IMG/VR virus record: IMGVR_UViG_3300046529_001096
Location: 1 to 37,628 of that record
Reading direction: 5' to 3' (one strand)
Length of the DNA stretch: 37,628 nucleotides
Source of the DNA: a virus
The notes below the pieces were generated by a model. That model was given only the letters and a program-made list of their open reading frames with translations, made no database searches and was not told the DNA's origin. Shown here piece by piece: positions 1-37,628 of the stretch. The position numbers and the translations under genes were made by a program. Every line of letters begins with the position of its first letter. The first letter of the stretch is position 1.

Positions 1-127
1 GACGTGGGCCTGAAGCCGCTGGCGGTCGGCATCGACGCCGCACGCGCGGCGGTCACCGGTGGCCCGCGCACGCGCTACATGGGCGAGATCGCGCCCCAGT
101 TACGGGGTATGGCGGAAGGGGCCGTGC
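1..127. repeat. Direct terminal repeat, left copy
   Basis: Bases 1-127 are identical to 37502-37628. The giant gene is in frame across the join, so the repeat marks a circular assembly rather than two gene copies. A length of 127 equals a common largest assembler k-mer, so it is most likely an assembly overlap and not a physical phage terminus. Confidence 0.95.
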
Positions 128-1656
128 AGGGACTCGGCGAGGCCCTGACGACATTGCGAACGGGGGTCAATCCCCAGAGCGCGGGCAAGCTCGAGAACGT
201 GCGCGGCGGCTTTCAATCGGGCAGCAGCAAGCTCGACGCGGCAGTCGAAATGCCCCTGCGGGCACTCGAGGCGTCTGACCTGGTCTTCAGGGGCGCCGCG
301 CGTGGTGGCGCGACCAGGGCGATCGTGGCGCGGCGTGCGATTCAGGAGGGCTACACCGGCCAGGCGCTGCGGGCGCGTATGGACGAAATCATGCAGAACC
401 TGCCCGAGTATCCGGCCATCATGGCCGAGGCAGACAAGACCGCCGCTCATTCCGTGCTGCAGGAGCCGAATGCCCTGGCGTCAGCGTTCAGCTCTATCGG
501 CCGCGGGCCAGGCCCGAAGAATATGGCGGCGCGCATCATCCGCGAGCTGGTGGTGCCCTTCACGAAGACGCCCGCGAACATCCTGGCCCAAGGGCTGGAG
601 ATGTCTCCGGCGGGCGCGATCGACCTGTTGCAGCACATCAGGGCCGGTGATACGGGAGCAGCGGCCGACTCGGGCGCGCGGGTGCTGTTCGGCTCGAGTG
701 TGATAGCCGGCACCGCGGCACTGGCGGCGCACGGGCTCGTCACCGGTGGCTACCCGGCCGATCCGAAAGAACGCGACACGTTGCCAACCGGCTGGCAGCC
801 CTGGAGTCTCAAGATCCCCGATGGTCAGGGCAACTTCACCTATATCGACCTGAGCAAACTTGGCCCGCTTTCCATCCCGCTGGCCATCGGCGCGGTCGTT
901 GGTCAGTCGCAGCAGGAAGGCTCGGTGTCGGACCCCACCCGATTGGCCGTGTCCCTCGGGAAATTCATGACCGACCAGACCTTTTTGCAGGGGCTCAACG
1001 CGGTGATGAACGCGGTACAGGATCCCAAGCGGTACAGCGAGAACGTTACCGAGCAACTGGCCACGTCGTTCGTGCCGTACGCCTCGTTCGCTCGTCAGAT
1101 GACCCGAGCTCTGGGGCAGGCCGACCGGAATCCGAAGGGCGCGATTCAGGCGATCGAGGCGCTCATTCCAGGCGTGGCTGAGAACGTGCCGCGTCGGCAG
1201 AACGCGCTGGGCCAGGACATCCAGAGCGACCAGACCGGGGCGGGCGCGTTCATCTCGCCGTTGAAGTACAGCACTTCACAGCCCGAGCCGATCCTGAACG
1301 CGTTTCGGGATGTGGGCATGGGCATCCCCAGCGCGCCGTCAGAGATCCGCGTGAAGAATCCGTTGACCAATAGTCTGAGCCCGCCGATGACGCTGAGCGA
1401 AGCCGAAAAAAACACCTACCAGCAGAAGTTCGGCGAGTTGTTGCAACAGCGCCTCAACGCCCAGGTGAGCGATCCGAACTGGCAGCGGCGCACGCCAGAG
1501 GCCCGCAAAAAGGTGCTCGAGGTGCAGACGCAGGCGGCGCGAGATTACGCCGAGGCTCAGGTGTACGCCGCTATGGCGCCGACCGATCGTCAGGCCAGGA
1601 TGGCCGAAGGACGCATCAGACTGCTGACGCCGCCCAAAGCGTTACCGGCGGCTTAG
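1..1656 (+). CDS. Giant internal virion / ejection protein, C-terminal 551 residues (continued from 37501)
   Basis: In-frame continuation of the gene starting at 33137, stopping at TAG 1654-1656. A GTG at position 4 could be taken as a start, but it is an internal codon. The segment includes VPFTKTPANILAQGLEMSP near nt 558-615, hydrophobic Gly/Ala-rich stretches (about nt 685-750 and 870-905) that could insert into membrane, and a charged helical C-terminus. The pattern of an aromatic/Arg-rich helix, an N-rich helix and an FTKTPxN motif resembles the large polyvalent-protein-associated domains (LPD38-like) found at the end of phage polyproteins. That family call is tentative. The stop overlaps by three bases the stop of the antisense gene 1653-1832, so the two transcription units converge exactly here. 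Confidence 0.85.
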   Translation, partial: DVGLKPLAVGIDAARAAVTGGPRTRYMGEIAPQLRGMAEGAVQGLGEALTTLRTGVNPQSAGKLENVRGGFQSGSSKLDAAVEMPLRALEASDLVFRGAARGGATRAIVARRAIQEGYTGQALRARMDEIMQNLPEYPAIMAEADKTAAHSVLQEPNALASAFSSIGRGPGPKNMAARIIRELVVPFTKTPANILAQGLEMSPAGAIDLLQHIRAGDTGAAADSGARVLFGSSVIAGTAALAAHGLVTGGYPADPKERDTLPTGWQPWSLKIPDGQGNFTYIDLSKLGPLSIPLAIGAVVGQSQQEGSVSDPTRLAVSLGKFMTDQTFLQGLNAVMNAVQDPKRYSENVTEQLATSFVPYASFARQMTRALGQADRNPKGAIQAIEALIPGVAENVPRRQNALGQDIQSDQTGAGAFISPLKYSTSQPEPILNAFRDVGMGIPSAPSEIRVKNPLTNSLSPPMTLSEAEKNTYQQKFGELLQQRLNAQVSDPNWQRRTPEARKKVLEVQTQAARDYAEAQVYAAMAPTDRQARMAEGRIRLLTPPKALPAA

Positions 1657-1832
1657 CGTGGGCGGCCGAAGTAGTGTGTTGCCCAACTGGAGCCGTCGTC
1701 GTGCGGCCGTTTCGATCTCACCCATCCGCGCAGATCCTGCATGACCGGGTGGCGGTACAGCGCCCACAGGCCGAGGGCCATGGTGCCAAACCCGACGATG
1801 GCATACAGCGTGTCCGAGTAGGAGAGGTTCAT
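1653..1832 (-). CDS. Small membrane protein, 59 aa
   Basis: Reading from ATG 1832-1830 to TAA 1655-1653 gives 59 residues, starting MNLSYSDTLYAIVGFGTMAL. There is one predicted transmembrane helix (about residues 8-27) followed by a basic, cytoplasm-type tail. Its ATG overlaps the TGA of the upstream - strand gene as ATGA (1829-1832), a strong sign that both are translated as a coupled pair. The stop converges with the end of the giant virion gene. No family was recognised. Size, topology and pairing with another membrane-anchored protein would fit a holin or other lysis/superinfection protein, but nothing in the sequence proves that. Confidence 0.6.
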   Translation of the reverse strand: MNLSYSDTLYAIVGFGTMALGLWALYRHPVMQDLRGWVRSKRPHDDGSSWATHYFGRPR

Positions 1833-2089
1833 AGTCGGAACCGTGGCCGACGGAGCACGTAGACACTCGACTGAGAACCAGTCATGGCGCTGCTTACCGT
1901 TCCGACCCGTTCGATTTCCCAGCCCGCCGCGAGCCGACCTCTGAGACTGGGCGTTGTCGTCTCGTCGCTGCTGGTCAGCGTGGTGACCTCGGTTCGGTCG
2001 TAGAGTGGGACCACTCCCGAGACAGCCAGAACAGAGACGATGCCGAGTAGCCAGCCTCCAGTCAGGGTGATGGCGAGCTTGCGTTTCAT
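1829..2089 (-). CDS. Membrane-anchored small protein, 86 aa
   Basis: Starts MKRKLAITLTGGWLLGIVS: a basic N-terminus plus one hydrophobic helix (about residues 6-28), either a signal anchor or an uncleaved signal peptide. The C-terminal half (GWEIERVG...SVYVLRRPR) has the GWE...YVLRRP pattern of small phage proteins related to DUF4177, a weak match. It is the first gene of a two-gene antisense unit (ATGA overlap with 1653-1832). No Shine-Dalgarno is visible. A TATAAC hexamer on the - strand (2106-2101) lies only about 11 nt before the ATG, so the message may be nearly leaderless. Both genes run against the surrounding late operon and so must be expressed separately from it. Confidence 0.6.
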   Translation of the reverse strand: MKRKLAITLTGGWLLGIVSVLAVSGVVPLYDRTEVTTLTSSDETTTPSLRGRLAAGWEIERVGTVSSAMTGSQSSVYVLRRPRFRL

Positions 2090-2219
2090 GGGTGAGCGTG
2101 GTTATACGCCGCGCTCCGAAAAATGCAGGTGTGTTTCGTTCTCGCGTCGGGTTACGAAACGGTTAAGAGTGTGCGGTATGCTATCGGGTACCCCAGCCGC
2201 TGACGCAAGTTAGCCAGCG

Positions 2220-2251
2220 AGGCCCCGACCGTCAGGTCTGGGCCTTTTTTT
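2220..2251 (+). terminator. Intrinsic terminator upstream of the scaffold gene
   Basis: GGCCCCGACC (2221-2230), loop GTCA, GGTCTGGGCC (2235-2244): nine of ten pairs, then seven T (2245-2251). A second small hairpin with a GCAA tetraloop (GCTGAC/GTTAGC, 2199-2214) lies directly before it. The gap 2090-2285 holds no gene; it contains these two hairpins and possible promoter-like sequence (TATGCT at 2178). Its position ahead of the capsid genes suggests attenuation or the end of a short RNA. Confidence 0.75.
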
Positions 2252-2285
2252 GTCTCACGCGCTGACTGTGGCTCAGGGACCAGAC

Positions 2286-3176
2286 ATGGCCGAAGGTCCA
2301 GCCCCAAGCGCACCCCCGGCACCAGCCCCGACTGAATCGGCCCCGTCTCCATTGACGGGACCGATTACGTCGATGGCTGATCTCGACGTGCGTATGGCCG
2401 AGATCAAGGCTGGCTCATCAACCGCCGCACCTGTGCAAGGTGTGGACCGCACCCCACCGCCGCAAGGCCGACCCGCCGACCCCGTGCAGGGTGACGCGCC
2501 GGAAGCCGACGACGGACCTCCCGATCCCACCGATACCGCCGATCGTCCTAAACCTGGTGGCCGGTTCGAGCGCATCCGCGCCCAACTGACCGCGGCCGAA
2601 GAAAAGGCGCGCACCCTCGAGGGACAGCACCAGCAGCGTGAGGCGCAGTATGCCCACGCCCTGCGGCAGTTCGTCGACCTGGTGCTGCCCGACGCGCAGC
2701 TCGAGCAACTCAGGATGCAGGCCGAGGCCGGCGACTGGGAAGCCAAGCAGCGGGTCGACCTCGCGCGCCAGTGGCGCAGGATGGTGGCGCCGATCGCCGA
2801 TCTGGCCGAACGAGCGCACCAGCAGCAATTTAATCAAGACCTGGCCGCATTACGCACCCTCGACGGCATGGACGCGGATAGCCATCAAAGGCTGCTCAAT
2901 GCCCAGACACCGGGCGAAAAGCTGAAGTTGATGCACGACGTGGCCTACAAGGCGGCGACGGCGGAACACAAGGAACGGATCGCCGCGCTGGAGGCTGAGG
3001 TGCAATCTCTGAAAACCAACCGGGCCGCGAACGGCCAGCAACCGGCAAGTGGCGGGGGGCGTTCCGTGAACGGCTCTGGCGTCCTGGCTGGGTGGCTGGG
3101 CAGTGACGGCCTGCCGACCGAGGAAGCCATTAGCCGCGCCCGACAGGGCGGGTTCCGCGACCTCGCCACCCACTGA
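2286..3176 (+). CDS. Putative capsid scaffolding protein, 296 aa
   Basis: ATG 2286 is preceded by an AGGGA Shine-Dalgarno; an in-frame TTG at 2250 lies inside the terminator and is unlikely. Residues 1-100 are Pro/Ala/Asp-rich and probably disordered. About 100-255 form long charged helices (coiled-coil type, rich in E, R, Q), and the C-terminus is Gly/Ser-rich then helical. It sits 13 nt before the major capsid gene, which is the usual place of a scaffold in tailed phages. The combination of disordered head, helical body and short basic-to-polar tail fits. The call rests on composition and position only. Confidence 0.65.
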   Translation: MAEGPAPSAPPAPAPTESAPSPLTGPITSMADLDVRMAEIKAGSSTAAPVQGVDRTPPPQGRPADPVQGDAPEADDGPPDPTDTADRPKPGGRFERIRAQLTAAEEKARTLEGQHQQREAQYAHALRQFVDLVLPDAQLEQLRMQAEAGDWEAKQRVDLARQWRRMVAPIADLAERAHQQQFNQDLAALRTLDGMDADSHQRLLNAQTPGEKLKLMHDVAYKAATAEHKERIAALEAEVQSLKTNRAANGQQPASGGGRSVNGSGVLAGWLGSDGLPTEEAISRARQGGFRDLATH

Positions 3177-3189
3177 AAGATTGTCGTAA

Positions 3190-4146
3190 ATGGCTACATC
3201 CACCTACGGAACGCTTACCGCTGAACAGCGCACGTTCTATGTCGGCGTGCTCATCAAACGGCTCATCCCGTACCTGCCCCTGATTGGCGACGGCCAGAAA
3301 GTCACCATCCCCAAGCACATGGGTCTGGTGGCCAATTTCAGGAAATACGGTGTGCTGTCGCTGGCCACCACGCCACTGTCCGAGGGTGTCACGCCCGCGG
3401 GCAACTCCCAGGTGGTCACCGCGGTCACGGCCACCGCTGCCCAGTACGGCGACTTTCTCACCGTCTCCGACGTGCTCGAGACGGCAGGCATCGACGACAG
3501 CGTCGTCCAGGCCGTCGAGCAGTTGGGCGAGCAGGCGGGCCAGACGGTCCACCGATTGGTGGTCAACGAACTGGGCGCGGGCTCGACGGTGCGCTACGGT
3601 GGCGCGGCCGTCAGCCGCATCACGGTGGCCGTGGGCATGAACATGACCGTGGCCCTGATCCGGTTAGCGGTCAGGGATCTGGAAAACCAGAACGTCCCGA
3701 AATTCAGCGACGGCTTTTATCACGCGGCGGTGACGCCCAGTCAAAAATATGACCTGGTCACGGATCCAGCCTGGCAAGACATTTACCGGTACACCAACAC
3801 CCGCCCGATGATGGCCAACGAAGTCGGCGAGGTGTACGGCGCGCTGGTCCGAGAAACCACCGATCTGCCGATCTACCCGACGGGTGGCGCGGCGGGCATC
3901 CCCGTGCATGCCGCCGTGATTTACGGCCCCAATGCGTACGGGGTGATCGACCTCGAAAGCATGGGCGTGGGCAGCATCAACGACGAGACGAACAAGGGGG
4001 TCCAGGTGTTCACGACCGGGCTCGACGTCCCGTCGAAGTCAGACCCGTTGCACCAGCGCGCGTACGTGGGCTGGAGCGTGGTCTTCGTGGCCAAGGTGCT
4101 CGACACTCTGCGCGTCATCCGCATCGAAACATCTGTCAGCCCGTAA
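3190..4146 (+). CDS. Major capsid protein, N4-gp56 family, 318 aa
   Basis: Forms the icosahedral head. The 318-aa product has features typical of the N4-gp56 major capsid family: LATTPLSEGVTPAG near residues 57-70, then QYGDFLTVSDVLE, a central helix, KYDLVTDPAWQD, and a C-terminal RAYVGWSVVFVAKVLDTLRV beta stretch. These fit an HK97-like fold. It follows the putative scaffold and precedes small head genes. The start ATG 3190 has only a weak upstream GAAAGA. Length and order agree with the family. This is one of the most certain calls in the window. Confidence 0.9.
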   Translation: MATSTYGTLTAEQRTFYVGVLIKRLIPYLPLIGDGQKVTIPKHMGLVANFRKYGVLSLATTPLSEGVTPAGNSQVVTAVTATAAQYGDFLTVSDVLETAGIDDSVVQAVEQLGEQAGQTVHRLVVNELGAGSTVRYGGAAVSRITVAVGMNMTVALIRLAVRDLENQNVPKFSDGFYHAAVTPSQKYDLVTDPAWQDIYRYTNTRPMMANEVGEVYGALVRETTDLPIYPTGGAAGIPVHAAVIYGPNAYGVIDLESMGVGSINDETNKGVQVFTTGLDVPSKSDPLHQRAYVGWSVVFVAKVLDTLRVIRIETSVSP

Positions 4147-4152
4147 ACGGCC

Positions 4153-4623
4153 ATGCCGAAAGACGAACAGCCGTCGGACCAGATGTCCGACCCGCGCGAC
4201 CTCGAGATGGACGCGATGCGTCAGCAGATCCAGGGTCTCACCACCCTGGTATCCGCGGTGCTGGCCGCCCGCGACACCTCGGTGGTCGCGCCACCTCCGC
4301 CGCCGCAACCCCTCGAGCCAAAGGAAACCGAACGGGACCGCATCCTGGCCGCGTGGGCCAGCGAGCCGCGTGTCGAGATGACGATCAACCCCGACGAAAA
4401 TGACCGGCGCGCGGCGTCCGCGCTGGCAGCGAAGGGCCTGCCCGCGGAGTTTCCCCCGCACATCTTCCAGGTCAACGGGGTGCAGCTCTGCGTACCGGTG
4501 GGCGAACAGACCAGCGTTCCCCAGAGCATCGCGGCGCTGTACGCCTACACCCAGAACCCCTGGAAAGCACAACAGAAACAGAAACCCCTGACGTTCGACG
4601 TCATAGCCGCCCGTCTGGGTTGA
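4153..4623 (+). CDS. Hypothetical structural-region protein, 156 aa
   Basis: No family recognised. It has an acidic, polar N-terminus, a predicted helix (about 18-45), a short Pro stretch (PPPPPQP near 47-53), a charged linker, and a compact C-terminal part with IFQVNGVQLCVPVGEQ. It lies 6 nt after the capsid gene and 18 nt before the next gene, so it is co-transcribed with capsid. No clear Shine-Dalgarno is present, suggesting coupling. The position suits a head-completion or capsid accessory protein, which is inference. Confidence 0.7.
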   Translation: MPKDEQPSDQMSDPRDLEMDAMRQQIQGLTTLVSAVLAARDTSVVAPPPPPQPLEPKETERDRILAAWASEPRVEMTINPDENDRRAASALAAKGLPAEFPPHIFQVNGVQLCVPVGEQTSVPQSIAALYAYTQNPWKAQQKQKPLTFDVIAARLG

Positions 4624-4641
4624 TCAAGGAGTTTTCTCATC

Positions 4642-5061
4642 ATGGCCGAACATTCAGAACCCCAACACGCCGCGCCGGAAAAGTCCGAGCCGACACCGAG
4701 GACGGCAACGGCAACGGCTCCGAAAGAATTGCGCCCTGACCCTGACGTCGAAGTGGGCGCCCTGCACGCGACACCGGCCGATCTGCAGCAGCGGTACGTC
4801 GCCTCGCGGCTGTACACCGAGGGCTTTGCCCTGCACGGTCGGCAGGCCGACGCGATCGGGCTGTGGGGCGACGGCATGGTCTACCCCGCCAACGGTACGT
4901 TGGTCGACGTGGACACGCTCGAGGTCGTCGAGGCGTTTGCGGGCTACGAGTTCCCGGATGGTCCGGTGTACGCCAATTCACGGGATATCCCGCCCGCGTT
5001 GCTCGAGGCCCTGCGCGCGGGTGCCGGCACGCCGCCAGTAGCGCGCGGCCGGCAAGGCTGA
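4642..5061 (+). CDS. Hypothetical structural-region protein, 139 aa
   Basis: Start ATG 4642 has a strong AAGGAG nine to ten nt upstream. The first about 35 residues are polar (E, P, T, A), followed by a folded acidic region with GLWGDGMVYPANGTLVDVD and a short helical C-terminus. No family recognised. It lies between capsid and tail-type genes and is probably a minor virion or assembly protein. Confidence 0.7.
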   Translation: MAEHSEPQHAAPEKSEPTPRTATATAPKELRPDPDVEVGALHATPADLQQRYVASRLYTEGFALHGRQADAIGLWGDGMVYPANGTLVDVDTLEVVEAFAGYEFPDGPVYANSRDIPPALLEALRAGAGTPPVARGRQG

Positions 5062-5064
5062 ACG

Positions 5065-5199
5065 ATGCCGCTCAAAAAATCCGCCAGCAAGGCCGCGGTC
5101 AGCCAGAACATCAAGGCTGAGATCAAGGCTGGGCGTCCGCAGAAGCAGGCGGTGGCGATCGCGCTCGACGTGCAGCGTCAGGCGAACAAGAAGAAGTGA
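5065..5199 (+). CDS. Small basic phage protein, DUF6496-like, 44 aa
   Basis: MPLKKSASKAAVSQNIKAEI opens a 44-residue Lys-rich helical protein containing AGRPQKQAVAIAL. This matches a widespread family of tiny phage proteins (DUF6496-type, core GxPQKQAVAIAL) that commonly sit among head genes; function unknown. AAGG about 8 nt upstream supports ATG 5065. Its TGA overlaps the GTG of the next gene (GTGA). Strong basic charge suggests nucleic acid or capsid-interior contact, which is inference. Confidence 0.8.
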   Translation: MPLKKSASKAAVSQNIKAEIKAGRPQKQAVAIALDVQRQANKKK

Positions 5200-5438
5200 C
5201 GCCACCCGTCGCCGAGTACACCTGCACCTGCCCAGGCTTTAAGAGTCTGAAGCTCGAGCAGATGTGTGTACGGTGCCTGGCTACCTATGCCGAGGGGTTG
5301 CCGCATGCGCTCGGGGGGGAGGCACTGACACTGGAGATGCGGCGGGTGGCCGTGTGTTTGAAACGCATGATCGAGGCCGACCCCCTGCTGGGCGAACAGT
5401 ACGTCCACGTGGGTGGTCGGTCACCAGAGAGGAACTGA
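5196..5438 (+). CDS. Small zinc-ribbon-like protein, 80 aa
   Basis: GTG 5196 overlaps the previous stop. The N-terminus carries two cysteine pairs, CTC (residues 10-12) and CVRC (24-27), arranged like a minimal zinc ribbon; the rest is a helical region (LTLEMRRVAVCLKRMIEAD). No family recognised. It lies within the head/tail block and may be a structural or assembly factor. Confidence 0.6.
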   Translation: MTPPVAEYTCTCPGFKSLKLEQMCVRCLATYAEGLPHALGGEALTLEMRRVAVCLKRMIEADPLLGEQYVHVGGRSPERN

Positions 5439-5446
5439 ATCCGCGT

Positions 5447-5779
5447 ATGCCGAAGAATTCCGTAACGGGGGAGGCGGGCCGATTGCCCGAGGTGAACGCG
5501 GGGGCGGTCGCTCTCGCCACCGGTGGCACGGTCGACACCAGCGTGGACGTGATACGGCTGATTCCCGCGGCAGCGATCACGGGCGTGATCCTGGCGAAGG
5601 GGACGATCCCCGGTCAGCGCTGCGTGATCATGAACACGGGGTTGGCCGCGTCGACCATCACCATGGCCGCCGCCGGAACGTCGTTCTGCGCCGACGGGGT
5701 GACCACGGTCATTCCAGGTTTGCGGGCCAGCGAGTTCTGGTGGGACGCCTCCAGCCAACTCTGGTACCGAACGGCGTAA
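5447..5779 (+). CDS. Small beta-rich virion protein, 110 aa
   Basis: ATG 5447 with GAGAGGAA about 14 nt upstream. The product is Ala/Thr/Val-rich with alternating hydrophobic residues, predicted mostly beta, and ends FWWDASSQLWYRTA. That composition, plus an adjacent series of similar small beta proteins, suggests a decoration or tail-appendage protein. No named family. Its stop (5777-5779) forms part of the Shine-Dalgarno of the next gene. Confidence 0.65.
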   Translation: MPKNSVTGEAGRLPEVNAGAVALATGGTVDTSVDVIRLIPAAAITGVILAKGTIPGQRCVIMNTGLAASTITMAAAGTSFCADGVTTVIPGLRASEFWWDASSQLWYRTA

Positions 5780-5792
5780 GGAGGGTAGAGCT

Positions 5793-6215
5793 ATCGCCAA
5801 CTCTCTGTTCAATCCGGGCCGCGAGGGATTTTTGCTCGGCGAGATCGACTGGGACACGGCGACCCAGAAGGTCGCGCTGGTGCGGTCGTACACGTTCAAC
5901 GCGGCCCACAAGTTCGTCTCGGACGTGACCGGCGCCAGCGGAGTGCTGCACGCGACCTCGGCGGCGCTCGCCAGCAAGACGGGCACCAGCGGCACGGCGG
6001 ATGCGGCCGACATCGTGTTCACCGCGCCGGCTGCCAATGCCTCGGGCCATAGCCTGCTCTATTTCCAGTCCTCGGCCGTGACGGGTGGGGTTGATGTGGC
6101 AGCCTCCGCGCAGCGACTGATCGCCTGGGTGGACACGGGCACGGGGCTACCGGTGGTGCCCAATGGTGCCGACGTGACGTGTGTCTTCAATGTTTCCGGG
6201 TTGTTCACCCTGTAG
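5793..6215 (+). CDS. Phage structural protein with a probable ATC start, 140 aa
   Basis: The reading frame is clearly coding from the IANSLFNPGREGFLLGEIDW segment, whose GREGFL.GEIDWD pattern is familiar from the extreme N-terminus of a common phage structural family. No ATG, GTG or TTG lies before that pattern in frame; the first canonical codon is TTG 5832, which would remove it. ATC 5793 is placed 8 nt after a strong AAGGAGGG (5778-5785), exactly where ATG would be. The rest is Ala/Ser/Val-rich beta sequence. It lies between two similar small beta proteins. Its role in the virion is inferred. Confidence 0.65.
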   Translation: MANSLFNPGREGFLLGEIDWDTATQKVALVRSYTFNAAHKFVSDVTGASGVLHATSAALASKTGTSGTADAADIVFTAPAANASGHSLLYFQSSAVTGGVDVAASAQRLIAWVDTGTGLPVVPNGADVTCVFNVSGLFTL

Positions 6216-6217
6216 CC

Positions 6218-6655
6218 GTGGCGAAGTTCTCGAGCAGCCATTCACAGGCCGGCGTCGGCGCGGCCGAGCTCAACAGCATGGCCTCGGCCGCCATCGTCCA
6301 GAGCACCACCGTGGTCGACAACACCACCAACCTGGACCCGTGGGCGGCCATCCAGGGCTCGATCACGTTCAACGTGGCGCCCACGATCAGTGACAGCAAC
6401 ACGCTCGACGTGTACGCCCAGCCAGCCTGGACGGGCACCACGTACCAGACGGTCCTGTCGGGCAACCTGCCGCAGGGGGCGCTCTACCTGACCTCGTTGC
6501 CCGTCAAATCGACGGCGACGACGCAGGTGATGGCCTCAGCCCCGTTTCCGATGCCTGGGCCGATCGTCCTGCATTTGATCATTCAGAACAACACCGGTAC
6601 CGCGTTGGCCGCCTCGGCGGGCACGGTATCCGTGTACTCGTGGCAGACGCAATAG
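6218..6655 (+). CDS. Beta-rich virion protein, 145 aa
   Basis: GTG 6218 begins 2 nt after the preceding stop; in-frame earlier codons fall in the previous gene. The sequence is Thr/Ser/Ala-rich, predicted beta-sandwich (WAAIQGSITFNVAPTISDSN, then ALYLTSLPV), typical of small tail or head decoration proteins. No family recognised. It precedes the LamG adhesin by 1 nt. Confidence 0.65.
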   Translation: MAKFSSSHSQAGVGAAELNSMASAAIVQSTTVVDNTTNLDPWAAIQGSITFNVAPTISDSNTLDVYAQPAWTGTTYQTVLSGNLPQGALYLTSLPVKSTATTQVMASAPFPMPGPIVLHLIIQNNTGTALAASAGTVSVYSWQTQ

Positions 6656-6656
6656 C

Positions 6657-7880
6657 GTGATTGCCCGCGACCTCGGCCTGGAGCTCCCGCGGCGCAAGCC
6701 GCTGGGCATCCCGCGGATCAACCCGCAGCACCCGCTGGCGCGTGGGCTGACGTTTGCCACGTTACTGACGGGCGACGGCGTGCCGCGCGACCTGGTGCTG
6801 GGCCGTAGATCGACGGGCGGTCCCACGGTTATCCGTAGTACGCCCCAGGGCCACGCGGCGCTGTTCAACGGCTCGAGTGATGCCTGCAACTTCGGCGACA
6901 TCGCGTCGTACCGGACGGGGTCGCAAAACTTCACCGTCATGGCGTATGCCAACCCGCCGGCGAGTTCGACGACGTTCGGACTGGCCAGCAAGCGCAACGG
7001 CACCACGTTCATCCAGGTGTCGTGCGCCGTGAACATGGACAACAACGGCGGCCCCGTCAGCGGTCTGTTCGGATTGTTCGTCTACGACGGGGCCAACCAG
7101 CTCAGCGGGGCGACCACGACCTCGCCGGTCAACGGCGCGTTCCACCAGTACACGGCGGTGCGCAACACCGCGACCACGCTGCAGTTCTACGTTGACGGCA
7201 TTTCCCAGCCGTTGACGTACGCCTCGCAGAACAACCCCAACTACGCCGCCACCGATCCCCTGTTCATCGGGGCGATGGGCAGCACGAGCGCACCTGCGGG
7301 CGGCTACCTGCCTGGCTCGATCGGCTACGTCTACATCTGGCGTGGGCGGGTGCTGACGGCCGCCGAGATCAACTGGCTGTACCGCGACCCGTACGCGATG
7401 GTGCGCGAGGCGCCTCGCCAGGAGCCGTGGCTCACCATCTGGGTGCCGAGTGCCGGCGGCGGTGGCCTGACCGTCAATCCCAACGTGATCGCCACCGCCG
7501 AAACCTTTTTCGCGCCCACGGTCACCCTGCAGGTGCTGCCTGGCACGATCGCCACCTCCGAGCAGGTGTTTGGCCCCACGGTCACGGTGGGCACCGTATC
7601 TGGCCAGGTCAGCCCTGGCACGATCGTCAGTGGCGAGGTCGTCTACGGCCCGACCATCACCCTCGGCACGGCCGTCAATCCCAGCCCGATTGCCTCAGCC
7701 GAGGCGGTCTACCCGCCGGTGATCCTGCAGGCGCTGGCGCCGCCGACGGGCAGTTCCGCCCCCACTCAGATACCGGTCGCGGGCCGGGCCACCGGCAGCA
7801 ATTACCTCGACTGGCCGCAACACAGCATCACCTCGAGCGACGTCCCGCCCCTGGTCGGCAATGCAAAGGCGGTGACCTGA
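6657..7880 (+). CDS. LamG/concanavalin-type adhesin with stalk repeats, 407 aa
   Basis: Start GTG 6657. Residues about 45-245 look like a LamG-type (concanavalin A-like) jelly roll: HAALFNGSSDACNFGD, NFTVMAYAN, HQYTAVRN, LQFYVDGI, and GSIGYVYIWRGRVLTAAEI near the end. About 270-360 hold four copies of a 25-28-residue repeat with core IA.xE..x.PTVTL, likely a beta stalk. The family binds sugars, so host-surface recognition is the natural inference. It lies at the start of the tail-fibre-type genes. The stop (7878-7880) overlaps the unusual start of the next gene. Confidence 0.75.
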   Translation: MIARDLGLELPRRKPLGIPRINPQHPLARGLTFATLLTGDGVPRDLVLGRRSTGGPTVIRSTPQGHAALFNGSSDACNFGDIASYRTGSQNFTVMAYANPPASSTTFGLASKRNGTTFIQVSCAVNMDNNGGPVSGLFGLFVYDGANQLSGATTTSPVNGAFHQYTAVRNTATTLQFYVDGISQPLTYASQNNPNYAATDPLFIGAMGSTSAPAGGYLPGSIGYVYIWRGRVLTAAEINWLYRDPYAMVREAPRQEPWLTIWVPSAGGGGLTVNPNVIATAETFFAPTVTLQVLPGTIATSEQVFGPTVTVGTVSGQVSPGTIVSGEVVYGPTITLGTAVNPSPIASAEAVYPPVILQALAPPTGSSAPTQIPVAGRATGSNYLDWPQHSITSSDVPPLVGNAKAVT

Positions 7881-9076
7881 TCAGCAATACCATTTCGCTC
7901 AACGAGCCCCTTGTCGACACGCTGATTGGCACGTGGACGGGGATGGAGCTGTGGCACGGCAGCGTGCAAGCCGGCCCCTTCACGCTGCTGTCAGCCATCC
8001 CGTACGTGCTGCACCAGACCGTCTACACCTACGTCGATTCGGCGGGTGTGTCGACCGACTGGTACCAGGTTCGGCGCTACGCGCCAGGCCCCACCTACGG
8101 CCCGTTCTCGGCGGCCTGGCCGGTCACCGCGCCGGCGTCCGCTCGGCGCTCACTGCTGGCCCTGCGGCGGCTGGTCGCCCAGGCCCTGCACAGCCTGACC
8201 ACCGTCACCACGACCGCGGCCGGCAACGCGGCGGGCACCAGTGTGCTGTCAGCGAGACTGGCCAACGCGGTGACCGCCAATCGCTACAAGCACGCCTGGG
8301 TGATGCCCGTGACGGGCACCCAGGCCACGGTGATGCGGCGCGTCCGCAGCGAGGACGCATTGAATCTGAGCACCGGCGAACTAATGGTGGCACCGGCATT
8401 CCCCGGCCAGGTGACCAGCGGCGTCGACGTCGAGCTCCACCGTTTGCTGCCGCCCGACGACGACGACGGCTGGACGGGGCTACGGTCCCTGATCAACCAG
8501 GCGCTGGGGGAGTGCTGGGTCACCCAGCGGCTACCCATGACGGGTGTGAACGGCCAGGCCAGTTACAGCCTGGCGGCCTATGAGGAATGGCTGGATCCTG
8601 ACGCGGTGCTCGAGGTCCGCCGCGCGGCACTGGACGGCACGCTGAACTCGTTCGCGGCGGGCCAGTTCGTGGCTGTCGGCGACGTGGATGCCCTGAGCGT
8701 GCAGATCGCGCCCACCCTGCCCACGGGCAACTCCGCCACCGTCGAGGTGTTCCGCCCCACCGATACCTGGATCCGCGTGGGCGGCGTGTGGGGACCGTCC
8801 ACGGTGGGCCTGGTCAACGACTCAGACGAGTGCCTGCTCACGCCCGACCTGGTGGTGACGGTGACGCTGGCGCACGCGTACGACGCACTGGCGACGGGTC
8901 CAGAGGGCGCCAGGTACGACGCGCTGGCAACGAAGGCCCGCACGGCGGCCAACGTGGCCAAGCTGATGCAATTGAGCCACAAGCAGCGCCAGTTGGGCAG
9001 CGAGCTGACCACGGGCTACGGGTGGCATGGCGACGGAAAAGAATGGCCCCTGGGCATGGGCTGGAGCACCTGGTAA
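7880..9076 (+). CDS. Tail-associated structural protein, about 398 aa, non-canonical start
   Basis: Coding frame is evident from ISNTISLNEPLVDTLIGTW. There is no ATG/GTG/TTG near the junction. Candidates are CTG 7877 (overlapping the previous TGA as CTGA) and ATC 7880, the latter 7 nt after AAAGGCGG (7865-7872) and positioned like the TGATG junctions used elsewhere here. ATG 7943 is possible but would drop well-formed sequence. Residues 1-75 look like a small beta (FN3-like) domain, followed by a mixed alpha/beta body and a C-terminal helix (ATKARTAANVAKLMQLSHKQ). No family was recognised; tail or connector role is inferred from neighbours. Confidence 0.7.
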   Translation: MSNTISLNEPLVDTLIGTWTGMELWHGSVQAGPFTLLSAIPYVLHQTVYTYVDSAGVSTDWYQVRRYAPGPTYGPFSAAWPVTAPASARRSLLALRRLVAQALHSLTTVTTTAAGNAAGTSVLSARLANAVTANRYKHAWVMPVTGTQATVMRRVRSEDALNLSTGELMVAPAFPGQVTSGVDVELHRLLPPDDDDGWTGLRSLINQALGECWVTQRLPMTGVNGQASYSLAAYEEWLDPDAVLEVRRAALDGTLNSFAAGQFVAVGDVDALSVQIAPTLPTGNSATVEVFRPTDTWIRVGGVWGPSTVGLVNDSDECLLTPDLVVTVTLAHAYDALATGPEGARYDALATKARTAANVAKLMQLSHKQRQLGSELTTGYGWHGDGKEWPLGMGWSTW

Positions 9077-9079
9077 CTC

Positions 9080-10996
9080 GTGCCACCGATCGCGTTTCCG
9101 TGCGAGCTCAAGATCGACGGCGAGTCGTACCGCGCGAGGCCGCTGAGTACGCCCACGTCGTACGTGGTGGAGTACATCCCGCAAGTGAAGGGCCAGGTGG
9201 CCATCAGGATGACGGCCGAGATTCGGCCCAGTGTGCAGATTGACCCACTGAACGAAACCGATTGGAGTGATGGCCGCGGCTGGGGCACCAACGTCGACAA
9301 CGCGGACGGCATGATGCTGCCCGGCCCCCAGGTCACCTCGGTCCCTCTGCCGATCGCTCCTGGCGCGGACATCGCCGACTGGGCCGAGCAGGACGGCAAC
9401 ATCTACCTGGTCGGCGGACGGTACGCCTACAAGATCGCCGGCGGCAGTGGGTCGGTGACCCAGGACCAGGATCTCGGCGCCGGGTTCGTGGCAGTCAGCA
9501 TCGAGCCCTGGAAAACCAACCTGATCGTGGGCGGCCGTACCACGGGAAACATCTGGCAGCTCCCGAGTCTGGGAGCGTGGTCGAACACGATGGTGGCCGG
9601 CGCCGTGCAGCGCGGAAAAAGCACCACGGTGTGGTGGAACACCGACGGATTGTCGAGTCTGCGCATGGTCTCCGAGGTCAGCCCCACCACCCTCAGCTAC
9701 GTGGCCGCCAACCCGCTGAATGCGCCCGATTGGAAAGTGCCGTTAGCCCTCGGGGCGTACCCGGTGAGAAGCATGGTGGCGACCCGCGCCCACGCCTACG
9801 CGGTGACTACCGGCGGCGTGTTCGATTTTGGCTCAGACGGGACGGCGCCGAACCTGACGCCCGACGTCGAGCAGACGGTGATGGACACCAACGGGCAGGC
9901 CAGCCTGAGCAGTGACGGGTACCTGTACTTCAACGCGGGCTACACGTTGAAACGCTTGAATGTGCAGAACGCCCAGACCTACGGCACATCCGAGGACTGC
10001 GGCTGGGCGTCCCAGGTGCCCCCGCAATGCCCCATGAGCGGGTATGCCACGGCATTGGCCAAGTACGGCCGCTGGATCTGGGCGTCGGTGTATGACGGTG
10101 CCAACACGTGGGTGTGCAAGGCCAGGGTAGCGATCACGGGCGACATCGTGGGGCCGCTGGTGTGGTTCGTGGCCCCCATCGTCCTCACTGGCCTCAAGGT
10201 GACCAGCATTCACGTGAGCGGGCTGGTGAGCATGAATCCGCGGCTGTGGATGGCTACCGTGGACGGCTCGGGCGTGCGCAGCCTGTCCTGGGCGTACCTG
10301 CCGCTGGACTCGGCGTACCGCGACCTGCGTCAGGCCAGGGCATACCGCTTCGCCACCAGTTTTCAATATGACAGCCCCGAGACGGACCACGGCGACGACA
10401 GCCTGCCGAAATTCCTCCGCGAATTCGTGGGTGAAGGCGAGACGCTGGGCACGGGCCAGCAGATCGCGCTGAGCGTGGCCACCGACGGCTCGAGTGCGTA
10501 CACCCCGATTGGCACGTACCGCCGCAATCCGCGGGCCACGGTGCGGCCAGTGTTACCGGTGATGGCCAATCGGTACGTGCTGCGGCACGTGGGCAGCGGC
10601 ACCAGCACGACGCCCGCGGTCTTGAGAAAACAGAGCCGGCGCACGATCCCGCGGCCGGACCTGTTACAGGTGCGCACGTATCAGGTGGTGGTGGGCCAGG
10701 AGGTGCGGTACGGCGACGGCGCGGTGGATGGCCGCACGCGCGCCCAGGCCCAGAGCAAGCTCGAGGGTCTGCAGGGCAAGGGGCCGGTGCCGTTCGTCGA
10801 CGAAAATGGGATTGCATTGACCACGCTGGTGGTGGCGGGCATGACGATGACCCAGGTCGAGGCCACCCTCGGGGACGCCAGCGCGCGGCGGGTGATGACG
10901 GTCGATATCCAGGTGGCGGTGCTGGCGACGACGGGCACGCCCTGGCTGTGGAATGACGGCACGACCTACGGTCAGGTCGGAAAGAGCTGGTCCTAG
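9080..10996 (+). CDS. Large tail/tubular structural protein, 638 aa
   Basis: GTG 9080. The protein is beta-rich with repeated blade-like strands (GNIYLVGGRYAYKIAGG, KTNLIVGGRTTGNIWQLPS, HAYAVTTGGVFDFG, GYLYFNAGYTLKRLN), suggesting a beta-propeller over about residues 90-420. A C-terminal beta domain includes TVDIQVAVLATTGTPWLW. Two nearby Cys (CGWAS...CPM) may pair. No family name recognised. Placement between the connector-like protein and the fibre suggests a short-tail tube/nozzle or receptor-contact protein. Confidence 0.65.
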   Translation: MPPIAFPCELKIDGESYRARPLSTPTSYVVEYIPQVKGQVAIRMTAEIRPSVQIDPLNETDWSDGRGWGTNVDNADGMMLPGPQVTSVPLPIAPGADIADWAEQDGNIYLVGGRYAYKIAGGSGSVTQDQDLGAGFVAVSIEPWKTNLIVGGRTTGNIWQLPSLGAWSNTMVAGAVQRGKSTTVWWNTDGLSSLRMVSEVSPTTLSYVAANPLNAPDWKVPLALGAYPVRSMVATRAHAYAVTTGGVFDFGSDGTAPNLTPDVEQTVMDTNGQASLSSDGYLYFNAGYTLKRLNVQNAQTYGTSEDCGWASQVPPQCPMSGYATALAKYGRWIWASVYDGANTWVCKARVAITGDIVGPLVWFVAPIVLTGLKVTSIHVSGLVSMNPRLWMATVDGSGVRSLSWAYLPLDSAYRDLRQARAYRFATSFQYDSPETDHGDDSLPKFLREFVGEGETLGTGQQIALSVATDGSSAYTPIGTYRRNPRATVRPVLPVMANRYVLRHVGSGTSTTPAVLRKQSRRTIPRPDLLQVRTYQVVVGQEVRYGDGAVDGRTRAQAQSKLEGLQGKGPVPFVDENGIALTTLVVAGMTMTQVEATLGDASARRVMTVDIQVAVLATTGTPWLWNDGTTYGQVGKSWS

Positions 10997-11022
10997 CTAG
11001 ACGTGCGCGTATCTGAAAGGCG

Positions 11023-12237
11023 GTGGCTGCTACGGCCTCATTTGTAGATCCGCAGAATGGCGACCTGGCAACCGCGGAGCACGTCGCGCAGCTCGTCGAG
11101 GATTTCCAGGGGCTGCGCAACATCCCAATTTCGTTGAGCGGAATCAACGACGCGGCGACGTACGCGTTGACGTTGAAAAACGCGGGCACGGGCTCGAGGG
11201 ATCTGATCGCCTATGCCGCGGACGGCACCACGGTGCTGCTCCAGGTGGACGCGACGGGGGTGACGCTGGGCGCGCCGGTGAATCTGCCACCGGGCAGCAT
11301 CTCGGGCACGGGACTCGCGAATGGGTCGGTGCCGAACGCGGCGCTCGGCCCGGATGTTGCCCGCGCGAATCTGCTGACCAATGGGGGGTTCGAGTACTGG
11401 CAGCGTGGTACCGGACCGTTTGTGACCAACGGGTTGTTGTCGGCTGACAGGTGGGTGTTTGCCCTGGCTGGCACCGACACGCTGTCGGTCAGCCGCGACA
11501 CGGCGAATGTCGACACCGGCAGTCTGGCCTGCGCCGCGTGTACGTTCGTACTTGGCACGGGCGCGGGGGTTTCCGGGCTGACGCAGGGGCAAAAGACCAC
11601 CGACGGAGCCCAGGTGCGCGGCCGAACGGTAGCGCTCAGCCTGCGGGTGAAAACCAGCACGGCTGGAGCGGTGCGCGCCTCGATCGGGTCCGACGGCACT
11701 GGCGCGGTCACCGTGTACTCGAGTTTTCACACGGGCAATGGCGCGTATCAGACCCTGAGCGTGACCGCGACGATTCCCGCGGATGCGACGGTGGTGAACA
11801 GCGGCGTGGTCTTCGCGGCATCCTGCACGGCCTATCTCGACAACGCCTCGCTGGTGGTCGGCAGTCAGCCGGCAAATTACGTGCCCCTTCACCCGGCCGA
11901 CGATCTCGCGCGCTGTCTGCGGTATTACCAGCGCTGGAACTCAGGCTATGTCGGCCTCGGTTCGAGCAGCACCACGACGCAGCACTACGTGCTGTTGACG
12001 CATCAGCCCCAATTCCCTGGCAGCCCGACCCTGACGACATCGGCGCTCACGAATCTGACACTGCTGAGCGGAGCGTTGACCGGCAGCCTGTCGCCGAACG
12101 CGGCCTCGATCAATAGCACGAGTCCGAATGGAACCTTGATCAGTCTCACGACCGCATCCGCGCTCAACGCCATTGCCGCGCCCGTGTATCTCACTCTTTC
12201 CGCGGGCGGCTGGGTCGCTCTGGAGTTCAATCCCTGA
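11023..12237 (+). CDS. Tail fibre with carbohydrate-binding-like domain, 404 aa
   Basis: The N-terminus (SFVDPQNGDLATAEHVAQLV) and a short collagen-like/beta linker lead to NLLTNGGFEYWQRGTGPF near residue 125, followed by ADRW and a jelly-roll resembling CBM4/9-type domains in phage fibres, ending TAYLDNASLVVGSQP. A C-terminal Ser/Thr-rich beta tip follows. Start: GTG 11023 overlaps the Shine-Dalgarno-like AAAGGCGG (11016-11023). ACG 11032 is spaced better, so the true start is uncertain. It probably binds the cell surface. TGATG overlap with the next gene. Confidence 0.7.
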   Translation: MAATASFVDPQNGDLATAEHVAQLVEDFQGLRNIPISLSGINDAATYALTLKNAGTGSRDLIAYAADGTTVLLQVDATGVTLGAPVNLPPGSISGTGLANGSVPNAALGPDVARANLLTNGGFEYWQRGTGPFVTNGLLSADRWVFALAGTDTLSVSRDTANVDTGSLACAACTFVLGTGAGVSGLTQGQKTTDGAQVRGRTVALSLRVKTSTAGAVRASIGSDGTGAVTVYSSFHTGNGAYQTLSVTATIPADATVVNSGVVFAASCTAYLDNASLVVGSQPANYVPLHPADDLARCLRYYQRWNSGYVGLGSSSTTTQHYVLLTHQPQFPGSPTLTTSALTNLTLLSGALTGSLSPNAASINSTSPNGTLISLTTASALNAIAAPVYLTLSAGGWVALEFNP

Positions 12238-12635
12238 TGAGTGTGAAACCTACGTCTTTCGATCATCCCGATGGCCTGTGGACGTACGGCCATGACGACG
12301 CGACGGGTGGCAGTCACGGCGGCACGCTGGACCCCGCCACGGTCAGCTACGGCACCAACATCGACGGCACGCCCAACGAGATGGTGGTGGTGGTGCCGTG
12401 CCCGTTCGAGGGCTGCGGCAGCGTGTCGTCCTGGCCGCCTGGTGGTGGCGCTGACGCGCTGCTGGGCCAGTCGCTGCACGTCATGGTGGCGATGCAGCCC
12501 GGTCTGGGGCGTTCGGCCAAAACCGCTGAAGAGGCCGCCGCCGAAGTCAAGCAGCGCGTGATCGACACCGACGGTGAAGCCCGCTGGGTGTTGGACGATG
12601 CCGCGCTGGCGGTGCTGGAGGCTACTCAGGCATGA
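12237..12635 (+). CDS. Hypothetical protein after the tail fibre, 132 aa
   Basis: ATG 12237 shares the A of the fibre gene's TGA. The N-terminal half is Gly/His/Thr-rich with PCPFEGCGS (two Cys, possibly metal-binding or a disulfide). The C-terminal half is helical (AEEAAAEVKQRVIDTDGEAR). No family recognised. It could be a fibre chaperone or accessory tail protein given its place, but there is no direct evidence. It overlaps the next gene by ATGA. Confidence 0.65.
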   Translation: MSVKPTSFDHPDGLWTYGHDDATGGSHGGTLDPATVSYGTNIDGTPNEMVVVVPCPFEGCGSVSSWPPGGGADALLGQSLHVMVAMQPGLGRSAKTAEEAAAEVKQRVIDTDGEARWVLDDAALAVLEATQA

Positions 12636-12814
12636 CCGATTTTGCGATCGGCCCAGGGGTCCAGCAAGCGATGGCTGACGCCGGCGACGAGGCGCGCTCT
12701 GACGAGCAGTTCATCATCCTGGCCGAGGGCGACAAGATCAGCCAGACCTTCGGCCGCGACAAAATCTACTACTGGATCGAGAGGGACAATCTCGTCAGGA
12801 CGTCCCCCTTTTGA
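12632..12814 (+). CDS. Small acidic protein before the lysis peptidase, 60 aa
   Basis: Starts MTDFAIGPGVQQAMADAGDE at ATG 12632, overlapping the preceding stop (ATGA), and ends ...TSPF at TGA 12812-12814. The stop lies in TTT TGA C, and the +1 frame continues directly with DEAYAPPSIDW into the peptidase gene. It may therefore be the N-terminal part of a longer frameshifted product, or a separate 60-aa protein. No family recognised. Confidence 0.6.
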   Translation: MTDFAIGPGVQQAMADAGDEARSDEQFIILAEGDKISQTFGRDKIYYWIERDNLVRTSPF

Positions 12815-12860
12815 CGAGGCCTATGCCCCACCGTCTATTGACTGGGATCCGTGGACCTCG

Positions 12861-13313
12861 ATGCCCGGCCAGATGTACGACTGGACCTGTTCAGCCTGCG
12901 CCACGGAATTCGTCGAGCGTGGCAGTGGAGCTCCGCGGGGCGACGACATCTACTACAACCGCCAGCAGGTGGTGTACGCCATCGGCTACCCCACCAACAT
13001 CAGCCCGGCACTGGGCTTGCATGATGGCTCTGGCGCCCAGCTCCAACGGGTCTTACAGGACCACGCTGGTCTGGAGACGCACCAGGGGTGGCTCAGTTTT
13101 GACGAGGCGTACGCGGTCTACAGTGGGACGTTCGGGATGATGAGCGGCGCCAAGCTCTACCACTGGCTCGGGGTACGCGGCGTGCAGGGTCCGAACATCT
13201 GGGTGAGCAACTCGAGTCCAGGCTACGGTGGTGTCTGGGACACCATCAGCCGTTCGCAGTGGGCGCAGTGGGGCGGCTGGTCGTGCGTGTGGGTAACAGG
13301 AGAAACCTCATGA
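12861..13313 (+). CDS. C39-like cysteine peptidase, candidate endolysin, 150 aa
   Basis: From ATG 12861: Gln4 and Cys10 (QMYDWTCSAC), His101 (KLYHWLGVRGV) and Asn117 (IWVSNSSPGYGG) follow the Gln/Cys/His/Asn order of papain-fold C39-like peptidases. Several phage lysins use this fold against peptidoglycan. Two tiny membrane proteins follow immediately (ATGA overlap), making a lysis cassette likely. The start is unsettled. The frame is open back through 12810, and FDEAYA there is repeated at 13098 with synonymous codons, so translation probably begins earlier, by frameshift from 12632 or at a non-canonical codon such as ATC 12789. Enzyme function is inferred from motifs. Confidence 0.65.
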   Translation: MPGQMYDWTCSACATEFVERGSGAPRGDDIYYNRQQVVYAIGYPTNISPALGLHDGSGAQLQRVLQDHAGLETHQGWLSFDEAYAVYSGTFGMMSGAKLYHWLGVRGVQGPNIWVSNSSPGYGGVWDTISRSQWAQWGGWSCVWVTGETS

Positions 13314-13462
13314 ACATTGCGATGCCGCCGATTACGATCGGCCTGATCCTGGCGATCATCATCCTGATCCTGGCCGTCATCGGGCTGGTCGGTGTCCTGC
13401 CGCTCAACCCCTTGATCGTGTTCGGAATGTTCGCCGGGTTGGCCATCTCGCGGATGATCTGA
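13310..13462 (+). CDS. Small membrane protein, holin candidate, 50 aa
   Basis: ATG 13310 with AGGAG upstream inside the peptidase gene, overlapping its stop as ATGA. Sequence begins MNIAMPPITIGLILAIIILI and holds two hydrophobic helices (about 6-27 and 31-48) joined by a short PLNP turn. Two helices, small size and position after a putative lysin suit a class II-type holin. No charged C-terminal tail is evident beyond SRMI. Confidence 0.65.
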   Translation: MNIAMPPITIGLILAIIILILAVIGLVGVLPLNPLIVFGMFAGLAISRMI

Positions 13463-13463
13463 C

Positions 13464-13541
13464 ATGGTGTACGGCGTCGGCGGGCTGATCATCACCGTAC
13501 TGATCATCGTCATCCTGCTCAGAGTCCTGGGCCTCGTCTAG
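13464..13541 (+). CDS. Tiny membrane peptide, 25 aa
   Basis: MVYGVGGLIITVLIIVILLR is nearly the whole of a 25-residue single-helix peptide, from ATG 13464 to TAG 13541, one base after the previous stop. Similar tiny GGL-LL-R membrane peptides are common near phage lysis genes. It may be a second holin or antiholin. The short length makes the call modest, but the ORF is tightly placed and entirely membrane-like. Confidence 0.5.
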   Translation: MVYGVGGLIITVLIIVILLRVLGLV

Positions 13542-13556
13542 CGATCAAGCAGCGCT

Positions 13557-13609
13557 GGGGTGTACGTCGCAGGGCGGCGACATCGTGCACGCCGCGGGCG
13601 CGTACACCC
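13557..13609 (+). terminator. Long hairpin after the late operon
   Basis: GGGTGTACG (13558-13566) pairs perfectly with CGTACACCC (13601-13609), with inner GGCGGCG/CGCCGC pairing. No U-run follows, so it is either a factor-assisted terminator or another structured element between convergent operons. The interval 13542-13719 otherwise holds no supported gene. Confidence 0.4.
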
Positions 13610-13719
13610 ATCGTTCCAGGGCAAACGGGAGCGATTTGGCCAGCTCGAGGAGTGTAGGTCACGAGCGCATCACTGCAGGAGTTTGGCCTGTGTCACAGGT
13701 GATAGAGCACGTGAAACGT

Positions 13720-13905
13720 TCAGATAGAGGTGCTCATAGGTCTATCAAGCGCCTGATGAAACAGCGCGAGCAGTCGCTCAAGATTCGCTCGCGCTAGTTC
13801 GGGTGTTTTTCCATAGGCCGCGAGATGCAGTTCCGGTGCTCGTGCCAGCCAGCCATTCTTAACTCGCATCATCTCTGGACCTGGGACCTCTAACGGCATG
13901 GGCAT
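13720..13905 (-). CDS. HicB-like small protein, 61 aa
   Basis: Core NGWLARAPELHLAAYGKTPE followed by LARANLERLLALFHQAL matches the HicB/UPF0150 pattern (short strand, PELxxxGxTxxxAxxNLxxLL). HicB proteins are antitoxins of HicA mRNA interferases. No HicA-like partner is seen here, and the usual C-terminal DNA-binding domain is missing. It is the last gene of a four-gene - strand set, 6 nt after the previous one. It could be an orphan antitoxin that neutralises a host toxin, or simply a HicB-fold protein; both are inference. Confidence 0.55.
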   Translation of the reverse strand: MPMPLEVPGPEMMRVKNGWLARAPELHLAAYGKTPELARANLERLLALFHQALDRPMSTSI

Positions 13906-13911
13906 CCAGAC

Positions 13912-14295
13912 CTAACGGGATTTATGGCGACCAAGCGCTTCCCAGCCAACTTCTCGATCTGTGTCGAGTAGTGTTGCGTCTGGGTCTTCGAGGATTGTCC
14001 GAAGCGCCGCCCGCAGCATGCGTTCGGCGTGTAGTTCCGCCTGCAGCCGCTCGACAGCGTGGCCGGCGCCAAGCGCAATGGTAGTCAGGTCAGCTACCTT
14101 TGCGTTAGCGAGTTCCAGTGCCGCCCGCAGCCGCTCGACCTCGGCCTCAGCACGAACTTTTGACGCGATCTCGCGCAGATACTCGGCGTGGAGCTCGTCG
14201 AAGGTGACCTCAGGCGGCGTCTGGTCGATCGCGGGATCGTGGGCTGGCTGACACCCGTCGCCGACGGAGTGGGTTTGGCCTTCGTCTAGCGACAT
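13912..14295 (-). CDS. Coiled-coil protein, 127 aa
   Basis: ATG 14295 overlaps the preceding TGA by one base (TGATG). Residues about 35-100 form a heptad-like helix (ELHAEYLREIASKVRAEAEV and onward), consistent with a coiled coil. The N-terminal 30 residues are polar and Pro-rich. No family recognised. Third gene of the small - strand operon downstream of the integrase. Confidence 0.6.
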   Translation of the reverse strand: MSLDEGQTHSVGDGCQPAHDPAIDQTPPEVTFDELHAEYLREIASKVRAEAEVERLRAALELANAKVADLTTIALGAGHAVERLQAELHAERMLRAALRTILEDPDATLLDTDREVGWEALGRHKSR

Positions 14296-14573
14296 CACGC
14301 GTGCCAGCCCAGATCGCGCATCACCTGGTACGCCTTTTTGAGCTCGTCCACGTCCAGTTCCAGCACGTCGCCGCAGCCTGAACAGCGCGAGCCGATGATG
14401 GCGTGCTCGGGAACCGCGGCCAGTTGCGACTCGTGCAGGTGCATCTGCGCGTCGCACGAGCACTGGATTGTCAGCGGCGCGGAGCCGTCGTGGCAGGAGG
14501 GCGTGAGCAGTTCGGGCGTGCGGTCGCCATAGGCGGGATTCTTGACGACGGCAAACAGGTGCTTACCAGTCAC
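14295..14573 (-). CDS. Small protein with two Cys pairs, 92 aa
   Basis: GTG 14573 overlaps the previous stop (GTGA). CSC (residues 38-40, with nearby HLH) and CSGCG near residue 66 resemble a zinc-binding ribbon, ending in an amphipathic helix (DVDELKKAYQVMRDLGW). No family recognised. Co-transcribed with another zinc-binding protein (14570-14782). Confidence 0.6.
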   Translation of the reverse strand: MTGKHLFAVVKNPAYGDRTPELLTPSCHDGSAPLTIQCSCDAQMHLHESQLAAVPEHAIIGSRCSGCGDVLELDVDELKKAYQVMRDLGWHA

Positions 14574-14782
14574 GGCAGTGGTTGGAAGTGCTCGAGGGCG
14601 GCTTCGATCTCGTTCTCGTCGTCGAGGCGGCGAGTGGCGTTGAAGAAGCCATACGAGGCGAGGCAGATGTGACCGTCCGGGAGCTGGTCGTGCTCGGCGC
14701 AGAAGAGGCGCTGGCATAAGGGGCAGAACGTGGTCATCGGTTCGTGACAATCGGCCCTGTCGCACTGGTCAGGGATAGTCAT
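14570..14782 (-). CDS. AN1/B-box-like zinc-finger protein, 70 aa
   Basis: Residues 7-39 give C-x4-C, CPLC, FCAEH and H-x-C: the spacing of cross-brace zinc fingers (AN1 or B-box type) that bind two zinc ions. The start ATG 14782 has AAGGAG (14800-14795 on the - strand) about 11 nt upstream. First gene of the four-gene - strand set, directly downstream of a tandem-repeat region likely to hold its promoter. Phage proteins of this kind usually have unknown targets. Confidence 0.65.
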   Translation of the reverse strand: MTIPDQCDRADCHEPMTTFCPLCQRLFCAEHDQLPDGHICLASYGFFNATRRLDDENEIEAALEHFQPLP

Positions 14783-14783
14783 T

Positions 14784-14841
14784 GTGGTCAGTGCTCCTTA
14801 TCGGTGACCGGTCAGTGTGGTCAGTGCTTTTTATCGGTGAC
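14784..14841. repeat. Tandem 33-bp-period repeat upstream of the - strand small operon
   Basis: Two 25-bp copies, 14784-14808 and 14817-14841, differ at two positions (CTCCTT versus CTTTTT). The proximal copy contains the Shine-Dalgarno of the 14570-14782 gene. Its place suggests a duplicated operator/leader. A G-rich (GGGT)3 tract follows at 14859-14874. The interval 14783-15122 has no supported gene. Confidence 0.7.
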
Positions 14842-14905
14842 GATGTACATCTTGACTCGGTGGGTGGGTGGGTGTAAGCCAGACGTGCGCGCGACGCGGG
14901 GCGCG

Positions 14906-15069
14906 CGTCCGCTCCCGCACAGCGGAAGGGGGGATCAACCCGCGACCAGACAGATCTCGCAGCTCGTGATCTCTTTGCAGGACGCCACGGTCTGCTCGAC
15001 GACCGTCTGAGCCGCTGGTTGATCCCTCCCATCTCTATAGGCTCCCCTGTGCGGGGAAAAGAGCGGACG
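14906..15069. repeat. Nested inverted repeats, candidate attP or replication element
   Basis: CGTCCGCTCCCGCACAG (14906-14922) matches in inverse CTGTGCGGG (15047-15055) plus GAGCGGACG (15061-15069). Inside it GGGATCAACC (14931-14940) matches GGTTGATCCC (15017-15026). All arms are centred near 14980. The element lies just downstream of the integrase gene, a common attP location. Core and function are not demonstrable from this sequence. Confidence 0.6.
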
Positions 15070-15122
15070 ATGAGTGCCGCGAGGACGCCCCCAGGGCACG
15101 GCTCCCATCATCCGCCCATCCA

Positions 15123-16178
15123 CTAGTGGCTATGCGCCGCACGGCGGGCACACTGGGTGCAGTGAAACGCACGGACGTTGCCGGTGCCCTTGAAGGGGAT
15201 CGGATGGGCGTGCACGCCGTTGCCCAGCCACTGCTCGGCGAGTGACGCGCGGCCGGCGCGATCGGCGATGATCGATTGGGCGAAGTGGACGTAGTCGGCC
15301 GTTACCTCGTGGCTGAGGTGGCCGACGATGCGTCGCAAGCCGATCTCATCACCTGGGAATGCCACCAGATACCACGTACAGAAGGTGTGGCGCAGCCGAT
15401 GGGCGATGGGATTCTGAACTCCTGAGGCCTCGCCCAGGCGTTGGATGATGCGGCTGGCGCCCTCCGATGACAGTGGCCGGCCTTCGTGCGACAGGAACAG
15501 ACGGCCGGCGTCCTGACCGTGAGCGGGGCGAATGGTGAGATACGCGCGTAGCGCGCGCACGGTACAGCCGCCGTCACGTTTTGCGCCGTCGCCCATGGGC
15601 ACCAGGCGTTCGCGGCGTCCCTTGCCGTCTCGGCCGACCAGCGCCTGGCGCTGATCGAGGCGCAGGCGATCGATCGTCAGCGTGGCGGCCTCGCCGATGC
15701 GCATGCCAGTGTCGAGCAGCAACAGGAAGAGGGCCTCGTCACGAGCCGCGGTACGCGAGGAGCGGGCGACGCCCCACATGGCGTTGACCTCGATCTGGGT
15801 GTAGGGCTCGCGCAGGATTTTGCCGACCCGCGGCACTTTCAGTGTGCGCAGCGTATCGTCCGGGAGAATGCCCTCGCGCTCGAGGAAACGGGCGAAGGTT
15901 TTGGCGCGCGCGGCCAGGGTGCGGACGCTGACGGCGCCGTGGCGTGAGCTGGCGGGGTTGACGCGATCGCGGTACCAGGCGAGGACGGCGCGGACGTTGT
16001 TGGTGTCGAGCGAGGCGACCTCGAGGGGCACGTGCAGGGCGAGCATGCCGTCGATCAGTAGGTCCCAGTAGAACTCGTACTGGCGCTGAGTGGCGGCAGT
16101 GGCGCCCTCGATAGCCAGGGTCTGCAGGTGATAGGTGGCGGCATTGTCCAGATCCAAAACATCCTCCCGCCGCAGCAC
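15123..16178 (-). CDS. int: Tyrosine recombinase / integrase, 351 aa
   Basis: Catalyses site-specific recombination between attP and a host attB. An N-terminal SAM-like core-binding domain (AATQRQYEFYWDLLIDGM and on) is followed by a catalytic domain with Arg in DTGMRIGEAATL, Lys-containing beta turn (GKGRRERLVPM), HRLRHTF box, VGHLSHEVTADYVHFAQ with the nucleophile Tyr, and a C-terminal Cys pair (CTQC). Start: GTG 16178 has AGGTGG upstream; TTG 16157 has an even better GGGAGG; GTG 16274 gives the longest frame but lacks a Shine-Dalgarno and would place a LexA-like box inside the gene. It lies behind the repressor on the same strand. Confidence 0.9.
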   Translation of the reverse strand: MLRREDVLDLDNAATYHLQTLAIEGATAATQRQYEFYWDLLIDGMLALHVPLEVASLDTNNVRAVLAWYRDRVNPASSRHGAVSVRTLAARAKTFARFLEREGILPDDTLRTLKVPRVGKILREPYTQIEVNAMWGVARSSRTAARDEALFLLLLDTGMRIGEAATLTIDRLRLDQRQALVGRDGKGRRERLVPMGDGAKRDGGCTVRALRAYLTIRPAHGQDAGRLFLSHEGRPLSSEGASRIIQRLGEASGVQNPIAHRLRHTFCTWYLVAFPGDEIGLRRIVGHLSHEVTADYVHFAQSIIADRAGRASLAEQWLGNGVHAHPIPFKGTGNVRAFHCTQCARRAAHSH

Positions 16179-16194
16179 ACGCCCACCTGAGTGT

Positions 16195-16208
16195 AGAACG
16201 TGTGTTCT
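16195..16208. promoter_or_regulatory. LexA-type (SOS) box upstream of the integrase
   Basis: AGAACGTGTGTTCT contains GAAC-N4-GTTC, the Gram-positive LexA/DinR consensus. It lies 18 to 40 nt upstream of the two best integrase starts, so DNA damage could raise integrase/excision. Single occurrence, so chance cannot be excluded. Confidence 0.45.
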
Positions 16209-16280
16209 GCGGGATTCAGTATGGGGTGGCGTTTTGCGAGAGTCGAGAGGGTCAAGGGTCACAGGCTTGGGCACAACCGG

Positions 16281-16856
16281 TTAGCGTGCGGAAACAGCCC
16301 TGGTTGCGCGAACGCCTGGGCGTCGCGTGTCAAGTGAGGCGGGCGTCACAACGTGGATACGCCAGCCGGTCGCCTGAGTGCAGCCGGCCTGATACCTCGG
16401 ATGTAATCGACGTCGTGATACGGGTTTGGGGCTGTTACCAGACCCCAGCGGTTCAGTAACGCGCCCGTCAGTGACGGAGGTAACAGCCCTCGGCATCGCT
16501 TCGGCCAGGCTGACCGACGCCTGCGTCACCGTCTCCCAGAGCGCCCGCGGCACGTTTCCCATAGCCGATCGAAAACGCTCGACGTAGGCCGTCAGCTCGG
16601 GGTCGTCGTCGGCCTGGACGCTGGGCTCGAAGCCGGCGAGTTGCTCGAGGGAGCTCCGATCGACCTCGAAGAGATCGGCGATTTTGCGCACGTTGCGGAT
16701 GCTGATGCCCCCGCGCGTGCCTCCCCGTCGCCATCGCGAGACTTCGGTATCGCGCACGTCGAGCCGTCGGGCGACTTCCGCGGGCGTCCAGCCGCGCGAC
16801 AGACGGAGCCGTTCGAAGGTTTCGGCGAAGAGCCCTGGATCGGCGTCAACAGCCAT
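16281..16856 (-). CDS. XRE-family repressor, 191 aa
   Basis: Residues about 10-62 form an XRE/Cro-CI helix-turn-helix: FERLRLSRGWTPAEVARRLD, VRDTEVSRWRRGG, then a fourth and fifth helix (NVRKIADLFEVDRSSLEQL). The middle (80-125) is helical, possibly for dimerisation. The last 50 residues are basic and low-complexity. No LexA/CI-type Ser-Lys peptidase domain is visible. It is divergent from the early operon and just upstream of the integrase on its own strand, the standard layout of a phage immunity region. Start ATG 16856; an in-frame ATG at 16910 lies within the operator region. Confidence 0.8.
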   Translation of the reverse strand: MAVDADPGLFAETFERLRLSRGWTPAEVARRLDVRDTEVSRWRRGGTRGGISIRNVRKIADLFEVDRSSLEQLAGFEPSVQADDDPELTAYVERFRSAMGNVPRALWETVTQASVSLAEAMPRAVTSVTDGRVTEPLGSGNSPKPVSRRRLHPRYQAGCTQATGWRIHVVTPASLDTRRPGVRATRAVSAR

Positions 16857-16887
16857 TGCTGGCAGTCTACACCAGAACTGTGTGTTT

Positions 16888-16911
16888 TGTGCAAGCCGAA
16901 TATCTTGCACA
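16888..16911. promoter_or_regulatory. Operator palindrome in the divergent switch region
   Basis: TGTGCAAG (16888-16895), 8-nt spacer, CTTGCACA (16904-16911): perfect 8-bp arms. Each arm contains TTGCAC on one strand, so each could supply the -35 hexamer of one of the two divergent promoters. Binding of the 16281-16856 repressor here would regulate both directions. Confidence 0.65.
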
Positions 16912-16933
16912 CAAGTCCTAGAATGCGTAGCAT
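16905..16933 (+). promoter_or_regulatory. Candidate early + strand promoter
   Basis: TTGCAC (16905-16910), 17-nt spacer, TAGCAT (16928-16933). The -35 lies in the first palindrome and the -10 in the second. On the - strand, TTGCAC (16894-16889) with TAGACT (16872-16867) at 16 nt is the matching candidate for the repressor gene. Confidence 0.45.
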
Positions 16934-16938
16934 CCTAG
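16918..16938. promoter_or_regulatory. Second operator-like palindrome
   Basis: CTAGAATGC (16918-16926), GTA, GCATCCTAG (16930-16938): eight of nine pairs. It overlaps the -10 of the early promoter and has a sequence unlike the first palindrome, so a second regulator, perhaps the 16983 protein, may bind it. Confidence 0.5.
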
Positions 16939-16982
16939 ACATGGATTCGGACGCGTCCTATGATGGAGGGACAACAACACAC

Positions 16983-17180
16983 ATGGGGAAACTGCTGAAG
17001 CCGAGGGAGGTGGGCAAGCTGCTCGAGGTTGATGGCAGCACGGTACGCGGCTGGGTGAAGTCTGGCCGGCTACCCGCGTTCATCACGCCCGGCGGGCAAT
17101 ACCGCATTGACCCGCAGGCCGTCGAGGACTTGCTGGCCAAGATCGGCCGCACCGTACCTCAGCCCGAGGTTGCCGCCTGA
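16983..17180 (+). CDS. MerR/excisionase-like DNA-binding protein, 65 aa
   Basis: Residues 5-55 (KPREVGKLLEVDGSTVRGWV, then KSGRLPAFITPGGQYRID) are the winged-helix of the excisionase/BldC-like MerR family: helix-turn-helix plus a wing with GQYRI. It is the first gene of the early operon, divergent from the repressor. It may act as Cro-like regulator or recombination directionality factor; the fold allows both. ATG 16983 has GGAGGG 12 nt upstream. ATG 16941 would add 14 residues (80 aa total) but starts almost inside the operator. Confidence 0.75.
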   Translation: MGKLLKPREVGKLLEVDGSTVRGWVKSGRLPAFITPGGQYRIDPQAVEDLLAKIGRTVPQPEVAA

Positions 17181-17310
17181 ACCATTGAGCGTGGGCCTGT
17201 CCTAACCCAGGACCACGGAAGACAAAAAGAGAGCGGGGCTCCTAACAGCACCCGCCCTCAACACCAACGAAAGGACTCTAGCCTTGCAGGACGCGATCAC
17301 ATTTCGCAGG

Positions 17311-17385
17311 TGCGTATGCATCGTAGCCGAAACACCGGCTACGTATGCAACCTTCCGGTCAACCGGTGACGTAACGATTACGTCA
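17311..17385. repeat. Cluster of three inverted repeats in the early leader
   Basis: CGTAGCCG/CGGCTACG (17322-17329, 17336-17343, extendable outward with one bulge), CCGGT/ACCGG (17355-17359, 17362-17366) and TGACGTAA/TTACGTCA (17367-17374, 17378-17385). They occupy the gene-free interval 17181-17399, which also holds a weak GC hairpin near 17231-17254. They could be operators, attenuator stems or an origin. Confidence 0.55.
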
Positions 17386-17399
17386 GGGTCACGTCTGGG

Positions 17400-17630
17400 A
17401 TGGTGACGCTCACCAACGGCACCGACCGCACCTGGTCGATGCAGGCCGAATCGGACCGTGACCAGGCCATCGCGCTGATCAAGGACGCACGCCAGCGCGT
17501 CTGCGATCTGCGCCTGCTGCTGAACCACTACGACACCTCGCTGTCGTTCAAGCTGGATTCGTTCCAGCGCGACCTCAACGACAGGCTCGGTGGACTGCTT
17601 GTCGCCAAGTTCGATCAGGACGCGCTGTGA
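17400..17630 (+). CDS. Hypothetical early protein, 76 aa
   Basis: ATG 17400 (or GTG 17403). Mostly helical with alternating charge (ESDRDQAIALIKDARQRVCD; FKLDSFQRDLNDRLGG), suggesting a small helical bundle or coiled coil. No family recognised. It opens the replication part of the early operon after a long structured leader and overlaps the next gene (GTGA). Confidence 0.6.
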   Translation: MVTLTNGTDRTWSMQAESDRDQAIALIKDARQRVCDLRLLLNHYDTSLSFKLDSFQRDLNDRLGGLLVAKFDQDAL

Positions 17631-17758
17631 ACTGGGACGAGGTGGTCTACCGCGTCACCCTGCTGGCCGTGATCCTGGGCCTGGTCTGGCTGGTGCTGGC
17701 GCCCATGCCCAACGGTGAGCCGCTCCTACAGATCGTCCACCGGGCGTACATCGCGTGA
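17627..17758 (+). CDS. Small membrane protein, 43 aa
   Basis: GTG 17627 overlaps the previous TGA, and its own TGA (17756-17758) overlaps the next GTG. One transmembrane helix (VTLLAVILGLVWLVLAPM, about residues 10-27) with a short charged N-terminus (MNWDEVVYR). Double overlap supports reality despite the small size. Function unknown; early phage membrane peptides can act in superinfection exclusion, which is only a possibility here. Confidence 0.6.
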   Translation: MNWDEVVYRVTLLAVILGLVWLVLAPMPNGEPLLQIVHRAYIA

Positions 17759-18321
17759 CCGTCGCCGAAGCGTCCCGCCAGTTCATGGCCACGGCACAGC
17801 GGCTGCCGACCCTGTTCGATCTCGAAGACACGGCGTACCAGTTGCTGGCGTTGCTCGAGGCCACCGACGATCCCGCCGAGCTCGCCGACGTCGAGGCGGT
17901 CGCGGAGATCAAGGCGCAGCTCGCGCTGGTCGACCAGATGATGCTGACCAAGCAGGAAAGCTACGTCAGCGTGATCCGCTCGCTGGAGGCGATGGCCGAC
18001 GCCCGCAAGGCTGAGGCAGACCGGCTGCGGGACCGCGCGAAAACAGCCGAGCGTCACGCCGACTGGCTCAAAGCACGGTTGCTGACGCACATGCAGACGA
18101 CCGGGCGCGAGCGCATCGAGACGTCGCGGTTTACGTTGACGGTTCGTCAGAACCCGCCCAGTGTGACGGTGCTGGACGCCGCCGCGGTACCCCACGAGTT
18201 CGAGAGAACGAAGTGGATCATCGACGTCGATAAACGCGCCATTCTGGCGCAGTACAAGGCCACGGGCGAGATCGTGCCTGGGGTGTCTATCCAGCGCGGG
18301 GATCGGCTGGACATCAAGTGA
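17755..18321 (+). CDS. Gp157-family phage protein, 188 aa
   Basis: Resembles the siphovirus Gp157 family: an N-terminal helical part, a long central coiled coil with KQESYVSVIRSLEAMADARK and DRLRDRAKTAERHADWLKAR, then the typical C-terminal beta segment (SRFTLTVRQNPPSVTVLD) and IPGVSI-like GVSIQRGDRL ending. In streptococcal phages the family has been linked to phage resistance or replication, role unclear. It lies just before RusA, inside the replication operon. Confidence 0.75.
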   Translation: MTVAEASRQFMATAQRLPTLFDLEDTAYQLLALLEATDDPAELADVEAVAEIKAQLALVDQMMLTKQESYVSVIRSLEAMADARKAEADRLRDRAKTAERHADWLKARLLTHMQTTGRERIETSRFTLTVRQNPPSVTVLDAAAVPHEFERTKWIIDVDKRAILAQYKATGEIVPGVSIQRGDRLDIK

Positions 18322-18671
18322 CGTTGCTGGCCGCGTTCAGTATTCCTGGTCCGCCAGTCCCCAAGGGACGGGCCAGGGTCGTACGCGGCCACGCGTTCAC
18401 GCCGAAAAAGACGCGCGATGCCGAGGAACGCATTGGCCAGCACTTTTTTGTGAAGTACCCGCACATGCAGCCGGCGACGTGTCGGCTCAGAGTGGTGGCG
18501 CGCTTTTACATCAAGGGCACCCGTGGCGACGGCGACAACTTTTTGAAATGTCTGCTCGACGCGGGCAATAAGCGGATCTGGGCCGACGACAAGCTGGTGG
18601 ATGAGATCACCGTCAGCGTGATCCGTTCGAGTGCTGAGCCGCGGACCTCCGTGGAGGTGTGGGAGCTGTGA
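18318..18671 (+). CDS. rusA: RusA-type Holliday junction resolvase, 117 aa
   Basis: Cuts four-way DNA junctions during phage recombination and replication. Signature features: PPVPKGRARV near residues 11-20; basic strand; GDGDNFLKCLLDAGNK with the conserved acidic DN..K cluster about 71-86; WADDKLVDEI with two further Asp. Length about 117 aa matches RusA (about 120). GTG 18318 overlaps the preceding stop (GTGA). Confidence 0.85.
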   Translation: MTLLAAFSIPGPPVPKGRARVVRGHAFTPKKTRDAEERIGQHFFVKYPHMQPATCRLRVVARFYIKGTRGDGDNFLKCLLDAGNKRIWADDKLVDEITVSVIRSSAEPRTSVEVWEL

Positions 18672-19072
18672 GAGTGGCGGCGCTGGTGTCGGCGACCCTG
18701 CTGGTGCTGACCACGCACGTAGCCCAGGCGCGAGACGTAGGTGACGACCCCGTACCGGTCGTCAATCAGGACGATGCCCAGGACCAGGTGGTCGAAGCCG
18801 TCGTTGAGCAGCCGGTTGATCCGCGGGTGGAATGCATCATCGCCAAAGAGTCCGGCGGATTGGACGTACCCAACCGTCAGGGCAGTGGCGCCTGGGGACC
18901 AGGTCAGTACTTTCCGTCCACGTGGGCGGCCCACACGGCGCTGTACAGACGCGCTACGGGCTATGGCGGCCCGCTGAGCCTGCACAGCCTGGCTGACGTG
19001 AGACGCGTCATGGGCTTCATTCTGGGCACGTATCCGTCGATGCGGAGCGCGTGGACGGTGAGGGGCTGCTGA
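18668..19072 (+). CDS. Secreted lysozyme/transglycosylase-like protein, 134 aa
   Basis: GTG 18668 overlaps the RusA stop. Signal peptide: MRVAALVSATLLVLTTHVAQ then A|RD, a good signal peptidase I site after residue 21. After an acidic linker, residues 53-134 carry CIIAKESGG (candidate catalytic Glu61) and SGAWGPGQYFPSTWAAH, the lysozyme-like SLT/Rpf pattern. It would act outside the membrane on peptidoglycan and needs no holin. Its place in the early operon, not beside the lysis cassette, is unusual. Substrate is inferred. Confidence 0.7.
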   Translation: MRVAALVSATLLVLTTHVAQARDVGDDPVPVVNQDDAQDQVVEAVVEQPVDPRVECIIAKESGGLDVPNRQGSGAWGPGQYFPSTWAAHTALYRRATGYGGPLSLHSLADVRRVMGFILGTYPSMRSAWTVRGC

Positions 19073-19842
19073 TGAGTGACCGAAGCTCGATCGAGTGGAC
19101 GGACGCCTCGTGGAATCCTATCCGTGGCATCGCTCCGAATCGCCACATGTGCCGCAAGATCAGCCCCGGCTGCGACAACTGCTACGCCAGTTCGATGAAC
19201 TACCGCTTCGGCGGCCAGGAGTACAAATTCGAAGGCGCGCGCGTCGGTGAGGTGCGGCTAGACGAGAAGGCGCTGCAGACCCCTCTGACATGGAAAGAGC
19301 CACGCCGAGTGTTCGTGTGCTCCATGACCGATCTGTTCGGCGAGTGGGTGCCCGACGCATGGATCGAGCGCATGTTCGCCGTCATGCACCTCGCATCCCA
19401 GCACCAGTTTCAGGTGCTGACGAAGCGCCCGTCGAGAATGCGCGAATACCTCGCGCGCATCCCGATGCACCCGACCAGCGATGCCCCCCTGCCCAATGTC
19501 TGGCTGGGGACGAGCATCGAACTGGACCGCTTCACCTGGCGCGCGAATGTGTTGCGCGAGTGTCCCGCGGCCGTGCGGTTCGTCAGCGCTGAGCCACTGC
19601 TGGGGCCACTGCCCAGCCTCGATCTGACGGGCATCTCCTGGCTGATCGCTGGCGGCGAGTCAGGTGTCGGTCATCGGCCGTGTGAACCCGACTGGGTGGG
19701 CGATCTGCGCGATCGGAGCATGGCCGCGGGTACGGCGTTTTTCTTTAAGCAGTGGGGCGGACGGACACACGCTGCGGCCGGCCGAATGCTGGACGGTCGG
19801 ACGTGGGATGACTACCCCAGACCACTGGTGACGACGGCATGA
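19072..19842 (+). CDS. DUF5131 (phage Gp37/Gp68) family protein, 256 aa
   Basis: SSIEWTDASWNPIRG, SPGCDNCYA, PRRVFVCSMTDLFG, FQVLTKRPSRM and WLIAGGESG are all hallmarks of the Gp37/Gp68 family, common in phages and of unknown biochemical role. Cys27, Cys34 and Cys37 (C-x6-C-x2-C) could bind an iron-sulphur cluster as in radical-SAM-like enzymes; that is inference. TGATG overlap upstream and ATGA overlap downstream place it in the same message as RusA and the methyltransferase. Confidence 0.85.
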   Translation: MSDRSSIEWTDASWNPIRGIAPNRHMCRKISPGCDNCYASSMNYRFGGQEYKFEGARVGEVRLDEKALQTPLTWKEPRRVFVCSMTDLFGEWVPDAWIERMFAVMHLASQHQFQVLTKRPSRMREYLARIPMHPTSDAPLPNVWLGTSIELDRFTWRANVLRECPAAVRFVSAEPLLGPLPSLDLTGISWLIAGGESGVGHRPCEPDWVGDLRDRSMAAGTAFFFKQWGGRTHAAAGRMLDGRTWDDYPRPLVTTA

Positions 19843-20030
19843 ATAGAGCAGCCAGGCAGAAGTACCTCGACGAAATCTACGCGCTGGACAACGCCGGCCG
19901 TCGGCGACGCAGTGTGACCGAGATCGTGGTGATCTGCACGATCTGGTGCGTCATCGTGGCCATCAGTGTGCTGATCCTGGTGGGGTCGGTGGTGTTGACC
20001 GTCGCGGTGGTGAGGCGGTTCTGGTCATGA
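19839..20030 (+). CDS. Small membrane protein, 63 aa
   Basis: ATGA overlaps at both ends. The N-terminus is basic (MNRAARQKYLDEIYALDNAG RRRR); then a long hydrophobic helix (about residues 28-57) with one Trp and two Cys, ending VVRRFWS. A single-span or tight hairpin membrane protein. No family recognised. Confidence 0.6.
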   Translation: MNRAARQKYLDEIYALDNAGRRRRSVTEIVVICTIWCVIVAISVLILVGSVVLTVAVVRRFWS

Positions 20031-21001
20031 GCACGCGTGTGCTGGTGGGAGATGCGCTGAGTGAGCTCAAGACGCTGCCCGCGTCCTCATGCCACGTGTG
20101 CGTCACCTCGCCGCCCTATTTCCAACTTCGGGACTACGGCGTGGCTGGGCAGATCGGGCTGGAGCGCACGCCTGACGAGTACGTGCAGAAGCTGGTCGAG
20201 GTGTTCCGTGAAGTGTGGCGGGTGCTGCGGCCAGACGCCACGTTGTGGCTCAACATCGGCGACTCGATGGCGGGATCGGGCAAGGGGAAGACCGGCGCGA
20301 ACGGCATTGGCGACCAGGAGCAGCGCCAGGGGTTTCACGATAACTACCACCTCGAGCGGGACAACCAGACGCGGGCGCGCTGGCCGGACTACGGGAAACC
20401 GAAGGATCTGTTGTTGATCCCGTTTCGGTTGGCGATTGCCTTGCAGTCCGACGGGTGGTACGTACGCAGCGATATCGCGTGGTGCAAGAAGTCGTGCATG
20501 CCGGAGAGCGTGCAGGACCGTCCGACGGCAGCCTGGGAACACGTGTTCCTGCTGTCGAAGCAGCGGACCTACTACTACGACGCTGAGGCTGTTCGAGAAA
20601 CCGCCAGCGAGAACACGCACTCGCGCGGCAACGGCATCGGGCCAAAGGGCGAGGCCACTGCGTTCGGCCAGGGCATACGGGCAAACGGGGACTTCGGTCG
20701 GGCCGTCCATGAAGTACTGCCCGACCGCAATATGCGCAACTTCTGGGTACTCGGCCCCGAGCCATTCCCGAGCGCGCACTTCGCGACGTTCGTGCCGGAG
20801 ATCCCGCGGCGGGCGATTCTGGCAGGTTCGCCCACCGGTGGGCTGGTGCTCGATCCATTTGCTGGAGCGGGGACCACGGGGTTGGTGGCGGATCGGCTGG
20901 GCCGCGACTCGATCCTGATCGAGTTGAACCCCGCGTATGCGGAGATGGCGCGGCAGCGGATTGCGGGCGACTCGCCGATGTTCACGGAGATCGTGGCTTA
21001 G
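20027..21001 (+). CDS. DNA (cytosine-N4/adenine-N6) methyltransferase, 324 aa
   Basis: Beta-class amino-methyltransferase. The catalytic motif TSPPY (residues 27-31) precedes the AdoMet-binding motif DPFAGAGTTG (about 276-285), and YAEMARQRI gives the last helix. SPPY is more usual in N4-cytosine enzymes, though N6-adenine members exist. No restriction partner is visible, so self-protection against host restriction is the likely role. ATG 20027 overlaps the preceding stop. Confidence 0.88.
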   Translation: MSTRVLVGDALSELKTLPASSCHVCVTSPPYFQLRDYGVAGQIGLERTPDEYVQKLVEVFREVWRVLRPDATLWLNIGDSMAGSGKGKTGANGIGDQEQRQGFHDNYHLERDNQTRARWPDYGKPKDLLLIPFRLAIALQSDGWYVRSDIAWCKKSCMPESVQDRPTAAWEHVFLLSKQRTYYYDAEAVRETASENTHSRGNGIGPKGEATAFGQGIRANGDFGRAVHEVLPDRNMRNFWVLGPEPFPSAHFATFVPEIPRRAILAGSPTGGLVLDPFAGAGTTGLVADRLGRDSILIELNPAYAEMARQRIAGDSPMFTEIVA

Positions 21002-21199
21002 ATGGCGAATTACCTGGAAGAGCTCGCGGTGCAGATGCAGGTGGCGGCAGACCGGCTGAGCCAGGAGCCGGGTCATTTCCAACAACATTTCGCCAAACAT
21101 CTGGCCGAGGATCGCAAGACGGTGCTGATGCTGGCTTTGAGAGAACCAGAACCAACGCGAGCCGCCCGCGAACAGGCGACGAAGGAGACAAGTGTATGA
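21002..21199 (+). CDS. Hypothetical helical protein, 65 aa
   Basis: ATG 21002 directly follows the methyltransferase stop. Helical, charged sequence (MANYLEELAVQMQVAADRLS, then HFQQHFAKHLAEDRKTV). No family recognised. It overlaps the SSB-like gene by ATGA. Perhaps a partner of replication proteins, by position only. Confidence 0.55.
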   Translation: MANYLEELAVQMQVAADRLSQEPGHFQQHFAKHLAEDRKTVLMLALREPEPTRAAREQATKETSV

Positions 21200-21930
21200 G
21201 TGTGCTCCGTAGAGCAACCGATCAACAGCAGTCCGAGTGGACTCCGATTCCTGAGGGGTTGTGGCGTTTTTGCCTGGGCCAACCTGAATTGAAACAATCC
21301 GAAAAGTACGGCGGGTGGCAGGTTCGTTTCCCACTGGTCCTGGTCGACACAGAACAGGAGCGCCTGGAAGCCGAGTACGGCACGCCCGACGACGGGAGCC
21401 AGCAATCGTGGCGAACGAGTTACTACACGCCACTCAAACTGGGTTGGCTCGACAAAACGGGCCAGTACCAATCCACAAAATTGATCGACTTCCTGGCCGC
21501 GTCACTGGGTCACTCCAACTCCAGGAAATTCTATGACTGGATCGCCAATGGTGGAGGACCACCACAACCAGCGGATAAAGACGACGACAAAGCCGAAATG
21601 GCGCTGATCGCCGAATGGCTGAAATGGTGGGAAGACCTGGAGGTGTACGGCACCATCAACCACAAGCCAGGTAGCACGGGCACCGTGTGGGCCAACTTCG
21701 CCCAGCCCATCGCGGTGGGCTCATTGCCCGGGCAGAAGGACGACGAGTATCAGACTCACGGCCGCGGCAAACTGCGTTCGATCATCGCCGAAAGTCATCC
21801 TGAGCTCTCCGAACACCCCGCTCAGCCGGCGCGACAGCAACAACGCGTAGCGGTGGTCGATCGGCCCGCGGAACGCTACACCCGCGCGGGAAAGAAAGTG
21901 GAGGACGACCCCGACGATCTCCCTTTCTGA
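21196..21930 (+). CDS. Single-stranded DNA-binding-like protein with SSB-type tail, 244 aa
   Basis: The C-terminus ends DDPDDLPF, the acidic tip ending in PF that SSB proteins use to recruit replication and repair enzymes. The body (residues 1-190) is beta-rich with aromatic residues (WRFCLGQPELKQSEKYGGWQ), compatible with an OB fold, then a disordered Gln/Pro/Arg linker. It sits directly upstream of the primase-helicase. The tip is clear; overall family (DUF669-like versus SSB) was not settled. Confidence 0.65.
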   Translation: MSVLRRATDQQQSEWTPIPEGLWRFCLGQPELKQSEKYGGWQVRFPLVLVDTEQERLEAEYGTPDDGSQQSWRTSYYTPLKLGWLDKTGQYQSTKLIDFLAASLGHSNSRKFYDWIANGGGPPQPADKDDDKAEMALIAEWLKWWEDLEVYGTINHKPGSTGTVWANFAQPIAVGSLPGQKDDEYQTHGRGKLRSIIAESHPELSEHPAQPARQQQRVAVVDRPAERYTRAGKKVEDDPDDLPF

Positions 21931-22106
21931 GTCATGAAGAACAATTCGCTCTGGGCATCGTGCTCGAGTGCCCCGACGACGGCTTCGGCGTACCCCATGT
22001 TCAGGACACCGGGTTGCACCTGAAAGCCACCTGCTCCACATGCGGACGGTATCTGAAGTTCGTCCCTAGGAAAAGTGAATGGTTATCGCTGAGCAAGCAG
22101 AGTTGA
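21927..22106 (+). CDS. Small zinc-binding-type protein between SSB and primase, 59 aa
   Basis: The frame contains HLKATCSTCGRYLKFVPRKS, the H...C-x2-CG-YLKFV pattern of small phage proteins with a zinc knuckle; a further Cys (LEC) lies upstream. The frame is open from CTG 21927, which overlaps the SSB stop as CTGA and would read MSHEEQFALG; the first canonical start is GTG 21960 (48 aa). It ends at TGA 22104-22106, overlapping the next gene by 28 nt. Role unknown; the location suggests replication. Confidence 0.55.
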   Translation: MSHEEQFALGIVLECPDDGFGVPHVQDTGLHLKATCSTCGRYLKFVPRKSEWLSLSKQS

Positions 22107-24316
22107 TCGTCCCCGTCGTCGTCTTCGAGGACAAAAACGACACTCAGCCACGGCCGTATCACGTGCCGTGGCCGTCGCTTGCCCAGCGTCTGTGTACGTA
22201 CGACGAACGATCGTCAAAAGATGGCCGCGCGTGGTCACCGGTGACGTACCGGCCGGGCACCACCCGCGGCAAGGCCAACGTCGACCAGGTCCACGCGCTG
22301 GTGCTGGACGTCGACCATCAGGCGTTGCCGCTCGATCTGCTCGAAGGCCTGGAGTACACCGCGCACACGACCTTCAGTCACTCCGCGAGTGATCCCCGCT
22401 GGCGGGTCATCCTGCCGCTGGCCAGCTCTGTCGATGGCTCGGACTGGCCGGCGTTCTGGCTCAGGGCCAACGCCCACTTCGGTGGGTGTGTGGACCCGGC
22501 CACCAAAGACAGCTCGAGGATTTTTTACCTGCCCAGTTGCCAGCCCGGCGGGTTGCACGAGGTCAGGCAGCAGCACGGCACGTTCCTCGAGTCGACCAGT
22601 CTGCCAGACATCCCCCGCTACGAACCGTCTGGTCAGCCCGTGGTTATCAGGCGACTCAAGGTGGCTGCCCCGAACTATCTGCATGGCTGGGCCGAACGGT
22701 TCGCTGAATCGAAAGTCGACGACCTCGCGGGGATGCACAGGGACACCGGGCGTAACACCGCGTGCAATCGCACGGCCTACCTGCTGGGAGGTCTGGCGGC
22801 CGACGACCAGCACGGGCTGGACGTGCAGTGGATCGTGGGCGCCCTGTACACGGCGTGCCAGCGCAACGGCCTGGTCGAGGACGACGGCCAGCGCAGTGTC
22901 GAGGCCACGATCAGAAGTGGTCTGGAAGCTGGCCTGGCCCGAGCCTGGAGTCCCGCGGATCAGGAAGAGATACGTCCCACTCCGCGGTCCAGAACCAACG
23001 GCCACGTCGAACAGGTCGCACCACCGGATGGACCACGGTTGTCGATCGTGCGCATGTCCGACGTCCGACCAGAGCCCATCGAGTGGTTGTGGCGCGGACG
23101 ACTGGCGCGTGGAAAAGCCACCCTACTGATGGGTGATCCTGGTCTGGGAAAATCGCTGATCAGTCACTGGGTGTGTGCCATCTGTTCACGGGGTGGTGAC
23201 TGGCCCGACGGTGGGAAGTGTGACCAGGGCACGGCCATCCTGTTCACCATCGAGGATGGCCTCGAGGACACGGTGGCGCCCAGGCTGTTGGCGGCCGACG
23301 CGAACATGGATAACGTCATCGCTGTCCGCGGGGTCATTGCTGAAGACACCACGTTGCCCGAGCGGATGTTCGCCCTCACCGAGCACATCGCCCAACTCGA
23401 GGCGCTCATCGTCGAAACCCGAGCCATCGTGGTGGTGATGGATCCCATCAGCGCGTATCTGGGGCCAGACGTCAACAGCCACCGTGAAAGCGACGTGCGT
23501 GCCGTGCTGGGGCCGTTGCAGCTCATGGCCGAGCGCACCCGTGTGGTGCTGGTGATGCTGATGCACCTGAACAAGGGCACCGGCGTCAGCGCGCTGTACC
23601 GCGCCACGGGCTCGATCGCGTTTCCCGCGGTGGCGCGCGTCGTCCTAGGCGTGGCGCCCGATCCCAATGATGACGACGGCAAGCGTCGGCTGTTGTTGCC
23701 GGTCAAGATGAACATTGGCCGCGGAGGGGAGGGTATTGGCTATCGCATCGAGACGGCGCCGCACACGTCGGTCTTGCCCAAAGCGGACGCCGAGGACCAG
23801 CCGCCGGTGCTGATCTGGGATCTCGAGCCGGTCACCATCGACGCGACGTCAGCCATGGATCGCAATGGTTCACCGGCGGAGATGAGCGCGCTCGAGGAAA
23901 CCAAGCAGGCGCTCATACAAATTCTGATCGAAGGCCGAGTACTGGCTGCCGACTGCAAACGTCAACTACGCGAGGCGGTGGGTGGCGCAAGCGAAACCAC
24001 CGTAGCCAGAGCGAGAAAAGAACTCGGCGTACGTGTTCGCAAAGACGGCTTCCAGGGTGCCTGGTGGTGGGAATTAAACAAAGAATCCTCGCGCACGCGT
24101 ACACATTCTTTGGATTCTTTGGAATCTTTAGTGTCTTTGGATTCTTTGAAAGAACCCAAAGATTCCAAAGATTCCAAAGACACTAAAGATTCCAAAGAAT
24201 GGATGGATGGGAAGCACGCGCGCGCGTGTGCAGATCGCTGTCGCCGCTGTGGTCGGGAAGAGGAGTTGCACGGCGCCCGGGACCCGATCAGTTGCCAGTG
24301 GGAGGACGACGCATGA
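22079..24316 (+). CDS. Primase-polymerase/helicase fusion, 745 aa
   Basis: Replicative enzyme. N-terminal half (1-230) looks like an archaeo-eukaryotic primase/PrimPol domain: VLDVDH (Asp78 and Asp80, metal ligands) and SASDPRWRVILPLA. Residues about 230-330 are a helical linker. A RepA/DnaB-like RecA ATPase follows: Walker A GDPGLGKS (352-359), Walker B VVVMDPIS (Asp455), then LMHLNKG. A winged-helix-like segment (about 595-660) precedes a repeat-encoded SLD/KDS stretch and a Cys pair (CRRCG). ATG 22079 has AGGAAAA upstream. It should prime and unwind phage DNA. Confidence 0.82.
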   Translation: MVIAEQAELIVPVVVFEDKNDTQPRPYHVPWPSLAQRLCTYDERSSKDGRAWSPVTYRPGTTRGKANVDQVHALVLDVDHQALPLDLLEGLEYTAHTTFSHSASDPRWRVILPLASSVDGSDWPAFWLRANAHFGGCVDPATKDSSRIFYLPSCQPGGLHEVRQQHGTFLESTSLPDIPRYEPSGQPVVIRRLKVAAPNYLHGWAERFAESKVDDLAGMHRDTGRNTACNRTAYLLGGLAADDQHGLDVQWIVGALYTACQRNGLVEDDGQRSVEATIRSGLEAGLARAWSPADQEEIRPTPRSRTNGHVEQVAPPDGPRLSIVRMSDVRPEPIEWLWRGRLARGKATLLMGDPGLGKSLISHWVCAICSRGGDWPDGGKCDQGTAILFTIEDGLEDTVAPRLLAADANMDNVIAVRGVIAEDTTLPERMFALTEHIAQLEALIVETRAIVVVMDPISAYLGPDVNSHRESDVRAVLGPLQLMAERTRVVLVMLMHLNKGTGVSALYRATGSIAFPAVARVVLGVAPDPNDDDGKRRLLLPVKMNIGRGGEGIGYRIETAPHTSVLPKADAEDQPPVLIWDLEPVTIDATSAMDRNGSPAEMSALEETKQALIQILIEGRVLAADCKRQLREAVGGASETTVARARKELGVRVRKDGFQGAWWWELNKESSRTRTHSLDSLESLVSLDSLKEPKDSKDSKDTKDSKEWMDGKHARACADRCRRCGREEELHGARDPISCQWEDDA
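24105..24200. repeat. Palindromic 9-bp minisatellite inside the primase-helicase gene
   Basis: Five units of type ATTCTTTGG (24105-24149) are followed by five units of type AAAGATTCC (24158-24200), one arm the reverse complement of the other. 24114-24140 pairs perfectly with 24174-24200 (27 bp); the next nine positions pair at seven. It is AT-rich in a GC-rich genome and encodes repeated SLD/SLE/SLV then KDS/KDT triplets. Confidence 0.95.
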
Positions 24317-24441
24317 ACTTGAGATGTCTACTTCTGGGTCACCGCTGGCGCTTCTGGGTCCGGTCTCCCAGCCGTCTCCTGGCCCTCGATCGCTGCCAAC
24401 GCTGCGGCAAAACCACCCCCCACTGGTCACGTCCCGCATGA
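24313..24441 (+). CDS. Small Cys-rich protein, 42 aa
   Basis: ATG 24313 overlaps the primase-helicase stop (ATGA). MNLRCLLLGHRWRFWV then LDRCQRCGKTT gives the C...GH...CxxC pattern seen in many tiny phage proteins, likely one zinc site. ATGA overlap with the next gene. Function unknown. Confidence 0.6.
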   Translation: MNLRCLLLGHRWRFWVRSPSRLLALDRCQRCGKTTPHWSRPA

Positions 24442-24617
24442 CCGACTACGCCCTGGTCACTCTTCGCGACCTGGCCCGCAAAATGATCTCCCTCGAAGCC
24501 AAAGCCAGAGCAGCCCTCGACCACGGCGACGCCCTCAAGGCCCGCCAACTCTGGTTTCAGCGCGTCCAGGTCAGCAGCCTGCGCTCGGCAAAACTGCGGG
24601 AGTACTGGCGCCGATGA
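24438..24617 (+). CDS. Hypothetical helical protein, 59 aa
   Basis: ATGA overlaps at both ends (24438 and 24614). Sequence MTDYALVTLRDLARKMISLE continues as Ala/Arg-rich helix to WRR. No family recognised. Confidence 0.55.
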   Translation: MTDYALVTLRDLARKMISLEAKARAALDHGDALKARQLWFQRVQVSSLRSAKLREYWRR

Positions 24618-24859
24618 CCACCACCACGGACATCCTGGTCGAAGAGCTCGAGCAGCTCCGCCACGAGCTCGCCAACGCCAAAACCCACATCACCCTGCAG
24701 GCATCCATCAATCACCTGCTCGAGCAACACATCGCCTCACAGGACACCGTCATCCAGGCCGCGCGGGCGCTGATGGCGCCGGGTTTCAAGTTCGGTTCGC
24801 ACTATCGCGCTATTGCCGACGCCCTCAGCGCCCTGGACCGTACTCATGCATCATCCTGA
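24614..24859 (+). CDS. Coiled-coil protein, 81 aa
   Basis: ATG 24614 overlaps the previous stop. Residues about 5-50 show heptad-type hydrophobic spacing (DILVEELEQLRHELANAKTH), then a helical C-terminus. No family recognised. Its end overlaps the next gene by 14 nt. Confidence 0.55.
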   Translation: MTTTTDILVEELEQLRHELANAKTHITLQASINHLLEQHIASQDTVIQAARALMAPGFKFGSHYRAIADALSALDRTHASS

Positions 24860-25046
24860 ATCCATGCAGCTCTACCAGATCGGCGACCGCGTCTACGTCC
24901 CGCTCAGCGGCATCACCGCCGGCTCTGGCACCATCCAGGACCTCTGGCCCCGTGGCTTGCTCTTGATCAAATTCGACTCGGACGGGGTCGTCGCACCCTA
25001 CCAGCCAGACGACGTCCGACCCCTACCTCCCCATCGACCCACGTGA
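24846..25046 (+). CDS. Small SH3-like beta protein, 66 aa
   Basis: From ATG 24846 (or 24864): YQIGDRVYVPLSGITAGSGT, IQDLWPRGLLLIKFD and VAPYQPDDVRPL form the strand pattern of a small SH3-like/KOW barrel (GDRV...GTI...LLIKFD). The C-terminus is Pro-rich. Function unknown. GTGA overlap with the next gene. Confidence 0.55.
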   Translation: MHHPESMQLYQIGDRVYVPLSGITAGSGTIQDLWPRGLLLIKFDSDGVVAPYQPDDVRPLPPHRPT

Positions 25047-25261
25047 CCACTACCACCCACGTCTGCTGCGCCCACTGCCTCATGTCACTTGGCCTCGGCC
25101 CACGCCTCCAGCGCATCCTCGCCCATCTCATAGCCCACCCAGAGTGGGAACGTGACCCATCCCTCGAAATCATCCGTTTCAGAATCCTCGACCGCGGCGC
25201 CGACGTTTCCCGCGTCACCGTCAAAACTGAATCACGAGAATCACTCGGTGACCTCAGGTAG
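25043..25261 (+). CDS. Hypothetical last early-operon protein, 72 aa
   Basis: GTG 25043 overlaps the preceding stop. N-terminal CCAHC (residues 8-12) may bind metal; the middle is helical (PRLQRILAHLIAHPEWERD), the end polar. No family recognised. It is the last gene before the intrinsic terminator at 25311. Confidence 0.5.
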   Translation: MTTTTHVCCAHCLMSLGLGPRLQRILAHLIAHPEWERDPSLEIIRFRILDRGADVSRVTVKTESRESLGDLR

Positions 25262-25310
25262 GCGTATCATTCCCCCACAGACACCGCCGAGTGCCCTCGG
25301 CCACGTCCTG

Positions 25311-25338
25311 CCCCGACTCGTTCGAGTTGGGGTTTTTT
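25311..25338 (+). terminator. Intrinsic terminator of the early operon
   Basis: CCCCGACTC (25311-25319), loop GTTC, GAGTTGGGG (25324-25332) with one G-T pair, then six T (25333-25338). A smaller hairpin GCCGAG/CTCGGC lies just before (25286-25301). It separates early genes from the terminase/late block. Confidence 0.88.
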
Positions 25339-25372
25339 GATACCCAGCAAACCGAGAACAGGTGACAAACAG

Positions 25373-25690
25373 GTGGGTCGACCAGGAACCTTTCAGCCAG
25401 GCCAGACCGGAAATCCGCGTGGTCGCCCTGCGGTTGTCCGCGATTTCCGCGAACGCTGCCAGCAGTTCATGCAGTCCAAGGGCTGGACTCAACTCGAAGC
25501 ACTCGCCCTCGATTCCGACCAGCCCCACCAGGCCCGTGCCCTCGAGCTCATCGCCGCCTACGCCTTCGGCAAACCTACCCAGCCTATCGAAGCCTCAGGC
25601 ACCCTGACCGTTGAGCACCTCGACAGCTCCACCGTCGACCAGGCTCTCGAGTATGCAGCTCGCCGGCGCGGCTTGCGCGCTGTCTCGTGA
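25373..25690 (+). CDS. Terminase small subunit-like protein (DUF5681-type), 105 aa
   Basis: Residues 4-19 read GTFQPGQTGNPRGRPA, the FxPGxSGNPxGRP signature of DUF5681-type small terminase-like proteins; the rest is helical. It should recognise phage DNA for packaging. GTG 25373 has AGGTG about 9 nt upstream. TTG 25337 would start in the terminator's U-run and is rejected. It overlaps the large terminase. Confidence 0.7.
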   Translation: MGRPGTFQPGQTGNPRGRPAVVRDFRERCQQFMQSKGWTQLEALALDSDQPHQARALELIAAYAFGKPTQPIEASGTLTVEHLDSSTVDQALEYAARRRGLRAVS

Positions 25691-27131
25691 CGACCTCGGC
25701 GTCTACGGCATCATCGCCCACGGCCACACCCCGGCTACCGTCCACGAACGCTGGATCGACGCCGCTACCAGTGTCCTGGCCGGCACCGGCCCAACCAGAA
25801 AACTGCTCATCGTCGCCCCGCCGGGTCATGCGAAAAGTACCTGGCTCAGTCTCATCCTGCCGCCCTGGTACCTCGGCAATCATCCCGACCACAGCCTGCT
25901 CTTCTTCACGTCCAGCGACACCATGGCCCGTCAATTCGGTGGCACCGTGAAATCGACCCTGGAGCAGAACGATGCTCATAAAGCTGTCTTCGGTGATGGA
26001 AGCGTTAGACCGGATAGTGCTCGCGGATGGTCGACTGACGGGTTGTACTTGTGCGGAGTGCCGGCAGGCTCGAAGGATCCTTCGTACCGTGCTCTCGGCT
26101 ACGGGGCGGCAGTGGTTGGCGCACGCGCCCACGGCATCATCCTCGACGACCCCCTCACCCAGGAACAGGCCCGATCCCCCGTCGAGCAGCTCAAAGCCCG
26201 CCAGTACCACGACCTGACCGTCGATTCCCGCCTCCACCCCGACGGCTGGGAATTAGCCATCATGACCCGCTGGCACGACAACGACCTGGCCGCTCATCTC
26301 GCCAGTAAATCCGAGTGGGCCGTGCTCACCCTGCCCGCCCTGGACCCCGACGACAACGCCCTGTGGCCCGAACGGTTCTCATCGGACTGGCTGAAAGCCA
26401 AGCGTGCCGAGATCGGCGGCGCCCAGTTCTCAGCCATCTACCAGGCCGATCCTCGAGCCCTCGGCGGTCTGGTCTTCAAAGAATCCTCGTGGTTCCGGCC
26501 CTTCCCCGCCGACCTCGACCGATCCACCCTGACCATCCTGCAGTTCTGGGACACGGCGTTCAGCGATCGTCAGACCGCCGACTACAGTGCCTGCTGCACC
26601 CTGGGCATCCACCCTGACGGCCGCATGTTCCTGCTCGAGCTGTTCCGCGCCCGTCTCACGCCCGCCGACCTCGAAGCGGCCATGCTGGCCAGGATCGCCC
26701 TGTGGCACCCGTCAGCCGTCGGCGTCGAGGAGGTCGCCTTCCGTCAGGCCGCCATCGCCGACATCGTCCAGCGCCTCGCACAGCGCGCCGCCGCCCGTGT
26801 GCAGGCCGTGAAACCTCTGGGCGACAAGGTGGCTCGAGCCTACCTGCCCGCCGGCCGCGGCGAAGCCGGCCTGCTGTACGCGGACCGTGCCGCCCCCTGG
26901 TTTTCTCAATTCGAGGCTGAGGCCCTCGGGTTTCCGCTCAGTAGCCACGACGACCAGGTGGACGCCCTGTCTGGTGCGGCCCAGATGGCCGTCGACCACC
27001 TCGCCACGCGAGCCCGTGCCCACGACCTCGCCGACCTGGCCAGCAACACCTTGCCCATCGTCCGCCACACCGGCAACGGCACGCCCCGCCTCGATCCCAA
27101 ACTCGAGGGCATGTTCGGCATCCGCCGATGA
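25653..27131 (+). CDS. terL: Terminase large subunit, 492 aa
   Basis: Packaging motor. ATPase: Walker A APPGHAKST (about 55-63) and Walker B HGIILDDP (Asp165-166). Coupling motif in TRWHDNDLAA. Nuclease (RNase H fold): FWDTAFSD, VGVEEVAFRQ and SSHDDQVDALSG supply the acidic metal ligands. ATG 25653 is preferred; TTG 25611 lies deeper in the small-subunit gene. Length agrees with the family. ATGA-type overlap with the portal gene (27128). Confidence 0.93.
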   Translation: MQLAGAACALSRDDLGVYGIIAHGHTPATVHERWIDAATSVLAGTGPTRKLLIVAPPGHAKSTWLSLILPPWYLGNHPDHSLLFFTSSDTMARQFGGTVKSTLEQNDAHKAVFGDGSVRPDSARGWSTDGLYLCGVPAGSKDPSYRALGYGAAVVGARAHGIILDDPLTQEQARSPVEQLKARQYHDLTVDSRLHPDGWELAIMTRWHDNDLAAHLASKSEWAVLTLPALDPDDNALWPERFSSDWLKAKRAEIGGAQFSAIYQADPRALGGLVFKESSWFRPFPADLDRSTLTILQFWDTAFSDRQTADYSACCTLGIHPDGRMFLLELFRARLTPADLEAAMLARIALWHPSAVGVEEVAFRQAAIADIVQRLAQRAAARVQAVKPLGDKVARAYLPAGRGEAGLLYADRAAPWFSQFEAEALGFPLSSHDDQVDALSGAAQMAVDHLATRARAHDLADLASNTLPIVRHTGNGTPRLDPKLEGMFGIRR

Positions 27132-29185
27132 CCACCTCCGACGCCGACTACAACCAGGCCAAAGACCTGGTCACCCTGTGGACGCAGAACGCGTCCCGCT
27201 TCCAGCAGTCACGCGACCTGATCGCCGATTGCGCCCAGTGGTCCCTGCAGAATCGCGCACCCTCGGTTCCCACCACCGATGGCCGCCGCCAGGGTTTTTC
27301 ACTCCAACTGCCCAACGCCACCACCATGCCGCAGGACGTGGCCTCGTTCGTGGCCCGCCGTCAGCCCGCGCTGGTGCGCACCCCGCTCGGCTCAGGCTCA
27401 CGCGCCGCCCGCACCGCCTCCGACATCGAGATCTGGCTGCAGGAAGCGTTCAAGAGCAAAGTGAAAATTGATGGTGAGCCACTCTGGGAAGTGCTGTGCG
27501 CCCACGGCACCAGCGATGCCGAGTACGCCGTCCTCGTCCAGCCGGCGCCGTCCCACTACAGCGGCTTGCTCGAGTTGTTCGACGACCAGGGCAACATCCG
27601 CGGCGAGTGGTCGCGCAACGCCAACAACCTGGACCCCGAGGAATACGCCGAAAAGACGGGCTCCAAGAAGGGCTACCGACCGAGCACCGGCAAGTCGACC
27701 GCGGCCCAGAAGGCGTACGCGAAGGATTACAAGGCCCGGCGCTGGCCATTCGTGGTGAGGGTGTTGTCGGCCCCGGAGTACCTCCCCCTGGGCCGCAACC
27801 CGTTGAGCGGCCGACTGGACACTGTCCTGATCCGGTCGGTCTGCTCGGCGACCCACCTCAAAACGCAAGGCTTCGAGTGGTGGTCGTACGCCAGCGGCGG
27901 CGCCCACGAGGCCAACGTCGACGGCTCCGGCAAAACGTACTGGTTGTACGAGCTCCACTCGAGTAATCCCTGGACGATCACCTATCAGATCGTGGGTATG
28001 GACGGCACCCAGTACACGGCCACCATGGGCGGCAACCCGGCCCAACTCGGCCTGGACATGGAAGACCTGTACGGCATCCAGGCCCTGCCCGCGGGCGTGT
28101 TCTACGGCTGGCACCGCGCCCATGAAAAGGATCCCGACAAACGCGGCATCCCGTTGCTTGCCCCGTTCCGGGGCATCATGGGCGCGGCTAACCGCAGCCT
28201 GGCGGGCATCGTCGAGCACAACTACCGCACCGGCTACGGCGGCTGGGGCATTCAGTTGAATCCCGCCATGCTCGAGGCGTGGGTCGAAATGGGCAAGCCC
28301 ACCCAGTTCGACCTCAAAGATGACAGCATCCACCTGTTACTCGGCGAGCCGACGTCGCTGGTGCATCAGGGCGTGGGTGGCGACGCCTGGAAAATCCTCG
28401 AGTACCTGCAGGGGTTGGTCGCCCAGTTCGACGAGTCCCAGCGCGTGCGGACCAGTGCCGACGCGTCGAGCATTGCCCAGACCACCAGTCTGGCGAGTGC
28501 CGACACCATCCTGGGCCAGATCACCGCGGGCGCCCTGCAGGCGTACCAGCTCGTCGCCGAATCGTTGCTCGAGCAGTGCGCGGCGTTGTCCGAAGCGACG
28601 GGCGGCCCCATCCCGGTGTACTGCCACGTCACCGACCAGGGCACCGAGCAGACCTACGTGGAGCTCAGCGCCAAGGATCTGATGGGCGACTATCGGGTGG
28701 ACGTCGAGCAGCCCACCGCCAAGGGCTCCAACCTGCCGAAAGCCCAGGCGGGTGTCGGCTGGCAACAGATGGGCCTGATCGGAAAAGCAGAATGGAGGAG
28801 CGACTTCTACGGCGATCCACAGCCAGAACAGGCATTGGACACGATCGCCGCCGAGGCGTACGTCGACAGTCCTGACGGCCAGAAAGAGCTGGCTCTTCTG
28901 ATAGCCCGTATCCAGGGTGACCAGATGGCGCAGAAGATCAAGGGCCTGCAGGCGGCGGGCACCCTCAGCGCCGGCGGCACGCCCACCGAGGCCATTCCTG
29001 CTCAGCCGGCGGGCATGCCCACGGCGCCCCAGCCAGGCATGGGCCAGAACGGCGTGCCCCAGCCGCAGATGCCCAACCAGGCCGCCAGCGCACTGGGCGG
29101 CATGACGGCGGCGGCGGTGAACCCTGGGGAACAGACCAAAGTCGTGCAGGCCACCGGCACCGGTGCGCAGACATCCACGCCCTGA
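27128..29185 (+). CDS. Portal protein, 685 aa
   Basis: Follows the large terminase with an ATGA overlap. 685 aa is the usual size of podovirus-type portals. It contains a long helical/beta body, a wing-like central region (residues about 330-420), a long helix with DASSIAQTTSLASADTILGQ, and a Gln/Pro/Ala-rich C-terminus probably disordered. It would form the dodecameric vertex through which DNA enters and leaves. Assigned mainly by position, length and pattern. Confidence 0.75.
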   Translation: MTTSDADYNQAKDLVTLWTQNASRFQQSRDLIADCAQWSLQNRAPSVPTTDGRRQGFSLQLPNATTMPQDVASFVARRQPALVRTPLGSGSRAARTASDIEIWLQEAFKSKVKIDGEPLWEVLCAHGTSDAEYAVLVQPAPSHYSGLLELFDDQGNIRGEWSRNANNLDPEEYAEKTGSKKGYRPSTGKSTAAQKAYAKDYKARRWPFVVRVLSAPEYLPLGRNPLSGRLDTVLIRSVCSATHLKTQGFEWWSYASGGAHEANVDGSGKTYWLYELHSSNPWTITYQIVGMDGTQYTATMGGNPAQLGLDMEDLYGIQALPAGVFYGWHRAHEKDPDKRGIPLLAPFRGIMGAANRSLAGIVEHNYRTGYGGWGIQLNPAMLEAWVEMGKPTQFDLKDDSIHLLLGEPTSLVHQGVGGDAWKILEYLQGLVAQFDESQRVRTSADASSIAQTTSLASADTILGQITAGALQAYQLVAESLLEQCAALSEATGGPIPVYCHVTDQGTEQTYVELSAKDLMGDYRVDVEQPTAKGSNLPKAQAGVGWQQMGLIGKAEWRSDFYGDPQPEQALDTIAAEAYVDSPDGQKELALLIARIQGDQMAQKIKGLQAAGTLSAGGTPTEAIPAQPAGMPTAPQPGMGQNGVPQPQMPNQAASALGGMTAAAVNPGEQTKVVQATGTGAQTSTP

Positions 29186-29673
29186 TGCCGACGGACTACT
29201 CGAAGATCCCGAACACGCTCGAGCGCCGCGCCACGATGATCGTGGAGATGCTCAACGACAAGGCGCAGCACATCGTCGACGCCCTCGACGAGCCGCCGCC
29301 GGGTACGCAGGAGCCCAGCACGGATCAGGTGCGCGACATGTGGACGTTCTCACCCTTCGGCGATCGCGCCCCCTTCGTGTACTGGCAACTCCACGACCTG
29401 GCCCTCGAGTCGCTGATGAACGAGATCTCCCAGATGCCCAACCTCGCGCCGCAGGATCGCCTCGACAAGATCCAGCAGGCCCACCAGATGGCCGAGCGGT
29501 CAGCCCTGGACAAGGCGTACCCGCATCGCTCGGCCTTGCTGATGCTGGGGGTGACCACACCCGAACGCAGCGTGCAACTGGCCCAGCGCGCCGCCCGTAT
29601 CGCCGCTCAGGCACCAGCCACCCCTGAGCCAACCACCCCCGAGCCCATGGCCATGGAGCCGATGAATGCCTGA
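29185..29673 (+). CDS. Hypothetical virion-region protein, 162 aa
   Basis: ATG 29185 shares its A with the portal stop. Helical N-terminal 120 residues (LERRATMIVEMLNDKAQHIV; FVYWQLHDLALESLMNEISQ), then a Pro/Thr/Glu tail with repeated PEPTTPEPMAMEPM. No family recognised. A head-tail adaptor or internal protein by position. Confidence 0.65.
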   Translation: MPTDYSKIPNTLERRATMIVEMLNDKAQHIVDALDEPPPGTQEPSTDQVRDMWTFSPFGDRAPFVYWQLHDLALESLMNEISQMPNLAPQDRLDKIQQAHQMAERSALDKAYPHRSALLMLGVTTPERSVQLAQRAARIAAQAPATPEPTTPEPMAMEPMNA

Positions 29674-31483
29674 CAGCCCGTACGCGCGGTCGATCGAGAC
29701 CGCGGCTAACACGCTGGCCGCCGCGAATGCCGACTGGGACCGCATCAACCAGGCGATGGAGGCCATCCCGGCGACTGACAAGGCGACGGGTGGGCCGCGC
29801 GAGAACGAATACGCCAGTCTAGCGAAGCAGCTCGACGCGGCAGCCAAACGGTCGGCCACCAGTGAGGCGGCCTATCAGACTGCCATCACCGAGTCGGACA
29901 AGGCCGCGGTCACGGCCAAGACGTTCCAGCCGGCGGGCACGCCGCGTGACCGCCTCGACACGACCAGCGGCAACGTGCTGGTCACCATTCGCGAGATCGC
30001 CGACGGTCAGGGCGGGTGGACCCTCGACAAGACGACGCCCATCACCAAAGTCGACGTCTCGGGCGCACCCGGCGACCAGAAGGTGACCGCGGCGCCCACG
30101 TCGCGGATGATCCTGGTCGACGGTGTCCTGAAAGATAACCCTGCGTACGAGCCACCGAAGCCAACCGCCGGGGGCGCGGTGCCCACGTCCGAGTTCATCT
30201 ACGACGGTGCCGGCAACCCCGTCAGAAACCCGGCGTATGTGGCCCCCAAGACCCCGGACGAGGCCCTCACCACGGGCGGCAAAGCCGTCGACGCGGCCAC
30301 GGCGGCCAACGCGGGTGCCACCGCGGCGGCCAACCTGACCACGCTCGAGGCCAACGCGGCCACGGCCCAGGCCAACCTGGAGGACGCCCAGCGGCGGTCG
30401 CGCCAGGCGCCCTCCGATGCCCAGGCGCAGCAAGCTATCCAGCAAGCGCTCGACACGGCGCAAGCCGCGAACGACACCGCGCAGCAGAATCTGGCCCAGG
30501 CGAAGGCCCTGGCCCCTGGCGCCGTCGCCCAGCAGGGCGCCGCCCTGGCCGGCACCCAGGCGTCCACGGCCTACACCCAGGGGCTGACCGACAAGGCCAG
30601 GCTCGGCGATCTGTACGGACTGCAGGACAAGATCAAACAGATCCACGACCTGATCGCGGCGGGCCAGATCTCACCCCAGGACGCGGACCAGATGGTCGCC
30701 GCGGCACGCGCTGGCACGAGTGTCTATGACGTCCAGAAACAGCGGGCCGCCGACGCGGCGACGGCACGCACGCAGGACGTGACGAACCGCGACAGTCTGG
30801 CCAGCACCTACGGCACCCTGATGGGTGGCGCGGGCACCATGTTCGGCGACCTCAACAAGAACGGCCAGCCAGGGTCAGACGCCAGTGGTCGCGCGTACCT
30901 GGCGATGATGGGCATGGCCCAGGACTATCTGAAGTCCCAGCAGGTGCCGGCAGCCACTCCCACGGATTACCTGGGGACTGGCCCGAACCCGAATCCCAGC
31001 CCGATCGGCAACATGGTCAACCAGGCCCAGCAGCAGCTCGCCGCGGGCGGTCCTGCCGTGGCGACAACGCCAGCCGCTCCGGCCCAGACGACGTACGGGG
31101 GTCTGGCGCAGGGTGGGGCGAATCTGGGCGGGATGAATCTGTACCCGACGCCAGGCTCATCAGGGGCGCCGATCGGTGGTCTGGCACAGGGCGGCACCGA
31201 CTCGACCGGCCACACCATCACGATCAACATCGGTGGCACCGGCGCGGGCACCCCGGCGCCGGTCGTGGCCCCAGGCGTGGCCGGGACGGGGCTCAACCCC
31301 AGCGTGCAACCGCTGGCTGGCTTCAGCAACCGCACCGTCGGGGGCGCCCAGGACGTGTACGGCAGTGGCCCCTCGAGCGTGAGCGGTCTGGTCGGCGCGG
31401 CCGCTCGAGCGGTGCCTGGCACACCCGCCGACGTGGCGTCCCTGTATCCGGGAGCCGCGGCCAGACACGGCATGCAGTACTAG
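29666..31483 (+). CDS. Ala/Gln-rich internal virion protein candidate, 605 aa
   Basis: ATG 29666 overlaps the previous stop by 8 nt. Residues about 195-300 are an Ala-rich coiled coil (TLEANAATAQANLEDAQRRS and on). Residues 470-560 are Gly/Ala/Pro-rich with YGGLAQGGANLGG- and IGGLAQGGTDS-type repeats. Such composition between portal and a giant ejection protein resembles T7-type core proteins. No family recognised; function inferred. Confidence 0.65.
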   Translation: MPDSPYARSIETAANTLAAANADWDRINQAMEAIPATDKATGGPRENEYASLAKQLDAAAKRSATSEAAYQTAITESDKAAVTAKTFQPAGTPRDRLDTTSGNVLVTIREIADGQGGWTLDKTTPITKVDVSGAPGDQKVTAAPTSRMILVDGVLKDNPAYEPPKPTAGGAVPTSEFIYDGAGNPVRNPAYVAPKTPDEALTTGGKAVDAATAANAGATAAANLTTLEANAATAQANLEDAQRRSRQAPSDAQAQQAIQQALDTAQAANDTAQQNLAQAKALAPGAVAQQGAALAGTQASTAYTQGLTDKARLGDLYGLQDKIKQIHDLIAAGQISPQDADQMVAAARAGTSVYDVQKQRAADAATARTQDVTNRDSLASTYGTLMGGAGTMFGDLNKNGQPGSDASGRAYLAMMGMAQDYLKSQQVPAATPTDYLGTGPNPNPSPIGNMVNQAQQQLAAGGPAVATTPAAPAQTTYGGLAQGGANLGGMNLYPTPGSSGAPIGGLAQGGTDSTGHTITINIGGTGAGTPAPVVAPGVAGTGLNPSVQPLAGFSNRTVGGAQDVYGSGPSSVSGLVGAAARAVPGTPADVASLYPGAAARHGMQY

Positions 31484-31492
31484 GAGGCACTG

Positions 31493-33133
31493 ATGGCGAC
31501 ACAAGCCGAGATGCAGGCGGCGGTCCTCAAGGCCGGCTACAACGGCCCGCTCACCGACGCCGCCATCGCCGCGGCCTACGATCGGGCAGGCAAGGGCATT
31601 GCCGCCGACCAGTACGGCAACGTCATCGGCCAGACGACCGGCGGCGGGACGACGCCCACGACGACGACCCCTACCGTTCAGGGCGGCGGCGCCTACGATC
31701 CCAATCTGCCGGGCACCCCTGCCCAGCAACAGGCCGTCCTGGCCTCGGCGGCCCAGAGCGCCGGCACCACGCGCGAAGCCCTGGCCGAGTCGGCCCGTCA
31801 ATTCAATGCCACCCTGGCGCAGCAGCAACTCATGTGGCAGCAGCAGGGCCTGCCGACATTAGAGATCGCCCAGCGGTCGCAAGCGCTCGAGGACGAGCAG
31901 TTCCGTGCCCAGTTGGCACTCGCTCAACAGACCCAGGCCCAGGCCAACGCGGCCACGGTCGCCGGATTGACGGGCTACTACAACGCCCCCGACATCACGC
32001 CTACCGGCAGCGCCGTGCAGCAGATGCAGTACGGTCAGCCCGTCGGCGGCGGAACGGCCGCGGTATCGGGTACCGCGGGCGGGGCGTTCACGCCGTCGAC
32101 GCAGGCCCAGTACCTCCAGGCCAGGACGCAGCAACTCCAGGGCCAGGGCATGGGGGCCGCGCAGGCCCAGCAGACCGCCCAATCGGAGTGGAGCCAGGGC
32201 TACGCGCAGAGCGGCAACGTCGCCTATGGCCTGCCTCAAGGCATCAGTTTCACGGCACCAGCCCAGGCCGCCGCGGCCGCACCCACGAGCACGTGGCAAG
32301 CCCCGACCTCGGCGCAGTGGCTGGCCGCGCGCATCCCGCAATTGCAAGCCAACGGCATGGGCGCCACCCAGGCAGCGCAGACGGCGCAATCCGAGTTTGC
32401 CCAGGGCTACGCCCAGTCAGGCAACGTGGCCTACGGCATGCCCCAGGGCATCTCGTTCACCGCCCCGCCACCAGTGGCTGCTCCCGCTGCGTCAGCCCCC
32501 AGCGCACCCCTGGCCTCGGGCGGGGCGTCGGGGGTGCCCAACGGCACGACAACCCCGCTCGGCACCCAGACACTGGCTGGCGCTCTCCAGCAGGCTCAAC
32601 TCTCGGGCATGTACAACGGCGCCCCCACCGAGGCCGCCAGCGAGTTCTCTCGTAACCTTGCCCAGCAACAGGCCCAGTTCAACTCGACCCAGGGCTTGAA
32701 TTACCTGACAACCGCGGCCAGCCTGGGTGGACCGTCCAACGTCTTCAACGCCGCGGATTTCCTGAGAGGTGCCCAATCCACAGGCCAGATGCCTTCATTT
32801 CTGGGGGCACTGGCCAGTAACACCCAGTTGCCCTCGTTCAACGGTGTTGGCTCTCAGACGGCCACACCGGTGACCATGGGCTCACTGGCGGGTGGTCTGA
32901 CCGGGGCCACGGATACGAGCAGCCCTGGCTACAACACCGACCAGGCGCTGTCCCAGATCGGGAGCATCTTTCAGCGCGGGCCGTCTCAACTGGCAGCGGG
33001 GTCTATTGAACGAATGACCCCCTCCGAACTGGCGATCTTCAAAGCCGGCGGCACGAAGTTGGGCTACAGCCCCGATGACTGGCTGAAGCAATACTCGTCG
33101 TCAGGAGTCGGTCAGGGTAGCGGCGGGGTCTAG
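31493..33133 (+). CDS. Internal virion protein candidate with two 57-residue repeats, 546 aa
   Basis: ATG 31493 has a strong AGGAGG. The first 60 residues resemble a helical motif (MATQAEMQAAVLKAGYNG...DAAIAAAYDRAGKG), followed by Gln/Ala-rich helices and two near-identical units (about 201-258 and 271-327) sharing QGYAQSGNVAYG, PQGISFTAP. The C-terminus is Ser/Gly-rich with a final helix (MTPSELAIFKAGGTKLGYSP). Ejection-core protein by context. Confidence 0.65.
   Translation: MATQAEMQAAVLKAGYNGPLTDAAIAAAYDRAGKGIAADQYGNVIGQTTGGGTTPTTTTPTVQGGGAYDPNLPGTPAQQQAVLASAAQSAGTTREALAESARQFNATLAQQQLMWQQQGLPTLEIAQRSQALEDEQFRAQLALAQQTQAQANAATVAGLTGYYNAPDITPTGSAVQQMQYGQPVGGGTAAVSGTAGGAFTPSTQAQYLQARTQQLQGQGMGAAQAQQTAQSEWSQGYAQSGNVAYGLPQGISFTAPAQAAAAAPTSTWQAPTSAQWLAARIPQLQANGMGATQAAQTAQSEFAQGYAQSGNVAYGMPQGISFTAPPPVAAPAASAPSAPLASGGASGVPNGTTTPLGTQTLAGALQQAQLSGMYNGAPTEAASEFSRNLAQQQAQFNSTQGLNYLTTAASLGGPSNVFNAADFLRGAQSTGQMPSFLGALASNTQLPSFNGVGSQTATPVTMGSLAGGLTGATDTSSPGYNTDQALSQIGSIFQRGPSQLAAGSIERMTPSELAIFKAGGTKLGYSPDDWLKQYSSSGVGQGSGGV
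32091..32470 (+). repeat. Two in-frame about 57-residue repeats
   Basis: Copies at about 32091-32265 and 32301-32470 in the 546-aa protein. The amino acid pattern is well kept (GMGAxQAxQTAQSE, QGYAQSGNVAYG, PQGISFTAP) while many third positions differ, so the duplication is old and held by protein-level selection. Confidence 0.85.
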
Positions 33134-33136
33134 CAG

Positions 33137-36100
33137 GTGCCGGTCAACTTCGCCCTGACGCCGGACCAGGTCAACGGTTTCCAGGCCGACCAGTGGGCAC
33201 AGAAGGCCAATGCGGCCGTGGCCGACGCCTGGCAGGCGCAACAGGTGGCCAACCTGCAGCCCATACCCGTGCCGCCACCGCCCGATCTGAACGCGCCCAC
33301 CCCCAGCGACAGCCTCACCCAACCGATGCAGGCGGCACCGCAACCTGCCCCTTTAGTCGGCACCGTTCCAGAGGGCACGCCCAGTACTGACGCGTCTGTT
33401 GCCCCGCCTGTAGCGACCTCAGCCCCACCGCCCGTCACCGCGCCCCTGGTCTTTCCCGGCGCGCCGCCACCAACCCAGCAGCCGATCGCCCCAACGCCAC
33501 CACCCTCGCCAGACGAGACGATCAGCAATCCGTTCGGCGAGGCGTTCAGGCAGCTCCAGGGCATCACCCAACCCCAGGCACCCCCGCCGCCCCCGCCCGC
33601 AGTGACGTGGTCGGCGCCCACCGGCAGCGACACGCTGACGAATCCCATTCAGACGCAAGCCAACCAGGCCAGTGGCGGCGACCTGGAAAGCATCGTGCGC
33701 GACAGCGCCGCCCGCTACGGCATCGATCCCGACACGGCCGTACGCGTGGCCATGAGCGAAGGCGGCCTGTCCGAAGGTGCGCGACCTGGCGACTCGGGCT
33801 CGAGCTTCGGGCCGTTCCAGTTGCACTACGGCGACGTCGCCAGTGGTGGCAATGCCGTCAGTGGCCTGGGTGACGCGTTCACCGCGGCCACGGGTTTGGA
33901 CGCCCGCGACCCGAACAACGCGGCCGCGGCCATCGACTACGCCCTCAGCAACGTGGCGAAATCCGGCTGGGGGGCATTCCACGGCGCTGCGCGGGTGGGC
34001 ATCGGCCCCATGGATGGGATCGGCGGCCGACCATCGAACCTGGCGCCCACGCCGTCCGATGCGCTGACCAACCCACTTGGGAATGGTCCGGCCGCGCGGA
34101 CGTCGCAGTTCGGCCTGGGGTTGAGCGCGCAGGCCGCGTACGCCGCGTGTGGACCGGCGGCGGCCATCGCGTTCGCCAACACGTACGGGCGGTATCCCAC
34201 GCCCAACGAGGCGATGCAGTTGGCTGCGGCCCCGGATGTCGGCTGGACTTCGGCCCAGGGCATGGCTGGCATCTCGAGCGAGCAGGCGCTGCTCGGCAAG
34301 ATGGGCATTCCAACGAAACTCGAGTCGACAGTCGACTGGAACCACGTAGCCCAGGACGCGGCCAACGGCAACCCCGTCATTCTGGATACGCCCGGGCATT
34401 ATTTCTACGTCAGTGGCGTCCGCCAGGGGCAGAACGGGCTCGAGTTCAACGTCGGCACCAGCGGCACGGATTTACGCCAGGGCAGCCAGTGGATGAGCCA
34501 GGCCCAGATCAATGGCTCGGGCATGGGGTCTGTTCGTGCCGCGCTGTACGCCGACAACCCCACCAGCGCCACACCGAGCGTAGCCGCGCCCGCCCAGCCG
34601 CCTACTCCTGGTCCTGCTCAGCGCGCGGCCCAGTGGATGACCAAGGCCAACCTGGTGGCCGGCGTCACCCCGCAGACCGACGAGACCATCAGTAATCCGT
34701 TCGGCGAGGCGCTCCGCCAGGCGGGTGACATCGCGGGCGGCATTGGCCAGACCGTGGGGAACGCGGCCAGTAGCGTCGGCTCAGCCGTCCACACTGCGCT
34801 GGGTCCGCAGCCACTGGCCGCCGCTCAGCAGCCTACACCGTCCGACACGTTGACGAATCCCACCCTCAGCACGGTGCCGCCGGCTGATCGCAGCACGGTC
34901 CCGTCGACGCCCGGCGCTACCGAGGGGCCAATCCCTCCAGGCATCCCCATCGTGAGCGGCGCGGGCAACCTGGCCGCTAACGCGATCAACACGGTCGGCG
35001 ATGCGGTCAAGTCGAACATTCAGAACGACCCCAGCCTGCCCGCGGTGGCATTGCGGGCGCTGGCGGGTGGCGAAAGCTCCACCGCGATTCAGCGCGACCT
35101 GATGGCCAAGTACGGGACGTGGATTCCCGATGATCGGTTCACGCCCGAGGACCGGGAGCGCGCCGGCAACCTGGTGATGCTCATCGGCGGCATGGAGCTG
35201 GGCGGCGGTAAGGAAGCCGTGGACGCGTTGGGCAACAAGATCGCCCCGCTCGAGGAGCAGGCCGCCCAGATGGCTGGCAGAACCCTCGAGAGCGGCGCCG
35301 GTCTGCTGGGTCTTGGCCGACCAGCCGGTGCCGTGGCAGACGTCGCGGGCGCGAACAGGGCTCCACCGGCGGTGATCGCCGAAGCCCAGCGCATCGTCGA
35401 CTCGAGCGCGCCAGAGGACGTTCCGCACAAGCCGTGGGCGGAGGACGTGCTCGCGCAAGACGCCGCTGCTCCTGCTGCACCAGGTGGCGCTGGACCGGCA
35501 GCGCCGATTCGGGCATCAGAACAAGGTGCAGCCACAACCCCGGCCGTAACTCCCGCGGCACCGCCACAGCTCGCGCCCGGCCAGGCCGTCGCGTGGGTTG
35601 ATCCGGTGCTGGGCGGCCACAACACGGGCACGATTTTCGGCGAGCACGCGAACGATTGGGTGGTGGAACAGAACGGCAAGCTGGTACGCGTGCCGAAAGA
35701 CAGTGACATCCGCCCGATTTCCGAAAAGGTCCAGCGCGGTCTGGAGGTCGGCGACACGGTGACCGGGCAGAACCTTCGCGGCGAGCCGGTGCAAGGCACC
35801 ATCGTGCAGGATGGTGGCGCCAATCACTGGCTCGTGCAGCGACCGGACGGCACCACCGAGGTCACCACCAAGGTTTCGACGAACAGCGCGGGGACGGCCG
35901 CCGAGCGCACCGCGGCCAGGACGGCAGTAGCACCGACAGTCGAACCCACTCCGACCGCGCCATCTACGACAGCGACCAACGCGCTCGACCACCTGGTGCC
36001 GCCAGGGGCCAAGGCATCACCCGTCGAGCAAGCCCTCGACCGTGGGCTGATCGTTCCACGTGAGACTGGCCCGGTCCAGATTCTGGGACCGCGGGGTGAA

Positions 36101-37628
36101 GTGCTCAGCACCGTGGCCAGAAGCGGTGAGACCACGGGCATCGTGCGGTCAGCCGGTGCTGGCGCCGAGGTCGCCGCGCCATCCGCTGCCACCGTGGCGC
36201 GTATGCCCAACATCGCCAAGCTGGCGCCAGAGATGCCCGAGGTGGCAGCGTCGCTGCAGCGCGTGGCCGAAGAGAACCCGCAGCTCATGGACGCGTACAC
36301 CCAGGGGCGGATCACCCATCAGCAGCTCGTCGAAGACCTGGCCCCCAAACTGGGCATGACCGCCGCCGAGTTTCAGAGGTCACCGATCGGCAAGGCGTAC
36401 AACCCCGAGGAATTGCTGACGCTGCGCGCGGCGGTCGTCCAGAAGCAGGTGCAGGCCGCGCAGATGGCCGCCAAGATCGCGGCCAAAGGTGGGGTCGAGG
36501 CGCTGACGCCGACGGAGAAGGCCGAGTACATCGCCCAGATCGTGGATGCCGCGCGGCTACAGGCGGTCGGTCGGGGCGCCGCGGCGACGGCTGGGCGGAC
36601 GCTGAACCAGCAGAAAATCGTCATCAATCAGGAGATGGCCCAGGCCATCACCGGTGGGAACGAGGCCCGCGCGGCCAAGGCGGCGGCGGATGCGGCGGAG
36701 GCGCGCCTGGCTCGAGCGCAGAAGCTAGCCGCCAACAATACGCAACTAGCCACCGAGAAGGCGAATGCGGTCAAAGCCGCACAACGGATCACCTCCGAGG
36801 CCCGTGTCGCCCGGCCGGCCACCACTCCTCAGACCAGCACGCTCCTGGACAAGATTGCGAAGGCGTACGACGACCTGGCCGCGTACCACGCCATGTCGAT
36901 CGACGAGAAGGGCGCTGATCTGGCATCACGGGATGCCCAGCGGGTGGCGGCAGCAGCCAAACGCGCCGAGGCCTTGAAGAACACCAGCGCGCCTCAGGAA
37001 TTGCTGGATGCGCTGAACAACGAGCTCGCCGCTGAACGCGGCTATTTCAAGACCACCAAGGCGGCGGGCGACAAAACCGCCGCGGATGCCGCCAGGCGGC
37101 TCGAGGGCCTGAGGCAAGCCGGCGTGGACAAGCCCGGTTCGAGGAATGGGCCGGTGGCGTGGCTCGACGCACAGGCCCAGAATGCTCGGCGGGACGCGAA
37201 CCTGGCCAACCGGCGTAGCGCGGCAGCGTTCGACGCCCAGTCACGGGTTGCCTCGCGCCAGACCGAGCAGGCGGCGCGATTGCTTGAGAAGATGGGCGGG
37301 AAAGCCGTGACCGACGACGTGCTGAAACAGTTTGTCGCGGCTCAGCAGTCGGGCAATCCTCTGGCGGCGGCGAAGTTCCTGCAGAGCTTGCAGCACGTCA
37401 GTTGGTGGGACCGCATCAGCATGTTGCGCTACGCCAGCATGCTCAGCGCGACCACCACGCACCTGACGAATGCCCTGGGCAACACCATCCAGGGCGGCCT
37501 CGACGTGGGCCTGAAGCCGCTGGCGGTCGGCATCGACGCCGCACGCGCGGCGGTCACCGGTGGCCCGCGCACGCGCTACATGGGCGAGATCGCGCCCCAG
37601 TTACGGGGTATGGCGGAAGGGGCCGTGC
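33137..37628 (+). CDS. Giant internal virion / ejection protein, N-terminal 1,455+ residues (continues at position 1)
   Basis: Open from GTG 33137 (GGCGGGG about 8 nt upstream) to the end of the window. The frame continues exactly at position 1 of the circle and stops at 1656, giving about 2,006 aa. Order: Pro-rich N-terminus (1-160); lysozyme/transglycosylase-like domain (about 178-290) with candidate catalytic Glu208 in AMSEGG followed by SFGPFQLHYGD; C39-like papain-fold peptidase (about 325-460) with Gln332, Cys338 (ACGPAAA) and His421 (GHYFYV); two SH3-like repeats (about 810-910); long Ala-rich helical region (about 1000-1430); conserved C-terminal part. A linker motif of type SDxLTNP occurs six times. 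By analogy with T7 gp16 it would be ejected with the DNA and cut peptidoglycan; that role is inferred. It follows the portal and two Ala/Gln-rich proteins, as ejection proteins do. The enzyme assignments are motif-based. Confidence 0.85.
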   Translation, partial: MPVNFALTPDQVNGFQADQWAQKANAAVADAWQAQQVANLQPIPVPPPPDLNAPTPSDSLTQPMQAAPQPAPLVGTVPEGTPSTDASVAPPVATSAPPPVTAPLVFPGAPPPTQQPIAPTPPPSPDETISNPFGEAFRQLQGITQPQAPPPPPPAVTWSAPTGSDTLTNPIQTQANQASGGDLESIVRDSAARYGIDPDTAVRVAMSEGGLSEGARPGDSGSSFGPFQLHYGDVASGGNAVSGLGDAFTAATGLDARDPNNAAAAIDYALSNVAKSGWGAFHGAARVGIGPMDGIGGRPSNLAPTPSDALTNPLGNGPAARTSQFGLGLSAQAAYAACGPAAAIAFANTYGRYPTPNEAMQLAAAPDVGWTSAQGMAGISSEQALLGKMGIPTKLESTVDWNHVAQDAANGNPVILDTPGHYFYVSGVRQGQNGLEFNVGTSGTDLRQGSQWMSQAQINGSGMGSVRAALYADNPTSATPSVAAPAQPPTPGPAQRAAQWMTKANLVAGVTPQTDETISNPFGEALRQAGDIAGGIGQTVGNAASSVGSAVHTALGPQPLAAAQQPTPSDTLTNPTLSTVPPADRSTVPSTPGATEGPIPPGIPIVSGAGNLAANAINTVGDAVKSNIQNDPSLPAVALRALAGGESSTAIQRDLMAKYGTWIPDDRFTPEDRERAGNLVMLIGGMELGGGKEAVDALGNKIAPLEEQAAQMAGRTLESGAGLLGLGRPAGAVADVAGANRAPPAVIAEAQRIVDSSAPEDVPHKPWAEDVLAQDAAAPAAPGGAGPAAPIRASEQGAATTPAVTPAAPPQLAPGQAVAWVDPVLGGHNTGTIFGEHANDWVVEQNGKLVRVPKDSDIRPISEKVQRGLEVGDTVTGQNLRGEPVQGTIVQDGGANHWLVQRPDGTTEVTTKVSTNSAGTAAERTAARTAVAPTVEPTPTAPSTTATNALDHLVPPGAKASPVEQALDRGLIVPRETGPVQILGPRGEVLSTVARSGETTGIVRSAGAGAEVAAPSAATVARMPNIAKLAPEMPEVAASLQRVAEENPQLMDAYTQGRITHQQLVEDLAPKLGMTAAEFQRSPIGKAYNPEELLTLRAAVVQKQVQAAQMAAKIAAKGGVEALTPTEKAEYIAQIVDAARLQAVGRGAAATAGRTLNQQKIVINQEMAQAITGGNEARAAKAAADAAEARLARAQKLAANNTQLATEKANAVKAAQRITSEARVARPATTPQTSTLLDKIAKAYDDLAAYHAMSIDEKGADLASRDAQRVAAAAKRAEALKNTSAPQELLDALNNELAAERGYFKTTKAAGDKTAADAARRLEGLRQAGVDKPGSRNGPVAWLDAQAQNARRDANLANRRSAAAFDAQSRVASRQTEQAARLLEKMGGKAVTDDVLKQFVAAQQSGNPLAAAKFLQSLQHVSWWDRISMLRYASMLSATTTHLTNALGNTIQGGLDVGLKPLAVGIDAARAAVTGGPRTRYMGEIAPQLRGMAEGAV
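37502..37628. repeat. Direct terminal repeat, right copy
   Basis: Second copy of the 127-base terminal repeat. Removing it leaves a unit circle of 37,501 bp. Confidence 0.95.

Follow-up and report, generated by a model that had tools for sequence, protein, structure and literature searches.

A 9-bp repeat array within a viral primase-helicase gene as a putative iteron-type replication origin for the encoded protein

Initiation in the plasmid RSF1010 uses iterons and hairpins, and its RepA protein is a RecA-like hexameric helicase. In other elements the origin adjoins the gene of the protein that reads it. The Rep protein of SaPI reads iterons directly downstream of its own gene with its C-terminal domain (PMC7581432), and pRN1 depends on a stem-loop of 100 nt that lies downstream of the gene for its primase-helicase; the structure of this stem-loop is conserved but its sequence is not (PMC4234260). 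Origins can also lie inside genes, as for lambda, with its ori in gene O, and for TP901-1 and Tuc2009, with theirs in rep (PMC7157519, PMC8965321). For AAA_25 proteins, no description of such arrays was found in the open-licence literature searched. Here we analyze a repeat array in the gene of an AAA_25 protein from a 37,628-bp IMG/VR virus record, the whole of which we call the window. Both ends of the window carry the same 127-bp direct repeat (1-127 and 37502-37628), which makes it probable that this is a complete, circular-mapping genome. From sequence comparisons, we consider it likely that the array serves as a replication origin of the iteron type, to which the winged helix-turn-helix (wHTH) domain of its own primase-helicase binds.

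The protein has 745 residues, and AAA_25 is its sole Pfam match above cut-off. The AlphaFold model of the N-terminal 314 residues is moderate (pLDDT 67), with the cyanophage S-2L PrimPol, an AEP primase, as its best PDB match (6zp9, E 3e-3, prob 0.99). The modelled wHTH matches PadR/ArsR/MarR-type winged helices in the PDB, and by this model the primase-helicase has a DNA-binding domain suited to reading repeats. The SLD/KDS linker that follows is poorly modelled by AlphaFold, and the protein ends in a Cys-rich tail that is also found in three relatives (L093, L095, and L101). The features of the locus are as follows.

22079-24316, + strand: primase-helicase gene, 745 aa (ORF; Pfam AAA_25, E 2e-28; PHROG DNA primase/helicase families)
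22079-23020, + strand: tentative N-terminal AEP/PrimPol-like primase region (AlphaFold pLDDT 67; PDB 6zp9; PHROG 9765 DNA primase)
23051-23581, + strand: AAA_25 RecA-like helicase domain (Pfam match, residues 325-501)
23873-24076, + strand: wHTH domain (AlphaFold H-H-H-E-E, block pLDDT 93-97)
23993-24025, + strand: predicted recognition helix ETTVARARKEL (model helix 60-70; its N-terminal part covaries with the repeat unit, 25 loci)
24087-24104, no strand: left CG-rich flank CCTCGCGCACGCGTACAC (sequence)
24105-24148, + strand: left arm of the candidate iteron array, unit CTTTGGATT, coding for SLD/SLE (Tandem Repeats Finder, inverted-repeat search, sequence)
24156-24198, + strand: right arm of the candidate iteron array, inverted unit AATCCAAAG, coding for KDS (Tandem Repeats Finder, inverted-repeat search, sequence)
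24214-24231, no strand: near-palindromic (CG)n tract GCACGCGCGCGCGTGTGC (sequence)
24227-24313, + strand: Cys-rich C-terminal tail CADRCRRCGREE...C, possibly zinc-binding (sequence; AlphaFold gives no confident model)

The arms (24105-24198) lie in frame within the ORF, between the wHTH and the Cys-rich tail. With a period of 9, Tandem Repeats Finder reports 4.9 copies at 24105-24148 and 4.8 copies at 24156-24198, and the inverted arms (24114-24151 and 24163-24200) are 38 nt each and 95% complementary. At 0.34, versus 0.64 for the gene, the GC content of the array is below that of any other 96-bp segment of the contig. These values confirm the original prediction of an AT-rich repeat with mirror arms in a GC-rich gene; the perfect pairing it described is also real, except that the longest unbroken Watson-Crick helix (24114-24141 with 24173-24200) has 28 bp and not 27. 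Likewise, the Ser-Leu-acid repeat on one side and the Lys-Asp-Ser repeat on the other are borne out by the reading frame, SLD SLE SLV SLD SLK / PKD SKD SKD TKD SKE. The folding z of the array is -9.5 as RNA and -9.9 as DNA, and none of 200 shuffles was as stable. A (CG)4 or longer tract stands beside the array in all seven close loci (7/7); tracts of 8-12 bp adjoin it in the window and in L093-L097, L101, L117, and L130. The steepest GC-skew step of the contig also falls at the array (around 24300; +0.06 before and -0.12 after, over 6 kb). Nine relatives examined lack such a step, and GC skew was rejected as an origin marker because the sign changes at the array in the window only.

Is it the DNA or the peptide that is repeated? 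The codons of the array are rare for the phage (TCT is 4% of Ser; GC3 0.31 vs 0.82), with a codon log-likelihood of -56.6; synonymous recodings have -31.9 ± 3.2, and the lowest value among 500 of them is -44.9. In addition, 70 of the 96 bases are self-paired, against a mean of 44 and a maximum of 58 for 500 synonymous recodings. Given these rare codons, and given that none of the 500 recodings pairs as well, it is the DNA rather than the peptide that is repeated and kept. In L093, a single unit is read in two frames (KAS and GFK). The best reading of these sequences is that the tripeptide repeats are a by-product of an origin absorbed into the gene.

Close relatives keep the inverted-repeat layout with different sequences. 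L093 (64% identity) has the units CTTTGAACC / AAGGCTTCA, and in L094, L095, L096, and L101 the segment from the wHTH to the C-terminal tail contains AT-rich inverted stretches of other sequence; by the de novo score given below, the arrays of L094-L096 are weak. Relatives devoid of repeats or pairing, which according to the original prediction would speak against it, are therefore not what we found among the close relatives. In L097 (40% identity; an Actinomycetota assembly, and the single relative found by scans of genome contigs), the protein stops right after the wHTH and the array lies 3' of the stop codon, with an overlapping frame that is open across the array despite that codon. The array is similarly non-coding and past the stop in L112, L113, L117, L121, L122, L126, L129, L130, and L131; it straddles the stop codon in L162 and L165, and it lies inside the ORF in the window, L093-L096, L101, L136, and L200. 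In the last of these (2115-2442 of L200, from the Actinomycetota genome G349), several copies of TTAAGGATGCCA are translated as an IKDA-rich tail, and both the recognition helix and the unit match those of L136. A search of viral contigs for the exact unit (CCAAAGATTCCAAAGA) gave 89 stretches, mostly GC-poor and lacking the layout of an inverted array plus a CG tract, which we treated as chance matches.

We retrieved more distant relatives, from viral contigs and Actinomycetota genomes, with the ATPase core, and found repeated units after the wHTH codons, mostly in non-coding DNA. We scored arrays de novo by the best 9-mer (both strands, one mismatch allowed), taking dinucleotide shuffles as the reference; the region of 500 bp that follows the wHTH was compared with equal stretches inside the gene and downstream. 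Arrays with z ≥ 3 followed the wHTH in 24/45 loci of the first set, versus 1/45 inside the gene and 3/41 downstream. A further 48 loci, all new and retrieved once the hypothesis had been formed, made up the second set; here the counts were 25/48 versus 4/44 and 4/46 for the control stretches, or 21/48 versus 1/44 and 2/46 at z ≥ 5. Multiple short repeats are found at a constant place adjoining the gene of the presumed initiator, and by this comparison the repeat of the window is not a lone minisatellite. About half of the relatives have no significant array by the de novo score in the 500 bp after the wHTH; some of these sub-threshold loci carry visibly degenerate arrays and others may have none. 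The 50-bp stretch richest in AT lies after the wHTH in 25 of the 49 loci that carry arrays, where 5.7 are expected, and the AT-rich stretch that an iteron origin needs as its unwinding element is present.

Both site orientations occur in 46 of the 47 arrays, and the most frequent same-strand spacing is 9 bp. We claim the presence of both orientations alone, having rejected an organization in orientation blocks (194 runs vs 207 expected, i.e. near random). The order and spacing of the sites vary between loci, and for 39 of the 47 arrays folding is more stable than in shuffles (z < -3). This fold-back arises largely because the sites occur in both orientations, and the pairing itself therefore may or may not matter. 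Two other observations were made in relatives. On the Pseudomonas plasmid pBYT1-1 (L105, 2819-5592), the gene of a short AAA_25 protein neighbors those of a TnsA-like endonuclease and a DDE transposase, which suggests a different use of the AAA_25 domain, in a Tn7-like element. In L187, VSAG-type motifs recur in an open frame of 1820 aa on the minus strand, approximately 3.8-9.3 kb past the array.

The units differ between lineages, yet many can be aligned to a core, TTGNNCANCTT. This core scored above the 95% null in 23 of 26 training arrays, which include the loci where it was first spotted by eye, and in 12 of 25 held-out arrays. An earlier core motif, YCTTNG, had z values of 5.5-7.2 in the viral sets, was weak in Actinomycetota (z 1.8), and was replaced by a profile. 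With the ATPase core allowed for, similarity between units correlates with similarity between recognition helices (partial Mantel r 0.39, p 0.0005); in a sliding control the correlation is strongest from helix position -8 to +3 and disappears over the wing. The strongest single position is the residue before the helix threonine (helix position -1), where Arg goes with G at motif position 4. This pairing was seen in 6/6 versus 5/17 training loci (p 0.005) and in 3/3 versus 0/8 held-out loci (p 0.006; the pairs include two close relatives, L247 and L248). All the nominal p-values given here are optimistic, since the loci are related and not independent. Several non-Arg loci of the training set also have G, and the window itself (Thr with G) breaks the rule. 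In a few loci (e.g. L101, L170, and L266), automatic assignment did not pick out the true helix. The sequence of the repeat thus appears matched to the DNA-binding domain of the putative initiator, a relationship that is correlative only.

Among the functions proposed in the original prediction, the origin is well supported by comparison, given the position of the array, its lineage-specific repeat units, their covariation with the wHTH, and the AT-rich stretch. We infer the following steps of binding, melting, self-loading, and initiation. Each 9-bp unit would serve as a half-site, recognized by the winged helix at the C-terminus of the primase-helicase encoded there. Binding of several copies in both orientations could bring hexamers face to face over AT-rich, fold-back-capable DNA, which they would melt; the RecA-like helicase ring would be loaded without a separate loader, and the fused primase would start synthesis. 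The commoner layout among the relatives is an array just 3' of the gene. In the clade of the window, the stop codon lies past the array, which is thus translated as a presumably disordered SLD/KDS linker to the Cys-rich tail.

An operator, or an autoregulatory or incompatibility array, through which the wHTH controls expression or copy number while initiation takes place elsewhere, would fit the same covariation and position data, and plasmid iterons can serve both control and initiation. We nevertheless regard it as unlikely, as the array lies at the 3' end of the gene or past it, not at a promoter, and coincides with an AT-rich stretch. The position near the boundary between early and late genes could also suggest a packaging (pac/cos) or partition site, since the terminase genes, as judged from ORF translations, start about 1.1 kb downstream in the window. 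However, going by names drawn from translations, the downstream neighbors in relatives vary (integrase, methyltransferase, serine recombinase) and the terminase is 3-6 kb away or not found, whereas the helicase is the constant neighbor and the unit covaries with the helix of the helicase protein. The packaging site was rejected on account of these variable neighbors, and the explanation as a whole is very improbable.

A neutral coding minisatellite, grown by slippage and inversion into a tripeptide linker, would account for 9-bp units that stay in frame and for the low-confidence model of the linker, as expected of a disordered stretch. This explanation is already disfavored, and we give it hardly any weight: arrays recur at the same place in the non-coding DNA of distant relatives, L093 uses one unit in two frames, the unit covaries with the wHTH, and nine pairs of near-identical contigs (98.7-100%), all relatives of the window, show no indels over the arrays. 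The same nine pairs, in which the number of units does not vary, lend no support to the length-variable hot spot that had been suggested. As for an RNA hairpin acting on the mRNA (in processing, stability, or termination), the RNA folding z of the window and the number of arrays that fold better than shuffles would agree with it, but fold-back follows from sites in two orientations. The original prediction listed such an element, and it is now most unlikely, because the order, spacing, and arrangement of the units differ between loci, and because the array precedes the stop codon in some relatives, where it is coding, and follows it in others, where it is not.

An iteron-type origin remains our preferred reading, and it would provide a testable origin for these replicons, predict which protein reads which repeat, and account for the low-complexity tripeptide tails of these proteins, which would be translated origins. 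Such a short, self-contained stretch, holding both a protein and its origin, would also form a compact replicon module. We also favor, with less assurance, a broader proposal: that a single polypeptide with an AEP-like primase, an AAA_25 RecA-type helicase, and a wHTH follows a partly readable helix-to-base code in reading its own lineage-specific TTGNNCANCTT-type iterons, which lie where its own gene ends (3'), that these systems form a large, undescribed family of phage and mobile-element replicons, and that in some clades the origin has been absorbed into the frame as tripeptide repeats.

Compared with known systems, the window resembles SaPI Rep/ori and SCCmec Cch2 in its arrangement, as these have a self-loading helicase whose C-terminal domain reads short iterons directly 3' of the gene (PMC7581432), self-loading and binding being inferred here. 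Their helicases are of the DUF927 or D5/Primase_Cterm types, whereas that of the window is a RecA-like AAA_25 protein, and the array here has inverted arms and can be inside the ORF. Since AAA_25 is the only Pfam match above cut-off, the window system, by analogy, would work like SaPI rep/ori but is not a member of it. With the pRN1 ORF904 origin and the suggested origin of phage BIP-1, it shares a primase-helicase-wHTH fusion, an origin (a candidate one here) just 3' of the gene, and fold-back DNA that is conserved though its sequence is not; ORF904 is an SF3 helicase, not AAA_25, and the part of that account used here describes no lineage-specific iteron array tied to a recognition helix (PMC4234260).

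As in lambda O and TP901-1/Tuc2009, where the protein binds repeats within its own gene and these act as the origin, the repeats of the window are within the gene. Those proteins are replisome organizers, in contrast to an AAA_25 helicase with a primase-like N-terminus, and the repeats here are in a 3' extension of the gene and outside it in many relatives. BstA/aba, likewise a DNA element in a phage gene, resembles the window in no other respect. RSF1010 RepA is a RecA-like helicase similar to that of the window, but RSF1010 uses three separate proteins (RepA, RepB', and RepC) with oriV and longer iterons, whereas primase, helicase, and iteron-reading domain are apparently one chain here. The closest systems also include the F13 phage, whose GP46 is an AAA_25-like helicase (PMC8965321). 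The locus differs from these systems in its helicase family and in having the array absorbed into the ORF.
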